64,000 nucleotides of DNA, from IMG/VR virus record IMGVR_UViG_3300044627_004527, positions 1 through 64,000 of that record; one strand, given 5' to 3'. Positions within the stretch are counted from its first letter, which is position 1, and every line of letters starts with the position of its first letter. The notes beneath the pieces were generated by a model. It did no database searches. It saw only the letters and a list, made by a program, of their open reading frames with translations, and was not told where the DNA came from. Shown here piece by piece: positions 1 through 64,000 of the stretch. The stretch is from a virus. The position numbers and the translations under genes were made by a program.

Positions 1-2
1 AC

Positions 3-593
3 TGGGTGTTCACGAACACAGGCGCAACGATTCCGAACAACGACTACCATGTTGGTCGAGGCGCCATCCCACCTCACATCAAGGCAGACAAGATCGACCT
101 CTACCGTGTCGAGGCTTCTGACGGGGAGCGGACCATCCCAGCTCGCGACATGTCCTCGATCTCTCGTCTCAGCACCCGATACGAGCTTGATACTTCGCTC
201 AAATTCAACTACGGGACGCTCCTCAACTTCGACTTCGGGACTCAGCTCGTTTCGCAACCCGACATGTCGGTGAACCGCTACCAGCAGCTCGCCGGTGAGA
301 CAGCGATCTATCCCAACCGTGGCAGCAACGTAGAGTACGCTGTGCTGGGCCTGTGCTCCGAGTCTGGCGAGGTTGCTGGCGTGCTCAAGAAGATCATCCG
401 CGACGAGGGTGGTGAGTTGACCGCTGAGGGTCGTAACAAGCTCGCGAAGGAGCTCGGTGACGTCACATGGTACTGCGCTGCGCTGGCCCATGAGCTCGGC
501 ATCCCCCTCTCTCGAATCATGGCTGATAACATCCAGAAGCTCCAGGATCGCAAGGAGCGCAACGTCCTCAACGGCTCAGGTGACAACCGATGA
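3..593 (+). CDS. MazG-like nucleotide pyrophosphohydrolase domain protein (5' end outside window)
   Basis: The frame is open from the window edge, so the true start may lie upstream; an in-frame GTG at 6 and an ATG at 264 are the visible starts. From 264 onward (about 109 residues) the protein looks like the all-alpha MazG/dCTPase family: helix 1 with LGLCSESGEVAGVLKK supplies the ExxE-type metal site, followed by LAKELGDVTWYCAALAHE with its ELGD motif. This family hydrolyses (d)NTPs to monophosphates. The upstream 85 or so residues are in frame and unrecognised, so this is either a fusion or the end of a separate gene read through to a MazG gene starting at 264. No clear Shine-Dalgarno precedes 264. 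The stop overlaps the next start (ATGA). Confidence 0.75.
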   Translation, partial: WVFTNTGATIPNNDYHVGRGAIPPHIKADKIDLYRVEASDGERTIPARDMSSISRLSTRYELDTSLKFNYGTLLNFDFGTQLVSQPDMSVNRYQQLAGETAIYPNRGSNVEYAVLGLCSESGEVAGVLKKIIRDEGGELTAEGRNKLAKELGDVTWYCAALAHELGIPLSRIMADNIQKLQDRKERNVLNGSGDNR

Positions 594-1258
594 TCCTCCC
601 CGACTTCTACATCCGCCAGCTCCTCGGTATCGACCCGCGTGTCTCGCCAGCACTCTCCCTGCCAACCTTCGAGGAGGCCGCGTCCATGAACTCGGTCGAG
701 CTTGAGGTCAGCAAGAGGCGCCGCGAAGCTCTCCACCTCAAGCTCGACCCGCTCCCCGAACCAAGCGCCATCCAGCCAGCTTCGGTCGACCTGCGTCTTG
801 ATCTGTCGAACGGTGTCCAGCGCCTCAAGAAGAACGCTGGCGAGACCATCATGGGTCCGGGTGTGCGCAACCTGCCACGCTATACGCACGATGACTGTGT
901 TGGAGTGTCAGGCGCGAAGCTGCTCCGTCTCCGACCTGGAGACTGTGTGCTGGCAACCACGCTGGAGCGAATCGAGATCGGGCGCGGTCTATCGGGGCAT
1001 GTCTCAGGCAAGTCCTCCATCGGGCGCGTGTTCGTCGTGGTCCATGCCACAGCGGGCTTCTTGGATCCAGGCTTCCAGGGCCAGATCACTTTGGAGATCA
1101 AGAACCTTGGGCCTGAGATGGTCACGTTCCTCGATCACATCCCAATCTGCCAGATCGTGATGTCAATGCTCGCAGAGCCAGCGGAGAAGGCCTATGGCGA
1201 TCCGAGTCTTGGCTCTCGCTACTTCGGACAGATGGGTGCGACGGAGCCCCGTAAGTGA
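590..1258 (+). CDS. dcd: dCTP deaminase family protein
   Basis: At 222 residues it carries the family core: SGKSSIGR (about 139-146), then HATAGFLDPGFQGQ and ITLE with the catalytic Glu near 169. The family deaminates dCTP to dUTP (or dUMP in bifunctional forms) in a homotrimer, feeding thymidylate synthesis. The N-terminal part is longer than in typical 170-200 residue enzymes. It overlaps the MazG-like gene by ATGA and the Rad50-like gene by GTGA, so the three are probably translated together. Whether it also has dUTPase activity cannot be told from sequence. Confidence 0.88.
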   Translation: MILPDFYIRQLLGIDPRVSPALSLPTFEEAASMNSVELEVSKRRREALHLKLDPLPEPSAIQPASVDLRLDLSNGVQRLKKNAGETIMGPGVRNLPRYTHDDCVGVSGAKLLRLRPGDCVLATTLERIEIGRGLSGHVSGKSSIGRVFVVVHATAGFLDPGFQGQITLEIKNLGPEMVTFLDHIPICQIVMSMLAEPAEKAYGDPSLGSRYFGQMGATEPRK

Positions 1259-3105
1259 AGCTTGAGTCAATCAAGATCGAGAACTTCTTCCCTTTGGGGG
1301 AGGAGTTTTTGACTTTCAACCACGTCAAGTATGCGGTCTTTGGCATCAATCATGATGACCAGGGCTCAAGCTCCAATGGTGCTGGCAAGAGCGCCCTGCT
1401 GCACGCGATCATCTGGTGCCTCTTCGGCACGACGCCACGCGAGGGCCTGCTCTCTGATGGTGTCATCGGACCCAATGGCGATCACGTCAGGGTGGTCTTG
1501 ACCTTCACCCACGCGGGCCGCCGCATCGAGATCGACCGTGGCCGCAAGGTGCCGGGTCGTCGCAACAGCGAGCCTATCGTCAAGATCGATGGCGAGGACG
1601 TCTCGCTCCACAAGGGTAACGACAAGCTCATTGAGCAGACGCTCGGTTTCAGCCGTCAGGCCTTCATGCTCGCTGGCTACGCCGCATCCAAGCGCGCGAG
1701 CTTCTGTGAGCTTACCCCGGCCAAGAAGCTGGAGGTGCTGACAGAGGTGCTGGACCTGACGCCCTACGACCGAATGATCGACGATCTCAAGGCAGAGGGG
1801 ATGCGTCGCAAGACCGAGTGCGAGAGCCTTGTATCGCTCGCCAACACCCTTGAGCAAGGCATCGCGCAGCAGGACCAGCGCATCGCCGCTCTTGAGAATC
1901 AGTTATCACAATTCGAGGCGCAGAAAGCAGCCAAGCTGGCCCAGTCGACAGCCCTCATTGAGAGCCTCAGGCAGGCCTTCAGACCGGCGCCAGACCCTGT
2001 GGCATACCCACAGCAGCTCGCCGAGATCGAAGCGAGCCTGGAGGCTCTGCGGCGGTCTCAGAGGGAGTATTCGCAGCAGGCCCCGAAGAAAGCGCTGCTT
2101 GAGAAGCGTCTGGAGAAGAACCTGGACGAGCAGAAGGGGATCGAGCAGCTCCTCTCTGATCTCCAGGACAAGATCGACAACGTCTTGCTGGTGGGTGGTG
2201 GAGAGTGCGCATACTGTGGAAGCCACCGCACAGAGGTCAACACGAAGCTCTTGCACGCATTCTCCAGTGAGCGCGAGCAGGTCTGTATCCGACAGGCGCT
2301 CGTCAAGGCTGGTGCAGACGATTTGCGCCAACAGATCCTCGACTTCGTCATGCCCGAGGCACCAGACGAGAAGGAGATCGATCGCCTCAATGGCTTGCGC
2401 AGCTCTCTGGCCCTGAAGCTCCAGGCCTACGAGCGAGAGGTCCATGCTTGCCAGATGGCGCAGACGCAGCTCTCGAACGCTGAGAAGATGCTGGAGCTTC
2501 ATCGCGCCGAGAGTTCAGATTCGCTTCAGGCACAGCTTGAGAAGGAGCGCCTCATCGTCGATGGTCAGCTCAAGAAGTTCGATGGCATGGCGCGCAAGAT
2601 CAGCCAGCTCGAAGACGAGATGTCAGCGCTCAAGACGACGCTGAAGATCCTGCGCAAGACCAAGCAGGAGATCCTGTTCGGATTCATCTCATCTCTTGAG
2701 CAGCAGATCCAGCGCTACTTCGAGAAGATGGACACCGACCTGACCGTCAAGGCCGTGCTTGATGGCGACAAACTCGACTTGCTGTTCCACAATACGAGCA
2801 AGCAGGGAGTCTACTACCCGTATGGTGTCTTCTCTGGTGGCGAGGCGGCGCGCATCGACAAGGCAGTCACGCTCGCTTTGAACGGGGTGTTCCAGATCGG
2901 CCTGTACATCGACGATGAGGCGCTCGCTTCTCTTGACAGCACAGGGTCGCGCGCGCTAGTAGACTTCCTGTTCGAGGACGCGACAGACACTCGCCTCCTC
3001 GTGTTCCACAACAAGTCCCTTGAGGACTACTTTGACCGTAAGAGCGACACCCGGCAGATCCTTGTCGAGAAGCGCGGCGGCAAGGCGACCCTGCGGATGA
3101 GCTGA
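1255..3105 (+). CDS. Rad50/SbcC/T4 gp46-like recombination ATPase
   Basis: At 616 residues, it has a Walker A (SSSNGAGKSALL, about 38-49), long coiled-coil arms, a zinc-hook CxxC (Cys318 and Cys321 in ECAYCGS), an ABC signature FSGGEAARID and a Walker B/D-loop region GLYIDDEALASLDS. This is the layout of SMC-like nuclease ATPases that work with an Mre11/SbcD/gp47 partner in DNA end processing. The start is GTG at 1255, overlapping the dcd stop. The nuclease partner is not adjacent downstream; it may lie upstream of the window, or the metallophosphoesterase at 9272 could serve. The Walker B has Asp-Asp-Glu rather than a hydrophobic-Asp-Glu run. Confidence 0.9.
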   Translation: MKLESIKIENFFPLGEEFLTFNHVKYAVFGINHDDQGSSSNGAGKSALLHAIIWCLFGTTPREGLLSDGVIGPNGDHVRVVLTFTHAGRRIEIDRGRKVPGRRNSEPIVKIDGEDVSLHKGNDKLIEQTLGFSRQAFMLAGYAASKRASFCELTPAKKLEVLTEVLDLTPYDRMIDDLKAEGMRRKTECESLVSLANTLEQGIAQQDQRIAALENQLSQFEAQKAAKLAQSTALIESLRQAFRPAPDPVAYPQQLAEIEASLEALRRSQREYSQQAPKKALLEKRLEKNLDEQKGIEQLLSDLQDKIDNVLLVGGGECAYCGSHRTEVNTKLLHAFSSEREQVCIRQALVKAGADDLRQQILDFVMPEAPDEKEIDRLNGLRSSLALKLQAYEREVHACQMAQTQLSNAEKMLELHRAESSDSLQAQLEKERLIVDGQLKKFDGMARKISQLEDEMSALKTTLKILRKTKQEILFGFISSLEQQIQRYFEKMDTDLTVKAVLDGDKLDLLFHNTSKQGVYYPYGVFSGGEAARIDKAVTLALNGVFQIGLYIDDEALASLDSTGSRALVDFLFEDATDTRLLVFHNKSLEDYFDRKSDTRQILVEKRGGKATLRMS

Positions 3106-4067
3106 TGGCGAAGAAGAAAGCGACGAGCGTCTATTTTGATAGACGGCACATGGTCGAGACAGCCAGATGGCTTCTCAAGGCCCGAGAAGAGGCGCAGGCC
3201 AAGACAGGTGGAGACCTCATGGTCGGCCTCGACCTCTCGCTTACGTCAACGGGAATGGCATGGTGTACTCTGGCTGACTTCATTGCGATCGACGCTGGCG
3301 GCTGGGAAGATCCGTCTGCGATCAAGACGGCAAGCGTCGATCTGAGCAAGTCGATGGCGGCAAGAGAGAAGGTGCGCCGCCTCAGCGTTGAGATGGCCGA
3401 GCTGACAAGCAAGCAGGCCGCTTTCTCTATCGTGTATGAGGCTGTGACCGTCATGGACAACCCAGCGTCTTTCAAAGCCCTCGCCATGTGTAACGCGATG
3501 CTCTACGGAACGCAGCCACTCGACACCTTGATCGTCCCCGTCTATACGAGCCAGGTCAAGAAGGTCGCCACTGGCCAGAGCTCAAAGAAGGACGAAGTCA
3601 CTGGCAAGCAGGTAGCCAAGTCCAAGCAGGAGGTGATCGAGGGCCTGAATTACCACTACAATGGATTGTGTGACAAGCTCAAGATCCAGACTGATGACGA
3701 GGCGGACGCACTGGCGCTGCTGATCATCAACGGCTATCTGTCGAAGCATCTGCTGGAGATGTCCACCTGGCTCGATCAGCCCTTCTCTGACGACATAGCC
3801 TTCCAGTGGCAGAAGGGTAACGCCGCCCGTCCGCTGCCACGAGAGCGAGCGGTCCACAGCGTCATCGACTCCATCTTGATCTCTCCGACAACGAGGCATG
3901 AGAATGAGACCGTCGAGCATAACAAGGTCATCAAAGCCATCAAGGCTGAACTCGCTGCTGCTGAAGGAGAGCATGGACGCCCTCGGGGTCGAAAAGCTGC
4001 CACAGCTAAAGTGCTATCGCCGCAAGAATCGGTTGACAAAGATCTCGACATGTTGTCTAAGATGTAA
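3105..4067 (+). CDS. RuvC-like Holliday junction resolvase family protein
   Basis: At 320 residues, an RNase H-fold nuclease pattern is visible: GLDLSLTSTG (first Asp near 43), IVYE (Glu near 112) and TDDEADALALL (Asp residues near 197-201). These match the four acidic residues of phage RuvC/Holliday-junction resolvases, which cut branched DNA before packaging. The C-terminal 100 residues are basic and unrecognised. The ATG overlaps the stop of the Rad50-like gene, consistent with a recombination/repair operon. Another RNase H-fold nuclease role cannot be excluded. Confidence 0.75.
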   Translation: MAKKKATSVYFDRRHMVETARWLLKAREEAQAKTGGDLMVGLDLSLTSTGMAWCTLADFIAIDAGGWEDPSAIKTASVDLSKSMAAREKVRRLSVEMAELTSKQAAFSIVYEAVTVMDNPASFKALAMCNAMLYGTQPLDTLIVPVYTSQVKKVATGQSSKKDEVTGKQVAKSKQEVIEGLNYHYNGLCDKLKIQTDDEADALALLIINGYLSKHLLEMSTWLDQPFSDDIAFQWQKGNAARPLPRERAVHSVIDSILISPTTRHENETVEHNKVIKAIKAELAAAEGEHGRPRGRKAATAKVLSPQESVDKDLDMLSKM

Positions 4068-4092
4068 CACGCCATGCGGGCTCTTCACCAGC

Positions 4093-4263
4093 ATGGCGTA
4101 CTGTGAGCGAGAGGATCGAGAGAAGTACCTCATGCTGATCCGCCTCATCCACGTCCTGTTCGCAAAGTACAATGATCGATACAGTCGCTTCCATAACTGG
4201 GTCCGAATCCGCGAGAGCGTGACGGCCCGCAACGTCAAGGCCGCAGGAGGCCAGCAAAGATGA
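4093..4263 (+). CDS. small hypothetical protein (56 aa)
   Basis: Begins MAYCEREDREKYLMLIRLIH and is basic and helical. The ATG at 4093 is the first usable start after the upstream stop at 4067. The stop overlaps the next gene by ATGA, which supports the reading. No family recognised. Confidence 0.6.
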   Translation: MAYCEREDREKYLMLIRLIHVLFAKYNDRYSRFHNWVRIRESVTARNVKAAGGQQR

Positions 4264-4586
4264 TCAACGAGACAGGCTATGAGCCGTTCAAGCTGCGCTG
4301 CAAGAACCCAGAATGTGCGAAGGTGATGTCGCCAGCATCATGGTACATCGTCACCTACCGCCAGGGCAGAGTCTATCGCTATGTCACGGCGAAGTGCCCT
4401 CACTGCAAGCAAGAGCACGATAAGTACAAGGTGAACCTCGTGCCTTGTCGCGGAGCTGACTCGCGCTTCAACTTCCCGAAGGCCCTCAACGGGAGAGCTC
4501 ACGACTCCCAGGCGGCGCTCATCTGGCCCGAGACGTGGCCAACAGAAGAGCTCGACACTGTCGACTCAGACGATTCCGACAGATAA
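4260..4586 (+). CDS. small zinc-ribbon-like protein
   Basis: At 108 residues, two Cys pairs, CKNPEC near residue 14 and CPHC near residue 46, spaced by a beta-rich segment, suggest a single zinc ribbon. The C-terminus is acidic (DTVDSDDSD). It is the last gene before the terminator at 4661. Function is unknown; a nucleic-acid or protein-binding adaptor is possible. Confidence 0.65.
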   Translation: MINETGYEPFKLRCKNPECAKVMSPASWYIVTYRQGRVYRYVTAKCPHCKQEHDKYKVNLVPCRGADSRFNFPKALNGRAHDSQAALIWPETWPTEELDTVDSDDSDR

Positions 4587-4660
4587 CCTATCTTGCTTCT
4601 GAACTGAACGGCTCGCATCCAAGAGTCGTCAGAACCTCTCCCGCCCACAGGCTGACAACA

Positions 4661-4695
4661 AATGGCGCACAGGCTTTGTCTTGTGCGCCATTTTT
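4661..4695 (+). terminator. rho-independent terminator
   Basis: An 11-base perfect inverted repeat (AATGGCGCACA / TGTGCGCCATT) with a 10-base loop runs into a T tract. It closes the dcd-recombination operon and lies just before the reductase start. Confidence 0.85.
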
Positions 4696-4720
4696 AACCA
4701 AAGATTCTGAAGAGTTATAC

Positions 4721-7700
4721 ATGGACAGCGGATTGAAGCTCCTCTCTGAAGTAGTGACATATGACAAGTATTACCGGTATCTGCCGGAGCAGCTCCGTCG
4801 CGAGAACTGGCGAGAGCTGGTGGGTCGCAACGAGTCGATGAACCTTGAGAAGACCGCAGACACGATCAGCGCACATCCTGATGCTGCACGGTATCAGGCG
4901 GACCTTGCAAAGGCATACGACCACGTCCGCGATCACGCTGTGCTGCCGTCGATGCGATCGATGCAGTTTGCTGGTGACGCAATTCGCAAGTCACCAAACT
5001 CTCTGTATAATTGCGCATTCCTCTCTCTGAAAGACACCCGAGCTTTCAGAGAGATTTTGTTTTTGTCGATCAAGGGCAGCGGCGTAGGCTTCTCAGTCCA
5101 GAATCGCCATATCTCTCAGCTCCCTGTGCTTCAGGGGCCGAGGCTTGATGAGGACGGCAAGATCATCGAGCAGCGCTTCATGATCCAGGACGATGCGATC
5201 GGCTGGTGTCAGGCGCTCGACGAGCTTATCCAAAGCTACTACTATGGCAAGCGTCGCCCCGTCTTCAACTATTCCGACATCCGCAAGAAGGGCACACCGC
5301 TCAAGACCTCGGGCGGTCTGGCTCCAGGCCCTGATGGTCTGCGCAAGGCCCTTGAGCGCGTCGAGAAGATCCTTCAGTCAGCCGTTGGGCGCAAGCTCAT
5401 GGACATCGAGGCGTATGACATCATCATGCACCTCGCCGACTGTGTTGTCTCGGGCGGCATCCGTCGCTCGGCCACGATCTGCATCTTCGACAAGAGCTCG
5501 ATCCCGATGCTCATGGCCAAGAGCCAGTGGGCCTTCACCGAGCTGTCGTACACAAAGCTGCCCAAGGGTGGGCTCTGGAAGATCGAGTACGACGACTGCA
5601 CAGGCAGCAAGAAGATCGCCACTGTCGTGCTGGAAGATCAGAGCTGGAGCAGCGCAGAGGGTCAGCGCCAGTATGCTCTCAGCACCGGCAAGGTCTTCTC
5701 TGACCTCATCGAGCCGCAGCGCGCTCGCTCCAACAATTCCGTGGTGCTCCATCGCCCGACGACAACTCGTGCAGAGTTTGAGTGGGTCTACGACTTCTGT
5801 CGTCGCTCGGGGCGTGGCGAGCCTGGCTTTGTCTGGCTCGATGATCTTGACTTTGGTGTCAATCCATGTCTGACTGCCGATGCTACCCTGCTCACGCCCA
5901 ACGGCCTGACGACGATGGGAGAGATCCAGGTCGGTGACAAGATCTGGTCCGCTGAGGGCTGGACGACAGTCACGGCCAAGTGGTCGAACGGCATCAAGGA
6001 CACATTCAGGTACAACACGACACAGGGCCACTTCCTTGGCACCGCAGACCACAAGGTCCTGTCCAGCGGCATCAAGACTCCTGTCGACGAGGTCGAGGCG
6101 ATCGATCTCGTGGTTGGCCCGACTCGGATGCGTAATGTTGAGCATGACCGCAACTGGGTCATGGCTGGCTTGCTGCTGGGCGATGGCACGGTCCACAAGA
6201 CGAGCAAGAACAAGATCGCGTTGTTCATCGGCCAGGATGATGAGTCTTACTTCGCCAGCGAGGTGGCTCCTCTGATTGGCCGGATTCACCCGGCGTATGC
6301 CGACAAGGGCGGCTATCAGGTTATCTGTCCCGAGATCACCGCTGAGCATCTGCCTCACACCTACGACCGCTGCCTCGGCCAGTTCCTTGGCTTGGAGACG
6401 AACAAGCTCAGATCTTTGCTTCGTGGGCTGTTCTCCGCAAACGGTTCCGTTGTGAGGAATCGCATCACGCTCAAGGCGACCTCGTTCCAGATGATCAGCG
6501 ACGTCCAGGTTGCCCTCAGCTCGCTGGGGATCCCGTCGTACTACACGACGAACAAGCCCAGCACGATCACTCACGCCAATGGTGAGTACACGTCGCGCGA
6601 GTCTTATGACCTGAATGTCACTGTTGGTCGGGCAGAGTTCGCTCGCCAGATCGGCTTCATCCAGGACTACAAGAACCAGAAGATCGATGTGACGACACTT
6701 GGTCATGGCAACAAGCAGGCGCAGGTGGTCAGCCGTGAAGATCTGGGACTGCAAGAGGTCTGGGACATCACTGTCGACAACAGCACGCACACGTTCTGGA
6801 CAGGCGGCCTCAACGTGTCGAACTGCGTGGAGATCGCCCTGAGGGACATGCAGTTCTGCAACTTGTGCGAGATCAATGCTGAGTCCATCAAGAGCTACGA
6901 TCACTTCATGGAGATCGTCAAGGCCGCGACCATCATCGGCACCATCCAGGCGTCCTGGACAGACTTCCACTATCTGCGCCCCGAGTGGGAGAAGAACTGC
7001 AAGGAAGAGGCGCTTCTCGGCCTGGGCATCACCGGAATCGCTGGCAACAAGATCGATCCAGCATGGCTGCGCAAGGGCGCCGAGTATGCGATCGAGGTCA
7101 ACCGTGAGTGGGCCGCTGTCCTGGGCATCAAGCCTGCCGCTCGTCTGACCTGTGTGAAGCCTGCTGGATCGACATCCTGTGTGCTCGGATGCTCCAGCGG
7201 CATCCATGCGTGGTACGACAAGTTCTTCATCCGCACTGTACGCCTGGAGAACGTGACACCGCTTTGCCAGTATCTGCTAGCCAACGCTCCGCACATGTGC
7301 GAGCCTGAGAAGGGCAGCCCACTCACGAAGACAGTGCTGTCGATCCCCTGTCGTGCGCCCGAGGGTGCAACAACTCGTGCTGATGAGACACTGGCGACCT
7401 TCATCGACAGGGTGATGCTGTACCAGCGTGAGTGGGTGACACCAGGCCATGTGTCTGGCCCTCACCACCACAACGTATCCGCCACCATCTTTGTCAAGGA
7501 AGATGAGTGGGACTACCTGTGCGATCGCTTGTGGAGCGAGCGGAATGATTATGCTGGCTTGAGTGTTTTGCCATATGACGGCGGCAACTACGACCAAGCC
7601 CCCTTCCAATCGATCAGCGAAGAGCGATACCACGAACTGCTCGCAGCGGTTCCGACTGACCTGGATCTCACAAAGATCATCGAGTCAACGGACACCACGA

Positions 7701-7747
7701 CGAGACAGCAAGAGGCTGCCTGTGCGGGCGGCTCGTGTGAGCGCTGA
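4721..7747 (+). CDS. nrdJ: adenosylcobalamin-dependent (class II) ribonucleotide reductase containing an intein
   Basis: At 1008 residues as translated, about 689 remain after removal of the 319-residue intein. It reduces ribonucleotides to deoxyribonucleotides. Visible marks are LYNC with a redox Cys near residue 98, the finger-loop motif NPC-V-E whose Cys is the thiyl-radical residue of this class (split by the intein between Pro382 and Cys702), and the C-terminal redox pair in AACAGGSCER. The size fits monomeric RTPR-type enzymes. An open frame runs upstream to 4535, but the ATG at 4721 lies after the terminator and has a GAAGAG-type ribosome site, so it is preferred. Class II enzymes need vitamin B12 and no oxygen, so the host must make or import B12. 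Confidence 0.92.
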   Translation: MDSGLKLLSEVVTYDKYYRYLPEQLRRENWRELVGRNESMNLEKTADTISAHPDAARYQADLAKAYDHVRDHAVLPSMRSMQFAGDAIRKSPNSLYNCAFLSLKDTRAFREILFLSIKGSGVGFSVQNRHISQLPVLQGPRLDEDGKIIEQRFMIQDDAIGWCQALDELIQSYYYGKRRPVFNYSDIRKKGTPLKTSGGLAPGPDGLRKALERVEKILQSAVGRKLMDIEAYDIIMHLADCVVSGGIRRSATICIFDKSSIPMLMAKSQWAFTELSYTKLPKGGLWKIEYDDCTGSKKIATVVLEDQSWSSAEGQRQYALSTGKVFSDLIEPQRARSNNSVVLHRPTTTRAEFEWVYDFCRRSGRGEPGFVWLDDLDFGVNPCLTADATLLTPNGLTTMGEIQVGDKIWSAEGWTTVTAKWSNGIKDTFRYNTTQGHFLGTADHKVLSSGIKTPVDEVEAIDLVVGPTRMRNVEHDRNWVMAGLLLGDGTVHKTSKNKIALFIGQDDESYFASEVAPLIGRIHPAYADKGGYQVICPEITAEHLPHTYDRCLGQFLGLETNKLRSLLRGLFSANGSVVRNRITLKATSFQMISDVQVALSSLGIPSYYTTNKPSTITHANGEYTSRESYDLNVTVGRAEFARQIGFIQDYKNQKIDVTTLGHGNKQAQVVSREDLGLQEVWDITVDNSTHTFWTGGLNVSNCVEIALRDMQFCNLCEINAESIKSYDHFMEIVKAATIIGTIQASWTDFHYLRPEWEKNCKEEALLGLGITGIAGNKIDPAWLRKGAEYAIEVNREWAAVLGIKPAARLTCVKPAGSTSCVLGCSSGIHAWYDKFFIRTVRLENVTPLCQYLLANAPHMCEPEKGSPLTKTVLSIPCRAPEGATTRADETLATFIDRVMLYQREWVTPGHVSGPHHHNVSATIFVKEDEWDYLCDRLWSERNDYAGLSVLPYDGGNYDQAPFQSISEERYHELLAAVPTDLDLTKIIESTDTTTRQQEAACAGGSCER
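5867..6823 (+). mobile_element. intein with LAGLIDADG homing endonuclease in nrdJ
   Basis: It begins with Cys1 (CLTADATLLT, block A), has the block B TADHKV, endonuclease blocks AGLLLGDGT and LRGLFSANGS, and ends with THTFWTGGLNVSN, followed by Cys of the C-extein. All residues for protein splicing are present (Cys1, block-B His, terminal Asn, Cys+1), so it should splice. The second LAGLIDADG motif has Asn where Asp or Glu is usual; related reductase inteins may share this, so loss of cutting is not certain. The insertion site is the conserved NP/C active-site loop of the reductase. Confidence 0.9.
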
Positions 7748-7753
7748 TTAAAC

Positions 7754-7790
7754 AAGAAGGGCTCCGATCAGTGATCGGAGCCCTTCTTAT
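7754..7790 (+). terminator. rho-independent terminator after nrdJ
   Basis: A 17-base perfect inverted repeat (AAGAAGGGCTCCGATCA and its complement) with a one-base centre lies directly after the reductase stop and ends in CTTCTT. Symmetric A and T flanks could let it work both ways. Confidence 0.85.
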
Positions 7791-7818
7791 ATCCAGAGCT
7801 CGACGCTCACGGACAACC

Positions 7819-8658
7819 ATGCGACACATCACCAAGACCCCGGCACCACAGGCAGAGATCAAGGCGATCTTCAGCGGGCTGGACCTCTCCAAGATCTCCT
7901 ACTTTATCTCTCCACTCACCTACGATGCTACGGACTGGCTGTGTGCTCGGCGAGCAAACCCGAGGATCAAGGGCGGCTGGCTATCAAACGATCTGTCAGC
8001 ATGGACGCTGCTCCTGTGGATGATTCGGGACAGGCCACGTCGCCTCAGCACAGCCCCGCTGACAGGTTCTTTCAGCCAGGATGAGTACGATGCCATGTTG
8101 GGCCAGTACAACCTCCTGGCGAAGCGCTTCGTGGCCTCCAGAGACGAGGAGGAGCGAGGGGTGTCGAGCCAGGAGGACATCGAGCAGTTCGTCAAAAACT
8201 TTTATGCGATCACGCAGACGTGTGACATGACCCACGGTCTTCGCAACGTAGGCCTTGAGCTTCGCAACGAGATGCGCCCCAGGGCAGAGGCCCGAGCAAG
8301 TGCGGCTGATCTCGGCGCAGCCTCCAAACTGCTAAACGGTGCGAGCCTCGCCGATCTCGATCCCATCTCGTTCATCTGGCGCGCACGAACAGAGAGCGAA
8401 GGAAGCTTTTGTAGCGAAGACACACTGTGGTGCGTCATGCCAGCACAACAGGACCAGGACCTCATGTGGCCATTCCACCTCGACCATGCGCCAACTCTGC
8501 TGGCCTCGGGCGCAAAGATCCTCACGATTGCACCAGAGGATGAGGACGTGCTCGCAGCCTACGGCACATCGGTCGGCAACACATGGGGCGCTGTCAGATG
8601 CGTGAAGACCGAGACAGATGGGCTTGTCTTGATCACCAACCTCCCAGCGTTGACATGA
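7819..8658 (+). CDS. hypothetical protein (279 aa)
   Basis: The ATG at 7819 (MRHITKTPAPQ) is the first start after the nrdJ terminator; the longer frame would begin inside the hairpin. It is mixed alpha/beta with no membrane segment or recognised motif. The segment DLMWPFHLDHAPTLLAS has scattered His/Asp but no clear active site. The stop overlaps the following P-loop gene by ATGA, so the two are probably coupled. Confidence 0.65.
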   Translation: MRHITKTPAPQAEIKAIFSGLDLSKISYFISPLTYDATDWLCARRANPRIKGGWLSNDLSAWTLLLWMIRDRPRRLSTAPLTGSFSQDEYDAMLGQYNLLAKRFVASRDEEERGVSSQEDIEQFVKNFYAITQTCDMTHGLRNVGLELRNEMRPRAEARASAADLGAASKLLNGASLADLDPISFIWRARTESEGSFCSEDTLWCVMPAQQDQDLMWPFHLDHAPTLLASGAKILTIAPEDEDVLAAYGTSVGNTWGAVRCVKTETDGLVLITNLPALT

Positions 8659-9275
8659 CCTTCAATGTTCTCGCCCCGTCTGACGGGCTCTATAACTACC
8701 AGCCAGGCTTGCTCTCCAAGTTACTTACGCGATACCTGATCCAGCCAGAGATCGACACCGTGCTGTTGATCGGCCCGACCATGTGTGGCAAGACGACGAT
8801 GCTCGACGAGCTGCCGCATACGATAGCTGAGCGGTCGATCGTAAAATGGGACCTGGGTAAAGTGCTTGAGCACATCTTTGGTCGGAAATTGCTTGACGAA
8901 AGGTTGCTGGGTAGAGTAAGAAGAATTGAGAGCGAGGTGGTGGAGCACTCTCGACTGATGTACCAGAACCCGGTCATCGTCAAGGCGGTCTCGGGGCTCA
9001 ACAGTACGCTCAGGAGCCGTGAGACAGCAAACCCAGCTTCCACCATCTGCATCGTCACCATCGGCCCTCCAGAGGGCATCACAGGCCGCCTGATGGCATA
9101 TGCGCCATACACCGCCTATCACACAAGCACCGAGGCCACGATCGCAGCGACTCTCGCCGAAACATTTGCACTGCCAAAGCGGAACGAGAAGTTCGCAAAG
9201 ATCTTTTATATCAATACCTTCGGAGATGAAGGTATTGAGTGGCTCTCCCGAAGAATCGAGATCAAGAAGACATGA
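8655..9275 (+). CDS. P-loop NTPase-like protein
   Basis: At 206 residues, there is a Walker A, LLIGPTMCGKTTML, near residues 37-50, followed by an alpha/beta domain. A possible Walker B strand is ICIVTIGPPEG, without a clear acidic pair. It may be a phage-specific kinase or ATPase; the exact family is not recognised. The start ATG overlaps the previous stop and its own stop overlaps the metallophosphoesterase start. Confidence 0.6.
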   Translation: MTFNVLAPSDGLYNYQPGLLSKLLTRYLIQPEIDTVLLIGPTMCGKTTMLDELPHTIAERSIVKWDLGKVLEHIFGRKLLDERLLGRVRRIESEVVEHSRLMYQNPVIVKAVSGLNSTLRSRETANPASTICIVTIGPPEGITGRLMAYAPYTAYHTSTEATIAATLAETFALPKRNEKFAKIFYINTFGDEGIEWLSRRIEIKKT

Positions 9276-10582
9276 CAGCATCCTCACAGATCGACTGGGA
9301 AAACTGCATCGAGCCCTGTATCGCCATCCTGAGAAAGCATTCTCATTATCCGAGCGCGCTCGACCAGATCACCAAGGAGGTCGACAGCCGGATCACCTTC
9401 GAGAAGCTGCGAGAGGCCTTCCGTCGCGCAGGCAAGATGAAGCCGAAGGACTATACCCTCCAGAACCTGGTCCGTCCTGCTGCTGAGCTGGCGGTAGCTA
9501 CTCGCCCCAAAGCAGATGACGGCCTCGGGATGAGCAAGCCGAATCAGAAGAGCCTCGCTGCCCGCCAGGGACTCGTCATCACCGACGAGCTCGAAGACAT
9601 GGTGCGAGAGCATCTGGAGGAGTACGCTGTCAAGCGTGAGCTGCGCCGAGCAGCTAAAGACATCACGACGATCGAGAATGTCACCTCCGACTGGATGGTC
9701 AAGCAGAAGCTCGCGCACCAGCATCTGGCGATCGCCCCGCGCGATCTCAAGATCGCCAAGCCTGTCATCGACTCTGGCAGCCCCGTCCTCATCGTCCCAA
9801 TCAGCGACATCCACGTCGGCAAGAAGAGCCAGTACAAGAAGAAGTCGCTGCAATACGGTATCGAGTATGCGGTCCCCCGGCTCCAGCGCCTCATGACGAT
9901 CATCGATCGCAAGCGCTATCAGGGCAACTTCAGCTATGAGACCCCTGTGGTCATCGCTGTCCTCGGCGACGTGTTCGAGTCTCTGCTCGGTAACATGCGC
10001 GCAGGACAGGGCATCGGTCTGGAGTCGTCAGGCTTCGAGCAGTACAAGAACACCCGCGATCTGCTGCTGTGGTTTATCAGCTCGTTTGAGCAGTACAAGA
10101 ACGTCTCGATCTATCTGGTGGGCGGCAATCATGATCGCTTGACGATGGAGAAGGATCAGAACACCGAAGACATGATGATGCAGCTCCTGGCTGACAACAT
10201 CGGCTCTCTGGTCAGACAGATCAAGCAGGGCGACTGGACCATCACTGCTTGCGAGCCGATCCAGTCTCTGGAGCTCCCGCATACCGAGATCCTCATGCAG
10301 CACGGCCATCGCAGCCGCAACGTCAACGAGAACGCCACGAGGCGGCTCATCGAGGTCCACGGCAAGACCACCAAGCGCAAGCTTGTCATGCAGGGGCACT
10401 ACCACAGCTTCAAGGTCGAGAGCGGCTTCAAGTGGCGCTCTGTGACGCTGCCAGCCTTCTGTGGCGCTGACGACTGGTCATCCATGAACCTTCTGCGTGA
10501 GCAGCGCGCAGAGGCCGTCTTCTTCCTCTCCACGAAGCAGGACGACGAGATCTACGGTCCGTTCGCCCTGGATGAGCAATGA
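9272..10582 (+). CDS. calcineurin-like metallophosphoesterase with N-terminal extension
   Basis: At 436 residues, the C-terminal half has the full metal-site series: SDIHVGK, GDVFESL, GGNHDRL, QHGHRSRN and MQGHYH. The N-terminal 150 residues are helical and charged and could be a DNA-binding or regulatory region. Mre11/SbcD nucleases, phosphatases and phosphodiesterases share this fold. A role with the Rad50-like protein is possible but it is not in the same operon. ATG at 9272 overlaps the upstream stop. Confidence 0.85.
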   Translation: MTASSQIDWENCIEPCIAILRKHSHYPSALDQITKEVDSRITFEKLREAFRRAGKMKPKDYTLQNLVRPAAELAVATRPKADDGLGMSKPNQKSLAARQGLVITDELEDMVREHLEEYAVKRELRRAAKDITTIENVTSDWMVKQKLAHQHLAIAPRDLKIAKPVIDSGSPVLIVPISDIHVGKKSQYKKKSLQYGIEYAVPRLQRLMTIIDRKRYQGNFSYETPVVIAVLGDVFESLLGNMRAGQGIGLESSGFEQYKNTRDLLLWFISSFEQYKNVSIYLVGGNHDRLTMEKDQNTEDMMMQLLADNIGSLVRQIKQGDWTITACEPIQSLELPHTEILMQHGHRSRNVNENATRRLIEVHGKTTKRKLVMQGHYHSFKVESGFKWRSVTLPAFCGADDWSSMNLLREQRAEAVFFLSTKQDDEIYGPFALDEQ

Positions 10583-11103
10583 GCAAGAAGGTGGCGGTGG
10601 TCTTTACGGGCCACCGCCTGCTCTTGCTGACGAGCCCCCGAGCACAGGAGTGGCTCAATCACCAGTTTGACCTGATGTTCGAGAAGATGGAGGCTGCTGG
10701 TTGTGAGATCATCTCTATCAAGCACGGAGGGGCTGTTGGAGCTGATACAGCGTTTGACAGGTGGGCTCTTCAATCACGATACAAGCACCTCGTCCAGCGC
10801 CACCTCCCTGACTACTCGGGCTCCGCCAAGCCCTGGGTCGCCCCTCTCATCCGCAACAAGCTGATGGTTGATCTTGCCTATGGCTCCGAGCTCGGCGCCG
10901 ACAGGGTTGTGCTGATCTCAATCTTCGATGGCAAGGAGAAGGGCGGGACATACCAGACCAGAGAATACTACAAAAAGAAGACTCTTGAAGCTGGTCAGGA
11001 GCCAAAGATCATGAACCTCACGCCGATGGCGCTCGCTGTCAGCCTGCTGGAGCAGATGATCGAAGAAGGCCACAGCATCCCCGAGGACCTGCTAAGGATT
11101 TAG
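10579..11103 (+). CDS. SLOG-superfamily (YspA/DprA-like) protein
   Basis: At 174 residues, it opens with a Rossmann strand VAVVFTGHR, followed by ISIKHGGAVGADTAFDRWAL, the glycine-rich nucleotide-binding signature of SLOG proteins. Members bind or process nucleotides and nucleotide-derived signals. Start ATG overlaps the metallophosphoesterase stop. A role in sensing or removing a signalling nucleotide is inference only. Confidence 0.7.
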   Translation: MSKKVAVVFTGHRLLLLTSPRAQEWLNHQFDLMFEKMEAAGCEIISIKHGGAVGADTAFDRWALQSRYKHLVQRHLPDYSGSAKPWVAPLIRNKLMVDLAYGSELGADRVVLISIFDGKEKGGTYQTREYYKKKTLEAGQEPKIMNLTPMALAVSLLEQMIEEGHSIPEDLLRI

Positions 11104-11106
11104 ATT

Positions 11107-11397
11107 TTGACCTACCGCTTCGGAAAATCTTACATCGTCAAACGCAAACAAGGGGTGCGTAAAGGCCAGTTCATGCAGGTGGTTGTGGAGAAGATGGCCA
11201 ACGAAATCTTCTCTATATTATATTGCTTTGGGCTTGGAACAGATGGTCGGATTGAATTGGCTGCTCTCGTTGAGCTTCTAAAGCAACATCCGACCTGGAA
11301 CCATTTGTCTGAAGAAGACCTGGCTATCCTGATCCGGCAAACGACGACCGCCCGCTCCCATGCTATATCTGTGGAGGGCAACGAGGTCCTCATATGA
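11107..11397 (+). CDS. small hypothetical protein (TTG start)
   Basis: At 96 residues (MTYRFGKSYIV) it starts at TTG 11107, preceded by AAGGA with 8-base spacing inside the end of the previous gene. The C-terminal part (HPTWNHLSEEDLAILIRQT) looks like a small helical domain. An internal ATG at 11173 is the alternative start. No family recognised. Confidence 0.55.
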   Translation: MTYRFGKSYIVKRKQGVRKGQFMQVVVEKMANEIFSILYCFGLGTDGRIELAALVELLKQHPTWNHLSEEDLAILIRQTTTARSHAISVEGNEVLI

Positions 11398-11408
11398 GGA
11401 GAAGACCC

Positions 11409-13013
11409 ATGACTTCGAGAAGTTATCCATTTGCTTTCGTCGGTGTAGGCACACCAGGAAACGGCGTTCTAAATGGCGAAGGCGTTCCATCACCGTCCCT
11501 GGGTAGAGATGGTGACTTTTTTATTGATACGCTGAACAACGAGCTGTACGGGCCTAAGACGGCTGGCAACTGGGGCAGCTCGGTGCCATTCGGTGGCGGA
11601 TCAGATCTGCCAACGGGCGGCACAATAAGACAAGTGCTCGGCAAGAACAGCTCGACTGACGGCGACGTAAGCTGGCTGACGATGCGAGAGGTCCCCGTCG
11701 CAGCGAATCCGGCGGACAACGGCAAGATCCTGTCTGCATCCTCGGGCTCGCCTCAGTGGAGCGCGCTTGGCACAGTGCCGACAGGTGGCTCGATTGGTCA
11801 GGTGCTGCGCAAGATCGGCACACCTGACTTCGACACAGGGTTTGGAGACATCGCAGAGGTCCCTGATGGCGGCACCACAGGCCAGGTACTCGCAAAGGCG
11901 AGCGACGACAACGTCGATCTGACATGGCAGACGATCGTAGGAGTCCCTGATGGTGGCACGGACGGCGATTATCTGGCGCGCGACGGCATCGACGGAGATA
12001 TGATCTGGAAGTCTACCGGTCTTGTGCCACCAGGATCGGCTGTGGACTATGTCTACCGTCAGACAGGCAGCGGCCCTTATGATCATGGCTGGGCGCCCGT
12101 CAGAGAGCTACCAGAGCTGTTTACAGCGACGGATGGCGATATTCTCTCCATCGTCGCTGGTTTGCCAGAGTGGACGGCTCCGGTCAACGATCTCCCTGTG
12201 GGTGGCACGACTGGTCAAGCCCTCGTCAAGACGAGCGCCACTGACTACGCAGTGAGCTGGGCTGATATGCCTTCGCCGCTGCCGACAACATCTAACAGCG
12301 GCTTCGTGCTGACGCAGCAGTCGGCGGCTCCTGGCGACATCGACTGGTCGCCAGTTCCAAACGATCTGCCTGCTGGCGGCACAACGAACCAGGTCCTTGC
12401 CAAGTCGAGCGCGACCGACTACGCTGTGACATGGTACACAGTGCCAAACGATCTGCCTACGGGCGGCACAACAGGCCAAGCGCTGCTGAAGACGAGCGGT
12501 GCCAACTACGCTGTCGCGTGGACAACGATCCCGAATGATCTCCCTGTCGGTGGCACGACTGGTCAGGCCCTCGTCAAGACAAGCGGTACGAACTATGCGA
12601 CGTCATGGGCGACTCTTCGAGAAGTCCCCGTCGCAGCGAATCCGGCGGACAACAGCAAGGTGCTGCAAGCGTCTGGCGGCACGTCTTCCTGGCAGACTAT
12701 CAGCCAGATGCCAGTCCCATCGAATCCCGCCGACAACAACAAGTTCCTGAGAGCCAATGCTGGCGCAGCAGCTTGGCAGACGATCAACCAGGTCCCGACT
12801 CCCGCGAACCCAGCCGATGACCTCAAGGTCCTCCAGGCCTCTGGAGGAACGTCTTCCTGGCAAGCAATCAACGCAGTACCCACTCCTGCCAGCCCAGCCG
12901 ATGATGGCAAGGTGCTCACTGCAAACAGCGGTGATTACGCATGGGAGACCCCTTCGGGCGGTGGTAGTGGCCTAACATATAGACAAGCACTAAGCGCAGT
13001 GAGGCGTTCATGA
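11409..13013 (+). CDS. repeat-rich tail-fibre-like virion protein
   Basis: At 534 residues it has a short N-terminal head with a collagen-like or fibre-tip pattern (GDFFIDTLNNELYGPK, common in phage fibre proteins), then about fourteen repeats of 25-28 residues. Two types alternate: LP-GGTTGQ-LVKTS-DYAV-W and VPVAANPADN-KVLQASGGTSSW. Such GGTTGQVL repeats are typical of phage fibre or adhesin shafts. The start is set by GAGGAG eight bases before ATG 11409, preferred over the overlapping ATG at 11394. It overlaps the next gene by ATGA. Confidence 0.8.
   Translation: MTSRSYPFAFVGVGTPGNGVLNGEGVPSPSLGRDGDFFIDTLNNELYGPKTAGNWGSSVPFGGGSDLPTGGTIRQVLGKNSSTDGDVSWLTMREVPVAANPADNGKILSASSGSPQWSALGTVPTGGSIGQVLRKIGTPDFDTGFGDIAEVPDGGTTGQVLAKASDDNVDLTWQTIVGVPDGGTDGDYLARDGIDGDMIWKSTGLVPPGSAVDYVYRQTGSGPYDHGWAPVRELPELFTATDGDILSIVAGLPEWTAPVNDLPVGGTTGQALVKTSATDYAVSWADMPSPLPTTSNSGFVLTQQSAAPGDIDWSPVPNDLPAGGTTNQVLAKSSATDYAVTWYTVPNDLPTGGTTGQALLKTSGANYAVAWTTIPNDLPVGGTTGQALVKTSGTNYATSWATLREVPVAANPADNSKVLQASGGTSSWQTISQMPVPSNPADNNKFLRANAGAAAWQTINQVPTPANPADDLKVLQASGGTSSWQAINAVPTPASPADDGKVLTANSGDYAWETPSGGGSGLTYRQALSAVRRS
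11600..12955 (+). repeat. in-gene tandem repeats of the fibre-like protein
   Basis: About fourteen modules of roughly 75-85 bases lie in one reading frame. The first type ends in Trp after a GGTTGQ start, the second has a PADN core. The four central copies (12190-12610) are the most alike at DNA level, which suggests recent expansion by recombination. Confidence 0.75.
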
Positions 13014-14182
13014 TCCTCAAGAATGGTGACTCTCTGAGAGCCTTCCTTGGCACAGCTCCATCCGTGGTCTATGCCGTTGACTTCACAGACCACACGACAT
13101 CTGGCGCAACAGACGATCGCGCACTTGGCGTCGAGACGACAGCAGGCTCGCGTACAATCTGCGCAGGTCCAGCCGCCTCCACCCAGCGACAGATCCGTCA
13201 GATCAGCGTCCAGAACGAAGGCGTGGCTCCGATCACGGTGCGCATCGATCAGCACGATGGCACAACCTCGTTCGCCCGCTCGCCTCAGATCACTCTGAAG
13301 GCAGATGAGCAGCTTGTCTATCGAGACTCCACAAATGCCTGGCAGGTCATCACAGCTCAAGGGACTGTCAGAGCAACACAGGGCACGACTGTTGTGGCTA
13401 CCGAGGTAGCCTTTGTCTACAAGACAGGCACAGCTCCCGAGGCCGCTGGCCAGTTCTACTCCTTCAGCAAAGATGGCGGCGCTCCAGGCGCATGGTCCCC
13501 AGGTACTCCCGGTCTCTCTGGGCGCGCAACTAACGGTACGCTGGCGGCTGACGCAGGATGTATCTTCATTCCAAATGCGGCACCTGGCAACGCGAAGTAT
13601 CTCGCTGGCTTTGGTGCGACAAGCACGGTCGCAACGACGGCTTTTGTCTGGGACTATATGCTTGTTAACACAGGCATTGTTGTCACCACGACGACAGCGC
13701 AGACGCTAAACACTGTGACATTGCCAGCTCGTGACTTCTTTGGCACGACAGATGGTGTCGGCGTCAATATGGCGCTGCTGGTCACGACAGCGACAACAAA
13801 CGCTTCGGCAGTCACGACAATCACGGTGTCGTACACGAACAGCGATGGCGTACCTGGTCGCACTGGGAACATTCCGAGCTTCCCAGCCACCGCCGTGCTC
13901 GGAACGATCGTCCCGATCAACCTCCAGGCTGGCGACAAAGGTGTCCGCTCTGTCCAGTCTATCACGCTTGGCACGACGCTCGCTGCTGGCGCCATCAGCC
14001 TCGTCATGTATCGTATTCTGGCGATGCAGGGCGTGCAGGTTGCAGGAACAGGTGGAGCACTCACGGCCCTGCCTGTCAACACAAGACTGTACGACGGAGT
14101 TTGCGCGCTCCCGGTCATGCTCGCTTCGGCGACCACCGCTGCTGCGATCACATATCAGCTCGCTCTTGAGGAGAAGGCGTGA
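13010..14182 (+). CDS. virion-associated protein, beta-rich
   Basis: At 390 residues, rich in Thr, Ala, Val and Gly and poor in Lys, it has the look of a beta-structured phage surface or tail protein. No domain recognised. It follows the repeat protein with ATGA overlap and precedes further structural-looking genes, so assignment to the virion rests on composition and context. Confidence 0.6.
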   Translation: MILKNGDSLRAFLGTAPSVVYAVDFTDHTTSGATDDRALGVETTAGSRTICAGPAASTQRQIRQISVQNEGVAPITVRIDQHDGTTSFARSPQITLKADEQLVYRDSTNAWQVITAQGTVRATQGTTVVATEVAFVYKTGTAPEAAGQFYSFSKDGGAPGAWSPGTPGLSGRATNGTLAADAGCIFIPNAAPGNAKYLAGFGATSTVATTAFVWDYMLVNTGIVVTTTTAQTLNTVTLPARDFFGTTDGVGVNMALLVTTATTNASAVTTITVSYTNSDGVPGRTGNIPSFPATAVLGTIVPINLQAGDKGVRSVQSITLGTTLAAGAISLVMYRILAMQGVQVAGTGGALTALPVNTRLYDGVCALPVMLASATTAAAITYQLALEEKA

Positions 14183-14682
14183 TGCAGACACAGATCCAAT
14201 GGAGCGATCCTTACTGGATCGCCGAGGTGAGCGACGGTTTTGAGTGGACAGAGGTGGCCCGAGGCACAGCTGCTGACGAGGCATCCGCTATCCAGCAGGG
14301 GCAGGCCGCCCTCAACGCCCATCTCGGCATCATCGACGGCACCGATGAGATCGCAGCTGCGCAGGCATGGGGCTCAGCCATCGTGAGAGCGTTTGAGGCC
14401 GCCGCGATGGAGGGTGGCATCAACGCCCACCCGGCAGCAGCGCTGGCTCTGGATCGTTACTTGCGAGAGGTAAGCAGCTCTCTGGTGCAAGGCCGCCTCC
14501 ACGTCGCCTATGCTGCGATGCAGGAGCTGCTGTCTCAGCCCGAGTCTGGCCGTCCAGCCGGAGCTGGAGATGAGAACCTCATGCCTATCTTCATGGCGCT
14601 CGCTCAGCGACTGGAGCTGCCAGCAGAGATCGTCGAGCAGTCGCTCATTGACATCAACTTGAGCCTGAGAGCAGCGAAATGA
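14182..14682 (+). CDS. hypothetical protein of the structural block (166 aa)
   Basis: Begins MQTQIQWSDPYW and continues as a mostly helical, Ala/Glu-rich protein. GAGGAGAAGG lies just upstream; GTG 14179 is an alternative start, but ATG 14182 has better spacing and gives a TGATG junction. Function unknown. Confidence 0.6.
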   Translation: MQTQIQWSDPYWIAEVSDGFEWTEVARGTAADEASAIQQGQAALNAHLGIIDGTDEIAAAQAWGSAIVRAFEAAAMEGGINAHPAAALALDRYLREVSSSLVQGRLHVAYAAMQELLSQPESGRPAGAGDENLMPIFMALAQRLELPAEIVEQSLIDINLSLRAAK

Positions 14683-14963
14683 GCACCAACGGATGCGGCC
14701 CTGAAGGATGGGGCTGGCTGGTCCCTGATGGACCAAAGCAGCTCTTCAAGAAACCCTGCAACGATCATGACGATCGATACGAGATCGGCGGCACTGAGCC
14801 AGATAGAATAGAGGCAGACTGGATCCTGTTCAAAGACTGTCTGGCTTCTCTGAAAAATGAGCGCTGGTATATAAGATACCCCTGGTCCGCTCTCTCCATC
14901 CTCTACCTTCTGTCAGTCTTGTTCCTGGGCTGGCTTCGCTTCAAATACAAGGTGCAAAAATGA
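14679..14963 (+). CDS. small phospholipase-A2-like membrane protein
   Basis: At 94 residues, the N-terminal half reads NGCGPEGWGWLVPDG, then KPCNDHDDRYEIGG and RIEADWILFKDCL. This resembles the PLA2 pattern of a calcium-loop CGP/G stretch followed by a C-x-x-HD-x-x-Y catalytic helix. The C-terminal half is one membrane segment (SALSILYLLSVLFLGW) with a basic tail. A membrane-anchored lipase could help host entry or lysis. The PLA2 reading rests on motif only; ATGA overlaps on both sides support the gene. Confidence 0.55.
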   Translation: MSTNGCGPEGWGWLVPDGPKQLFKKPCNDHDDRYEIGGTEPDRIEADWILFKDCLASLKNERWYIRYPWSALSILYLLSVLFLGWLRFKYKVQK

Positions 14964-15334
14964 CCAGTGGAAGACAGTCTGTCGGCCAGCGCGTATCGAG
15001 CAGGGTAAACCTGATCAATTCCAATACGCCAGTCACGATCACAGACGCAGAGTATGTCTACTTTTATCTCGGCATGACCGAGGGCAACTCCGGTGGCGAA
15101 TACGGCTATCTGCTCACCATCGACGACTGCGCAGACACGCTCGACGTCGTCGTGCATGAGGCAGTCGACATGGATGGCCCCTGGTCCCCTGTCGAAGAGT
15201 CTCTGGCTGTTCCAGCAGTCCCGGAGCTGAACTGGAGCCGTGGCGATGTGATGTGGGGCTCCGTCGTTCGTCTGGGCATCAAGAAGTCGACGGCTGGCAG
15301 CACGACCGCCCGAGTCAAGGGAGTGGCGAAGTGA
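14960..15334 (+). CDS. hypothetical virion-associated protein (124 aa)
   Basis: Beta-rich, with an acidic central part (TIDDCADTLDVVVHEAVDMD). It sits in the structural block and overlaps its neighbours by a few bases. No domain recognised. Confidence 0.6.
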   Translation: MTSGRQSVGQRVSSRVNLINSNTPVTITDAEYVYFYLGMTEGNSGGEYGYLLTIDDCADTLDVVVHEAVDMDGPWSPVEESLAVPAVPELNWSRGDVMWGSVVRLGIKKSTAGSTTARVKGVAK

Positions 15335-15522
15335 GACGCATCATCCCTATCATTGGAACACGAGGAGCCATCTGCGAAGACACAGGCTCGTGTTCCAATG
15401 CACTGCCAGACTCAAACTATATGTCGGCACAGATTGCAACATTCGTGTCTGCACCTGAGCTGACAGACATCCCTGAACACACAGCGCCTGACAGTGTCGT
15501 CGGCTTCGAGGAAGCGCCATGA
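15331..15522 (+). CDS. small hypothetical protein (63 aa, GTG start)
   Basis: GTG at 15331 overlaps the upstream TGA (GTGA) and gives MRRIIPIIGTRGAICED. Its stop overlaps the next start (ATGA). Both junctions match local style. No function recognised. Confidence 0.55.
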   Translation: MRRIIPIIGTRGAICEDTGSCSNALPDSNYMSAQIATFVSAPELTDIPEHTAPDSVVGFEEAP

Positions 15523-16415
15523 GTGATTATTCTAATGTGAAGAGCTACACGCTGGCGGCGGTCAACACGTCTGTGACAGAGCTGATGTTTGCTCTTTGGA
15601 CACACTTTGATGCAGCGCCAGGCCTCTGGCGTGTCAAGGCTGGCACAACAAGCGGCGTCAACGGGTTCATCATCGAGCCGAAGGTCGCGTTGCCTGGCTA
15701 CAACATCGGCGTCTCGATCCGCCGCAACGGCACCTCTGACATCAGAGTCCAGGTCGATCCACTGAACAGCTTCACGACAGCGGGCAACGCGACCACACCG
15801 CCATCAGGTGGCTCTGCGTTGGTTTTGTCCGAGGTCACAATGCCCCAGACAAATATCGCCACAGCAGCGATCGGCCTCAGTGAGATGGCTGACGCGATGC
15901 TGCCGCTGTTCTACGGGAACACGATGTCGACCGTGGCACAGATCATTCACGCTGGCCGAGTAGCGAACCCTGACCGAGAGATCTACCGCTCAGAGCCGCT
16001 GGCCTTCAATGGTGTTGGATGTCTGGTTGGCGCGCTGAACCACCAATTGGTGGCGCAGGGCTTTATCGGCGGCACAACCGCTGCGAGTCGCCTGCGCTCA
16101 AACGGAGGTTCGAGGGCAGTGTATGCTCTCGTGACAAGCCCAGGCAACAACCCCATTCCACGCACACCGAATCCGTCGCTTGAGCTCGTCATCCCGATCA
16201 AGATCGGCGTATATCACGACGCAAGCACAAACTTCTCTGAGATCGGCAACCTCCGTTATGTCGGCAGGGCAGGCGTTGCCAGAGCAAACACGGTGGTGAT
16301 CCAGCATCCCACTGAGCAAGAGGCTTGGCTGCACGTCACAGACTCGACGTATGAGCCATCAACATCCAAGAACGTCGTCGCATGGGAGAAGGGCGTACCT
16401 TCACCAACAATATAA
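15519..16415 (+). CDS. virion-associated protein (298 aa)
   Basis: Ala, Thr and Gly-rich with regular beta-strand-like segments, no membrane spans. It lies between structural-looking genes. No specific family recognised. Confidence 0.6.
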   Translation: MSDYSNVKSYTLAAVNTSVTELMFALWTHFDAAPGLWRVKAGTTSGVNGFIIEPKVALPGYNIGVSIRRNGTSDIRVQVDPLNSFTTAGNATTPPSGGSALVLSEVTMPQTNIATAAIGLSEMADAMLPLFYGNTMSTVAQIIHAGRVANPDREIYRSEPLAFNGVGCLVGALNHQLVAQGFIGGTTAASRLRSNGGSRAVYALVTSPGNNPIPRTPNPSLELVIPIKIGVYHDASTNFSEIGNLRYVGRAGVARANTVVIQHPTEQEAWLHVTDSTYEPSTSKNVVAWEKGVPSPTI

Positions 16416-16426
16416 GGAACTGAAGA

Positions 16427-17539
16427 ATGGAAATCACATCGTTTCTGATCAAGCAAAAGAGCCGCCTCTACACCAAGAAGCCATCGGTCGCTCTCATCGT
16501 CAATGATCCATCGCTGGTCATGTACTTCGACAACACCATGTACCGACCGATCCTTCAGGATCAGGTCGATGGCGATGTCTTCGCTACGTTCCCTGAGGGC
16601 CTGGCCTTTGAAGCGCCTTCGGGTGCCGAGATGCCTGGCGTTGAGGTTGGACTGCTTGGAGGCCATCTCCTGTGCGCTCCAGCGATCCTGGAGGATGAGA
16701 TCCCTGCTCGTCTCCTGACCTTGGAGGGCGACGCTGCTGACCGAATGGATGATGTCTTCGGCGGATCTGAGTGGACAGTCTTCCTCGCGACAGTCGCGCT
16801 GGAGAACCAGAGCAATGAGACGTCGCTGCTCGACTTCAATGACGCGAACACTGGTGGTGTGCGCGTGGACATCACGGAGACGGCACAGGTCCGAGTACGC
16901 TTCAAGGGCAGCGACCTGGGCGCTGAGCAGTTCGTGTCCAACGTGCTTGACGTCGGAGAGAACGTCTACATCTGCATCAAGAAGAGCGACGACCGTATCG
17001 AGCTGATCGTCAACGGCGATGTCGTGGGCACGAAGGTTTTTGAGGGCGAGGTGCCGCTCAACATCTTCCAGGGTCTCATCGGTGGTCGTCAAGGTTCGTC
17101 TTCGGTCGACAGCGTGTTCGAGGGCAAGCTGGCCATGTTCGCGATCTACGATGTTGCTGTCAGCGATGACCAGCTCTCGTGTCTGGTCAACCGCCTGAAG
17201 CTGACCAACCGAGCAGAGACGTTCGCCACAGTCACACCTGTCGACGAGGTCCCCGAGTTCCTGATGACACCGTTCCTCGAAGGTGGGTCGCTGCCTGACG
17301 CTCCAGTCGTGGGTGAGGTTCTGCGTGTAGAGGGGATCGACGCGATCGGCTACCCAGCGCCAACCATCAGCTACCAGTGGGAGACAGATGGAGTCGCCAT
17401 TGGCGGCGCAACCAGCCGCACCTTCACAGCTCGTTTGGCTGACATCGGCAAGGCCCTGAGCTGCGTCGTCACAGCGACCAACACCGAGGGCACCGATGTC
17501 CTTGAGACCAACCCGACAGCAGACGTTGTCGCAGCGTAA
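16427..17539 (+). CDS. LamG-like and Ig-like domain virion protein
   Basis: At 370 residues, residues about 110-260 resemble a concanavalin/LamG jelly roll (TVFLATVALENQS, then RIELIVNGDVVG, then FEGKLAMFAIYDVAVSDDQL). The C-terminal 80 residues form an Ig-like module (PTISYQWETDGVAIGGATS then LSCVVTATNTEGTD). Such proteins are common phage surface adhesins binding glycans. The start has AGGAACTGAAG upstream. Confidence 0.7.
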   Translation: MEITSFLIKQKSRLYTKKPSVALIVNDPSLVMYFDNTMYRPILQDQVDGDVFATFPEGLAFEAPSGAEMPGVEVGLLGGHLLCAPAILEDEIPARLLTLEGDAADRMDDVFGGSEWTVFLATVALENQSNETSLLDFNDANTGGVRVDITETAQVRVRFKGSDLGAEQFVSNVLDVGENVYICIKKSDDRIELIVNGDVVGTKVFEGEVPLNIFQGLIGGRQGSSSVDSVFEGKLAMFAIYDVAVSDDQLSCLVNRLKLTNRAETFATVTPVDEVPEFLMTPFLEGGSLPDAPVVGEVLRVEGIDAIGYPAPTISYQWETDGVAIGGATSRTFTARLADIGKALSCVVTATNTEGTDVLETNPTADVVAA

Positions 17540-17548
17540 GGATAGAGA

Positions 17549-18217
17549 ATGCTCAGCTATCAGCAGATCATGGCAAAGCTCATGCTCCGAGATGACTTCA
17601 AGGGCTTGAGCGACAGCCACAAGACCAACGTGATCCAGCGCCTGGGCTTCACCAGCGACTTGACACGACTGTCGGTGGACGGCAAGCTCGGGCCAAAGAC
17701 GCTCGGCGGCAAGTTCCTCGACATCGACCTCATCACAACGCCCGCCGCAAAGATCGCGCTCAATGAGCTCGTCGCGATGAGCCAGGAGGTGGGTGGATCC
17801 AATATGGGTCCATTCGTTCAGAAATACTTCAGGATGAAGAAGCTGCCAACAAAGAACGCAGGTGCCTTCTGCGCCGGTGGAGCTTCTTACTGCCTGAGAG
17901 AGGGTTACCCAGGAGAGGGCACGCCCTATCTCCTGGGAGCGCAGCGCCTGGGCAGAGCGGTCGCAGCAAAGGGTGCTGGGCAACACAGCATCCAGCACGC
18001 GAAGCCTGATGACCTGCTGATCTGGAACCGAGAGACATCCACTCCCGGCACAGGTCACGTCGAGGTGACTGTGCATGTCACAGATGACATCGTGTTCACG
18101 ATCGGCTTCAACGTCGGCAGGTATCCAGCTCCAACACGAGTCTTCATCAACAAGAAGAGCGATCCTTCGCGCGGAAAGGGCAATGAGTTCCTGTTCTGCG
18201 CTCGCTGGAAGAAGTGA
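17549..18217 (+). CDS. endolysin, CHAP-type amidase/peptidase with N-terminal peptidoglycan-binding-like region
   Basis: At 222 residues, the N-terminal part includes LSVDGKLGPKTLG, like peptidoglycan-binding domains. The C-terminal part has a CHAP-like core: GAFCAGGASYCL with the candidate catalytic Cys, then KPDDLLIWNR and GTGHVEV with the candidate His. No signal peptide is visible, so release needs a holin. It is the last plus-strand gene, followed by the two-way terminator. Confidence 0.78.
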   Translation: MLSYQQIMAKLMLRDDFKGLSDSHKTNVIQRLGFTSDLTRLSVDGKLGPKTLGGKFLDIDLITTPAAKIALNELVAMSQEVGGSNMGPFVQKYFRMKKLPTKNAGAFCAGGASYCLREGYPGEGTPYLLGAQRLGRAVAAKGAGQHSIQHAKPDDLLIWNRETSTPGTGHVEVTVHVTDDIVFTIGFNVGRYPAPTRVFINKKSDPSRGKGNEFLFCARWKK

Positions 18218-18233
18218 TCGACAGATGAAACAC

Positions 18234-18268
18234 AAAAAGACCCTGGCAGAGTATGCCAGGGTCTTTTT
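18234..18268. terminator. bidirectional terminator between convergent transcription units
   Basis: AAAAAGACCCTGGCA pairs with TGCCAGGGTCTTTTT around a five-base loop. The A tract on one side and T tract on the other let it end both the endolysin unit and the minus-strand unit whose last stop is at 18287. Confidence 0.9.
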
Positions 18269-18286
18269 ATATCATCAGAAGAAGGA

Positions 18287-19282
18287 TCAGCCCTTTCGCT
18301 CAATAGAGCGGTCTTGTTCGTGTGGGAGCTTCTTCTCGGCTCGCGCCTGCTCGTCGCCTGCGTCAAGGATCGACTGGATGATCTTGTCAACGCTTGGCAG
18401 GTGCTTTGTCGAGTTCATCAGCTCCTCGATGTCAAGCTCTCTTTTTCTTGCATCGGCATCAATCTGGCGCTCATACTCTTCGATCTGCGCATTCCAGCCA
18501 TCGGTCAGATCGGGCTCTTGACGAGTAATGGTGGTCTGACTCGAAAGCCATTGCGCTCGACGCTGCCGACGAATCTCAGAAGGGCGTCTCGCCACACCAT
18601 CCAGGCCTACCCAATTGTCCATAGGAGCTCTCCAGTCGTATCCATTGGGGAAGTACCAGGCTGAGTCTGGCTTGGCGCCAGAAACGTCTCCAGAGAGCTC
18701 TTTGGGGCCTTCCTGAGCCTCCTGGATGTCGCCAGGACCCGCTGTATCGCCAACAGCGGAGATTCGGCCCTTCCTGTCTTGCCACTCCTGAGATCGCTGA
18801 GCTCGGTCCCTCTCGGCTTGTTCTCGGCGAGCCAAACGCTTCTCAGCGGCCTCTCTCTTGTCCCGCAGTGCCTGCCGCTCTTTCTCCAGGAGCTCCCGAG
18901 CCAGAGAGGGCGCCTTGTAGACTTGACTGGCCACCCACTTCACGGCCTTGATCGAAAACTCGTAGACGAGTGCGATAAACATTGCCGCTGCGATCAGTCC
19001 GGCAACAGCCGTGACAGCCATGATCAGGCCAAAGAAGGACCAGAGGAATGCGTTCCAGATCCAGACCAGGTGAGAGGGTGGTTGGTGCAAGTTCGGCCAG
19101 TACAGCGTAGGGAGGGGCTCTCTTGGAGGACCAAAGATAGTGACAAAGAAAGCCGCGATCCAGTTGCCTGCGAACGGCGCCAGCGTGACGAACGCAAATT
19201 TGCCAGCTTTGATCAGCGGCCACTCAAGATATGACCACAGGATCATTCGCCATAACTTGATGGTATTGCTAGGGCTTTTCAT
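18287..19282 (-). CDS. membrane protein with long coiled-coil tail
   Basis: At 331 residues (MKSPSNTIKLW), the N-terminal 150 residues hold two or three hydrophobic spans, one near FVTLAPFAGNWIAAFFV and a long one near GLIMAVTAVAGLIAAAMFIA. The rest is a charged coiled coil (LLEKERQALRDKREAAEKRL). The start at 19282 is chosen because AAGGAAG lies just upstream; ATG 19285 is also possible. It overlaps the end of the next upstream gene. Function unknown. Confidence 0.65.
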   Translation of the reverse strand: MKSPSNTIKLWRMILWSYLEWPLIKAGKFAFVTLAPFAGNWIAAFFVTIFGPPREPLPTLYWPNLHQPPSHLVWIWNAFLWSFFGLIMAVTAVAGLIAAAMFIALVYEFSIKAVKWVASQVYKAPSLARELLEKERQALRDKREAAEKRLARREQAERDRAQRSQEWQDRKGRISAVGDTAGPGDIQEAQEGPKELSGDVSGAKPDSAWYFPNGYDWRAPMDNWVGLDGVARRPSEIRRQRRAQWLSSQTTITRQEPDLTDGWNAQIEEYERQIDADARKRELDIEELMNSTKHLPSVDKIIQSILDAGDEQARAEKKLPHEQDRSIERKG

Positions 19283-20741
19283 CATCTTCCTTCTTGTTTT
19301 GTTCGTCTTTTGGATACGTCCCAGCATAGAACGACTGGAAGGTCACCTCGGGCGAGGAGCGCTCTGGACCGGCCATGACACGTCTCAGGTCTTCGAGAAT
19401 CTGAGCGCCCGATCGGCTGGGACTTTGCCAGGGGTTTTCCGTTGCCGTGCTGTCCATGATGACGCCCATGACCTCGTTGGCAAAGCTGGCAGAGTCGGCG
19501 GCATCATTTTGGCGCCTCACCCTCACGAGCCGTCCTGTCAGGTCTGCCGGATGGATTCCAGACGAGTCAGGGCTGAAGACAGCTTCCTGTCTTGTCGGTC
19601 GTGGCGTGTTGATCTGGCTATTCGGGATCCTTAACTGGCCTTCAGCGATCGTCTGACTCATCCGGCGAACAGCGTCTGTTCTGTCAGGCCAGGCGATGTT
19701 GGTGTTCCCAAGAACCTGCTCAACATACGGCCTCATGGCGCCGGAGATCTCTCCTTGGATATGAGTCGTGTTGAAAAATGACAGCTCGTCAAGCATGAAA
19801 GGAGTTGATACCAACCCTATTCTGCTTGAGATGCTTGAGTCAGTGTCTGGCTTGGCCTCCCAGCTTGTGAGCTCGTTGAGCCTCTCTGCGGTCGTATATG
19901 CAAACGGTTGACACACCACATTGAGAGAGCGCCGAAGCTCTTCCCGCCCAACATCACTGTTGAAGATTCGGCGGTGATTGACCTCGCTGAGGACATGCTG
20001 AGCAGTATACAGCTCATCGAGCTCGGCGCAGCGCTGAACAAACTGACCTGTTGCTTGTGCAAACGTCTGCATATGCGGAGGCCAGAAGCTTAGCAGGTGG
20101 CCAGCTCGCTCCTTGCTTGGCTTGCTCTCTGCCATCAGAGATCGCCACTCTCCGATGAAGGCGTTATTGTCGATGGCCAGGCTCAAGCCTTCGATGATCC
20201 AGTGGCCGAGCACGATGTTCGCCTGCATCCCGAACGGATCGGTTCCGGCGATGACCGCATCAGCACAGCGCTTGGCAACCACCATCGCATCATCATTGTG
20301 CGGGATGCGGATCAGACTGAACTCAATCTCGGGGTGTCTCGGCTCGTTCTCCACCCAGGCAAGCGTCCGTCGATTGCCCATGACGACAGAGATGAGCGAG
20401 CGATTGCGCTGCTTCGGACCGAAGTAACCGCGCTCCCCTTCGTTGTGGCCATTCTCTTTTGAGAAGTGACTTGACAGCCACTGGTGGGCAAATTCATCGA
20501 CTCTCTCTTGCCAGAGACGAGCAGGATCCCGCAGGTCAAAGTCGTTGACCATCGTCGGCTTGAGCTTGCCGGTGTATCTCCAGATCATCTCGAAGCGACC
20601 GGCATCCTCATTGTAGGAGATCAGATTCGATCTGAGGATGCTGGACCCGCCAAGATCTGAATCGAAGAGAGCGGGCTCGCCTCTGTGCGTCAGGACAGGC
20701 AGCGATCGCAAGCGGATCTTTTGCTCATCAGTTTTTTCCAC
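19269..20741 (-). CDS. hypothetical protein (490 aa, GTG start)
   Basis: No recognised domain; soluble, mixed alpha/beta. The GTG at 20741 is preceded by GGAGG with good spacing, which decides against the longer frame. It overlaps the membrane protein genes on both sides, so these three belong together and may form a membrane-associated complex. Confidence 0.65.
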   Translation of the reverse strand: MEKTDEQKIRLRSLPVLTHRGEPALFDSDLGGSSILRSNLISYNEDAGRFEMIWRYTGKLKPTMVNDFDLRDPARLWQERVDEFAHQWLSSHFSKENGHNEGERGYFGPKQRNRSLISVVMGNRRTLAWVENEPRHPEIEFSLIRIPHNDDAMVVAKRCADAVIAGTDPFGMQANIVLGHWIIEGLSLAIDNNAFIGEWRSLMAESKPSKERAGHLLSFWPPHMQTFAQATGQFVQRCAELDELYTAQHVLSEVNHRRIFNSDVGREELRRSLNVVCQPFAYTTAERLNELTSWEAKPDTDSSISSRIGLVSTPFMLDELSFFNTTHIQGEISGAMRPYVEQVLGNTNIAWPDRTDAVRRMSQTIAEGQLRIPNSQINTPRPTRQEAVFSPDSSGIHPADLTGRLVRVRRQNDAADSASFANEVMGVIMDSTATENPWQSPSRSGAQILEDLRRVMAGPERSSPEVTFQSFYAGTYPKDEQNKKEDDEKP

Positions 20742-21114
20742 GAGAGCCTCCGTTGGAGGAGAACACCATGCTTGCAAACGTGAGCCCGAGGCCAAGCGCG
20801 AGCCAGAGCTTGATCTCGTTGCCAGCGATGGTCATGGTCGAGTCGGTGCTCAGGAAGCACGCGAACGTCATGAAGGTGAGCAGCAGCCAGAAGAGCGCCC
20901 TGATGCCGAAGGCGATCGCAAAGGTCAGCACGAAGGTGACCACCGTGACAAGGGCCAGGGACAAACCTCCGCCCACGAGGATGAGGGCAGCGAGCACGCT
21001 GTCGACCGCTGATCCGATGATCTTCATGATCTTCTTGTACAGCGTCTGCACGCGCCCTTCTACGGTCAAACGGAGCTCGATCTCGTCACTGCTGTCGGTG
21101 TGTTTGTTCTTCAT
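20728..21114 (-). CDS. small membrane protein (128 aa)
   Basis: About three hydrophobic segments (SVLAALILVGGGLSLALV, a second ending FWLLLTFMTFACF, and LWLALGLGLTFASM) after a charged N-terminus. A GGAGAG site precedes ATG 21114. Size and shape would allow a holin, but it is not near the endolysin. Confidence 0.65.
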   Translation of the reverse strand: MKNKHTDSSDEIELRLTVEGRVQTLYKKIMKIIGSAVDSVLAALILVGGGLSLALVTVVTFVLTFAIAFGIRALFWLLLTFMTFACFLSTDSTMTIAGNEIKLWLALGLGLTFASMVFSSNGGSRGKN

Positions 21115-21115
21115 A

Positions 21116-22516
21116 TCATCTCTCCTGGAGGTAGTAGCGGCGGTAGCACTCGATCGAGTCATGATGCAGCTCGACCATCGAGATTGTCTTATTGAGCTCC
21201 TGACGGCTCTTTGTGACCAGTCCGGCAGTTGAAACAGCCTCAACGCTCTTGAACCTTTTGGCGATCTGAGCCTTGAGGAGGCCCACAGAGGTTTCTGCGC
21301 TCGGGAGCGGCGAGTAATAATGAGTTCGCTGGAGCGTCAGCGCTTGAGGACGCCAGGAAGCTGCTCCGAAGATGCCATTGTGGGGCTGGAGCATCCTGAG
21401 AGAAGGGCATCCAGAAGGCTCCAGGAGCTCCACAGGGCCTTTGTAAGAGATCAGCGAGGGTAGAGACAGCCTTGGGAAGTTCCAGGCCAGCACATGGTGC
21501 TCAAGGCTTGCGTGACGCCACCAACTCGGCGGGCTATACAGGCCATGAAAATGACCGTACAGCTCCTCGGTGTGTTTTGGCGTCATTCCGAAGACAGCGG
21601 CAGCAGAACGCGCGACCTCCTCGTCTTCGATGCGATAGAAGGTCTTGAGCCGGTCTGTGGCTGATGCGTAGCGCAAAGCCTGCTCGTTGAGCGTTCCCTC
21701 GGTCAGCCTGAACCCGATGGGCGCTGTCTTGTCTCCGACTCTTACCTCTCCACTATTCAGTGGCCAGGTCAGCACGTCGCTCATCGACTGCGAGATGGAC
21801 AGGAACTGAACCCCCTCTGGCAGCTTGATTGTGCCATCGAGCAGCATCCGCGAGAGGTCGTGATTGTAGCCTGCCTGGATGCGCAGCCACGTCAGGTTGC
21901 GCAACGAGGTCAGATCGAGGCCATCTTTGATCTCTGATAGCTCAACGCCGATATAGAGTCCGCGCCAGTTGCGCATCACATCTCGATCTGCCAATGCCTC
22001 CTTGAAGATCCTCAGGCTCTGGGCGTTCTGGATCTGATAGGTGACCTGGCAGATCTGGCGCATCGCGAAGAGGATGTCAGTGTTGCCTTCAAGCGCATTA
22101 TCTCTGTTATCAGATTTGCGGATAGGCATACACTGATCACCCATCAGGGCGTAAATGCCGCCCATAATGATCGATTTGGCATTCGTCTTATCGATCCTCT
22201 TTAACTGATCGATGGAGCCATAGTGCCAGCCATTGCCCTCTGCGTTCGAGCAGGCATGAAAGAAGTCAAAACGAGCCTCAGGGTTGTAGTGAGATGAGGC
22301 TGGCTTGATGACGAAGGGCCGCTCCTCCTCGAACATCATGGGGTGGGCATATGCTTGAATGGCAGACACAACCTCGTCGAAGAACTGCTCGGGCGACAGA
22401 TGACCTTCGATGACAGACGTCGCGATTTGAGAGACCAGTGTCTCTGTCTGCGCTGTGATGATGTAGCGCTTCTGCATGTGCTGCCTGATGGCGCTCATCA
22501 AAGTGTTGATGTTCAT
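21116..22516 (-). CDS. leucine-rich-repeat-like protein, paralogue 1
   Basis: At 466 residues, a helical N-terminus precedes LRR-like strands such as DLTSLRNLTWLRIQAG and LPEGVQFLSISQSM. The same pattern and general layout appear in the proteins at 26950 and 28125. The repeats are irregular and a standard LRR search might miss them. A protein-binding role is inferred from the fold. It lies directly downstream of the NADAR and DUF262 genes. Confidence 0.6.
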   Translation of the reverse strand: MNINTLMSAIRQHMQKRYIITAQTETLVSQIATSVIEGHLSPEQFFDEVVSAIQAYAHPMMFEEERPFVIKPASSHYNPEARFDFFHACSNAEGNGWHYGSIDQLKRIDKTNAKSIIMGGIYALMGDQCMPIRKSDNRDNALEGNTDILFAMRQICQVTYQIQNAQSLRIFKEALADRDVMRNWRGLYIGVELSEIKDGLDLTSLRNLTWLRIQAGYNHDLSRMLLDGTIKLPEGVQFLSISQSMSDVLTWPLNSGEVRVGDKTAPIGFRLTEGTLNEQALRYASATDRLKTFYRIEDEEVARSAAAVFGMTPKHTEELYGHFHGLYSPPSWWRHASLEHHVLAWNFPRLSLPSLISYKGPVELLEPSGCPSLRMLQPHNGIFGAASWRPQALTLQRTHYYSPLPSAETSVGLLKAQIAKRFKSVEAVSTAGLVTKSRQELNKTISMVELHHDSIECYRRYYLQER

Positions 22517-22517
22517 A

Positions 22518-22787
22518 TCAGCCTCTCGCGTACAGGATGTCGAACATCTGAGACCGCTCTTCAGGCTTCATGCTGTCTGACACCTTCTTCAAGCCGTCAA
22601 TCAGCGCGAAGCCCTTGCCCCTCGATTCTGGATCAGAGGAGTTCAGCAGCTTTGCGGCCTGGCAGGACGTGATGATGCAGTAGTGCGACTTCTCCTCGCC
22701 GCTCATCTTCTGGAGCTCCTTGATCTTGTCCTTGGAGAGCAGGTTCTCGTTCATGTAGTGCTGCTCGGTCTCTGTGGGCTTTCTCAT
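22518..22787 (-). CDS. small helical hypothetical protein (89 aa)
   Basis: Begins MRKPTETEQHYMNENLLSKD and is charged and helical. ATG 22787 overlaps the NADAR stop (ATGA), implying co-translation. No family recognised. Confidence 0.6.
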   Translation of the reverse strand: MRKPTETEQHYMNENLLSKDKIKELQKMSGEEKSHYCIITSCQAAKLLNSSDPESRGKGFALIDGLKKVSDSMKPEERSQMFDILYARG

Positions 22788-23392
22788 GTTCTCTTGAACT
22801 CCTCAGCGGTGATGATCTTGTCGACGAGCTTGACCTCAAACAACGGCTGCATAGACCAGAACTGATCGTCTGCGCGCAGGCCACCAGCCGCCTCGCGTGC
22901 CAGAGCCTCTTTATAGCACACTCTCAGCTCCATAAGCAAGCGACCAAGGATGTTTCTGCCAACCAGACGGTCGAGCTGGGGCACTGTGCCCCAGAAGGTG
23001 TCCTTGTGAGACCTCTCCACGATGTAACGGTCTCCTGTCTCAAGAAGCAGAGCACCAAAGGCCTTCTCATTGCAGATGAGCTTGCACTTGATGACCCACC
23101 GCATCACCTCGACGCGGATACTGTCCCAGTCTGCCCTGTGATCGGCTACACAGCTCTTGGCCTTGAGCTTCGAGGTGAAGGCGTTCTTGTCAGCGAGGAT
23201 GGCGGCCTGGACGTCAGAGCGGTCTGGCAGCTTCATCGCCTGATAGAGAGCCTCGGAGCTGAAGCACTGGAATCCGACGCATGAGATGGGGTATCCGCCT
23301 GCCATATTCGACAGGCCACCCCACTTCTCTTTTGTCTTGTGAAAGATGGCGACGGTGTCGTCCATCGGATAACTTCTTGTTTTGTCAGTCAT
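22784..23392 (-). CDS. NADAR-domain protein (YbiA-like)
   Basis: At 202 residues it shows NADAR motifs in order: WGGLSNM, FSSEALYQAMKL, a helical core ending WDSIRVEVMRWVIKCKL, LLETGDRYIVERS and DTFWG. NADAR proteins are N-glycosidases; some remove ADP-ribose from guanine or from DNA, and a T4-type NADAR protein (AdfN) blocks DarT-based phage defence. Its setting next to DUF262 and near a macrodomain fits counter-defence. An NAD-precursor or riboflavin-intermediate role is the alternative. Confidence 0.85.
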   Translation of the reverse strand: MTDKTRSYPMDDTVAIFHKTKEKWGGLSNMAGGYPISCVGFQCFSSEALYQAMKLPDRSDVQAAILADKNAFTSKLKAKSCVADHRADWDSIRVEVMRWVIKCKLICNEKAFGALLLETGDRYIVERSHKDTFWGTVPQLDRLVGRNILGRLLMELRVCYKEALAREAAGGLRADDQFWSMQPLFEVKLVDKIITAEEFKRT

Positions 23393-24501
23393 TTCTCTTC
23401 CTCTGCGAGCTTGTCCAGGAAGGACATATCGACGGGCACGCCAGCCATGTTGATGCGCTTGAACACCTTGACCGCCTCCTTGAGCGAGCCGCCTTCGCCA
23501 AGGCTGAAGCGATTCATTGCAAGGTTGGAGCGGCTGAGCAGCTTCTCTTCAAAGCTCTCGATCATGTCAGTGAAGTGCGAGATCTTATCCGCGTCCTCCT
23601 TGTTGTCGCCGATCTCCAGCGCCTCCTTGAAGCGCTCTCGGATCGAGCGGAGCTCAGCGGCGTTACTCCGCTCGATCTTCTGGATCTCTTTCTTGCGATC
23701 GCTCTTCTGCTTGGCCGTGTACTCGGCACCCCGAAGCGTCATGGGCGGCTCGGGTAGCTCGCGGATGAGCTGATTGGCTTCATTGTACTGGTCGAGCAGC
23801 TCGTCCTCGTTCTCCACGCGAGCAAAAGGAGAACCATGCCGCTCGCGGGTGCGATAGCGCATCATCTCTTCGTGCATACGGTAGCGCCACAGGGTCAGTG
23901 AAGAGGTCTTGCGAGAGATGCTGTTGAGATGCGGATCTTTGCAGGGCGCCAGAGCGGGCTTTGACAGCATGGCCTGGACTTTCTCAAGATCACGCCAGTT
24001 GGCCCCGAGCTTTCTGCCATCGCGAGAGAAGTGGTAAGCGTAGATCTCAGTGATGCTGATATACGGGAAGACATCACCATCACGCTCTTGCTGCTCAGCC
24101 GTCAGAACTTTCCAGTGGTCCGTCATAGGATTGTAGAGCAGTCGGTAGTCGCCGCTGACGAACAGCTTGTACAGCGTCTGAAGCCGCTGGGCGCCATCCA
24201 GCACATACAGATAGTCAGGCTTGATGCCACGATCAACGACGTGCTTGTGGCAGGCATCAACGCCTTCCTGGGTCAGCCACACGTTCTTGATCGGCAGAAG
24301 CGGGAGGCCTGCCGCGCCGATGGTGGTGATGGCTCCGATCGGGTATTGCTTGACCAGCGAGTCGATGAGCTCCTCAACATTGTCCTTGGTCCAGACGTAC
24401 TCGCGTTGGAACTCAGGGATCACGAGATCTCCCTGGATTACGCTGGTCAAAGCCCAGTAGATGGAGGTCGTCGCGATCCGCATCTCAATTTTTCTACTCA
24501 T
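23389..24501 (-). CDS. DUF262/GmrS-N-type (ParB-fold) protein
   Basis: At 370 residues, the N-terminal 130 residues match DUF262: IPEFQREYVWTKDNVEELID, then YPIGAITT, then YVLDGAQRLQTLYKLF (DGQQR-type nucleotide-binding motif). A second conserved element, AVKVFKRINMAGVPV, sits near the C-terminus as in other DUF262 proteins. The middle is a charged helical region. No HNH (DUF1524) nuclease domain is seen, so this resembles the GmrS half alone. It overlaps NADAR and the upstream gene by ATGA. Confidence 0.82.
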   Translation of the reverse strand: MSRKIEMRIATTSIYWALTSVIQGDLVIPEFQREYVWTKDNVEELIDSLVKQYPIGAITTIGAAGLPLLPIKNVWLTQEGVDACHKHVVDRGIKPDYLYVLDGAQRLQTLYKLFVSGDYRLLYNPMTDHWKVLTAEQQERDGDVFPYISITEIYAYHFSRDGRKLGANWRDLEKVQAMLSKPALAPCKDPHLNSISRKTSSLTLWRYRMHEEMMRYRTRERHGSPFARVENEDELLDQYNEANQLIRELPEPPMTLRGAEYTAKQKSDRKKEIQKIERSNAAELRSIRERFKEALEIGDNKEDADKISHFTDMIESFEEKLLSRSNLAMNRFSLGEGGSLKEAVKVFKRINMAGVPVDMSFLDKLAEEEK

Positions 24502-25220
24502 AGCAGCTTCCTCTTCTTCTCTTCGAGCTTTGCGATCTGAGCGTCGATCTCGTTGATCTCACGCAGAGTTGCCTTGTGCTTTTCTCGCATACTCAGCTTG
24601 CAGCGTTGGAAGTATTCGGTGAGGCTCTTCACCATATCTGCGCTGCGCGCGTTCAGCTTGCCATTCTTGAGGAAGAACGACTTCTGGCCATAGTTGTCGA
24701 CAACCGAAGACCTGAAGTTGTGATGCACACCACCGATCACCATCTCGATGACGAACGGCCAGTTATCGACAGACGCAGACGTTTGCGCCTCCAGGTGGCA
24801 GCTCACGTCGCTGTCAACAGTGATCGCGTCTTCAAGAGCGAATCGCAAGAGCTCTCCGACCTCGCCAGCTCGCAGTCTCATCTGATCATCGATCACATTG
24901 ACCGAGCTGGAGTAGCTGCCGACTGAGACGTCGTAGGAGACGAACTTGCTATCTTTGAGGGCATCAAAGCAGTCAGAGCCCTGCGGAGAGAAGCTCTGAT
25001 CCAGCTCGCTCAGTAGACAGCCGCCAGGATGAATGGACTCCATCTCAAGGGGCTTGGCGCTATCGTACTCCAACTCGATCTCCAGCTTCAGCACATTGCG
25101 GACCACTGGATGATGGCTGATGTCGATCCGGATCGATTCGCCTCGCATGTAAGTGTAAAGCTTGGTCAGCTTCATTGCGTCTTCCAAGCTCTCGATCTCA
25201 TTCACGTTCTTGTACGGCAT
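24498..25220 (-). CDS. hypothetical partner of the DUF262 protein (240 aa)
   Basis: Starts MPYKNVNEIESLEDAMKLTK after an AAGGAAAAGAAG site; beta-rich middle and a C-terminal coiled coil (EINEIDAQIAKLEEKKRKLL). It is the first gene after the promoter/terminator at 25253-25291 and is coupled to the DUF262 gene. No family recognised. Confidence 0.6.
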   Translation of the reverse strand: MPYKNVNEIESLEDAMKLTKLYTYMRGESIRIDISHHPVVRNVLKLEIELEYDSAKPLEMESIHPGGCLLSELDQSFSPQGSDCFDALKDSKFVSYDVSVGSYSSSVNVIDDQMRLRAGEVGELLRFALEDAITVDSDVSCHLEAQTSASVDNWPFVIEMVIGGVHHNFRSSVVDNYGQKSFFLKNGKLNARSADMVKSLTEYFQRCKLSMREKHKATLREINEIDAQIAKLEEKKRKLL

Positions 25221-25252
25221 CTTCTTTTCCTTTTGCTATGGTGACAGCTCGC

Positions 25253-25288
25253 CACAAAAAAGAGCCTACAATGAGGCTCTTTTTTGTG
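25253..25288 (-). terminator. terminator after the 25310-26953 gene
   Basis: CACAAAAAAGAGCCT pairs with AGGCTCTTTTTTGTG around ACAATG. It lies 20 bases past the stop at 25310 and has T-rich ends on both strands. It overlaps a candidate promoter. Confidence 0.85.
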
Positions 25289-25291
25289 CAA
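25263..25291 (-). promoter_or_regulatory. candidate promoter overlapping a terminator
   Basis: Read on the minus strand: CTAAAATCTCG, then TTGCAC, 17 bases, then TAGGCT. The upstream block is identical to that of the 58649-58677 promoter. The -10 keeps only the three key positions (T, A and final T), and it lies inside the hairpin. Confidence 0.45.
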
Positions 25292-25309
25292 CGAGATTTT
25301 AGTGATATT

Positions 25310-26953
25310 TTATTGATCATCCGACAAGCGGAAGATCTTGCCAAGAAGCGGTCCATCCTTGCCTTGCAGAGGCTCCAGCGCAGCAATGAGACGGCCATAC
25401 TCGCCAGGATGAATGGCGTTGAGGACCTGCTTGACACGCTCCGCGTGCCGCCTGTTCAGCCCAGGCGACATGAGCTCGACGGTCGCCATCGCCCACATCA
25501 GATCGCCGAGCCTCAGCGGCGCCTGGTGCTTGACGTGGACAACCAGACGCTTGTGGCTCTTGAACACCTCCATCGGCGTCATGCTGTCTGTCGACACGAT
25601 GTTCTCGTAGCTTCCATCGTAAAAGCCGGTCGAGAAGACAGCCGTGCAGTCCCACGACTGATGAGTGCTCGCCATGCTATCATTCTCTCCATAGGCCCAT
25701 TTGGCTCGGCGACGGAAGAACCGCTGCGACAGAAGTGATCGGCCATAAGCTTCGACAGGGCTCAGCTCACCAGCAACAGTTGGACCGTCGAAGAGTCGGT
25801 GTAGCGCAGTGCATCTGTCTTGCATCCTATCGGAAAGAGCGCTCAAGAGCTCTAGCTGAGGCACATAGGATCTGTATGTAGAGACTTTGTCATGAACGTC
25901 AATGTGCGAGTGCAGCACTGCCTTGCTGCGGTGGCCCATGTCGTTTTGCCAGACGATGACCTGGTGCTTCGATGCTTTTGACATGAAGAGAGAGATGACC
26001 TCTCCCACGATCTTGCTCGTCTGGCTCTGGCTCACAGCAGCCTCCCAGTCTTTGCAGACGTTGTAGAGCCGATCGTTCTTTTTGAGATTGGTCTTCTGTT
26101 CGCCAGAGTCTACCATCTTGCCGAACACCTGCGCAGCTCGATACCTGGACAGCGCGATCTCTGCGTGGACCTTGTTTCGAGTGCGGATCTCTTTGTTCAC
26201 GACATCGAGCTTGGCCATCGCCCTGCCCAGACGAAACCGAAAGTCAGGGTGGGCCTTGCTGCCGCCACGGTAGAGATGGTCGTACATCCAGACAGCGTCG
26301 TCGGCGAGCTGCCTGACGTCCTTCTCGACGTGCTGCTCGCGCGCCCAACCTTGCAGAGCAGGTCGGATCTCTTCTAACAGCGTCTCATTGCGCTCGATCG
26401 CTTTGGCTGCATCGGCCATGAGGTTGGCCGTGAACCACTCGTGATAGCCGAGGGCATCGAAATACTCTCCGAAAGAAGAGAAGATCTTGTAGATGGTGTC
26501 CTCTACGTCGTTGTTTTGCTTGAGATATTCTTCAGTCCACAGTCGAACAAGCCGGTGCAGATTGAGAAACGCTCTCGCAAGACCACGGTAGTATTCGTGG
26601 ATCTCTTCCATCTCTTCCACTGTATGGGCTTTATCAACCAGTCCCTTGTTGAGATTAAGAGGCCTGTCAAAGACCTTCTTTGGCTCAAGCGGCAAAGGCC
26701 CATAATTTTGCTCTGACAGGTGCAGGCCTTTGGGCGAGTCCACAAGCTCGGGCTCGTGACCAGCGCGGTCATTGGCTGCTGTTGCGATCTTCGCGCTGTC
26801 GAAGAAGACCATGAGCTGGTCCAGGTACTTCTCTTCCTCCGTCATAATGGAGCGGATGTGCCTCATCCTTGAGAGATGCGCAAGCCCCGAGTTGATAGAC
26901 TCCAATCCTGACTCAGCCTTGGCTGCAATCTTGTCCTTGATCTTCGAGATCAT
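25310..26953 (-). CDS. hypothetical protein (547 aa)
   Basis: Helical, soluble, no recognised domain. GGAGGATAA precedes ATG 26953, which overlaps the stop of the LRR-like gene upstream. It ends at the terminator 25253-25288, so it is the last gene of a unit with the two LRR-like genes. Confidence 0.65.
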   Translation of the reverse strand: MISKIKDKIAAKAESGLESINSGLAHLSRMRHIRSIMTEEEKYLDQLMVFFDSAKIATAANDRAGHEPELVDSPKGLHLSEQNYGPLPLEPKKVFDRPLNLNKGLVDKAHTVEEMEEIHEYYRGLARAFLNLHRLVRLWTEEYLKQNNDVEDTIYKIFSSFGEYFDALGYHEWFTANLMADAAKAIERNETLLEEIRPALQGWAREQHVEKDVRQLADDAVWMYDHLYRGGSKAHPDFRFRLGRAMAKLDVVNKEIRTRNKVHAEIALSRYRAAQVFGKMVDSGEQKTNLKKNDRLYNVCKDWEAAVSQSQTSKIVGEVISLFMSKASKHQVIVWQNDMGHRSKAVLHSHIDVHDKVSTYRSYVPQLELLSALSDRMQDRCTALHRLFDGPTVAGELSPVEAYGRSLLSQRFFRRRAKWAYGENDSMASTHQSWDCTAVFSTGFYDGSYENIVSTDSMTPMEVFKSHKRLVVHVKHQAPLRLGDLMWAMATVELMSPGLNRRHAERVKQVLNAIHPGEYGRLIAALEPLQGKDGPLLGKIFRLSDDQ

Positions 26954-28125
26954 TTATCCTCCGGTAGGATACACCATTTTTTGCTATTATCGCGCCACCA
27001 CCGCTGATACGACGAGGCGTCTCCGCGATTCTCAAAGTGAGTCATTGGAGAGGTCGGATTCAGCACCATGAACTGGCTCTCAGAGTTCCACAGAGAGAAG
27101 GTCACGCTCGGATTTTTCGATGCGATCTCTTCAACCTTGTGTAGTTGCAATGATGCACTCAGCATCATCTGAGAATAGTTAAGTGACAGAATCTGCTCAA
27201 CATTCGGCATACGACACAGGAATGGATCGCCCTCGTAGATAACCAGGTTTTCTAAGACCACGTCATCAAAGCTGCTGAGCCAGCGTCGATGTGAGTCTCT
27301 GATAAAGCCTGTGCTCATATCATGACCGTCGATCACAGCCACGCTGTCCTGCGGTTTTATCCGCGACAAACAGCCTGTGCCGTGCTCGGCGCCCATATTC
27401 AGAATCTCGATGCTGTTCGGCAGGACAAGTCTGTTGAACAAGCACTCTCTTGTGACAAGAGCCCTGTCGTCATATTGCTGGTGGCCAGCGTAAAAGACGC
27501 TTGTAGGGCCGACGAATCCAGGGACGAACTTGAGGTAGCGAAGTCTCTTGAAGCGGCTCAGATCGAGGACACGAGGTTCCTGTCGTCTGTCAAAATCGCG
27601 AGGCGAAGTTGATTGACGCCGAAGTTCGGGCGCCATCTCGTTGCTCCATGACAGCTTGAGGGCCAGGAGGCCTTCTGGGAGCAGAGCAAGCTTTCTGGCG
27701 AGCTCTTCGTAGCTGTGAGCGACAATGGCAGCGTTGTAGCACTTGGGGAGCGCTTCGTTCTCCTCCGCGATCTTGGCCTCGTTTGAGAGAACAGGATGGC
27801 AGTCGAACAACACTGGCATCCTCATGCGAGAGCGTAGATGACGAGCCCAGCGCTCAGGCCGACCATGCAGATCAGAGAAGAGGTTGTCGTCGTTTTGACC
27901 GCCTGTCGCCTGGTAGTATGACACAGAGGGGCCAAAAAGGATGGGCCAGTCACTGTTGAGCGACTCAAGGTATGGCCCGAGCTCCTCCATGACCTGCTGT
28001 TGGCCGTTGTCCCTCTTGACCTCTTTTGATAGATTCTTGAAGAGCTGCATCAGATCTGTCGAGAGATAGCCTTTGCAGCGAGCCATCTCGCTTCTGAACT
28101 CAGCGAAGTATTTTTCGAGTCTCAT
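26950..28125 (-). CDS. leucine-rich-repeat-like protein, paralogue 2
   Basis: At 391 residues, it has LSRFKRLRYLKFVPGFVG, LPNSIEILNMG and LENLVIYEGDP, an irregular LRR pattern. The N-terminal helix and the segment LNSDWPILFGPS align with the neighbour at 28125. ATG 28125 (GGAGG, 5-base spacing) is preferred over TTG 28128. Function unknown; protein recognition is inferred. Confidence 0.62.
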   Translation of the reverse strand: MRLEKYFAEFRSEMARCKGYLSTDLMQLFKNLSKEVKRDNGQQQVMEELGPYLESLNSDWPILFGPSVSYYQATGGQNDDNLFSDLHGRPERWARHLRSRMRMPVLFDCHPVLSNEAKIAEENEALPKCYNAAIVAHSYEELARKLALLPEGLLALKLSWSNEMAPELRRQSTSPRDFDRRQEPRVLDLSRFKRLRYLKFVPGFVGPTSVFYAGHQQYDDRALVTRECLFNRLVLPNSIEILNMGAEHGTGCLSRIKPQDSVAVIDGHDMSTGFIRDSHRRWLSSFDDVVLENLVIYEGDPFLCRMPNVEQILSLNYSQMMLSASLQLHKVEEIASKNPSVTFSLWNSESQFMVLNPTSPMTHFENRGDASSYQRWWRDNSKKWCILPEDK

Positions 28126-29459
28126 CAATGCCTCCAGTAGCGGTTCATCAGCTCTCTATTCGCAAGGAACTGCCCCATGTACTCTTTGCCTCGCAACATC
28201 ATACCTCCAGTGCGATGAGAGGCTCGCCATTGGAAGTGAGTGTCGTCTGTCCAAACGGTCCTGACCTGAGTAAGCCCGAGGTCTTCGACGACGAGCGTGA
28301 GCGTCTCAATGATCAGCTCAGCATTGCTGATCTCGGGGTTCGTCGCTTTGATTCGAGCGCTCTGGTCGTAGCAGGAGGAAGCGGGGAAGCCTACGAACAA
28401 CGCTTGAGCATTCTTGACCGGGAAGCAGGAGGGATCACCTACGAAGATCTGGACCCTTGACAGCTTTAGATGAGTATGTGCCGATCTGAAGTCCTCAAGA
28501 CGCTTGGTGAGTCGAGGAGCCATCGCGACCGCTCCAGGCCTTCTCGTATCATGAAACTGAACAGAGCGCAGCACGGAGCGCATGATGTGCGTCGCGGAAT
28601 GGTTCTCAACAGACAGGACAGTGATATTTTCACCATCGTTGGCGAGCTTGATCCTTGAGAAGAGCGGACCCTCGTTACCAGCCCTGACTGAAGCGCTGAT
28701 CAAGATCTGCGCAGCGTCAGACGCTTGTTCTCCTCGCAGGAGGTCAGGGCCGAGGACGCCATCACCAAGTCTGAGGTAGGTCAGGCGCTGAAAAGCGCTC
28801 AGATCTAGTGTGCCAGGCGCAGGCCCAGCCGTCGATCGATAGACAAATTCGTTATGACTCGTATCAACGCTCTTCACCCAGATGTTGAGCATGGCCTTGT
28901 TAAGGCCCATCTTCTCAATGACGGCGTTGCACTCAGTGACTGAACGGACCCCAAACTCAAGCGCAGGGCATTTTGCCAGCATCCACTCGACCACCCCAGG
29001 AGGGGTCGCCCCGTAGGTCTCGACAGGCGGCATCATCAAAGAGTGGATCTGGAGAGGCAATCCGATCTGATAAAGCACCCAAAGCCTGAACGCTTCGTGA
29101 CACCTGGGTGTTCGATGCCCTGCGTTATCCTTCTTGCCAAGCACTTTCTTGACGTGAGTGCGATGTTTGACGTCGTCCTTCAGCATAAAGGAGAACAGCA
29201 GATCATCGCCCACATACTCGCTCTTGCTGGTGGTGCTGTCAAACGCGAACCCATTCTTGAGCTCCTGAAAGACAAACGGGTAGCTCGCCAGCATGTCTTG
29301 CAACGAGGGGATGAGCTCCTCTTCGATCTGCCAGACGTCTTCGACTTGCTCGATGGCCTCGCACAGCTCGTGGATCAGGAAGATGAGCTCGTTGGTGACG
29401 TCACCTCGGAGCGTGGGGAGCAGGGATCGGAATTTGCCGTAAAAGGGCGCCAGATTCAT
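28125..29459 (-). CDS. leucine-rich-repeat-like protein, paralogue 3
   Basis: At 444 residues, it contains LDLSAFQRLTYLRLGDGVLG, the same position and pattern as in the next gene, and the N-terminal block LASYPFVFQELKNG matches it as well. The tandem arrangement suggests duplication. A weak promoter-like segment lies at 29470-29500; no standard -35 was found. Confidence 0.62.
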   Translation of the reverse strand: MNLAPFYGKFRSLLPTLRGDVTNELIFLIHELCEAIEQVEDVWQIEEELIPSLQDMLASYPFVFQELKNGFAFDSTTSKSEYVGDDLLFSFMLKDDVKHRTHVKKVLGKKDNAGHRTPRCHEAFRLWVLYQIGLPLQIHSLMMPPVETYGATPPGVVEWMLAKCPALEFGVRSVTECNAVIEKMGLNKAMLNIWVKSVDTSHNEFVYRSTAGPAPGTLDLSAFQRLTYLRLGDGVLGPDLLRGEQASDAAQILISASVRAGNEGPLFSRIKLANDGENITVLSVENHSATHIMRSVLRSVQFHDTRRPGAVAMAPRLTKRLEDFRSAHTHLKLSRVQIFVGDPSCFPVKNAQALFVGFPASSCYDQSARIKATNPEISNAELIIETLTLVVEDLGLTQVRTVWTDDTHFQWRASHRTGGMMLRGKEYMGQFLANRELMNRYWRH

Positions 29460-29507
29460 CGGAGAGCCTCGTTTTGTGTAATCGTGAGCACAGAGCCATG
29501 TCGGTTA

Positions 29508-29539
29508 TAGAAAGGCCTCCAGAGCGTTCTCTGGAGGCC
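29508..29539 (-). terminator. terminator after the macrodomain gene
   Basis: GGCCTCCAGAG pairs perfectly with CTCTGGAGGCC around a four-base loop. On the minus strand it is followed by TTTCTAT, seven bases after the stop at 29546. Confidence 0.85.
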
Positions 29540-29545
29540 ACAGGG

Positions 29546-30034
29546 TCACATATGGTAGATCTTGAAGGGGGCGCATGAGCCATCGAAGAGCTTTGAGACA
29601 TCACGCCACTTCAGCCCTCCGAGACCGCAGCCGATCCGAGGGGCCATGATGAAGTCTTCGTCACCCCATCTTCCAGCCTCTCTCATGTCGAGCACGAACT
29701 GCTCGACCTCTTCGATCGCCATCGCCACGAGCTCTTCTTTGGCATAGCGACCTGGGAAGAGCTGGGTGATCATGTTCAGCAGGACGACGTTCTCGCCGGT
29801 TTTGGCGTCATGATGCTCGTAGACATGGAGTTTGCCGAGCACATTGGGATGGGCGTCACACCAGTCCTTGTACTCTCTGGCACCTTGAGGCCAGGCAGCC
29901 CGCACTTGCCTGGCGAAACCGGCGCCCATCACACCCTGTGCGTTGCAGCCGTGAGCGACGTGAGCTCGCGCCTTGTCTTTGACCATCTGATTCAGAGCGA
30001 CAAACAAGTCGCCCGACACACTCTCCAGGATCAT
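29546..30034 (-). CDS. macrodomain protein (ADP-ribose-binding/hydrolysing)
   Basis: At 162 residues, motifs of phage and Poa1-type macrodomains appear in order: VSGDLF, HGCNAQGVMGAGFARQVR, LLNMITQ and PRIGCGLGGLKWRDV. Such domains bind ADP-ribose, and some remove it from phosphate, protein or DNA. The start ATG 30034 follows AAGGAG at the end of the previous gene. A good promoter of the shared family sits at 30126-30154. Neighbour context suggests relief of ADP-ribosylation stress; the substrate is unknown. Confidence 0.85.
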   Translation of the reverse strand: MILESVSGDLFVALNQMVKDKARAHVAHGCNAQGVMGAGFARQVRAAWPQGAREYKDWCDAHPNVLGKLHVYEHHDAKTGENVVLLNMITQLFPGRYAKEELVAMAIEEVEQFVLDMREAGRWGDEDFIMAPRIGCGLGGLKWRDVSKLFDGSCAPFKIYHM

Positions 30035-30035
30035 G

Positions 30036-30830
30036 CTACTCCTTGTAGGCGAAGGCGACCGCGAGCCGCAGGTGGCTGCGAAGTCTTTGGGGGAGACGGC
30101 AGTGAGCTGACGCCTCGCCAGATCTTGTATACAGTAGCACTGATTCCGGCGCAACGATATTTTCCACGCCCTCTCCGTGGGTCTTCATGGAGTCGTGTAA
30201 GTTCTTGTCTGTTCTGATAAATTCGTTGGCTTTTGCAACCAAGTCGAAGCAGACAGTCTCCCACTCATCCTGATGCAGATGAGATGGCTTCATCATGTAG
30301 GTCGGCTTGCTGAGCTTGTCAGCGATAGAGCCGATGTGATTGAGCGAGGCGCTCCCGAGGACGCCGTGGATGAAGAAGTCAGTGAGGTAGGCTTCGAGCT
30401 CATAGTTGAAGCGCTCCTGCTTCGACAGCGCATATCGGTAGATGAACTTGAACGCGCCATCGTCTTTGCGCTGACTGATGTGACACTGCTCGTGGACCAG
30501 CGTCGTGTACCACCAGTCAGGCATGTGGTCTGCATTCCGAATGTCATCATCGGGCCACTGGTCCACCAGCTTGCGCAGCCACTTGTCAGGCACATAGATG
30601 ACCGTGCCGAAGAAGGCGACGACAGTGATGTAGTGGTTCCAGAAGGCATAGGAACGATCGGGCGAGAAGAGCCCGACGATGGCCCAGAAGGGCCAGAAGA
30701 TGAGCCAGTGGATCCAGGTCATGTCCTGCTTGTGCCGCACGACGAGGCTGCGGTGCAGCTTGTTCTTGAGAGCACGCACATGTTGCTTGCGCAGATCGGC
30801 GAGAGCATCGATCTCAGAACGGGATTGCAT
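30036..30830 (-). CDS. membrane protein with HExxH metalloprotease-like motif
   Basis: At 264 residues from ATG 30830, which has AAGGAG six bases upstream (ATG 30833 is the alternative). Hydrophobic segments lie at WIHWLIFWPFWAIVGLF and ITVVAFFGTVIYV. TLVHEQCHISQ near the middle is an HExxH-like zinc site, followed by NYELEAYLTDF that could give the third ligand. A membrane-anchored zinc peptidase is plausible but unproven. It overlaps the dTMP-kinase-like gene. Confidence 0.65.
   Translation of the reverse strand: MQSRSEIDALADLRKQHVRALKNKLHRSLVVRHKQDMTWIHWLIFWPFWAIVGLFSPDRSYAFWNHYITVVAFFGTVIYVPDKWLRKLVDQWPDDDIRNADHMPDWWYTTLVHEQCHISQRKDDGAFKFIYRYALSKQERFNYELEAYLTDFFIHGVLGSASLNHIGSIADKLSKPTYMMKPSHLHQDEWETVCFDLVAKANEFIRTDKNLHDSMKTHGEGVENIVAPESVLLYTRSGEASAHCRLPQRLRSHLRLAVAFAYKE
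30126..30154 (-). promoter_or_regulatory. promoter of the shared family, upstream of the macrodomain gene
   Basis: Minus strand: AAAATATCG then TTGCGC, a 17-base spacer containing CAGTGCTACTG, then TATACA. It lies in the 3' end of the membrane-protein gene and would fire the macrodomain gene alone up to the terminator at 29508. Confidence 0.6.
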
Positions 30831-31848
30831 CATCAGCTCCTTGTGCCACAGCTCCATCGACGGCAGATTCCACTCCAGGCGCATCTGCTTTGACAGTCCC
30901 CGATTGGCGCGGTTCGTCCGCCACCTTGAATTGAGCGGGTAAGAGATCTTTGACTTCGTTCGCAAAATTGCCACGGCTGATCACCATGCTGTTGTATTGC
31001 TTTTGATGCGCCGCCATAGTGACGACATCGTCGGCAAGGAGCTCCATCATGGAGCCGACATCGCTGTGGTTCTCCAGGAAGGATGTCACCATGAAGATGT
31101 GCCCTCCGCCAGGCTTCGCGAAGGATACAACGCTCTTCTTGGAATGTCGGGTGATGCTGCTCAGCTCAGCGACGACGATCCCATTGCTCGCCAGATTGAT
31201 TGGCTGAATGCCGAGCGCAACCCGAGCCATGCCGTACAAAGCAGGCTCAGCTCGATCACAGTGCTTCTCAGCCAGCGCAGTGACCAGCCGCGAAGTGAGC
31301 TTGCGATACTCCTCCGGGATGTGAGATTTCTCGCTGAGGCTGAGCAGCTTCACGAACAGATCGTTCGGCGAGATGTCGGCGGTCTTCTCGGCGCTTGAGA
31401 GGACATCTTCGATCACGCGCAGGTGACGAGACTTCCTGATGGCCAGATCAGAACCATTCATGCAGATGATGATCACCTTGTCGAACAGCCTGAAGACGCC
31501 TTCATAGGCGTTCAGTGCCATCTTGACCGGATCGGCTTTCTTGGACTGAACGCCTTGGTACACGATGGTCGACGCAGCCCATCGATCGCAGACGTAGTAG
31601 TGATCGCGATCGCCGTGTGTCTGCACGAAGCCAGACATCTTCTTGACCTGATCGTGCAGCATGGCATCGAAGGTCTTCGGGATCCCTTCGGTCGGGAAGT
31701 GGTAGTAGGTCGCCAGAGCCCCGAGGCCTCTTTCATCTGACAAGCCGTTGAGCTTGGAGTAGAGGTGCTTGCAGAAGGTCGTCTTGCCGACACCACCGGG
31801 ACCATCAACGAGGAGCAGGACTCTCATGCCAGGACGTTCATCGCTCAT
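30814..31848 (-). CDS. dTMP-kinase-like P-loop kinase with C-terminal extension
   Basis: At 344 residues, DGPGGVGKTTFCKHL is the P loop, and VCDRWAASTIVYQG matches the DR-x-x-x-S-x-x-x-YQG region of thymidylate kinases. The C-terminal 130 residues are extra and end in an acidic tail. With dCTP deaminase and the reductase it would supply dTTP. It is not the Pnkp-type kinase, whose motifs differ. ATGA links it to the metallophosphoesterase gene. Confidence 0.72.
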   Translation of the reverse strand: MSDERPGMRVLLLVDGPGGVGKTTFCKHLYSKLNGLSDERGLGALATYYHFPTEGIPKTFDAMLHDQVKKMSGFVQTHGDRDHYYVCDRWAASTIVYQGVQSKKADPVKMALNAYEGVFRLFDKVIIICMNGSDLAIRKSRHLRVIEDVLSSAEKTADISPNDLFVKLLSLSEKSHIPEEYRKLTSRLVTALAEKHCDRAEPALYGMARVALGIQPINLASNGIVVAELSSITRHSKKSVVSFAKPGGGHIFMVTSFLENHSDVGSMMELLADDVVTMAAHQKQYNSMVISRGNFANEVKDLLPAQFKVADEPRQSGTVKADAPGVESAVDGAVAQGADDAIPF

Positions 31849-32861
31849 AACTCATACACCTCGAAGTACAGGCCAAACTGCCTCAGACCTTCTGGGAGCA
31901 GCCGACCGGCTTGATTGATTTGATTGCTGATCGTATCGAGCACTGTGAACCGCGTGGTGTCATCGTCGATCCGGCCATACTTGTGCCAGTGACCCATGAC
32001 CCACTTCTGCGGCTTGACCTTCTCGTAGAGCTCTGCGAGCAGGTGCCGAGAAGGCTCATACACCGAAGCCACCTGATTTTGCAACGTGAATTTATCCATC
32101 ACGATCTGCTGTGGCGCCGTGTGCGAGATGACGAGCTTGACTGGGCCATTCACTGCCAGCGCTCGATCGATGTCTTCTCGGCTGATCTGCTCACCGATAG
32201 ACCAGTGGCGAAAGTCTTTGATTCCTTCTACTTGCAGAAGCATACGCCTCAGCATCTTGAAGGTTTTTTCGCCGCGCTTGAAATGATCGTTATGGATCCA
32301 GTTGAGGATCTCGTTACGGCCCTTCTTGACTCGGACGGCATTGAGCAGGTCCAGTGAGTCCTGAATGCCGTATGAGGTCGTTCTGGGCTTCATCGCCAGC
32401 TTGATGCTGCCGTTGCCTGGCCAGGTATCGATCTCTCTGAGCAGCGCGTGCGCGGTGAGCTCGTTCGCAGAGCAGATGTCAACCAGCCTGCTGGCCATGT
32501 CGAACCACACGCTATCGGCTCCACCGATGTACAGCACGCCCGTAGAGGCGTCGTATTCGCCTCTACGACGGAAGTGCCAGCCTGTCTGCTCCAGCAGCTC
32601 CTCGACGAAACCAGGCGTGTTGAGAGCGATGTGGTCATCGTGGTTGCCATCAATGAACTCGAAGCGTGACTCAGGCCAGCAGGCCGTGATCTCTTTGAGC
32701 TCCTGGAGACGCCAGACCCAGTCTTTCTTGCGAGGGTAGATGCCCATGTCTCCGACGACACAGAAGGTGTCGATACCCTCGTTGCGAGACCTGATCTTCT
32801 CGATCAGGTCGTAGAGACCTGCAAAGTCTCCATGTACATCACCGACTGCGCACAGCTTCAT
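31845..32861 (-). CDS. metallophosphoesterase (PPP-like)
   Basis: At 338 residues, it has VGDVHGDFAGL, CVVGDMGIY, FIDGNHDDH, ISHTAPQQ and MGHWHKYG, a complete two-metal site. It resembles Ser/Thr-type phosphatases more than nucleases. Its substrate is unknown. GGAGATCCCC precedes ATG 32861, inside the end of the upstream gene. Confidence 0.85.
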   Translation of the reverse strand: MKLCAVGDVHGDFAGLYDLIEKIRSRNEGIDTFCVVGDMGIYPRKKDWVWRLQELKEITACWPESRFEFIDGNHDDHIALNTPGFVEELLEQTGWHFRRRGEYDASTGVLYIGGADSVWFDMASRLVDICSANELTAHALLREIDTWPGNGSIKLAMKPRTTSYGIQDSLDLLNAVRVKKGRNEILNWIHNDHFKRGEKTFKMLRRMLLQVEGIKDFRHWSIGEQISREDIDRALAVNGPVKLVISHTAPQQIVMDKFTLQNQVASVYEPSRHLLAELYEKVKPQKWVMGHWHKYGRIDDDTTRFTVLDTISNQINQAGRLLPEGLRQFGLYFEVYEL

Positions 32862-33591
32862 AGGGGATCTCCTTCAGTAGCTCCAGCATCTTCTCAGCCA
32901 TTGCCGCAGATCGCGCGACCACAGAGGGGATCACAGATCCACAGCTCCAGTCCCACGAGTCCTGATCGTATTCTCTCAGAACCTCGCGGAGCTCATTCAT
33001 GTCACCAGATTCGTTGATGAGCTCTTCGACTTCTTCGAGCTTCTCCAGAGCCTCAGCGCGCTCTTTCTCGGCACATTCGATATTTTTTGCGCCAAGAAAC
33101 TCTTTGTCTTCTTCCGTGAGCTCGGGCCACTCTTGCTCGAAGTCCTCGCGCACATGCCTGAGAGCATCTTCCTGCGCGACCTCAAAGTCAGAGAAGGGAT
33201 TCGAGGAGCTGGACTTGAGACCAACCTCCAACTTGCTTGCGCCGTAGTCGGGAGACACAGCAAAGTGAGCGACCCACTTGAGCGCCTCGGCGAAGGGCCA
33301 CTCGGGCAGCTCCTTCTTCATGGCGTTGGGCACACCACAGAAGCTGGAGAACACAGCAGGCTCTCCATCGCCAACGAAGACCACATGACTCCCGCCGATG
33401 AGCAGCGAGAACTCATAGTAGTGGTTCGACGAACAGCCACCAGCGATGCCGAGCTTTTCGTTATAAGGAACACCGAAGCGGACACGGTAGCCGTCAGGAT
33501 CGCAGATGAGGATCTTGTGCTCCGAAAAGGACTTGCGCCAGTCGGCGAGGTCCAGATCGAAGCGCTCACGAGCATTGAGCGCTTTCGTCAT
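32839..33591 (-). CDS. hypothetical protein (250 aa)
   Basis: A mixed N-terminal domain (FGVPYNEKLGIAGGCSSNHYYE) is followed by a highly acidic coiled coil. GGAG precedes ATG 33591. It overlaps the phosphatase gene by 23 bases. It resembles SUKH/knr4-like proteins only in length and acidity; no family is claimed. Confidence 0.6.
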   Translation of the reverse strand: MTKALNARERFDLDLADWRKSFSEHKILICDPDGYRVRFGVPYNEKLGIAGGCSSNHYYEFSLLIGGSHVVFVGDGEPAVFSSFCGVPNAMKKELPEWPFAEALKWVAHFAVSPDYGASKLEVGLKSSSSNPFSDFEVAQEDALRHVREDFEQEWPELTEEDKEFLGAKNIECAEKERAEALEKLEEVEELINESGDMNELREVLREYDQDSWDWSCGSVIPSVVARSAAMAEKMLELLKEIPYEAVRSR

Positions 33592-33600
33592 GATAACTCC

Positions 33601-35487
33601 TTACTTCCAGTTCTGGGTCTTGAGGAAGATGAACGGGGGCTGCGGGCACTGGCTGGTGATATTCCCAGCCATGAAGCCGACCTGATAGCTCTCGGGCTTC
33701 ACGATTGCATCGCCACGCTTGAGTTGAGGCTTGGTCTTGCGAACAGCGATGTAGATGGAGCCCGTCAACTGGGACTGCTCAGCCATCTGGAGCAGCAGCT
33801 CTCGCAGATAGATGAATGTCTTTGCGACACGCTCAGCGACCGTCTTGTGCTCACGATCACTGTTGGTCGAGGCCCGCACGAGCATACTCAGAGAGACAGA
33901 TGCAGATCTGGTCTCCACCCCGACATCAACGACCTCCCACTTCATCGGGAACTTGATGTCCTCGTCGAGCTTATGGTAGATATACTGACCGATAGCGAGG
34001 CCATCAGGGCGATGCTCTCCTGAGCCATCCGGATCCAGCAGCACCTTCTCGTCAGGGTTGTTGCCCCAGGGGTTCTTCGGGCCAACCCACTGACCACCCT
34101 TCATCTCGAAGATGACATCGAAGTCGATCGAGAACGGAGCCGTGACGGCTGCGGTGGCATTGGTGGCCAGAACATCCTGGCTCGTGGTTGCCGAAGCCTG
34201 ATCTGCGCGAGCGCTCTCAAACTGCTTCAGGATTGACCAGGCCGGAATCTTCAGCTCACGCATGACACTGCGCAGGCCTGGCTCTGGGATAAGATCCAGA
34301 CCGAGCTCTGCTTCTTCGCGGGCCTGCTCTTCCTGCCACGCAGCCAGCTTTGCGAGGAGCTCAGGATGGGCTTCAGACCACGGCCTCAAAGGTGTCTTCA
34401 GACCCTCTGCGATCTTGGCGTCGAGCTCGGCGACTCCCTGTTCGACCAGCTCGCCAGGGGTCTTGAAGGTCATGTCCAGGCCCATAGATGCGACCATCAC
34501 ACGCTCCTTGGGGGTCTCGGGCACATAGCCGGGCAGCGACGGATCGAAGCTGCGAGCGATCCGGATCGCATCGAGCAACGAGAAGACGTGCTCCGTCAGC
34601 TCACTGTCGAACATGGCGAAGTCGTGCAGGAACTGGTTTTCCTGAGAGATCTTGGCGAGGCCGGAGCGACCAGGCTTGGAGAGGCGAGCTGCCACGAAGT
34701 CGAGCATCTGTGTCGGGCCAGCCGTGGCGATCTTGTCGATGAGCGTCGCCTTGGTTGACTGAGCGAAGTTCTCGATCTGGTAGTACAGGATCCGCTCGTA
34801 GGCGATACGCTCTTCCATCCCGCCCATGATCAGACACTGGGCGAAGCGATCGACGTTGCCATGCAGGCACGGCATCTCCAGATGGTCGCAGATGTTGCGA
34901 TCGAGCAGCGTGAGGGTGTGAGTGAGATAGTTTGTGAAGTCGACAGCGCCCTCACCTCTATACAGACGCATGATGACGCCCGCCCAGGTCTCGGCATCGC
35001 CATCGCGCATCATATCGGTGAACCGATCGGCCATCCCGTCGTTGACGAAGATAGAGCTGATCACGTTCTGGATGATGGCTTCCATCACGATCGGCAGGAT
35101 TCGGTCGTCCACCTTCTTGAACTCGGGCATGTTCTGCTTGAGCGGCTGGACCATGTCGCCGATGTATGCCTCGGGCATGTCGTGTGTGAGGATCAGGATG
35201 CCCATGAGATCACGCAGGACCTGGGCTGTGCTGATCTGGCCGAGCTGGCCATCCTTCGGGATCTGCTGGATGTACTCGACGGGCTCGCGGTACAACGTCT
35301 TGAAGATCTTGTACATGACGAGCGTGTGGTCACGCACAGAGTAGTCCACATGGCCGTTGTAGCGGATCTGTCGCCCGAGCGCAGCGAGCACGTCGTTGAG
35401 CTTGACGTTCTCCTTGCGAGGATTGAGGGGGTCGACTCGGAGGCCGGAGGCCGTCTTGATCATGCTGGGGATGTTATACTGCGTCAT
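33601..35487 (-). CDS. HD-domain phosphohydrolase fused to a long unknown domain
   Basis: At 628 residues, the first 150 resemble YfbR-type HD enzymes: a DPLNPRKENVKLNDVLAALG start, DYSVRDHTLVM with the first His, then ILTHDMPEAYIGDMVQPLK with the HD pair. YfbR-type enzymes are 5'-deoxynucleotidases, so a nucleotide role is likely. The remaining 450 residues are unrecognised; the last 200 look like a separate beta-rich domain. ATGA overlap with the ATP-grasp-like gene. Confidence 0.7.
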   Translation of the reverse strand: MTQYNIPSMIKTASGLRVDPLNPRKENVKLNDVLAALGRQIRYNGHVDYSVRDHTLVMYKIFKTLYREPVEYIQQIPKDGQLGQISTAQVLRDLMGILILTHDMPEAYIGDMVQPLKQNMPEFKKVDDRILPIVMEAIIQNVISSIFVNDGMADRFTDMMRDGDAETWAGVIMRLYRGEGAVDFTNYLTHTLTLLDRNICDHLEMPCLHGNVDRFAQCLIMGGMEERIAYERILYYQIENFAQSTKATLIDKIATAGPTQMLDFVAARLSKPGRSGLAKISQENQFLHDFAMFDSELTEHVFSLLDAIRIARSFDPSLPGYVPETPKERVMVASMGLDMTFKTPGELVEQGVAELDAKIAEGLKTPLRPWSEAHPELLAKLAAWQEEQAREEAELGLDLIPEPGLRSVMRELKIPAWSILKQFESARADQASATTSQDVLATNATAAVTAPFSIDFDVIFEMKGGQWVGPKNPWGNNPDEKVLLDPDGSGEHRPDGLAIGQYIYHKLDEDIKFPMKWEVVDVGVETRSASVSLSMLVRASTNSDREHKTVAERVAKTFIYLRELLLQMAEQSQLTGSIYIAVRKTKPQLKRGDAIVKPESYQVGFMAGNITSQCPQPPFIFLKTQNWK

Positions 35488-36620
35488 AGCTTGCTATCCT
35501 CTCTCTTGATGATGGAAGCGAACAGGTTCTCGTAGTAGTTCGGAGCAGAGTTCCACGGAAGGCCACTGGAGATGCCAGCGTTGACCTCGACGACGAACGG
35601 GATGCCTGTTGCAGTCAGCGCGATGTCGAGGCAGTTCCAGTCAGTGGCGAGCGCGCTATTGGCCTTGACAGCCAGCGCCAGGAACTCGTCTGTACGTTCA
35701 TTGAGCCGCCGCAGAATGTCTGCGGGCAGGTAGTTGCGATTGGGACCCTTGGCGATCAGATTGCCGTTGTGGAAGATGTAGCGCCACTCAACGGGATCCT
35801 CGATGTAGTCAGCATCGAGCGGGGTGAGCCCGAGCGCTGCACCGGTGGTCATGATGGGCACGAACTCCCGGATCATCAGGGTCTCATCACGATCGATCCA
35901 GCGAAGAGCCTCCATCACGCCTTCATACAGGTCCTTGTATGGGAGCTTGCCGCCCATCCACTTGCCGTTCAGAGCCTTATAGGTCTTGAGGAAGTAGTGT
36001 GGATCGTGGATGCCGTCTGGGTTGGTGCTCCAGGAGTCGCGATTCTGCTCGAAGAAGAGACAGGCATCTTGGAAGTTGGCCGACAGGTTCATCAGAGCAG
36101 GCCCATCACGCCAGATGTACGTCACTGGTGTCGGGATACCTGCCTTGACGAGCTGGTCGTACCAGCCTCCATCGTAGTAGGTCTCCTTGAACGACGTGAT
36201 CATCTGCTCGACGGTCGAAGACTCAGCGCCCATTGCCGCAGCGATCGCCCTCATGGAGCCCTTGGCGTGGTTCCACGGCCAGGTGTTGTAGCGAGCCAGC
36301 ATGATCACGCGAGCATCTGAGGAGTTGCCGTATTCCACGGCCTCAAAGGCTCCAGAGATCATGTCAGGCGTTGCGCTGAACGAGTAGCGATGACTGAACT
36401 CGTTGTCGGTTGGCACATACAGACCTGACCGCTCAGCATTCTGACGCATTGAGTCCAGGCTCAGCCACAGCCACTCTTCTGTCGCATCCCAGGCCACATT
36501 GTTGTCAGCCAGGTCCTTCTTCATCTGAGTCCGAGCTTCATCGTAGCAATACCACAATGGATTGGCTTGGAGAGGGTTGATCTCACCCCAGTGAAAGCAC
36601 ACGACGAAATGGTAGCGCAT
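35484..36620 (-). CDS. ATP-grasp-like protein
   Basis: At 378 residues, the C-terminal part has NCLDIALTATGIPFVVEVNA, matching the metal-binding D...E-x-N pattern of ATP-grasp ligases, and MIREFVPIM fits the central lid region. ATP-grasp enzymes join a carboxylate to an amine or similar. The 120 N-terminal residues are unrecognised. ATG 36620 forms a TGATG junction with the upstream gene. Confidence 0.6.
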   Translation of the reverse strand: MRYHFVVCFHWGEINPLQANPLWYCYDEARTQMKKDLADNNVAWDATEEWLWLSLDSMRQNAERSGLYVPTDNEFSHRYSFSATPDMISGAFEAVEYGNSSDARVIMLARYNTWPWNHAKGSMRAIAAAMGAESSTVEQMITSFKETYYDGGWYDQLVKAGIPTPVTYIWRDGPALMNLSANFQDACLFFEQNRDSWSTNPDGIHDPHYFLKTYKALNGKWMGGKLPYKDLYEGVMEALRWIDRDETLMIREFVPIMTTGAALGLTPLDADYIEDPVEWRYIFHNGNLIAKGPNRNYLPADILRRLNERTDEFLALAVKANSALATDWNCLDIALTATGIPFVVEVNAGISSGLPWNSAPNYYENLFASIIKREDSKL

Positions 36621-36925
36621 CAGCACACTCCGTTCTTGATGAAGACGTGGATCTCACCCGGAGCAGGGTTGGCCGGGTAATAGCGACAGTCATCGGACAG
36701 GATGATCTGGCGGTTGACAGTGGCATGGCTGATGGCCTGCGCCCAGATCATGTCCTTGATCATCGTGCTCTCGACAGGCAGCGTCATCATGTACGATGAG
36801 CAGAGCTTCTTGAGCTCGACGGCCTCGATACCAGGCGTCTTCTGAACCTGGCTTGCGATCTGGGAGGAGACGTTGAGCACCAGGCTATCCTGCCCGCTTC
36901 CTTTGTTGTTGTCTACAATCTTCAC
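36620..36925 (-). CDS. small hypothetical protein (101 aa, GTG start)
   Basis: Starts VKIVDNNKGSG at GTG 36925, preceded by GGAGAG. Contains no recognised motif. Sits between two coupled genes. Confidence 0.6.
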   Translation of the reverse strand: MKIVDNNKGSGQDSLVLNVSSQIASQVQKTPGIEAVELKKLCSSYMMTLPVESTMIKDMIWAQAISHATVNRQIILSDDCRYYPANPAPGEIHVFIKNGVC

Positions 36926-36926
36926 T

Positions 36927-37466
36927 TCACTCTCCGTTGTCGTAGCGATCCGGCGCCACGTTGATGTGGATTGGCAGGTCTTGCCCGTCATTGACATAGA
37001 ACTCGCATCGGTTCTTACGAAGACCGACGCTCAAATAACCGCTCTCGTCGGTCAGCTCGATGATCTTGCCGACGACCATCTCACCCTTCAGCGCATCCTC
37101 TGAGCCGTACTTGACCTCAAGGACGCAGCCATCCGACCACAGGGACTCGTGTACCACGGCCAGCAGGCCGCTGTCAACCAGGTATTGGCTGCCCTGCTCA
37201 TCTTGATAGGCTCCATCCTCGCCGACACACACAGCGAAGATGACCGACTTGTCGTAGCGAGAGGGCTTGCCGACAAAGTCGGTGCCGCTCAGCACAGGAT
37301 CACCGTTGGCTGTGAATACCAGCTCAAGCAGCTCGCCCCACTCCTTGGTCCTGAACAAGCCTTCTGCTTGCTGCTCGGGCGTCAGCGCATTGAGGACCTG
37401 ACATGGATCGCCGATGAAGTAGCGGCCTGGCTTTGTAAACGTAGAGAGCTTTGGACGATCGATCAT
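36927..37466 (-). CDS. hypothetical protein (179 aa)
   Basis: Begins MIDRPKLSTFTKPGRYFIGD; GRYFIGDPC resembles the opening of a phage family annotated only as hypothetical. Beta-rich with an acidic character. ATG 37466 overlaps the transglycosylase stop by ATGA. Confidence 0.65.
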   Translation of the reverse strand: MIDRPKLSTFTKPGRYFIGDPCQVLNALTPEQQAEGLFRTKEWGELLELVFTANGDPVLSGTDFVGKPSRYDKSVIFAVCVGEDGAYQDEQGSQYLVDSGLLAVVHESLWSDGCVLEVKYGSEDALKGEMVVGKIIELTDESGYLSVGLRKNRCEFYVNDGQDLPIHINVAPDRYDNGE

Positions 37467-38002
37467 ATTTTGCACCACGGAGTTTGGCGGTAGATGTTGT
37501 GGGCCATGATGGTCTTGCCGTAGAAGTAGACCCGAGAGACGTAGCCTTTGTTGACCTTCGGCCCTCGATAGCCGTGTCTGTACAGCGTCAGGATGTAAGG
37601 CCAGCTCTTGTTGCGCGAGACGGATCTTACATGAGCCAGCACATAAGCGCCAGCCATGATTCCATTATGAGTGTCTCTTAAATCTTCGCAACTAGAAATT
37701 AGTGATTCTTTTTTGAGGAGTTTGATCCAGACCCTGCAACGGATCTGCATCACACCCCAGTCTTTGCCGCTCTTGGAGACGATTGGAAGCGCGTTTGTCT
37801 CGGCATACAGCACTCCCATCAAGACCCACTCAGGAACGTCCCAGCGTCGAGCTGCGGCGCTCACAGAGGCATGATACGACACAGCCCGAGCGATACCTTC
37901 TGGGGTGAGCCGCTCGGGCTGTGTGAGGGATGGTTCAAAGAAGCTCAGCAGAAACAGCAGATAAAATGTCGGCAAACCGACCTCACAAGTCATTGGTTGC
38001 AT
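37463..38002 (-). CDS. exported lytic transglycosylase (SLT-like)
   Basis: At about 179 residues, a hydrophobic N-terminus (FYLLFLLSFF) acts as an export signal or anchor. The catalytic region is LMGVLYAETNALPIVS with the Glu, then GKDWGVMQIR, the usual G-x-MQI of SLT domains. It would cleave peptidoglycan in the periplasm. The start is uncertain: ATG 38002, 37993, or 38029 within the loop of a hairpin (38010-38047). Confidence 0.75.
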   Translation of the reverse strand: MQPMTCEVGLPTFYLLFLLSFFEPSLTQPERLTPEGIARAVSYHASVSAAARRWDVPEWVLMGVLYAETNALPIVSKSGKDWGVMQIRCRVWIKLLKKESLISSCEDLRDTHNGIMAGAYVLAHVRSVSRNKSWPYILTLYRHGYRGPKVNKGYVSRVYFYGKTIMAHNIYRQTPWCKI

Positions 38003-38009
38003 TGGAATA

Positions 38010-38047
38010 AAGGCAAAGCAGACCATCATCAAGAGCCGCTTTGCCTT
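38010..38047 (-). terminator. hairpin, probable terminator or leader
   Basis: AAGGCAAAGC pairs with GCTTTGCCTT across an 18-base loop, followed on the minus strand by TTTATT. It lies between the stop at 38054 and the transglycosylase gene, so it may end the upstream unit or control the transglycosylase. Confidence 0.55.
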
Positions 38048-38053
38048 GTTCTA

Positions 38054-38389
38054 TCATGGCCTCGCTGTCTTTTGTTCGCAGAAGCAGACAAGGTAGTCTG
38101 CTGTGTTGGGCCGGTAGAGCGCGAGGCAGGTCTCCAGGTTCTGGTCGAAGTAGGGCTGCATCTTGGCCATCGTCCTGCCAGCCATCATGTCAGCCTCACT
38201 GAGGACGACACAGGCCGTACCCTTGACAGGATCCGTGGGCTCGATCGGCTGAATGAGTGTGGATGGTCTTTGGGCGTACCAGTCAGCCACCTGTATGGTC
38301 AGCAGAAAACCCATGATAGCCGCAATGCTTATGGTTGACACAACGATGCCGAAGACGGCGAGAGATCGGACTGAGGTGTCATCAGACAT
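38054..38389 (-). CDS. small membrane protein (111 aa)
   Basis: MSDDTSVRSLAVFG then one membrane span (IVVSTISIAAIMGFLLTI) and an exterior domain with conserved-looking Cys residues. AGGAG lies seven bases before ATG 38389. The gene start is embedded in the end of the previous gene in another frame. Confidence 0.6.
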   Translation of the reverse strand: MSDDTSVRSLAVFGIVVSTISIAAIMGFLLTIQVADWYAQRPSTLIQPIEPTDPVKGTACVVLSEADMMAGRTMAKMQPYFDQNLETCLALYRPNTADYLVCFCEQKTARP

Positions 38390-38604
38390 GCGTCTGCTCC
38401 TGATGCTTTTGGGGTTGCGGGTGCGATGCTGCGCTTCGGTTGAGAAGCCACGATCATGATCATGCCGAACCAGAAGGCGATGAAGAAGAGCGTGGCGATG
38501 ATCATAAAGATATACGGCTCCATCTCGATGAGCTCGTCGTCGCTGGTCTTCCAGCGCTTTTTGAGGCGCCTGATCATCCGCCATCGCTTGTATCTATCGA
38601 ACAT
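38329..38604 (-). CDS. small membrane protein (91 aa), overlapping the next gene
   Basis: A basic N-terminus (RYKRWRMIRRLKKRWK), one span (PYIFMIIATLFFIAFWFGM) and a Ser/Pro-rich exterior tail. It shares 61 bases with the following membrane protein in another frame. The pair beside a transglycosylase suggests a lysis or entry function. Confidence 0.6.
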   Translation of the reverse strand: MFDRYKRWRMIRRLKKRWKTSDDELIEMEPYIFMIIATLFFIAFWFGMIMIVASQPKRSIAPATPKASGADACLMTPQSDLSPSSASLCQP

Positions 38605-38896
38605 AGCGAGTGCCAGTTGTGCTGTGCTGCATGGTCACGAGATGCTCGCCACTCTTGGCATCGTGGTACGAGGAGACGATCGTGACCGACTCTTCGTCGC
38701 TGAGCTCGGGGTTGATGACGTCGCCGTCGAGGAACTCGACCTTGAGGCTCAGGCGCTTGTCGCCACGACGGGAGCGGCGAGCCAGCAGATCGTACTCGCG
38801 CTCCAGGAGGGTTTGACCATTGGTGGGCTTGACGAGCTCACGCGCAGCAGAGACGAGGCTTGTGACAGGGATGGTCTTGTTGATGAGATTAGACAT
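38594..38896 (-). CDS. hypothetical protein (100 aa)
   Basis: MSNLINKTIPVTSLVSAARE, then a basic stretch (LLARRSRRGDKRLS) and a beta-rich end. The ATG overlaps the upstream stop region; the longer frame is a shadow of the upstream gene. Confidence 0.65.
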   Translation of the reverse strand: MSNLINKTIPVTSLVSAARELVKPTNGQTLLEREYDLLARRSRRGDKRLSLKVEFLDGDVINPELSDEESVTIVSSYHDAKSGEHLVTMQHSTTGTRYVR

Positions 38897-39320
38897 TGGT
38901 GACGAACTCCGTTGCGACGCCGCGCACGATGATGGATGGGTCATTCTCGAACTGCTTGAGCTCCTGATAGAAGCCATAGCGGTAGAGGCCAGAGGCGAAC
39001 ATGAAGCGGATCTGAACGTCCCCGATGGGCGCGTCAGGATCGACGACCTTTGAGAGCAGGGGGCGAAGCTCGGGAGCCTCTCTGACAAGAGCAGAGAGGT
39101 GATAGGCTGCTGCTGAGCGCTCATCGACAGTGTTGCTGGTGTCCTTCACGATGGCCAGCAGATTATCCGGCTGCTGCTTGTAGTGCTCAACGATGCACCG
39201 TGTGAGCAGCTCAACGAGATCCTGTTCGATGCCAGGACTGGCCTCGATGTCTCTCATTCTCTTGAAGAGCCTGTTGACTGTGGTGTTGAAGAGGCCGAGG
39301 GCCTGGCTTGTGTCAATCAT
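38889..39320 (-). CDS. helical hypothetical protein (143 aa)
   Basis: Helical with HEAT-like features (DERSAAAYHLSALVREAPEL; NDPSIIVRGVATEFV). No family recognised. ATG 39320 overlaps the methyltransferase-like stop by eight bases. Confidence 0.65.
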   Translation of the reverse strand: MIDTSQALGLFNTTVNRLFKRMRDIEASPGIEQDLVELLTRCIVEHYKQQPDNLLAIVKDTSNTVDERSAAAYHLSALVREAPELRPLLSKVVDPDAPIGDVQIRFMFASGLYRYGFYQELKQFENDPSIIVRGVATEFVTNV

Positions 39321-40272
39321 TGCTGATGCCGAGAATGATGTCGATCTCTTTGTCGAGATCGAAGTTGACGAATCGATCGGGATGGATGAACGGGGTCATG
39401 AGTCCGACTGTCGCTGTTGAGTGCCACGTCTTCGAGAACTTCTCCCACTGGGAGCGCAGGACGTCTGCTTCGCTTGTGCCGTCAGGCAGTCGAACGTCTT
39501 TCATCAGCTCGTCCCAGAGCTGCTGAAGCCAGACAGTGTTCCAGCCGAACCATGCGGTAGTCGCCATGTCATTGTGACCATCGCCAGTGAACGAGATGCG
39601 CTTGAGCACGCAGAGACGCTCCAGCAGAGAGTTCATCACGATCGCCTTCTCGGTGAGCTCAAGCTGAGTGAGTCTGAGCAGCATGTTGATGCTGCTCGGC
39701 TCATTCCGGATCTGGCCGTGATTGTCGTGGAGGTCGATGGCCATGTCACGATCAAACTGTGCGAGCTTGAACAGCAGCTCATCGAGCGCGGCCATGACGT
39801 TGACGGTCTTCTTCTTGACGTGCTCTGGCACAGGAGGATTGGGGATGATCTGGAACGGCGGGTTGGAGTAGAACACGATCTTGCGAAGGTCGGTCTTGGC
39901 GAGGCCTGCGTCCATGAGCACCTGTTCAGGCGTCAGCCGCCACAGATCCTGGGTGATGATGCCTGGACCGGTGGGCTCGATGTCGTAGGAGACCAGGCGA
40001 ACAGGGAGCTTCTTGAAGTTGAAGTCGGTACGATCCAGACGATCCTCGATGCGAGTGAGGATCTTCTGGAGGCTAACTGCCATCGCACCACCGCCAGCAC
40101 ACGGCTCCACAAAGACTGTCCGCCGCGTATCACCGAGCTCGCAGTCAACAACCATGCGCTCAAGCTCGTGAGCCAGACCAAAGAACACCACCGAGTCAGT
40201 CAAGACCTCGGTGTAGTATTTGTCTTTCTTGCGTCGCGGCTGCTTTGTCTTTGTCGTTGTAATCTTTGCCAT
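39313..40272 (-). CDS. adenine-methyltransferase-like protein
   Basis: At 319 residues, FVEPCAGGGAMAVSL is an AdoMet-binding motif I, RLVSYDIEP is motif II and VFYSNPPFQII is the NPPF catalytic motif of N6-adenine methylases. It lacks an obvious target-recognition domain, so it may act on RNA or protein, or with low specificity on phage DNA. ATG 40272 lies just after the upstream stop; the longer frame is not needed. Confidence 0.75.
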   Translation of the reverse strand: MAKITTTKTKQPRRKKDKYYTEVLTDSVVFFGLAHELERMVVDCELGDTRRTVFVEPCAGGGAMAVSLQKILTRIEDRLDRTDFNFKKLPVRLVSYDIEPTGPGIITQDLWRLTPEQVLMDAGLAKTDLRKIVFYSNPPFQIIPNPPVPEHVKKKTVNVMAALDELLFKLAQFDRDMAIDLHDNHGQIRNEPSSINMLLRLTQLELTEKAIVMNSLLERLCVLKRISFTGDGHNDMATTAWFGWNTVWLQQLWDELMKDVRLPDGTSEADVLRSQWEKFSKTWHSTATVGLMTPFIHPDRFVNFDLDKEIDIILGISND

Positions 40273-40274
40273 AT

Positions 40275-40631
40275 CTACTTCTTGTAGCAAAAGCCACGCT
40301 TGAGGTTTGTGCCAGGAAGTGGCGTATTGAGCTGCTCGAAGCTCTCTGAGCGCCACATGACGATGCAGCCACTATAAGAGCGGCCCGTCGTTTCACAGGT
40401 AATAGTCTGCACCGACTCTTCTTTTTTGTCAACGAGATTTTTAGACAGACTGTCGATGCTGTCTACTGGCGCTCGGGCGACGATCTTGTCATCGATCTGA
40501 AACCAGATGAAGTCACCTGGGCTGAGGTGCTCAGGTGTTCTGCCAAGAGCCCAGAACTCATAAGCGTGAAGGGTGTCTTCCCAGAAGTGGTCGACCTCTT
40601 TCTTGGGGACTCGCACGATGATGTCGGTCAT
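40275..40631 (-). CDS. ASCH/PUA-like small protein
   Basis: At 118 residues, LSPGDFIWFQIDDKIVARAPV resembles the strand-turn core of PUA/ASCH-like RNA- or modified-base-binding domains. Assignment is weak. It is coupled to the exonuclease gene by ATGA and precedes the methyltransferase-like gene. Confidence 0.5.
   Translation of the reverse strand: MTDIIVRVPKKEVDHFWEDTLHAYEFWALGRTPEHLSPGDFIWFQIDDKIVARAPVDSIDSLSKNLVDKKEESVQTITCETTGRSYSGCIVMWRSESFEQLNTPLPGTNLKRGFCYKK
40404..40432 (-). promoter_or_regulatory. candidate internal promoter
   Basis: CTAAAAATCTCG, then TTGACA, 17 bases and CAGACT on the minus strand. The upstream block matches the promoter family closely but the -10 is poor and the segment is coding, so it could be chance. 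Confidence 0.3.
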
Positions 40632-41440
40632 GTTGCCTTCTTTGCCTCGTTGCGGGCCTTCTTCTTTGCAGCCTGGTCTTTGCGCTTCTTCTTCTCGTTC
40701 GTCGAGGAGGCGAGGAGCTGAGCGCGATACTCTGTCTGCTTCTCAATAGTGTCTTGCAGCGTCCAGGTGTGGATGTCGCTGACAGACATCGCCACTGTGA
40801 CCTCTCGCAGCATGTCGATGTCGACCTTGGCGTTGTGGGCTTTCTCATGGCCCTGGACAACACGACGCGCATGGGCGCAGCCACGGTCCTTGGCAGCGTC
40901 GATGAGCTTCACGCTGTTGCGGCTCTTACCCTTCTTGTTCTTCATCTTGTTCCAGATCATCGGATCGAGGAGCGGGACGTTGAACTTGCGGAAGTTGCCT
41001 GTCATCCTGGCAAACTCAAGCTCCAGCACCTTCTTGTCGAAGCCAAGGCCGTTGTAGGCCACGCAGCAACCAGCCATGCCGATGAGCTCACCGAAGACTT
41101 CCCAGACCTGTTCAAAGGTCTTGACGTCCTCTCCCTCGATCATTGGGCGGGTGATGCCGTGAATGGCTGACGCCTCGGGCGGAATGTCATAGAACTCAGG
41201 GAGGCTCGGCTTGACGTACTCATAGACAGAAGCGATGAGCTCGCCCCGATGGTAGAGGTCAGCAGCGACCTGCACGACGTGACACGCCTCGTTACGAGTC
41301 AGCCAGTCTTTCACATCCTGCTCATCCAGGCTCTCGGGATCATCTTCGTCCTCAAGCAGCGACGTCGTCTCGAAGTCGAAGTAGAGGATCGGGACGTCCA
41401 TCCAGCGTACTTGCGCCCACTGGTCCTTGATCTTGTACAT
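40628..41440 (-). CDS. DnaQ-like 3'-5' exonuclease (DEDD family)
   Basis: At 270 residues, it has Exo I LYFDFETTSL, HGITRPMIEG, Exo II AYNGLGFDKKVLE and Exo III HNAKVDIDML. The C-terminus is a very basic tail (NEKKKRKDQAAKKKARNEAKK). It would trim single-strand 3' ends of DNA or RNA. Start ATG 41440 lies after the terminator at 41454-41493, so it has separate transcription or depends on read-through. Confidence 0.85.
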   Translation of the reverse strand: MYKIKDQWAQVRWMDVPILYFDFETTSLLEDEDDPESLDEQDVKDWLTRNEACHVVQVAADLYHRGELIASVYEYVKPSLPEFYDIPPEASAIHGITRPMIEGEDVKTFEQVWEVFGELIGMAGCCVAYNGLGFDKKVLELEFARMTGNFRKFNVPLLDPMIWNKMKNKKGKSRNSVKLIDAAKDRGCAHARRVVQGHEKAHNAKVDIDMLREVTVAMSVSDIHTWTLQDTIEKQTEYRAQLLASSTNEKKKRKDQAAKKKARNEAKKAT

Positions 41441-41453
41441 TTTTGCCTCGTCA

Positions 41454-41493
41454 CTAAAAAAATACCCAGACCAACAATCTGATCCAGGTATTT
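41454..41493 (-). terminator. terminator closing the MoxR-vWA-Hen1-ligase operon
   Basis: A 13-pair stem with three G-U pairs and an eight-base loop (41460-41493), followed on the minus strand by a run of seven T. It lies 25 bases past the stop at 41518. Confidence 0.85.
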
Positions 41494-41517
41494 GATGTTG
41501 TTCATAAAAAGCAAGCG

Positions 41518-42228
41518 CTACCGAAAATAACTTGGGATAACCCACTTGCGGTAGCCTTCTGTGATGCCTAGCATCTGCTCTGCCCTGATGTCAACTGGTT
41601 TCCAGCCGGGGACGCTGAGCTGCTCGAAGCACCAGGCTTTGGCATAGTCGGCAGCAGCCTGTGGGCTGAACTGGCGCTTGGGCACGGTCTGCTCGATGAT
41701 CTGCACGATCTCAGGCTCGATGCTCTTGCACCACGCCTGCATCGCAGCCTGCTTCATCTTGGAGTCGAGGTCGATCTTCTCGATGCTGGTGGAGGCTACC
41801 ACCGCCTTGGCCTCAAGGAGCTGGATCTTTGCCTCGATCGAGGCCTCATCCACAGCCAGCAGCTCAGCGAGCGTCGCTGTCCAGCAGCCTACCCCCAGAG
41901 GCGTCACCCTGAAGTTCAGCTTGGGATCGAGCGAAATCTTGTGCTTTGCCCCAGAGATGTTGGTCAGCTCAATGACCTTGACGAACACCTCGCCGCAGTC
42001 GACGTGGGTCGTAGGATGACTGAGCGTGATGTCGCGCCCCTGCTGAGCGAACACACCATAGCTTGTTGTCTGCGTCATGTCTTTGACATGAAGGTTGACC
42101 TTGATCTGAACCAAGCCGTCGACCATCTTCGCATAATCCTCGCCACCTTCCTGGAGTGAGGCGAGCTTGAGCATCTTATGGATGATCCTGACCGCCTGAG
42201 CGGTGGTTGTCTGGGAGATGGCGCTCAT
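41518..42228 (-). CDS. hypothetical protein, last gene of the RNA-repair operon (236 aa)
   Basis: Starts MSAISQTTTAQAVRIIHKML. The first half is mixed alpha/beta; the second half holds an amphipathic helix (ELLAVDEASIEAKIQLLEAK). ATG 42228 overlaps the upstream stop. No family recognised. Confidence 0.65.
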   Translation of the reverse strand: MSAISQTTTAQAVRIIHKMLKLASLQEGGEDYAKMVDGLVQIKVNLHVKDMTQTTSYGVFAQQGRDITLSHPTTHVDCGEVFVKVIELTNISGAKHKISLDPKLNFRVTPLGVGCWTATLAELLAVDEASIEAKIQLLEAKAVVASTSIEKIDLDSKMKQAAMQAWCKSIEPEIVQIIEQTVPKRQFSPQAAADYAKAWCFEQLSVPGWKPVDIRAEQMLGITEGYRKWVIPSYFR

Positions 42229-42815
42229 TCTTCGTCCTTTGTCTTCTTGGCTGGGAGCTCGATCCACTCGTCTTCATCATCCTCGATCTCTTCGGCGAGG
42301 ACCTCTTTGATATTCACGGACATCGTCGCGCCAGGGACGATCATGATGTAGGGCTTACCACCCTCGCTCTGGTAGACGTTCACGTCGTAGTCTTCCCCGA
42401 GGTTCAGGCCAACCAGCCGCAGAATACGACCCTCAAGGATGACGCGAGCGTACTCGGCCACCTTCTTGGTCTTTCTGTTCTTGCGGTCACACTTCTGAAC
42501 GCGACGGGTCTCCGAGTAGACCTTGTTCTCCGCATTGAAGAGGTCGGTCTGCTGAGCGACATAGAGGTAGCGCACGTTGTTCTGATCTCGGAAGTTGATC
42601 ATCACGCCATCGAGATCGTGCAGCTTGAAGGGTGCCCACTTGACGTTGTGTCCCTGCGATTGCAAGGACTGCATGAGCAGCCGACCGTACTCCAGCAGGA
42701 TCCACTGGAACTTGGTCGACCACAGATCGGTGGGTGGCACCAAACCGATGTAGAGCTGTTCATCGGCTGGCGTCGTAAGTCTTCGGAATGTCTTGGGTAG
42801 TAGCTTGTCGATCAC
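42225..42815 (-). CDS. hypothetical protein (196 aa, GTG start)
   Basis: GTG 42815 overlaps the upstream TGA (GTGA) and has GAGG upstream. Beta-rich centre (RYLYVAQQTDLFNAENKV) and very acidic C-terminus (EEIEDDEDEWIELP). No motif recognised. Confidence 0.65.
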   Translation of the reverse strand: MIDKLLPKTFRRLTTPADEQLYIGLVPPTDLWSTKFQWILLEYGRLLMQSLQSQGHNVKWAPFKLHDLDGVMINFRDQNNVRYLYVAQQTDLFNAENKVYSETRRVQKCDRKNRKTKKVAEYARVILEGRILRLVGLNLGEDYDVNVYQSEGGKPYIMIVPGATMSVNIKEVLAEEIEDDEDEWIELPAKKTKDEE

Positions 42816-43126
42816 TTGATCCTCATCGCTGATTCGCCATATCCAGCCGTCGCAGGGAAGCCAGGATGATCTGACCATACGATGCGACGGCCCTCCTTGT
42901 CAACGAACTCGGCGCAGACCTTTTCGCCAACGCGAGCGATGAACCGGGATGACTTGGATTTTTCATAGTCACTCAGTCTGATCCCGCCCCATGTCATGCA
43001 AGCATGATAGGCTTCTTCGTAGTTGTCGAAGATGCGGGGTTTCACTTTCGTGCCGTGATAATCGCCGTCTGTGTATTTGTAGACGCCTTCGATATTGAAG
43101 ATCAGGAAGAATCCGCCCTCTGCCAT
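42812..43126 (-). CDS. small hypothetical protein (104 aa)
   Basis: MAEGGFFLIFNIEGVYKYTD; a compact alpha/beta protein of the kind found in many phages without a known role. It follows the ligase by seven bases. Confidence 0.65.
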   Translation of the reverse strand: MAEGGFFLIFNIEGVYKYTDGDYHGTKVKPRIFDNYEEAYHACMTWGGIRLSDYEKSKSSRFIARVGEKVCAEFVDKEGRRIVWSDHPGFPATAGYGESAMRIK

Positions 43127-43133
43127 AGCAACC

Positions 43134-44453
43134 TCACAGTCTGATGTCGATCTTCTTGTCTTGCTCACACGCGAGCACATGGAGCTTCGAGAGGTACATC
43201 GTGTCCTCCAAAGACTCAAGCTCTCGCTCGTTGCCGCTTGACCACTCCTCGAACTGGATGTCAGAGAGGCGCTGGCGGGCCAGCAGACCACCGAGGGCAA
43301 GCTGATACTCGACAGCCGACAACATGCGCTTCCTGGCGGTCGAGCGGCCCTTGAACAGCTTGAAGCTTTCAGGCTCGGTGTAGTTCACACCATAGGTCAG
43401 GCGCATGTACTCACGACCACGGCACTTCATCGCCGGGATGATGAACTGCTTGGTCGCAGGGTCGGTCCTGTACTCTCGCGTCTTGAAGACAAAGCCTTCT
43501 CCACCACAGCCTGTGTAGGCAAGCCACTTGTCAGTGACATATTCACAGCTCTCCTCGTCATTGAGGTCGACCAGATGGGTCTTGACGGGCACCAGACGCC
43601 GCATCTTGTGCATCGACATCTGGTTGATGATGAACTGCACGCTAAAGGCGGGCTGCTGCACCTCGTAGTGGTCTGCCGGAGCGCCTTCACCCTCAAGCGA
43701 GATCGCGAGGATGTCTAACACGTTGAACTGTGCGTCCTTGAGAGCAGACTGATTGTCTGGCAGATACCAGTCGATGAGCTGGAGCATCTGAGATGCGTTG
43801 TGCTCACGCTGGTTGATGTCTTGCGGATCAAACAGACATGGCTTGACATCACCATCGGGAGCTGCCACAAACTTGGCCTGAGTCCCGAGGCGATACGCCA
43901 GCCGATCGTAGTAGTTCTTGGCGGACAGCGCCGAGCGACGGAAGACCTTGTTGCCGAGCTTGCCAGACTTGAGGCTCCACGGCATCGCCTCAGTATCAAG
44001 GAGGCATGTGGCGTAGTTGTGAGGCATCATGTAGCGAAGGTCTGCCAGCACGTCCTTCATGATCTCGGTCGTCGTCTGGCGGTCGAAGAAGGGCCTGCCA
44101 GAGCGGCTCCAGATCTGGCTCTTCTCTGGCTCATCGCGCACAGCCAGGATCGTCGCTCTCGAACCCATGAGTTTCTCCTGAGCGAACAGGAAGTCGACAC
44201 GCTTGGCGCGGTAGTAGGCGAAGACATCCCTGGGGTGTTCCAGGTAGCCCATCGAATGGGTCGCATCAGAGGTGTCGGGCGGGGAGATGGTGGGAGCGAT
44301 GAAGCTGCACTCCTTGCAGACAGAGGTCTCCAACTGCTCGAACGCGCTCTCAAGCTGGTCGGCGGTGAGGCGGTATTCGAGGGGGGCGGCCCCAGCGATG
44401 GGGCTCGGAGTGGTGAAGCGATTCGGGGTCAGCAGGTTCTTGATGTCGAGCAT
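43134..44453 (-). CDS. stand-alone Pnkp-type RNA ligase
   Basis: About 439 residues, matching the C-terminal ligase domain of bacterial Pnkp from end to end: YLEHPRDVFAYYR, motif I QEKLMGSRA with the nucleotidyl Lys near 94, WSRSGRPFF, LLDTEAMPWS, motif IV GGEGFVFK and motif V IPAMKCRGREYMRL, then the helical end module. In bacteria this domain seals broken RNA when joined by Hen1, which helps it adenylylate. The kinase and phosphatase domains of Pnkp are absent. ATG 44453 is preferred; GTG 44462 would give a GTGA overlap with Hen1. Confidence 0.9.
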   Translation of the reverse strand: MLDIKNLLTPNRFTTPSPIAGAAPLEYRLTADQLESAFEQLETSVCKECSFIAPTISPPDTSDATHSMGYLEHPRDVFAYYRAKRVDFLFAQEKLMGSRATILAVRDEPEKSQIWSRSGRPFFDRQTTTEIMKDVLADLRYMMPHNYATCLLDTEAMPWSLKSGKLGNKVFRRSALSAKNYYDRLAYRLGTQAKFVAAPDGDVKPCLFDPQDINQREHNASQMLQLIDWYLPDNQSALKDAQFNVLDILAISLEGEGAPADHYEVQQPAFSVQFIINQMSMHKMRRLVPVKTHLVDLNDEESCEYVTDKWLAYTGCGGEGFVFKTREYRTDPATKQFIIPAMKCRGREYMRLTYGVNYTEPESFKLFKGRSTARKRMLSAVEYQLALGGLLARQRLSDIQFEEWSSGNERELESLEDTMYLSKLHVLACEQDKKIDIRL

Positions 44454-44458
44454 GTTGG

Positions 44459-46207
44459 TCACTTCCAGGTGGGGTTGAGAGACAGGATAGCAGACTCACC
44501 GGCGAACATGGGTGCAGCACGGTGAGTGAAGAACACGAACAGGAACGAGGCGGCCTGGGCTTTGTCGTTGATCGCAACAGGATCACCGACCATGCCGAAG
44601 CGAACGCCCTCAAACAGAGGCGGCAGATCGGGCTCAGCCTTGCTGCGGGCGAGCATCATGTCGCAGAACTTCTGAGGCGACATCTCACCATCAAACTCCA
44701 TCTCCCAACGATGGTCCCAGTGACGGAACTCGCGCTTGGGGGTGCCTGGAGCAGCATACTTCTCATGCAGCACAGAGTTGTATGCCTTGTTGGGCGTCGT
44801 CACGATCAGCACCTCGGGAGCATACCACTTGATGACCTCGATGGCCTGGCTGACGTCGGACAGATCCAGGTGCTCGATGACCTCCGATAAGATCATGACG
44901 TCACACAGATCGCGCAGCCGGGAGTCGCGGTGGCGAATCGAGCTCTGATAGACAGCGCCGGGCGCTCCGGTGCGCGCGAGCTTGCGCTTGACGATGCCGA
45001 CGTTCTTCATTCCTGGATCAATGCCGATCAGGTTCGGACGCTTGGGCTGATCCTCGCCCCACTTCGCGAGCTTCTTCATGAGCTGACCAGTCGAGCAGCC
45101 AGCATCGACGATGGTGTATGGCTGAGGCAGCTTCACACGGTCCAGGAGCGACAGGATCGCCTTGTGCCGACGCTCATGAAGGGAGAGCTCTTCGGTGGTC
45201 TCAGAAGAGCTCTTTGGGGCCTCCTCGACCTCTTCTGCATCGGCTTTGACGGCCAGGTAGTCAGAGAAGGAGTCGAACGCTGCATTGGCGAGCTGCTTGT
45301 TGCCTGCGAAGAACCTGTCACAGCTCTCGCGGATGACATCCGCCACAAAGCGCTTGCCCTCGTGACCGAAGACCGCGTCCAGACGCTCCTGACTCGGGAA
45401 CAACACAGGGCGACAGAACCGATCGAAGCGCTCCATCTCATCGGCGCCCATGTAGTAGTGCTTGTTCCTGTCGAGCAGGTGCCCGAGCAGATACACGAAC
45501 GAGAGCAGATCAGCAGTGGTGCCACGATACTCAAGCACCATGTTTGTCAGGCCATGCGCTGGGAGCGAACCCTTGGCGAACATGACGGCTTTGTCGCGCT
45601 GGCTGTACAGCGTCCGATGGACATGATCGTCAGACTGAAAGTGGAGGTAGGAGTAATGGATGCCGTGATCGCCCTCGGGATCTTTGACAGCCAGCGCGCC
45701 CATATGGTTGAACAGACTCCTCAGATAACGAACGTCGCTCTCGTCTTCGATGACGACGTTGCTGATGTCAACCACGAAGTTGAAGATCGCATCGGCCAGA
45801 GGATGCTCGACACCACGGTTCATGGTCTTCGAGAACATCTTGACCAGCGCTGTGGCTGTGTGCGTGCCGAATGTGAACGCGGTGTCGTTGACGAACGCCT
45901 CCAGAGGGTGAGTCTTGTAGCTGCCCGAACCACGCACGATCTTGTTCTCGTCGATGACAGGGATGAGCGTGAAGCTCATGAGCCCCAGATGATCTCCAGG
46001 CTCGATGTAGTCGGCGCAGCGAAAGTCCTGAATGAAATCAGGCTTTGTCACCATGTCGAACATCAGGTGGGCTTTGCCAAACGAGAGATCCTTGGTATGG
46101 GTGTTGGCAGGGTTCTTCTGGAGCACATAGCCGATCTCGGAGGCGTCCTTCAGATCGTGACGATCCAGATCGGGCTGAGTCATGAACATGTCGATGCTGA
46201 TGATCAT
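44459..46207 (-). CDS. hen1: bacterial-type Hen1, RNA 3'-terminal 2'-O-methyltransferase
   Basis: At 582 residues, the N-terminal domain (about 1-250) matches the ligase-activating part of bacterial Hen1: DASEIGYVLQKNP, DLSFGKAHLMF, AFVNDTAFT. The C-terminal domain has the AdoMet site IVDAGCSTGQL (about 366-376), the metal ligands in SEVIEHL (Glu442, Glu445, His446) and RHWDHRWE, and IVTTPNKAYN. It methylates the 3' end at the break before sealing, so repaired RNA resists re-cutting. A charged linker of about 90 residues joins the domains. AAGGAAA precedes ATG 46207. Confidence 0.93.
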   Translation of the reverse strand: MIISIDMFMTQPDLDRHDLKDASEIGYVLQKNPANTHTKDLSFGKAHLMFDMVTKPDFIQDFRCADYIEPGDHLGLMSFTLIPVIDENKIVRGSGSYKTHPLEAFVNDTAFTFGTHTATALVKMFSKTMNRGVEHPLADAIFNFVVDISNVVIEDESDVRYLRSLFNHMGALAVKDPEGDHGIHYSYLHFQSDDHVHRTLYSQRDKAVMFAKGSLPAHGLTNMVLEYRGTTADLLSFVYLLGHLLDRNKHYYMGADEMERFDRFCRPVLFPSQERLDAVFGHEGKRFVADVIRESCDRFFAGNKQLANAAFDSFSDYLAVKADAEEVEEAPKSSSETTEELSLHERRHKAILSLLDRVKLPQPYTIVDAGCSTGQLMKKLAKWGEDQPKRPNLIGIDPGMKNVGIVKRKLARTGAPGAVYQSSIRHRDSRLRDLCDVMILSEVIEHLDLSDVSQAIEVIKWYAPEVLIVTTPNKAYNSVLHEKYAAPGTPKREFRHWDHRWEMEFDGEMSPQKFCDMMLARSKAEPDLPPLFEGVRFGMVGDPVAINDKAQAASFLFVFFTHRAAPMFAGESAILSLNPTWK

Positions 46208-46208
46208 A

Positions 46209-47495
46209 TTATCTTTTCCTTGTGGAGTCGACCAGGAACTGGGTCATGTTGGCGGGGTTGGTGGTAGCGGTGACGGTCGTAAAGACCTTGTTCCACTCAC
46301 TATCAAGACTATCATGAACGATGAGCGCATGGCAACGAGTTTCGCCGATCATATTATTGATCTCTTGAACTGTCGTCATGGGACACTGGTCTTCGAGGTC
46401 AGAGATGATGACAAAGTCGGGCTGAATGGTATCTCCAGCCCTGGCTTTGAAATCTACCAGTGATTTGAAGCACCTTTTGATGTCTGTTCCATCTGTGCCT
46501 TTGCAGCTCTTCACGAGCTTCTCCATCGCATCGATCAACCTCGGGTAGTCCTTCGACGAGAAGAGGTGCCTTGTCGAGCTGCCAAACAGGAACATCTCAA
46601 ACTCACGCTTCTCTTTGTAGCAGATGCGCATGAGCACGAGGATGAGCGCTGCGGCGAGCTGGTAGCGATGGACGTGAAGGCCTTGATCAAGTTTGAGCTC
46701 AGCGCTCATCGAGCCAGAGATGTCAAGCGCCAGGTACAGCGGTCCACGATTGCTACCCTCCTTGTGCTCCTTGTCGAATTGGAGCAGGCGTCCAGTGACG
46801 AACTTCAGACGGAACAGGCGGCGCAGAGAGGGATTGGCCAGCGCCAGGAGCTCACTTGACAACACATGAGAGATCTGCCTGCCGAACTTGACATCGACCG
46901 GCACCGTGTTGCTCGGGAACACCTGCGTCTTGAACATGGCAGAGTAGCTGCGAAAGAAGCGGCCCATGAGCTTCATGACAGCGGCAAAGTTGGGCTCGCT
47001 GCACAGACCCACGATCCGCTGGAGATCCTCCAGGGTCTGGCCGGTGATCTGATCGACCCTGTTGCCAGGCTGATCGCCTCTCTCAGACTGAAGCAGGTCC
47101 ATGAGATCTGCATGAGCCTCAAGCGCTGCATCGAGCTCTGGCTTGACCTTCTCGTTGATCAGGCCAGACATCAAGTCGCCAAGCTCATTGCCTTTGCAGC
47201 CTTTCTTTTTGGCCTCCTGATAGGGCTCATCGACGTACTTGTGGACGAGATAACTCATGTAGAGTGAGTGGAAAGGATCTCCGCGACTGAGCTCGACGTG
47301 GGTGTCGAAGTAGTGGCTGGAATGCCTGGCTGCATCGATCAGCTCGTGAGACCTGCCACGATAGAGAGAGCCGTACAGATCCACGATTTGCTCTTGGATA
47401 GCAGGCTCAGCTTTTTTGTATTCGTCGACAAAGAGGTGCTTCGCGCCGTAGTGCAGAAACACATCCCTGTCCATCTCAGCCATCCATTCATTCAT
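46209..47495 (-). CDS. von Willebrand factor A domain protein (ViaA/CoxE-like)
   Basis: At 428 residues, the C-terminal 180 carry a complete MIDAS: LALDISGSMS, then KGTDGTDIKRCF and IISDLEDQ. The N-terminal 250 residues are helical. The size and order match vWA partners of MoxR/RavA ATPases, and a RavA-like gene lies in the same operon. ATG 47495 overlaps the preceding stop (ATGA); Hen1 begins one base after its stop. Confidence 0.88.
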   Translation of the reverse strand: MNEWMAEMDRDVFLHYGAKHLFVDEYKKAEPAIQEQIVDLYGSLYRGRSHELIDAARHSSHYFDTHVELSRGDPFHSLYMSYLVHKYVDEPYQEAKKKGCKGNELGDLMSGLINEKVKPELDAALEAHADLMDLLQSERGDQPGNRVDQITGQTLEDLQRIVGLCSEPNFAAVMKLMGRFFRSYSAMFKTQVFPSNTVPVDVKFGRQISHVLSSELLALANPSLRRLFRLKFVTGRLLQFDKEHKEGSNRGPLYLALDISGSMSAELKLDQGLHVHRYQLAAALILVLMRICYKEKREFEMFLFGSSTRHLFSSKDYPRLIDAMEKLVKSCKGTDGTDIKRCFKSLVDFKARAGDTIQPDFVIISDLEDQCPMTTVQEINNMIGETRCHALIVHDSLDSEWNKVFTTVTATTNPANMTQFLVDSTRKR

Positions 47496-48121
47496 AGGGG
47501 TCTCTTGGACTGCTTGTAAGGAAGTCTCATTTTGGAGCGCTCAGCAGCGATCAAGTCGGACCTCTCTTTGATGATCGAGGCATTGTAAAGAGCGGCATCG
47601 TTACTTACCATGAGATCGCCTTTCTCGAAGGGCGGATCTACAAGGTTGTTCCAACTGTAATGGATCTCACCCACTACATCCTCGTTCACCAACACTTCGA
47701 TGGCGGCGCCACAGATCTGGCCAACGCCAACAAGCATCGCGACGCATGAGGTGCCCATGCGAGCTTTGACAGTGATGCCGCCCATGCTGATCAGGACAGT
47801 GGTATCACCAATCTGGGCTGGAGGCCTGGCGATGATGATGTTGTCGACGCCAGCCTCCTCGACTTTGTGACATACGAGGCGCCAGGGACTGCGTAAGCCA
47901 TTGCAAACCCAGGGCTTGAATGGCTTGCTGGGGTCCATCATTTTGCCGACCATCGCCTCGATCTCGAAGATCCCTTTCTGGATCACCATCTCGCAGAGGA
48001 GCTGATGACGATCATCAGACATGATCTGGTAGGAGGGCGATGGATGAATGACGACATGTTTGTAGTAGAGCAGCAGGGGGTCTTCTGTCCCACCTTCGAT
48101 GACGGTTAATTTTTCTTTCAT
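47492..48121 (-). CDS. unknown protein, operon paralogue A (209 aa)
   Basis: Shares with the next gene upstream KLTVIEGGT, LLYY, a DDRHQLLCEM block, a G-F-IEA-VG block and a NG-RSPW block. Soluble alpha/beta. No known family recognised; the conservation between copies marks likely functional residues (His, Cys, Trp). ATGA overlaps at both ends. Confidence 0.7.
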   Translation of the reverse strand: MKEKLTVIEGGTEDPLLLYYKHVVIHPSPSYQIMSDDRHQLLCEMVIQKGIFEIEAMVGKMMDPSKPFKPWVCNGLRSPWRLVCHKVEEAGVDNIIIARPPAQIGDTTVLISMGGITVKARMGTSCVAMLVGVGQICGAAIEVLVNEDVVGEIHYSWNNLVDPPFEKGDLMVSNDAALYNASIIKERSDLIAAERSKMRLPYKQSKRPL

Positions 48122-48699
48122 GGATTCTCCAGCAAGAAGGCTTGGCGCTGTTTGAGGGCGTTGTCGTTGTACTCTTGCAGACCGGTCTTGAGCGCCTTGA
48201 GACCAAAGCTTACAGGCGGATCAGCCAGGTTGTCCCAGCTATAAACCAGCCTGCCAACATATTTCTCATTGGCGAGTACGTTGATGCAGGCATAGCCTGT
48301 TTCCTGGCCTTCCAGCGCAACAACGACAGGCTGTGCGGCCAGCTCAGCCGAGTAAGTCAGGCCAGCACGACCATCATAGTTCTGCCGTTCACCGACTGCG
48401 GCTGCTGGGTTGCCTGTGGGTCCCCAGACGATGTCAGACTTGAGATGGCTGACAACCTTCCAGGGAGATCTTGTCCCGTTGCTGACAGACGGCTCGAACG
48501 GACCTGGCATGATCTTCAGGCCAACCAGCGCTTCGACGTCGAACAGCCCAGAGGCCCAGATCATCTCACAGAGAAGCTGGTGGCGCTCATCTGTGACGAT
48601 CTCGACCTTGAGCGATGGATGACGAACAGGGCAGTTGTAGTAGAGCAGCCGGGTACAATCTGTGCCGCCCTCGATCACCGTCAACTTTGACTGAGTCAA
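48118..48699 (-). CDS. unknown protein, operon paralogue B (193 aa, TTG start)
   Basis: Tandem relative of the downstream gene (KLTVIEGGT, TDERHQLLCEMIW, NGTRSPWKV). The start is TTG 48699, overlapping the upstream TGA as ATTGA and preceded by GAGGAG five bases away; the longer frame to 48756 has no such site. Function unknown. Confidence 0.7.
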   Translation of the reverse strand: MTQSKLTVIEGGTDCTRLLYYNCPVRHPSLKVEIVTDERHQLLCEMIWASGLFDVEALVGLKIMPGPFEPSVSNGTRSPWKVVSHLKSDIVWGPTGNPAAAVGERQNYDGRAGLTYSAELAAQPVVVALEGQETGYACINVLANEKYVGRLVYSWDNLADPPVSFGLKALKTGLQEYNDNALKQRQAFLLENP

Positions 48700-49100
48700 T
48701 TGAGCTCCTCTCTCTGAATGGCATAGATGCCAAACAAGCAGTAGTGAGCGACGCATACTCCGCTGAAGACAAAGTCCCAGAAGTTCTGGTACGGCGTATT
48801 CGCCGTCATGTGAGCAGCAATGACGAGCGTCACGACCAGCGAAGCAATGCCCAGGAGGCCGACGACATGGATCTTTATCACATGTCGATGGATTTTATTG
48901 ATCTCTGAGGCATTCAATGCACCGCTGGCTTTGACACTACCAGCTTGCACGCCGATCTCGAAGGCGTTGGTCAGCGCGAAGCTGAGGACAAACAGCCGAG
49001 AGATCTCTGGCACACCCATCACATGTGTGATGAAAGCCATGACGAGCAGCGAGATGTTCAGGGCTTTGAACTGCCATGTGTTCAGGCTTTTAATCAGCAT
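48696..49100 (-). CDS. membrane protein of the RNA-repair operon (134 aa)
   Basis: Starts MLIKSLNTWQFKALNISLL with GGAGG upstream. About four hydrophobic segments, including LLGIASLVVTLVIAAHM and FVFSGVCVAHYCLFGIYA. It may tie the module to the membrane. No family recognised. Confidence 0.65.
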   Translation of the reverse strand: MLIKSLNTWQFKALNISLLVMAFITHVMGVPEISRLFVLSFALTNAFEIGVQAGSVKASGALNASEINKIHRHVIKIHVVGLLGIASLVVTLVIAAHMTANTPYQNFWDFVFSGVCVAHYCLFGIYAIQREELN

Positions 49101-49482
49101 CGGGAGCCTCCTTATCTTGGCGCTCGGTGAAGAGTGCGTATGTGCGGCGCTCAGACTCGACGGCAGCGCGGATGGGATCAAACGAGAGGCCGCCGACGAA
49201 CGGGCTCTTGGCATAAGCCTGGTACTCGATGCGATAGTCGAGCACGAGATCTTCGTCGAGCAGCGACTCCAGTACCTTGAAGAAGCGCTGAGCGCCGACC
49301 TTGCGGACATCCACGACAAGGATCACGCTGGCGCCACTGGACGCCTTCTTGTTTTGGCTGGCCTCGTCGATCGAGAAGTAGAGATCCGCCTCTGTTGTAT
49401 ATCCAGTGCGGACCGCCGCAGCGACCAGCAAGCGAGAGAGCTTGTTGTAGATGCCGAGTGCCTCGGCGCTCATGTCTGCCAT
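49090..49482 (-). CDS. hypothetical protein next to the MoxR gene (130 aa)
   Basis: MADMSAEALGIYNKLSRLLV, alpha/beta, with a charged C-terminus. AGGAAG at the end of the MoxR gene serves as the ribosome site. No motif recognised. Confidence 0.65.
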   Translation of the reverse strand: MADMSAEALGIYNKLSRLLVAAAVRTGYTTEADLYFSIDEASQNKKASSGASVILVVDVRKVGAQRFFKVLESLLDEDLVLDYRIEYQAYAKSPFVGGLSFDPIRAAVESERRTYALFTERQDKEAPDAD

Positions 49483-49483
49483 G

Positions 49484-50659
49484 TTACTTCCTCTGGACGA
49501 GTGTCTCGATATGCTCTTTGAGCTGTCTGCGATCTGACTGGAGCTGCTGCATTGCAGCTCGGCAGTACAGTCCGAGCGACGGGTCGTTCTCTAGCATCGC
49601 CAGCATGATCTTGTCAAGCTCATTGATTGCAGTCTGATGCTTCATGGCATCAGCGTATCGAGAGGCCTGACGAGCTGTGGCGATGGCAGCTCTGATGTCA
49701 TTGAGCGTTGTCTGGAAGTCGGCCAGCGAGTGGTCGCAAGCCTGAGCGATTGTGTTCTGGATCGGCCCACGCTGCGAAGGCTCATCCCACAGGCAGTCGC
49801 GCAGGTAGAAGAGGTCGTTACGCACGAGCTTCTCACGTCCGGCAATCCATGCGCTTGCCTTGGCAAATTGGACGGCCTGACCCCAGCGACGGTCAGAGAT
49901 CTGGACGTCGCCGTGCTTGAGGTTGAACGTCTGGCGCAGCTTGGAGAGGTGGTTGGCAAACTCGGGAGTCACCAGGACCTTCGATGCTTCTTCAGCCGCA
50001 TACTCCAGCATCTTGAGCGTGAGCTTCGGCATGGTGCGACCATCCTCCCCGTTCTCCCACCGCCGCTTGGCTGCGATATGCCCGCCCCGAGCATACTCGG
50101 CAAACATCAGCGGGTCCTGGATGGGTAGCACCTGGGTGCGAACGAGGAAGCGGTCATAGAAGGCCTCAAGGCCCTCCTGTGGGAGCTCATTCGAGGCGCC
50201 GAAGGCAGAGACAAGGGCTGTGTTGACGCGCTGGCTGCCGTTGGTGAAGCGGCGCTCGTTCAGCAGCTCCAGCAGCGCGTTCAGCAGCACGGAGTTGGCC
50301 TTGAAGACCTCGTCAGCGAGGAAGAAGTGCGCATCAGGGAGCATGTCCTTGTAGTTGAAGCGCAGCTCGTTTTCCTGCTCGAAAGCCTTGAGGTCGATCG
50401 GACCGAGGACCTCTGAGAGCTCGGTCATCGCCGAGAACAGCTTCTTGAAGCAGCGGCCTTCGACGCAGCGAGACAGCTCCTCAAGGATGTAGGACTTGGC
50501 GACACCCGGTGGTCCCAGCATGAACATGTGCTGTCGTGCCACGATGACAGCGATGATGAGCTCGATCTCGCGAGACCGCTCATAGCTGATCTCGTTCAAG
50601 AAGCTCTCAAGGTTGCCCAGTAGGGCGCGGATGACATCTGACTTTGTCGTTGTGCTCAA
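49484..50659 (-). CDS. MoxR-family AAA+ ATPase, RavA-like
   Basis: At 391 residues, it has Walker A GPPGVAKS (about 53-60), Walker B FFLADEVFKANSVLLNALLELLNER, sensor 1 SAFGASNELP and an arginine-rich loop FYDRFLVR. These fit the RavA branch. Such ATPases act as hexamers with a vWA partner to remodel protein complexes. The start is TTG 50659, overlapping the upstream TGA (ATTGA) with GAGGA six bases before. The C-terminal 100 residues are helical and may bind the partner. Confidence 0.9.
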   Translation of the reverse strand: MSTTTKSDVIRALLGNLESFLNEISYERSREIELIIAVIVARQHMFMLGPPGVAKSYILEELSRCVEGRCFKKLFSAMTELSEVLGPIDLKAFEQENELRFNYKDMLPDAHFFLADEVFKANSVLLNALLELLNERRFTNGSQRVNTALVSAFGASNELPQEGLEAFYDRFLVRTQVLPIQDPLMFAEYARGGHIAAKRRWENGEDGRTMPKLTLKMLEYAAEEASKVLVTPEFANHLSKLRQTFNLKHGDVQISDRRWGQAVQFAKASAWIAGREKLVRNDLFYLRDCLWDEPSQRGPIQNTIAQACDHSLADFQTTLNDIRAAIATARQASRYADAMKHQTAINELDKIMLAMLENDPSLGLYCRAAMQQLQSDRRQLKEHIETLVQRK

Positions 50660-50895
50660 TCGGATTCCTCTTCAACGTGTGCTGTGACTGTTCTTGTGAC
50701 CCTGACGATCATGACGGCATCGCGCCACTTCTGCTCGTTGCGGCCTGTGTGTCGTTCTGTCTTGGCCTGTCTCTCAAGTTCAGCTTGAGCCTGAGCTTTT
50801 GTTTCGTATAGATTGAACCAGCCGACATTGACCCAGGGCGTCTTCTTGTAGACGATCGCGTATCCTTGAGTCTTCTCAGTGTGATGATCTTTCAT
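50656..50895 (-). CDS. small hypothetical protein (79 aa)
   Basis: MKDHHTEKTQGYAIVYKKTP, then WVNVGWFNLYETKAQAQAEL; a small alpha/beta protein. ATG 50895 follows AGGATAAC at the end of the gene before. The longer frame is a shadow. Confidence 0.65.
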   Translation of the reverse strand: MKDHHTEKTQGYAIVYKKTPWVNVGWFNLYETKAQAQAELERQAKTERHTGRNEQKWRDAVMIVRVTRTVTAHVEEESD

Positions 50896-50896
50896 G

Positions 50897-51157
50897 TTAT
50901 CCTGCACATACTTGTCTTCGCTCTCTTTCGGCTTGAGCCTTCTTTGACAGGCGCAGGGCCTCCAGCCTGTGACCAGCTCTGTTGGCTTTGCGAGCAGACA
51001 AGATGTAGATGGTCTCAAGAGCCCGAGAAATCCTCCAGAGGTGCGCTGCGCAATTATCCGCGAGACAGTCAAGGATCTGCTCTTCGCAGTAGCTGAGATC
51101 ATATTCAGCGCTCTTGAGGTAGGTGCATCCGGGGACGAGCTCACACCAGCTTATCAT
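50897..51157 (-). CDS. small basic protein, first gene of the operon (86 aa)
   Basis: MISWCELVPGCTYLKSAEYD, helical and basic at the end. GGAG lies seven bases before ATG 51157. Preceded by the promoter and a leader hairpin. Function unknown. Confidence 0.6.
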   Translation of the reverse strand: MISWCELVPGCTYLKSAEYDLSYCEEQILDCLADNCAAHLWRISRALETIYILSARKANRAGHRLEALRLSKKAQAERERRQVCAG

Positions 51158-51176
51158 GATGAACTCCAGATAAAGC

Positions 51177-51206
51177 AATGGTCGGTGAGCTTTCCCACCG
51201 ACCATT
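51177..51206 (-). promoter_or_regulatory. leader hairpin at the operon's 5' end
   Basis: AATGGTCGGTG pairs with CACCGACCATT around an eight-base loop, close to the expected transcription start (about 51202). There is no T run after it, so it is more likely a 5' mRNA structure than a terminator. Confidence 0.5.
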
Positions 51207-51208
51207 CA

Positions 51209-51237
51209 TTGATAGCGCAGCACTATTTATTTGTCAA
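51209..51237 (-). promoter_or_regulatory. promoter of the MoxR-vWA-Hen1-ligase operon
   Basis: Minus strand: CTATAATGTCG then TTGACA, a 17-base spacer containing ATAGTGCTG, then TATCAA. It begins at the stop codon of the upstream gene (51243). Shared-family features are all present. Confidence 0.7.
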
Positions 51238-51242
51238 CGACA

Positions 51243-52247
51243 TTATAGTGTGTCTGGTCGGAAGTCGATCCAGCTCTGATAGATGGTGCCTCGATACACA
51301 AGGTCTTCACCAACCTCCGAGATGACCTCGATGGGCCAGGAATGAGCTGAGGTCTGAGTCTCAGTGTCGACCTTGAGCTGGCAAGCGTTCGCCAGGGTCA
51401 CAAGCATACACCGGCGCCACTCCAGCTTGAACAGCACACGTCGGACGATGTCCTCGTCTGTGAGATCAAGCATCTGACGGATGCTGTCGATGAGAGCGGA
51501 GCACCACTCACGCTCATCCCTCGCAAAGCTGAAGAGACTCGTCATGAACTCAGTGTTCGCTGAGACGCTGTCCTGAAAGCCCACCAGACGGTGCGGCACC
51601 TCCATCAACAGCTTGGCCTCCAGAAGCTTCTCAAGACCTTGCGACATGGCGTAGCGATGTCTCGCCGCCACGCCGATCAGGGCGTTTCGCGTCTTCTCTG
51701 GCAGGTTCTCAAACCTGACATCTTCGTCGCTCAGATCGCGCAGCTTGAGCTTTGAGATCAGAGGGCCAAGCGGATTGGCCAGATCCACCTCTTGATACAC
51801 GGCCACAGTCGGACGACCGGGGCGGCGCAGGAGTCTTGTGACCACCGAATGCTCGGTCTGGCGGATCTGGCTCTGGATGAGCACCATTGCCTCTTCCAGC
51901 ATGACAAGCCCATCACCGATGAAGCGTTCGGCCAACAACTGAGTCAGCATCGCCTCACTCTCTGCTCGGTGAGCTTGATAGCGAGGCTCCTGAGATTCAC
52001 GATCGAGGATCTGCTGCTCGATCAGAGCGTCGAACGGGATCTGACCCTTGGCGCCGAGCATCCTCGGGAACTGGACAGGTTGCTTGGGCTGGGACTTGTC
52101 CTTCTTGCCGTTGGAGCCTGCCGCGACTGCCGCAGGAAACAACAAAGAGGTCATCCACCACGCGCTCTCGTTTGAGTTCAGCAGGCGCACGCTCTCGAAC
52201 AGCGACGCATGGCTGGTTCGGAAGTCAATCAGTACAATCTCGCTCAT
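51243..52247 (-). CDS. hypothetical protein (334 aa)
   Basis: Starts MSEIVLIDFRTSHASLFES; helical, with a linker of K/Q/P near residue 60. No recognised domain. GAGG precedes ATG 52247. Confidence 0.65.
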   Translation of the reverse strand: MSEIVLIDFRTSHASLFESVRLLNSNESAWWMTSLLFPAAVAAGSNGKKDKSQPKQPVQFPRMLGAKGQIPFDALIEQQILDRESQEPRYQAHRAESEAMLTQLLAERFIGDGLVMLEEAMVLIQSQIRQTEHSVVTRLLRRPGRPTVAVYQEVDLANPLGPLISKLKLRDLSDEDVRFENLPEKTRNALIGVAARHRYAMSQGLEKLLEAKLLMEVPHRLVGFQDSVSANTEFMTSLFSFARDEREWCSALIDSIRQMLDLTDEDIVRRVLFKLEWRRCMLVTLANACQLKVDTETQTSAHSWPIEVISEVGEDLVYRGTIYQSWIDFRPDTL

Positions 52248-52323
52248 AAGGCACCTCATAATGGCCTCCACGAGCTCCGTAGAGCGACGCAGAGGCGTTT
52301 GTTACTGTGGTATGTGTGTTGGT

Positions 52324-52539
52324 CTAGCTTTCTTCGAGGAAGGTGTCACGACGCTCCAGAGCGTCTCTCCGACCTTCATCGTCCAGGCTCGTCAGGTCGA
52401 TCCGACTGACAGAGACCTGGCTGATCGGCTGGTCAGTGAAGTAGGCGAAGATCGACTCGGCCTCGTCACTATCGAGGGCGGCGACGCTGAAGTCGTAGAG
52501 CTCGCCAGTTAAAAAGTTCTTGCCGTCATAGTATTTCAT
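52324..52539 (-). CDS. small acidic hypothetical protein (71 aa)
   Basis: MKYYDGKNFLTGELYDFSVA, acidic (LDSDEAESIF). It starts three bases after the upstream stop. No family recognised. Confidence 0.6.
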   Translation of the reverse strand: MKYYDGKNFLTGELYDFSVAALDSDEAESIFAYFTDQPISQVSVSRIDLTSLDDEGRRDALERRDTFLEES

Positions 52540-52541
52540 GG

Positions 52542-52808
52542 TCACCACTCCCAGATGACGCACTGCTTGTTGTCCTTCACGACATGACGATCAGAGGTGA
52601 AGCCCAGCTCTTTGAGCAGCTCTTCAACGATCGCGAGCTGCACGAAGGGAACAGCGATCATGGCCCTGCGTCGTTTGGCAAAAATGCTCTGAAAGATCGC
52701 GTCGTAGATCATCTTGTACTCGTCTGGGTGCTTGGCGCATAACGCTTCAGCATCGACCCCAGCAAGGTTGCGGGTCTTCTCGATCGTCATCACTTGCAGA
52801 TTCGACAC
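52542..52808 (-). CDS. small hypothetical protein (88 aa, GTG start)
   Basis: MSNLQVMTIEKTRNLAGVDA; helical. GTG 52808 is preceded by AGGAG six bases away. It is the first gene downstream of the promoter and repeat array, so it may be a regulator, but no DNA-binding motif is clear. Confidence 0.6.
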   Translation of the reverse strand: MSNLQVMTIEKTRNLAGVDAEALCAKHPDEYKMIYDAIFQSIFAKRRRAMIAVPFVQLAIVEELLKELGFTSDRHVVKDNKQCVIWEW

Positions 52809-53274
52809 GGTAGCTCCTATGGTGTGTACCGGGTGGGGCGGTACACGGTGGTTTTTAACGCCGGTACACGCTTTTTACTTTATAGATCGCTTCGATAGCT
52901 TGTGTCAACAGAAAGGTGTGTGCCGGGCAAATCGGGCTGTGTACCGACTGTGTGCAAGCTGGCCCGGTACACACCTAAAGTGTCACAGTGTAAATAGTTT
53001 CTGTATGCTCAACAGTGCGTGTACCGGGGGGCCGTGCTCTTTTCTTGTGCTCTCTTAGAAAATATAAAGAAAGAGCCCAGAGTGGCGGTACACGCCCTTG
53101 TTTTCTGTATTAAACGACTGATAAACAAAAGGAAAAGCGTGTACCGGGTCTTGCCGACACACGCTTGTACACGCTCCATGATCCACCAATGAAAATAAAA
53201 GCAGTGCAAAGGTTTAAGGGTGTACCGGCTGTCTGGAGGGGTCGATGGATTCAGCCGGTACACAACTGGTGTCG
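52809..53274. repeat. non-coding array of GTGTACCGG sites (iteron- or operator-like)
   Basis: A gene-free stretch. Exact GTGTACCGG at 52824, 53019, 53139 and 53220; exact complement CCGGTACAC at 52861, 52964 and 53255. One-mismatch copies lie at 52838, 52918, 52939 and 53085, and weaker ones near 53154 and 53164. Several form inverted pairs: 53220-53230 with 53253-53263 is a perfect 11-base pair, and 52915-52928 with 52963-52976 matches at 13 of 14. AT-rich DNA lies at 53100-53136. This suggests a replication origin or a clustered operator. Confidence 0.8.
52879..52908 (-). promoter_or_regulatory. sigma70-type promoter inside the repeat array
   Basis: Minus strand TTGACA, 18 bases, TATAAA, flanked by array sites just downstream (52861-52869) and just upstream (52918-52926). 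That is the arrangement of an operator-controlled promoter. It would fire the 52542 gene. Confidence 0.65.
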
Positions 53275-53553
53275 TCAGACCTCTTCATGGCACACCTGCC
53301 TCTTCTGGCCCTTCTGGACGACCTCGTGGATCGAGACGAAGCAGCTCAGGCCGCAGAAGCCAGGCTGCGCCCAGCGCCTCTGGAGCTCCCTGTCGAACGC
53401 TCGGGCCTCCTCGACCGTCTCGAAGAGGAACTCTGTGGCGGGGAGCGCCTTGGTCATGACCTTCTTCTTTCCAGCATAGAACCGCTCGCCAGACATCGTC
53501 GTCATGATCAGGATGTAACCAGCGTGATTTTTCTTTTGCGTTTCATAGTTCAT
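53275..53553 (-). CDS. small hypothetical protein (92 aa)
   Basis: MNYETQKKNHAGYILIMTTM, then a beta-alpha fold with FDRELQRRWAQPGFCGL. It resembles other small phage proteins of the operon type at 50656 in length and style. AGGAGAA lies upstream of ATG 53553. Confidence 0.65.
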   Translation of the reverse strand: MNYETQKKNHAGYILIMTTMSGERFYAGKKKVMTKALPATEFLFETVEEARAFDRELQRRWAQPGFCGLSCFVSIHEVVQKGQKRQVCHEEV

Positions 53554-53557
53554 GGTG

Positions 53558-53950
53558 CTATACTTCTCCTGAGAGGATTTTACCAAGAAGATTATCAAAA
53601 GCATTGACAAGGATTTGCTCAGCGCGCTCTCGCGTGCCCTTGTCTTTGATCTTGACGAGCTTCCACTTGCCAGAGTAGGGATGATCGCAGCCGCAGAACG
53701 GTCTGATCTCAAACTGATCAGCCGTCAGGTCGAACCAGTGCTCGCCGAGCTTGCAGATGTAGTGGGTCCAAGGACCCACTCGACCCTTGTAGATCTCGAC
53801 GTCTGGAGCGATCAACTGTGAGGCCAGCGCCGCCGCCCCGCACTGTCCATAGGCTGGGCAGGCAGGGTCAAAAGGCCAATTCGGATGAGCTGTCTCGGCG
53901 GTAAAGCCATCACGCAGCTTCATCAGAATCGCCCACTGTCTATCTTCCAT
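53558..53950 (-). CDS. YunG-like / papain-fold-like protein
   Basis: At 130 residues, YGQCGAAALASQLI (Cys), WTHYICKLGEHWFDLTADQF (His and Asp) follow the Cys-His-Asp order of the YunG family and papain-like folds. Whether it is catalytic is unknown. ATG 53950 overlaps the end of a 33-codon frame. Confidence 0.6.
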   Translation of the reverse strand: MEDRQWAILMKLRDGFTAETAHPNWPFDPACPAYGQCGAAALASQLIAPDVEIYKGRVGPWTHYICKLGEHWFDLTADQFEIRPFCGCDHPYSGKWKLVKIKDKGTRERAEQILVNAFDNLLGKILSGEV

Positions 53951-54041
53951 GTGCGACCTCGTGGCAGGAGTCACCAAGGCCTTCGAGCCTGATGACATGA
54001 CCAAGGAGCTTGACCAACACACCGATGGTCTCAGCGCTCAT
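53940..54041 (-). CDS. possible tiny ORF (33 aa)
   Basis: MSAETIGVLVKLLGHVIRLE and on to a TAG inside the next gene's start. It overlaps its neighbours by a few bases in the local style, but has no good ribosome site. Confidence 0.3.
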   Translation of the reverse strand: MSAETIGVLVKLLGHVIRLEGLGDSCHEVAHGR

Positions 54042-54102
54042 CGAGCCGGACAAAGGCTTCATCAAACGCTGAGGCACGAGAGATCTCTTCGATCAGATCC
54101 AT
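54031..54102 (-). CDS. possible tiny ORF (23 aa)
   Basis: MDLIEEISRASAFDEAFVRL then DER and stop; AAGGA lies about nine bases upstream and the stop overlaps the next tiny ORF. Too short to judge by content. Confidence 0.3.
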   Translation of the reverse strand: MDLIEEISRASAFDEAFVRLDER

Positions 54103-54117
54103 GATGCTATCCTTGAG

Positions 54118-54486
54118 TTATCTGTCTTTTCTATCCAGATGTTGTACGAGCGCCACAGACATTGCCGCCAGTTGGATGGCCCTGCGCCTGAGCTGCTCAT
54201 AGTCAGACCGCACCAGCGCATCGTTGAGCTTGCGATGGTAGAGCCTCAGATCTTCGCTCCACTGAACATCGCCCTGGGTATCGTCATGGTCTTCATCGTA
54301 GAAGTGGCGGCGTTGCTCCTGCCGTTCAGTGATGACCTCTCTTGTCACCTCCTCGTCATGCTTCTCACGATAGCAGTCGATGCACACAGGGCATCCTTGA
54401 TCGTCCTTGTAGGGGCCGACAGGTTCGCGCTGGCAGCCCCAGCACAGCTCCTCCTCACCTTCCATCTCTTCAGTCTCATCACTCAT
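54118..54486 (-). CDS. small zinc-finger protein (122 aa)
   Basis: Starts MSDETEEMEG; CWGCQ near residue 15 and CPVCIDC near residue 33 form a probable zinc site, followed by a charged helical region. TGATG junction with the coiled-coil gene upstream. Confidence 0.65.
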   Translation of the reverse strand: MSDETEEMEGEEELCWGCQREPVGPYKDDQGCPVCIDCYREKHDEEVTREVITERQEQRRHFYDEDHDDTQGDVQWSEDLRLYHRKLNDALVRSDYEQLRRRAIQLAAMSVALVQHLDRKDR

Positions 54487-54686
54487 CACCATCTCTCCGG
54501 CTCTGGTGGGAACTCCAGGTTGTGGACCTCCCATTCAAGTTGTTTGATCTTGCGCTGAGCGGCTTCGAGCTGTTCCTTGAGTGAGGCAACCTCGATCTCA
54601 AGTCGTTCAGCGCGCCGCTCAGCTCCTGCTCGCTTCTTCTCCGAGCGCAGCATCTTGCGCTCGGGTCTCGTCAGGGTGTTATTCAT
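54486..54686 (-). CDS. short coiled-coil protein (66 aa)
   Basis: MNNTLTRPERK followed by a heptad coiled coil (LEIEVASLKEQLEAAQRKIK) with a basic front, leucine-zipper-like. It overlaps the acidic-tail protein's stop. Confidence 0.65.
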   Translation of the reverse strand: MNNTLTRPERKMLRSEKKRAGAERRAERLEIEVASLKEQLEAAQRKIKQLEWEVHNLEFPPEPERW

Positions 54687-55542
54687 CGTCAGCTTCATCA
54701 TCATGAGGCTCAGACGCCTGACTTGTCAGAGCCTCAGGAGCTGTTCCATAGAGATTTTTGTGAGCTTCGATATAGGCTTGCCTGGAAGCCTCGTACTGTT
54801 TCTTGATGCGCTCGATCGAGTGAGGATCGAGCCCCTGAGCAAAGCCTTGAAAGAACGAGGCCAGCGGCTTGAGCGAGAGATCGACGCCTTTCTGTGACAA
54901 CGTACCATTCGATGGCATCGTCATCTTGATAGAATCCTCATCGGCGCCACTGTTTACCGAACAGACGAGCTTCACAGGGTTCTGTGAGTTCTTCATCGCT
55001 CTGACAGCCACCGCTCGCCCATCTTTCTCGGAGAGATAGAACAACAACAAAGGCTCATGGCAGCCCCTGACGCCATTGTTATTGCAGATCTGATCGATGA
55101 TCTTGTAGCTATCAAAGGGATCGCGCTCAAACATTACAAGCGGTCTGACACCTTCTGGCAACACGATACTGGCAAACAGCTCTTCGAGGTACTGGTAGAG
55201 TGGCGTCAGATCGAGCGTCATCTCATGGCGAGCGATCAGTTCGACCTGGCGAGCTCCCATGTCGTATTTTTGCTCGCCAGCACCTTCAAGCTCGAACTTG
55301 GCTCCCACCTTGGCCGTGGAGCATCTTGTCCCTGGCCTGCCGATCACTGAGAACTCTTTGGAGAGGGGCCTCAGATCGACGCGAGAGATCTTCCGCAGCG
55401 TCTGCATAAACTCCTGATTCCACTTCTTGACTGTCTCGATCTCTTCTGCATCGAGGGTCATGGGCGGCGACCAGCGATCAGTCGGTGGGTGAGCGAACAG
55501 GAACGTGAAGTTGGTGGCAACGCTGTTTACGATGATCTTCAT
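54679..55542 (-). CDS. acidic-tail paralogue 1 (287 aa)
   Basis: Shares with the neighbour the MKII start, a middle D-TPL/DFTPI block, an AMKNSQNPVKL / AKNSQDKIEF block, a QKGVDLSLK / QKMVDYSLR block, an AQGLDPHSIERIKK / IEGLTPKQVAGLER block and an acidic tail. No known family recognised. Confidence 0.7.
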   Translation of the reverse strand: MKIIVNSVATNFTFLFAHPPTDRWSPPMTLDAEEIETVKKWNQEFMQTLRKISRVDLRPLSKEFSVIGRPGTRCSTAKVGAKFELEGAGEQKYDMGARQVELIARHEMTLDLTPLYQYLEELFASIVLPEGVRPLVMFERDPFDSYKIIDQICNNNGVRGCHEPLLLFYLSEKDGRAVAVRAMKNSQNPVKLVCSVNSGADEDSIKMTMPSNGTLSQKGVDLSLKPLASFFQGFAQGLDPHSIERIKKQYEASRQAYIEAHKNLYGTAPEALTSQASEPHDDEADDE

Positions 55543-55560
55543 AGGTGCTCCTTCAGTTTA

Positions 55561-56433
55561 TCAGTCTTGGTCGTCTTCGCTGTCTTCTTCATCCAGCTCG
55601 ATGCCCAGCAGCTCCAGCAGGATCTCGTTAGTCGGTGCCTTGCCGTAGAGAGCCTGGTACTGCTCACGGATCTGCTCCAGCATGACGCTGACCCTGTCCT
55701 GAGCTGCGCTGAGCTTTCTCTCAAGCCCAGCGACCTGCTTCGGTGTCAGACCTTCGATGAAGCCAGCCCTCGTCATCTCCATGCTGCGAAGCGAGTAGTC
55801 CACCATCTTCTGGGTGATCGTGCCGAGCTGATGAGACACGAGGATTCCCGCAGATGTCTTGTGTCTTGAGAGACTGCCAGAGAACTCGATCTTGTCCTGA
55901 GAGTTCTTTGCCCCGAGCTCGGTATGCTCGACGCCGTTTTTGTCCTCATAGACAAACATGACGTTCATATCAAAATCGAACCGATGGAGCTGCTCGACAT
56001 TGCGCCACTTGCTCATGTCAAAGTACCAGGCTGACGGGTAGACCAACACAGTCACGCCATCAGGGATCTTCAGCTTCGACATCATCTTGTCGATCGTCTC
56101 AGCGATCGGCGTGAAGTCGATGACGTGATCCACGACCTCAGTGACCACGCCATACAATGGCGATCCAGTCACGAGCGCGCGGGCAGCCTCCAGTTCAATG
56201 CGGATCTTACCTCCGACCTTGTACTGCTCGCTCCGCTCATTCTGCTGAGGCGAATAGTTCAGTGTCACAGGGAGCAGCTCAACTTTATAGTCGGCGAGCC
56301 TCTCATACTTTGAGATGTTCTTGCCATGCGAAGCCTTCGCGGTGGCGAGGTAGCGCTCTGACTTCGAGTTGACCTCGGAGCAACTGTGCAGGCTGAAGAC
56401 GAAGTGTTTGGTCTCGGGGATGATGATCTTCAT
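55561..56433 (-). CDS. acidic-tail paralogue 2 (290 aa)
   Basis: Tandem relative of the previous entry with the same layout: beta-rich body, a C-terminal helix pair (LERKLSAAQDRVSVMLEQIR) and an acidic end (ELDEEDSEDDQD). Function unknown; a scaffold or DNA-mimic role would be speculation. Confidence 0.7.
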   Translation of the reverse strand: MKIIIPETKHFVFSLHSCSEVNSKSERYLATAKASHGKNISKYERLADYKVELLPVTLNYSPQQNERSEQYKVGGKIRIELEAARALVTGSPLYGVVTEVVDHVIDFTPIAETIDKMMSKLKIPDGVTVLVYPSAWYFDMSKWRNVEQLHRFDFDMNVMFVYEDKNGVEHTELGAKNSQDKIEFSGSLSRHKTSAGILVSHQLGTITQKMVDYSLRSMEMTRAGFIEGLTPKQVAGLERKLSAAQDRVSVMLEQIREQYQALYGKAPTNEILLELLGIELDEEDSEDDQD

Positions 56434-56597
56434 GGTGTTTGATCCAGTGCTTTGAGTTCACGGTAGAGAGAGGCCAGACGTTCTTCTGCGATGCTGATCT
56501 TCATCTTGAGAACGTCTGTCTTCTTTTGGATGTAAGCGGCTGACCAGAGCGCCTTGGGCTTGCCGAGCTGCTTACTTGAGCGGATGATGATGATCAT
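56430..56597 (-). CDS. small hypothetical protein (55 aa)
   Basis: MIIIIRSSKQLGKPKALWSA, helical C-terminal half. ATGA overlaps at both ends support it. Confidence 0.55.
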   Translation of the reverse strand: MIIIIRSSKQLGKPKALWSAAYIQKKTDVLKMKISIAEERLASLYRELKALDQTP

Positions 56598-57787
56598 GGG
56601 ATAACCTCGCCGTACCACTTGATGACGTGATTGATCCTGTCGATGGGCCAGTCCCAGGCGTTGAGACGATAGCCAGTGTTGAGCGGACGTCTATCGCCCA
56701 GCAGAACGTGACCGATCGACTCGACACAGCTTGGGACAAGCGAGATCGCCTCCAGGATCTCTTTGTGCAGCTTCGATCCAGTGCGAACCTTGGTGAGAGA
56801 GTTGCCTTCGACAGACCAGAAGCCCCACTTGTCATGCGATGACCAAGGGCACCGAATGTCGCGGATGTTACACCAGTAGACCTCTCCCTTCACAGTAACA
56901 CGCCCACAGTCTAGCCAATCAAGGCCCGTCTTGTTGCGGCTCTTGCCCTGAAGAGCAAGGTCCATCTGGGCGAGCACAGCCTCGGGCAGCGCTTCCCCTT
57001 GATAGGGCAGCAGGGCGCCGCTGTCAAGCAGATCATACCACTCATCCAGTCTGATGCTCTTGCCATCAAAATTGACAAGCAGATAGTCGCCGTGATCCGA
57101 CCACTCGACATCAACGGGCATCTTCACCAAGCGCATGAAGAGCGGTCGGACCTTCTTGCCACCGAACCAGTCGGATTCATCGCTCTTGAGCTCTTGGTAG
57201 TGCTGCTCCAGCGCCTCTGGGGAAGACCTGTCGGGCTCCACAAAGGTCGTCACAGGATGCAGGAGCTCGTTTGGCACGGCCTGCTTGCCCGGTGTCTGGA
57301 ACACGATCACTTGAGGGCCAAGGTTCGCCGCAGCGGTGCGAGCCAGGAACTCAGCCTCTTCTTTGTTCAGCCGCTCTCGCAGCTTCAAAGACTTCAAGTT
57401 GGTCCTGATGCAGGAGGCGTTGAGACCCTCGAAGACGACGCCGCTCTCATGGCGCTCACCGATACCAAGCAAGCTCTCCAGCTCAACAATTGAGTTTCTC
57501 TGAGTAGCCTCTCTGAAGACCTTGTTCTCCAGCGCGATTTTGGCGCGCATGGCAGCCCACTCCTCGGCGAGCTGTCTGGGATCTTCTTGCATGAAGCCGT
57601 GCAGGCCCGAGAAGTATCGGCTGATCTGATACTCCACCCGCGCAGGGATGTCTTCGATCTCGATCTGGCGGTAGGTCTTGATCCTCCCGTTGCCATCAAG
57701 ATCGACCTCGACAACAGCCAGCTCTTTGGAGCAGCCATAATCATAGTCTTTGGGTGCTGTCGTCCAACCAATGCGCTTCTCGAACAT
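56594..57787 (-). CDS. hypothetical protein (397 aa)
   Basis: No recognised domain. The C-terminal half is Trp-rich (LDWLDCGRVTVKGEVYWC; KWGFWSVEGNS), beta-structured. It starts three bases after the lipoprotein-like gene. Confidence 0.65.
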   Translation of the reverse strand: MFEKRIGWTTAPKDYDYGCSKELAVVEVDLDGNGRIKTYRQIEIEDIPARVEYQISRYFSGLHGFMQEDPRQLAEEWAAMRAKIALENKVFREATQRNSIVELESLLGIGERHESGVVFEGLNASCIRTNLKSLKLRERLNKEEAEFLARTAAANLGPQVIVFQTPGKQAVPNELLHPVTTFVEPDRSSPEALEQHYQELKSDESDWFGGKKVRPLFMRLVKMPVDVEWSDHGDYLLVNFDGKSIRLDEWYDLLDSGALLPYQGEALPEAVLAQMDLALQGKSRNKTGLDWLDCGRVTVKGEVYWCNIRDIRCPWSSHDKWGFWSVEGNSLTKVRTGSKLHKEILEAISLVPSCVESIGHVLLGDRRPLNTGYRLNAWDWPIDRINHVIKWYGEVIP

Positions 57788-57790
57788 CTT

Positions 57791-58240
57791 TCACCTCTGG
57801 CAGATGCTGTACTTGAGATAGTCTTGATCGCCTTGACGCTCATCGCACCACTGGTCGCGGTCTACCTGATCGATCAAGACGTCGAATGAGTTGAGATTGC
57901 TGGTCAGAGCACCGCGAGCCACGATGAGACCTGGCCCAGAGCGCAGCTTCGAGAGCTCGACGTCAGCGATGAAGGTTCTTGGCTGTCCGCTGGAGCACAC
58001 CTCGTCGACACACAGCTCCATGTGGACCTTGACTGTCGAGCCAGAGACATCAGCCATGAGAAGGTCTGTCTGCTCGCCAGCGTAGACCCTCCCAGTGCCA
58101 AGCTCTGGCAGCTCGATCCAGCCAGACTTGAAGTTGTAGTTGACGAGGCGAAAGCGGATCTCCTCCGTATCGGAAGAGGGATCGGCGCATCCTGGCCCGA
58201 GGGCACTCAGGAGCAGCCACAGGGTCAGGTAGCGCTTCAT
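57791..58240 (-). CDS. lipoprotein-like exported protein (149 aa)
   Basis: MKRYLTLWLLLSALGPGC gives a basic, hydrophobic signal and a Cys at residue 18 in a non-standard lipobox (GPGC). The mature part has four more Cys, probably in disulfides. It may sit in the envelope to block superinfection or help lysis. Confidence 0.65.
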   Translation of the reverse strand: MKRYLTLWLLLSALGPGCADPSSDTEEIRFRLVNYNFKSGWIELPELGTGRVYAGEQTDLLMADVSGSTVKVHMELCVDEVCSSGQPRTFIADVELSKLRSGPGLIVARGALTSNLNSFDVLIDQVDRDQWCDERQGDQDYLKYSICQR

Positions 58241-58310
58241 GATTATCCTAGATGTTTCGACTGGTTACGATCTCGTGAGGTGGAGGCTGGCAACATTCTA
58301 GCTGACAGCA

Positions 58311-58360
58311 CCCAAAAAGAAACAAGATGGCAGCCACAATCCACAGTGGCTGCCATCTTG
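58311..58360 (-). terminator. terminator after the 58418-58639 gene
   Basis: CAAGATGGCAGCCAC pairs perfectly with its complement around AATCCACA, with TTTCTTTTT following on the minus strand. Confidence 0.88.
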
Positions 58361-58417
58361 ACGGTTCTTTGAGATAGGAGTTGCGAGCAGCTCGCCGCCA
58401 CTCCATTCTTGAGGAGC

Positions 58418-58639
58418 TCACCGAGCTCTCTTGTCGTTCGGCCAGATCCACTTGATGAAGATCTGGCCGGGCTTGTCGGTGAAGCCATAGGAGCGAGCGA
58501 CCATGCCAGACAGCCTCTCCCACTGATTGACGGCCTTGAACAGGTCGCAGCTTCCAGTGATGTCCCATTCTTTGGGAGTGTCTTTGTCATTGAGATGCTG
58601 AGCCAGAACTTTCTTGATCATCGCGGTGTTTTCAGACAT
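58418..58639 (-). CDS. small hypothetical protein (73 aa), monocistronic
   Basis: MSENTAMIKKVLAQHLNDKD then GSCDLFKAVNQWERLSGMV. It has its own promoter (58649-58677) and terminator (58311-58360), which suggests early high expression. Confidence 0.65.
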   Translation of the reverse strand: MSENTAMIKKVLAQHLNDKDTPKEWDITGSCDLFKAVNQWERLSGMVARSYGFTDKPGQIFIKWIWPNDKRAR

Positions 58640-58648
58640 CGCCTATCC

Positions 58649-58677
58649 TTTATCGTCGAGCACTATTATTTTTGCAA
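58649..58677 (-). promoter_or_regulatory. promoter of the shared family
   Basis: Minus strand: CTAAAATCTCG then TTGCAA, 17-base spacer with ATAGTGCTCG, then GATAAA. It is the best match to the family upstream block. Confidence 0.7.
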
Positions 58678-58695
58678 CGAGATTTTAGAGATCGA

Positions 58696-59307
58696 TCACT
58701 CAGCGAGCAACAGGATGCTGCGCGCGATGTCGCGACCGAAGTTGTAGTTGGTCACGATTTGACCTTGCGCGACCGCTGAGATCGGCATCAACCCACTGTA
58801 CATCGTCGCAGCTTTCTGAGCGGCCTCTCGACAGGAGTCGGAGTTGCCCATGAGGTGCGAGCGATACTGCAAGTCCCAGATCTGGAGCAGCAGGATCTCG
58901 ATCAGGTGCGAGTGAGGCCAGTCTTTGCGGAAGGCAAAATTGATGAGCTGAGTGTAGGGATCAACGACCCACCGGCCATCGACCAAGATCGGCCAGACAG
59001 TGTTGTCTTCAGATGGCTCATAGGGCTTGAAGCCATTGTTCTCAGCCTTCTTGACCATGTCCCGAGTCATCTTGGTCCAGCCGCTCGCGCCGCGCCAGCC
59101 ACGAACAGTCTGGCCTGTGTGGTTGGCGCAGAGCGCTCCCATCGCGTTGGCGGTGATCTCGATGAGAGGCGACGGGTAGTTGTCGAACACAGCTCGCTCG
59201 AAGTCCTTGTCCTCCCAGATCGGATCGCCTACACCATCATTGCGCTCAAGGTACATGAACGCGCGTGCCATCTTCTCATCCTTACCCATGTTCTCGGTGA
59301 TCTTCAT
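58696..59307 (-). CDS. hypothetical protein (203 aa)
   Basis: MKITENMGKDEKMARAFMYL; helical, Trp-rich centre. ATG 59307 overlaps the upstream stop (ATGA). No family recognised. Confidence 0.65.
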   Translation of the reverse strand: MKITENMGKDEKMARAFMYLERNDGVGDPIWEDKDFERAVFDNYPSPLIEITANAMGALCANHTGQTVRGWRGASGWTKMTRDMVKKAENNGFKPYEPSEDNTVWPILVDGRWVVDPYTQLINFAFRKDWPHSHLIEILLLQIWDLQYRSHLMGNSDSCREAAQKAATMYSGLMPISAVAQGQIVTNYNFGRDIARSILLLAE

Positions 59308-59582
59308 CTTGAATCCTTGAGGTGATCGACGTTGGTGTCATAATGGAGGCCGGATACGATGAGTGCATTGCGCACCGCATCGTAACAGCTTGGGCCGATA
59401 CTTTCGACAGCCTCAGCCCTGTCTTCAACGCCAGTAATCACCGCTTTGTAGCGGCCATGTCCTGCGAGCTGCACACAGTCGACCTTGATCGAGCCGCCAG
59501 TATAATGATAGCAGATTTCGTTGCCGAGCCACTGGAGATCGGGTCGCCAACGCTTGAGCAAAGGCAGGATAGTTTGAGTCAT
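59304..59582 (-). CDS. small paralogue 1 of a tandem pair (92 aa)
   Basis: Shares with the neighbour RWRPDLQWLGNE / IWKPDLDWLCNE, a QLAGHGRYK / QLPGHGRYK core and a GPSCYDAVRNA / GASCYEAICNA helix. Family unknown. Confidence 0.7.
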   Translation of the reverse strand: MTQTILPLLKRWRPDLQWLGNEICYHYTGGSIKVDCVQLAGHGRYKAVITGVEDRAEAVESIGPSCYDAVRNALIVSGLHYDTNVDHLKDSR

Positions 59583-59610
59583 GATTTACCTTTTTGGTTC
59601 ATGCTGCAAA

Positions 59611-59660
59611 TTTTTGAGACTATCACAAACTGCATCAGCAATCAGGGACAGTCTCAAAAA
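59611..59660 (-). terminator. hairpin between the tandem pair
   Basis: TTTTTGAGACT pairs with AGTCTCAAAAA over a 28-base loop that has its own small repeats (TGCATCAGCA). A terminator or a processed structure between the two related genes. Confidence 0.5.
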
Positions 59661-59677
59661 ACATTCGATACACCGCG

Positions 59678-59935
59678 CTATTTTGCTGGGTCTTCGACAG
59701 CCTTCTGTGCCAGCTCAATAGCGTTGCAGATCGCCTCATAGCAGCTCGCGCCGACAGCACATACATCAGGATTCTCTGGGAGCCCTGCGATGGTGGTTTT
59801 GTAGCGACCATGACCCGGCAGTTGTTCACAACGGATAGAGATGGGGCCGCTGCTGAACTCGTAAGCCGTCTCATTGCACAGCCAGTCAAGATCTGGCTTC
59901 CAGATCTTGAACAGCTCGTAGATGAACGATGACAT
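59678..59935 (-). CDS. small paralogue 2 of a tandem pair (85 aa)
   Basis: MSSFIYELFKIWKPDLDWLC; same layout as the neighbour, ending in a Lys/Ala-rich helix. Family unknown. Confidence 0.7.
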   Translation of the reverse strand: MSSFIYELFKIWKPDLDWLCNETAYEFSSGPISIRCEQLPGHGRYKTTIAGLPENPDVCAVGASCYEAICNAIELAQKAVEDPAK

Positions 59936-59951
59936 TTTGATCTCCAGTTGT

Positions 59952-60302
59952 TCAGGCGCCTGTGACGACGGCCATTGCTTCTTCTGTCAAGTCAGGGATT
60001 GCCCCGACAGACGGGTGCAGATTGACGCCCCAGTGGTCGAGCCTGATGACCGCCACGCTTTCATCGTAGCCATCGATCATTGCGATGCGGCGCACCGTCT
60101 CTGAGGTTGCATGTTCCCAGTCAGGACCAAAGACAACCGACAGGAGCTCTCTGGTCGCATCCTCGAACTCCTTGGCGTCGAGCTTGTTGCGATGCGCCTT
60201 GAAGGCTGTGACGACGCGGATGCGCTCCAGCGCATCGCTGGCCCTGCGGATGTCGTTGCTCCTGAGGGCCAGCAGACGGGTGACGATTGTCTTGATGTTC
60301 AC
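59952..60302 (-). CDS. hypothetical protein (116 aa)
   Basis: MNIKTIVTRLLALRSNDIRR, helical front and a C-terminal alpha/beta part. ATGA overlap with the Gp88-like gene. Confidence 0.65.
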   Translation of the reverse strand: MNIKTIVTRLLALRSNDIRRASDALERIRVVTAFKAHRNKLDAKEFEDATRELLSVVFGPDWEHATSETVRRIAMIDGYDESVAVIRLDHWGVNLHPSVGAIPDLTEEAMAVVTGA

Positions 60303-61090
60303 TTGAGGCCTCGGATGTTGCGAGATAGGTTGTGGATGAAGCTGTCGAAGTGGTGCATCTTCTGGATAGTGAAGCCACTGTCGTCAGTCTGCGCGCGACC
60401 CTTGGATGAGAGCAGTACGAGCGCGCCTTGGCGATCCTCAAACCTCAGATCGTCGATGTCACCATCGATCACAGGGAAGCCGTCGACGCCCTCGCAGAGC
60501 AGCCGCTGCTTGAGAGCCTTGTTGACGACCACTGCGACGTTGAACCCGAGCTGAATGGCTTCTGCGACCTTGTGATCATTGTCCTCCTTGCGGGAGAACG
60601 TCAGATGATAGTAGGAAGGCGCAGACTTGAGCGACTGGATGCGGGCGGTGTAGTCGTACACGATGCCGCCGATGCTGTGGATGTACTCGATGAGGCTCAT
60701 GCCGTCGAACGCATCATAGTGTCGCATCTGATGCCAGGGGAAGTCGCTGGTGCCGTTGTTGCGCACAGCGAGCTTGTCACCATGATCTGCGGCGTACTCG
60801 GCAGCGCGATCGATGTCTCGACGAGCGATGCGCGCGAACCGCTGACCCTCCTCGAACAACATCTTGGTGCGCCGGACGCGAGCCGCTTGCACTGTCTGAA
60901 AGCGGGCGTTGCCCGTCGTGTTGAGACAGGCCTTCTTGCAGCCAGCAGACGCAGCCTGACAGGTGTTATAACCAGACAGGTCGGCAGGTGCGAGGTGCAA
61001 GACGATGGGCGTGTAGCGGTCAGCGCCCTTGAGGATCTTGCTGTTGTTGGTGGAGTACAGTTCGAGCTTGAGCTTGCTGGTGTCAGCCAT
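60299..61090 (-). CDS. Gp88-like cysteine-motif phage protein
   Basis: At 263 residues, HLAPADLSGYNTCQAASAGC and KKACLNTTGNARFQ form a Cys pattern (C-x6-C-x3-C) followed by a TVQAARVRRTKMLFEE helix, as in a widespread phage family of unknown role (related to mycobacteriophage gene product 88). The Cys cluster could bind metal. Confidence 0.65.
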   Translation of the reverse strand: MADTSKLKLELYSTNNSKILKGADRYTPIVLHLAPADLSGYNTCQAASAGCKKACLNTTGNARFQTVQAARVRRTKMLFEEGQRFARIARRDIDRAAEYAADHGDKLAVRNNGTSDFPWHQMRHYDAFDGMSLIEYIHSIGGIVYDYTARIQSLKSAPSYYHLTFSRKEDNDHKVAEAIQLGFNVAVVVNKALKQRLLCEGVDGFPVIDGDIDDLRFEDRQGALVLLSSKGRAQTDDSGFTIQKMHHFDSFIHNLSRNIRGLK

Positions 61091-61114
61091 GATGCTTGCC
61101 TTGATTGCGATATG

Positions 61115-61354
61115 TCAGGGGATGGATGTCCAGACGCAGCGCGGCGCCTCGCCATCCTTGAATTGCCAGATCTCCTGGCGCAGGTGATCGATGCGGGCCA
61201 CTTCGCGTTGTACGCCAGCGGCACCTTTTCTCTCCACAGTGACAGACTGAGGCCTCGTCGAGATCGCATCTTGATCATTATGAGCCTGAATTGTCAGGCC
61301 TTGAGTCATATGGCCAGGTTTATCAGATACGATAAAGAAGATATATTCAGCCAT
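61115..61354 (-). CDS. small hypothetical protein (79 aa)
   Basis: MAEYIFFIVSDKPGHMTQGL, beta-rich. ATG 61354 overlaps the stop of the coiled-coil gene. Confidence 0.6.
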   Translation of the reverse strand: MAEYIFFIVSDKPGHMTQGLTIQAHNDQDAISTRPQSVTVERKGAAGVQREVARIDHLRQEIWQFKDGEAPRCVWTSIP

Positions 61355-61679
61355 TGTCTTTCCCCATCTCAAATTTGACAGGGCGCTTGAGCGGCGCAGT
61401 TTTATCTGGCGCTGGCAGGTACTGCTGTTCATACCCTTGGCGCATCATCTTGAGCTTGGCGAGGTACTGCTCGATGCTGGCGATCTGTTCGTCCACCTTC
61501 TCGAACAGTCCAGTCACAAGCTCACGCTCTTCTTCACACAGCGAAGCGAGATAGTCCTCGCGCTGTTGGTCGACCTGCTTGACGTAGGTGTGGTAGTCGA
61601 GATAATGGCTCTTGCCAGACTCGCTCATCGCCCGACGATCATAGTAGGGTACGAGGTTGATCGTGACTTTGATTGACAT
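61347..61679 (-). CDS. coiled-coil hypothetical protein (110 aa)
   Basis: MSIKVTINLVPYYDRRAMSE, then heptads (LFEKVDEQIASIEQYLAKLK). No family recognised. Confidence 0.65.
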   Translation of the reverse strand: MSIKVTINLVPYYDRRAMSESGKSHYLDYHTYVKQVDQQREDYLASLCEEERELVTGLFEKVDEQIASIEQYLAKLKMMRQGYEQQYLPAPDKTAPLKRPVKFEMGKDNG

Positions 61680-61688
61680 GATGATCTC

Positions 61689-62027
61689 CTAGCGTGGGTC
61701 ACGTTGTGAGCGGTCGCGAAGTGCGAGGACAGCGCTGTTTGCGCCGAGACTGTGGAGCAAGCCACCGAACCGAGAATGGGCCTCGGGGCTTGTGCCTTGA
61801 CTGACAGGAGACTTCATCGGCATCCCGTTCATGTCAAGGCACACGCGAGGAGCACCGCCACAGACGGGACACTGACACGCGCCAATGCCCTCTGGATCAC
61901 AGTGCTGGTAGACCGCCAGGTTCAGGGCCTTGGTCTCAGGGTTGATCTTCTCGAACCGCTTGACGATCGCCTGAGAGAGCCCTGTGTCGCGCGACAGTCG
62001 TCTTACATTCTCTGATACTTTTGGCAT
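61689..62027 (-). CDS. possible DNA-binding small protein (112 aa)
   Basis: The N-terminus (VRRLSRDTGLSQAIVKRFEK) resembles a helix-turn-helix; CQCPVCGG with a later Cys may bind zinc. Assignment is weak. Confidence 0.5.
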   Translation of the reverse strand: MPKVSENVRRLSRDTGLSQAIVKRFEKINPETKALNLAVYQHCDPEGIGACQCPVCGGAPRVCLDMNGMPMKSPVSQGTSPEAHSRFGGLLHSLGANSAVLALRDRSQRDPR

Positions 62028-62039
62028 GAGATCCTCCTT

Positions 62040-62414
62040 TTATTTCTTTGGGTTGTACTTGTCTGCGAGGTGATAAAGATCACCATCCTTGAACACTCGT
62101 CCCTCATCGATCGCTCTTTGGAGTGCGAGGTCAAAGTGCCCTTTGTAATAAGCACCGATGATCTTGAACTCGTCTTGATACTTGATGACGCGCTGCCGTA
62201 GAGTCTCAGCATCGATCTTTTGACCGACGAGCATCATAAAGATGTGATCTCCAGTGCGACCGACCTCGTCGCTTATGCGTCGGGGGCGATCTTCTGGGAT
62301 GCGAACAAGATCCGGCTCTCCGATGTAGGGGCGAGCACAGAGCAAAAAGCCTTCTCCAGTGCATACAAACCGACGAGGCTTATGTTCGACCGTTTTTCTA
62401 TCACTCAAACCCAT
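62040..62414 (-). CDS. hypothetical protein (124 aa)
   Basis: MGLSDRKTVEHKPRRFVCTG, basic N-terminus and a helical middle. It is the first gene after the promoter at 62466-62494. Confidence 0.65.
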   Translation of the reverse strand: MGLSDRKTVEHKPRRFVCTGEGFLLCARPYIGEPDLVRIPEDRPRRISDEVGRTGDHIFMMLVGQKIDAETLRQRVIKYQDEFKIIGAYYKGHFDLALQRAIDEGRVFKDGDLYHLADKYNPKK

Positions 62415-62465
62415 GACATGCCTCTATTTTGTTGTTGTGGAAAGCATCAGCGCTGCCATACATAT

Positions 62466-62494
62466 TTTATACAGCAGCACTAATTTTGATGCAA
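62466..62494 (-). promoter_or_regulatory. promoter of the shared family
   Basis: Minus strand: GTAAAAACTCG then TTGCAT, 17-base spacer with TTAGTGCTGCTG, then TATAAA, directly after the stop of the metallophosphoesterase gene. Confidence 0.7.
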
Positions 62495-62501
62495 CGAGTT
62501 T

Positions 62502-63320
62502 TTACGACTCGTCTTCTCGCTCACCGAAGATCACTCCACCGTTTGGCCAGCGGTCACTCGGACGCCGCGCCACGCTCTCACGGTCAAGCTCCAGCGCGGT
62601 GATGAAGTAGTCGATGGGATAGGGCGCATAGCAGCGCTGCTGCATGTACTGGTAGACAGGATCGGCCAGGTCGGCGCCGAGAGCGGTCAGGGCATCACGG
62701 TGTCGGGCTGCGACCACATCAGCGCAGATGTTGAACCGTCCCTGCATCCGATCAGCCGGATCGTTGTGATGAACATGACCGTGGAACAGGATGCCACTCT
62801 TCTCACATCCGTGCCACTCCTCGGCTGGATAGTGGTCAAAGTTGATGCGGCTCACAGTCATGCCAGACCTTGACTGGTAGACAAGGCCACGCAGACACAG
62901 CTTGTCAACATACCAGACCTTCCAGTTGTCAGGGAAGAGCAGAGGCTTGTTGAGGTAGTAGGTCTGGTCGCGATGCTCAAGCGTCCCATCAGGCTTCATG
63001 ATGGTCAGGACGCGGAGGTCTGGATCGTGGTTGCCACGAACACAGATGATCTGGAAGGGGCACTTCGACAAGAACTCTGTGAGCTTGTCGTTCTTGCCCA
63101 TGCACAGGTCGCCATTGCAGATGATGATGGCATTGTCTGGCATGTGCTCCAGCATGTTCTCGATCATCGACTGCTGCATGTGCGCGAGGCTTGAGAATGG
63201 CCTCTTGCCCATCTTGATGATGCCGGTACTACCGTCATCGGCGCCATGCCACAGATGCGGATCGCTCCAGAGCCAGATCTCTTTGCCCTTGAGCGGCTTG
63301 TCGGTAATGTTGAGCTGCAT
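62502..63320 (-). CDS. metallophosphoesterase (YfcE/Icc-like)
   Basis: At 272 residues, SDPHLWH, CNGDLCMG, RGNHDPD and FHGHVHHND give a full two-metal site. It is the third metallophosphoesterase in the window; substrate unknown. It starts one base after the upstream stop. Confidence 0.85.
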   Translation of the reverse strand: MQLNITDKPLKGKEIWLWSDPHLWHGADDGSTGIIKMGKRPFSSLAHMQQSMIENMLEHMPDNAIIICNGDLCMGKNDKLTEFLSKCPFQIICVRGNHDPDLRVLTIMKPDGTLEHRDQTYYLNKPLLFPDNWKVWYVDKLCLRGLVYQSRSGMTVSRINFDHYPAEEWHGCEKSGILFHGHVHHNDPADRMQGRFNICADVVAARHRDALTALGADLADPVYQYMQQRCYAPYPIDYFITALELDRESVARRPSDRWPNGGVIFGEREDES

Positions 63321-63321
63321 C

Positions 63322-63717
63322 TCAGTCCTCCTCGGGCAGGTCATTCACGACCCGCAAGGTCATCTGGTAAACGACGTCGCCATACTGGAACAGGTATGCC
63401 TGCTCCTTGAAGTCGTCGATCTGATCAGAATCCAACTCGATCATCTCGCCCCCGTTCATGCCTGGCGACCAGAGCACGAGCTCACCCCACGCAACCTCAT
63501 CAGGATCTTCATCCTCGAAGTCACAGGGCGCACGCACGAACAGATCAAGATCAAAACCGTCATCGAACGTCGCCGTGACATCCCAGACGATGTCGCCCTC
63601 ATCATACTGTGAGAGATAGTCGTGGTTCGGCCATTCTGTTGCAGGCGTCTTGAACGCCTCCAACAAGGCTTCATACTTCTCGCGACCGATCTCAACTTCA
63701 CACACCTTGGTCTCCAT
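63322..63717 (-). CDS. acidic hypothetical protein (131 aa)
   Basis: METKVCEVEIGREKYEALLE, then a very acidic beta-rich part (DFEDEDPDEVAW). Promoter at 63755-63783. The longer frame upstream of 63717 runs through the promoter and is not used. Confidence 0.65.
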   Translation of the reverse strand: METKVCEVEIGREKYEALLEAFKTPATEWPNHDYLSQYDEGDIVWDVTATFDDGFDLDLFVRAPCDFEDEDPDEVAWGELVLWSPGMNGGEMIELDSDQIDDFKEQAYLFQYGDVVYQMTLRVVNDLPEED

Positions 63718-63754
63718 GACGCCTCCGTTTGTTATGGGGTCAGAAGGTGCTGCG

Positions 63755-63783
63755 AGTGTATCACAGCACCTATTGAACCACAA
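63755..63783 (-). promoter_or_regulatory. promoter related to the shared family
   Basis: Minus strand TTGTGG, 17-base spacer with ATAGGTGCTG, then TACACT. It keeps the spacer element but lacks the A-rich upstream block. Confidence 0.55.
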
Positions 63784-63787
63784 CAGA

Positions 63788-64000
63788 TCAGCGCTTGTTG
63801 ACCTTGCGCTTGGTGATCTCGTGGAACTTCTCGTTGGTCTCGGGATCACTCACTGACTTGACAGCTCGGGGTTGTGAGACCTGGCAGAACACGTCAGGAG
63901 AGATCCGCATGTTCTGAGCGTCATACAGATCTTCGACATCGTTGTAGTCATACACGAGCTTGTTGATGGATGAGGAGTTAGACTCATCACCTGTGCGATC
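63788..64000 (-). CDS. partial protein, C-terminal 70 residues (start outside window)
   Basis: An open frame enters from the right edge and ends at 63788 with a polar, charged C-terminus (ITKRKVNKR). No family can be judged from the fragment. Confidence 0.6.
   Translation of the reverse strand, partial: DRTGDESNSSSINKLVYDYNDVEDLYDAQNMRISPDVFCQVSQPRAVKSVSDPETNEKFHEITKRKVNKR

Follow-up and report, generated by a model that had tools for sequence, protein, structure and literature searches.

A phage-encoded Hen1 and stand-alone Pnkp-type RNA ligase in a record with no detectable end-healing enzymes

We analyzed a 64,000-nt stretch of DNA (the window) from IMG/VR virus record IMGVR_UViG_3300044627_004527, a 176,695-bp (176.7-kb) contig classed as linear. 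Two adjacent genes on the minus strand, spanning 43134-46207, encode a Hen1 homolog and, downstream of it, a Pnkp-type RNA ligase (Table 1). The Hen1 stop and the ligase start overlap by 4 bp (GTGA), so that the ligase start codon, GTG, runs into the Hen1 stop; an alternative ATG is found 9 nt downstream. This overlap indicates translational coupling from Hen1 to ligase. GC content and codon usage of both genes are typical for the phage. A gap of 1 bp separates the stop of the VWA gene from the Hen1 ATG, and these genes probably share a transcript. Indeed, the pair probably lies within a longer operon, consisting of MoxR, duplicated unknowns (47492-48756), VWA, Hen1 and ligase. MoxR-type AAA ATPases are the usual partners of VWA proteins. 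The two unknown proteins encoded between them (47492-48121 and 48118-48756) match each other at E ~1e-39. A functional tie was sought at other viral Hen1/ligase loci, and no MoxR or VWA homologs were found there.

Table 1. Features of the locus and of the phage record
Feature	Coordinates	Strand	Size and basis
Hen1 RNA 2'-O-methyltransferase	44459..46207	minus	582 aa; Pfam PF12623, TIGR04074, PDB 3jwh/4dqz, catalytic residues, AlphaFold model and Foldseek
Stand-alone Pnkp-type RNA ligase	43134..44462	minus	442 aa; PF16542, TIGR04075, PDB 3ty9/4drf, Foldseek
VWA-domain (ViaA-like) protein	46209..47495	minus	NF008230 3e-10, PF05762; directly upstream of Hen1
MoxR-type (RavA-like) AAA ATPase	49484..50659	minus	PF20030 9.9e-47, NF010054
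P-loop protein, thymidylate-kinase signature	30814..31848	minus	PF02223 2.7e-5
Calcineurin-like metallophosphoesterase	31845..32861	minus	PF00149 1.1e-9
28-tRNA array	record G000 (L007) 132.0-137.6 kb

The record carries terminase, portal and DnaB-like helicase genes and is a divergent tailed-phage contig. Its terminase shows at best 28% identity to any in the cultured-phage collection, and none of the IMG/VR contigs searched with it gave a match. Single-sequence scans of viral contigs found no close relatives of Hen1, ligase or terminase. About 30 tRNA genes are present, 28 of them in one array and two others near 75.6-76.3 kb. Elsewhere, the phage encodes a GmrSD_N-domain protein (type IV restriction; window 23389-24501, E 2e-26) and a PIN-PhoH fusion protein (L006 6779-8233), a candidate phage RNase.

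The Hen1 protein comprises a Hen1_L ligase-activating N-domain (~1-320) and a methyltransferase domain (~340-545). The former matches PF12623 in three stretches (2.3e-16, 60 bits; cut-off 23), the methyltransferase domain is also matched in Pfam, and no Pfam match to Hen1_N was seen. Against TIGR04074 (bacter_Hen1) the protein scores 153 bits (7.8e-45), short of the equivalog cut-off of 340, which marks it as a divergent member. Searches of PDB sequences retrieved 3jwh, 3jwj and 4dqz, the Hen1 methyltransferases of Anabaena and C. thermocellum. The metal ligands E442, E445 and H446 (EVIEH) and H499 are conserved among 20 Hen1s compared, as are D368, G370 and G374 of the SAM loop. An AlphaFold model (pLDDT 71.6) retrieved Hen1 structures, Hen1-N included, in Foldseek. 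The N-domain has an extra low-confidence insert at 175-218, predicted to be disordered.

The ligase was assigned to the PNKP_ligase family by profile, catalytic residues and predicted fold. It matches PF16542 at 4.1e-52 (178 bits; curated cut-off 28.2), and its match to TIGR04075 (bacter_Pnkp) covers only positions 484-819 of 851, the ligase part. The C. thermocellum Pnkp ligase (3ty9/4drf) was found among PDB sequences at 1e-28. Catalytic residues K97 (the motif I lysine), R102, E158, E322, K327 and K346 are invariant in 26 sequences, the window ligase and 25 others. In Foldseek, the ligase model (pLDDT 79.8) retrieved first 4e6n_A and 4drf_A (TM 0.80-0.81), Pnkp-C of the Pnkp-C/Hen1-N complex, and with them the Pnkp-C insertion module. 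Thus family, PDB-sequence and predicted-fold searches concur for both proteins, and chance resemblance is excluded. The original prediction, made from the letters alone, had described a full-length Hen1 with its activating domain and metal ligands, followed by a Pnkp ligase domain with all nucleotidyltransferase motifs. Both descriptions hold, profile searches having placed the proteins inside these families rather than outside, and the proposed role in RNA repair is supported by family.

We searched the whole record for enzymes that could heal RNA ends. The Pfam families AAA_33, PNK3P and HAD_PNKP gave no match in the 176.7 kb. Pnkp-kinase and Pnkp-phosphatase profiles built here, run with positive controls, likewise detected nothing; these profiles do recover the split kinases of XacN1, L038, L050 and L053. 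Neither RNA_ligase (Rnl2) nor RtcB was found in the record. The ligase protein contains no kinase or phosphatase domain, as a complete Pnkp/Hen1 system would, and the Hen1_N-type Hen1 and T4-type Pnkp1 of a Pnkp1-Rnl-Hen1 system are missing, with no Hen1_N and no HAD_PNKP seen. Two overlapping genes (30814-31848 and 31845-32861) were considered as a split Pnkp kinase and phosphatase, an idea rejected once Pfam matches and profile scores had been set beside those of positive controls. The first product scored 8.8 bits against the Pnkp kinase profile (controls, 33-98) and probably serves nucleotide metabolism rather than acting as a polynucleotide kinase; the phage also encodes ThyX. The second, which scored 5 bits against the Pnkp phosphatase profile (positive control, 210), is a generic phosphoesterase; although unrelated, it might stand in for the 3' phosphatase. 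A second, unassigned P-loop protein was near background on the kinase profile, as were metallophosphoesterases on the phosphatase profile; this phage has four metallophosphoesterase-like genes. The record, classed as linear, may be a fragment, and kinase or phosphatase genes could sit beyond its ends.

Gene pairs of this kind in phages are known and common, contrary to the original prediction, which knew of no described phage copy. Phage XacN1 was reported in 2018 to encode PNKP (ORF197) and Hen1 (ORF198) (PMC5852040). Its record shows that ORF197 is a 404-aa stand-alone PNKP_ligase; ORF198 encodes a Hen1 carrying Hen1_N, and ORF199 an AAA_33 kinase. A search of other phage genomes, which the prediction had proposed, found the pair in three further cultured lineages, Vibrio phage RYC, Vibrio phage sm033 and Stenotrophomonas phages RAS14/CM1. 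In RYC and sm033 the stand-alone ligase adjoins a fusion of Hen1 with a T4-type kinase-phosphatase. In RAS14 the kinase is encoded separately from ligase and Hen1. The separate kinases of XacN1 and RAS14 are both AAA_33, with no HAD_PNKP. These phages resemble the window phage in encoding adjacent Hen1 and stand-alone Pnkp-type ligase, but their Hen1 is of the Hen1_N type and comes with a kinase. Within the literature searched, phage Pnkp/Hen1-type repair appears only in passing and for one phage, XacN1; the 2016 survey of Burroughs and Aravind, outside that coverage, may mention phage Hen1. A putative Pnkp1-Rnl-Hen1 system has also been reported in Borg elements (PMC11208441).

More than 20 distinct contigs encoding Pnkp-type ligases emerged when IMG/VR was scanned by alignment; Hen1 accompanied the ligase in nearly all of them, and kinase and phosphatase domains usually did too. 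L038 and L053 have the kinase split off as its own gene. Three phage contigs (L011 7269-9422, L012 7290-9470 and L044 9324-11453) fuse Hen1 to a T4-type kinase-phosphatase, with the ligase stand-alone alongside; this is a Pnkp1-Rnl-Hen1 system compacted to two genes. On viral contig L050 (1235-8906), which branches deep in the Hen1_L clade, Hen1, kinase-phosphatase (457 aa) and ligase (363 aa) each have their own gene, and viral contig L039 has a Hen1_L-type Hen1 with no ligase within 8 kb.

Four other viral lineages (L024/L026, L027, L030 and L031) fuse Hen1 to ligase, in that order, in a single polypeptide without kinase or phosphatase domains. These lineages share with the window phage the restriction to Hen1 and ligase, but the window pair is two genes. 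None of the fusion records has an AAA_33 or HAD_PNKP match over cut-off, two records of 245-275 kb included; L031 has one weak sub-threshold match to HAD_PNKP. Terminase is present in the L024/L026, L027 and L030 records. The L024 and L026 contigs come from different samples and match exactly across 17 kb. The L027 fusion is followed by an HAD-like gene and preceded by a divergently oriented Rnl2-type ligase gene; the L026 fusion has a NADAR gene next downstream.

Trees of ligase and of Hen1 each showed two strongly supported clades. Clade A, of the Hen1_N type, contains all four cultured-phage lineages, and clade B, of the Hen1_L type, contains the bacterial Pnkp/Hen1 systems. Inside clade B also falls the window Hen1 (support 98/95). 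The window ligase is at the base of clade B on a long branch, its exact place unsure, and a shift towards A costs no likelihood; the Hen1 branch is long as well. The Hen1-ligase fusions branch deep, near the same clade as the window ligase. An AU test of a single origin for the kinase-less forms (fusions plus the long-branched window ligase) gave p 0.33.

Among characterized systems, bacterial Pnkp/Hen1 (C. thermocellum; 4DRF/4E6N) has in common with the window pair a Hen1_L-type Hen1 and a Pnkp-type ligase of Pnkp-C fold, both with their full set of catalytic residues; in each case hen1 precedes the ligase gene and the two genes overlap at their ends. The window ligase differs in being stand-alone, without kinase and phosphatase domains, at 26-30% identity and on a deep phage branch. 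Among 80 bacterial ligase loci, none had a genuine stand-alone ligase, the two odd cases resembling broken frames. The Capnocytophaga Pnkp1-Rnl-Hen1 system (4XRP/4XRU) does have a stand-alone ligase acting with Hen1, but both proteins are members of the Hen1_N clade and require a T4-type Pnkp1, of which none was found in the window phage. T4 Pnkp/Rnl1 is similar in concept, as phage tRNA repair, but uses a different ligase family and a dedicated kinase-phosphatase, with no methylation. Three points are unusual here. The Hen1 is of the bacterial Hen1_L type, where the known cultured-phage copies are Hen1_N; neither a polynucleotide kinase nor a Pnkp-type phosphatase could be detected in the record; and four other viral lineages join Hen1 and ligase in one protein, likewise without those domains.

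Work on reconstituted relatives suggests how the pair may function. There, the ligase is switched on by the N-domain of Hen1, Rnl-Hen1 by itself can seal tRNA halves bearing 3'-OH/5'-P ends, SAM speeds this reaction at least tenfold, and the methylated repair product withstands colicin D (PMC4411300). By analogy, the Hen1 N-domain would dock on the ligase insertion module and unlock the ligase; Hen1 would 2'-O-methylate the 3'-terminal ribose at the RNA break; and the ligase would adenylate the 5'-phosphate and seal. The repaired RNA, probably tRNA, would then resist a second cut by nucleases that require the 2'-OH. The fusions in other phages are a hint of joint action by the two proteins, and with structures 4DRF/4XRP they lead us to infer a physical heterodimer. 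The pair has sealing and marking but no visible healing steps; therefore, on its own it would suit 3'-OH/5'-P breaks, such as those made by two-metal nucleases. PIN-domain VapC toxins are expected to make such breaks. PARIS AriB leaves 3'-OH/5'-PO4 tRNA ends (PMC12409363). Breaks with 2',3'-cyclic-P/5'-OH ends would make the pair dependent on separate healing enzymes. The original prediction had the pair undoing tRNA-cleaving defence of both the PrrC and the VapC type. The VapC part is compatible with the pair as found. PrrC- or colicin-type breaks would be out of reach for the pair alone because kinase and phosphatase are needed: repair of tRNA cut by a ribotoxin required Pnkp1, Rnl and Hen1 together (PMC4411300).

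Our preferred reading, towards which we lean slightly, is that the two genes form a Hen1-activated seal-and-methylate module of the bacterial Pnkp/Hen1 lineage, which either mends 3'-OH/5'-P breaks alone or needs separate healing enzymes. A benefit against tRNA-cutting defence would fit the ~30 phage tRNAs, consistent with pressure on the tRNA pool. The flanking MoxR and VWA genes, with no known tie to repair, argue against this reading, as does the chemistry: 2'-O-methylation is no obvious shield from two-metal nucleases, in which the 2'-OH is unused. Because such nucleases skip the 2'-OH, methylation fits metal-independent ribotoxins better than a 3'-OH/5'-P specialization. The ends might also be healed by the four metallophosphoesterases or by some of the many uncharacterized phage proteins. 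The methylation chemistry and the metallophosphoesterases favor complete, four-activity repair aimed at metal-independent ribotoxins, with the healing left to enzymes that are separate, unrelated or have escaped detection. These could come from another phage gene (such as 31845-32861 together with an unrecognized kinase), from one lying beyond the contig, or from the host, as a Pnkp or T4-type enzyme. Relatives do scatter their parts, as in the separate kinases of XacN1 and RAS14, the three genes of L050, the split kinases of L038/L053, and the HAD-like gene after the L027 fusion. Yet the only kinase candidates here are the thymidylate-kinase-like protein and the other P-loop protein, these and the metallophosphoesterases score near background, and none of the candidate healing genes adjoins Hen1 or ligase. 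We consider four-activity repair tenable but lean against it.

Other roles can be envisaged. Eukaryotic HEN1 only caps small RNAs, and the phage Hen1 might similarly cap 3' ends of small or tRNA-derived RNAs, with the ligase acting in other RNA processing (circularization, or maturation of introns or phage tRNAs). No in vivo substrates are known across the family, even for bacterial Pnkp/Hen1 (PMC4411300). But bacteria and phages alike encode Hen1 together with ligase, and the ligase-activating N-domain is retained; because of this, methylation appears tied to ligation, and we regard a role outside defence as unlikely. The long branches of both proteins and the disordered insert in the Hen1 N-domain might instead suggest a decaying remnant of an acquired bacterial Pnkp/Hen1 operon that is being lost, its kinase-phosphatase half first. 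We give this idea almost no weight: both ORFs are full length, every catalytic residue is conserved, codon usage is normal and coupling is tight. Moreover, clean fusions without a kinase are seen again in other viral lineages, one of them in the two contigs that match across 17 kb.

Our survey shows Pnkp/Hen1-type repair to be widespread and modular in phages, occurring as full Pnkp, split, kinase-fused and Hen1-ligase fusion forms. For the window pair, the apparent lack of end-cleaning enzymes narrows the kinds of RNA cuts that could be mended. A broader reading, which we hold less likely than not, is a healing-free class of phage RNA repair, in which Hen1 and ligase only, separate or fused, recur in several lineages that diverge close to the base of the clade of bacterial Pnkp/Hen1 systems, and would seal and mark RNA cut by defence nucleases leaving 3'-OH/5'-P ends (e.g. 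PARIS AriB). The three-domain bacterial Pnkp may have been put together from a form that such a class preserves. If our preferred reading is right, the chemistry of this phage repair module would tell which tRNA-cutting defences it can undo, and nuclease end chemistry would be linked to counter-defence in a directly testable way.
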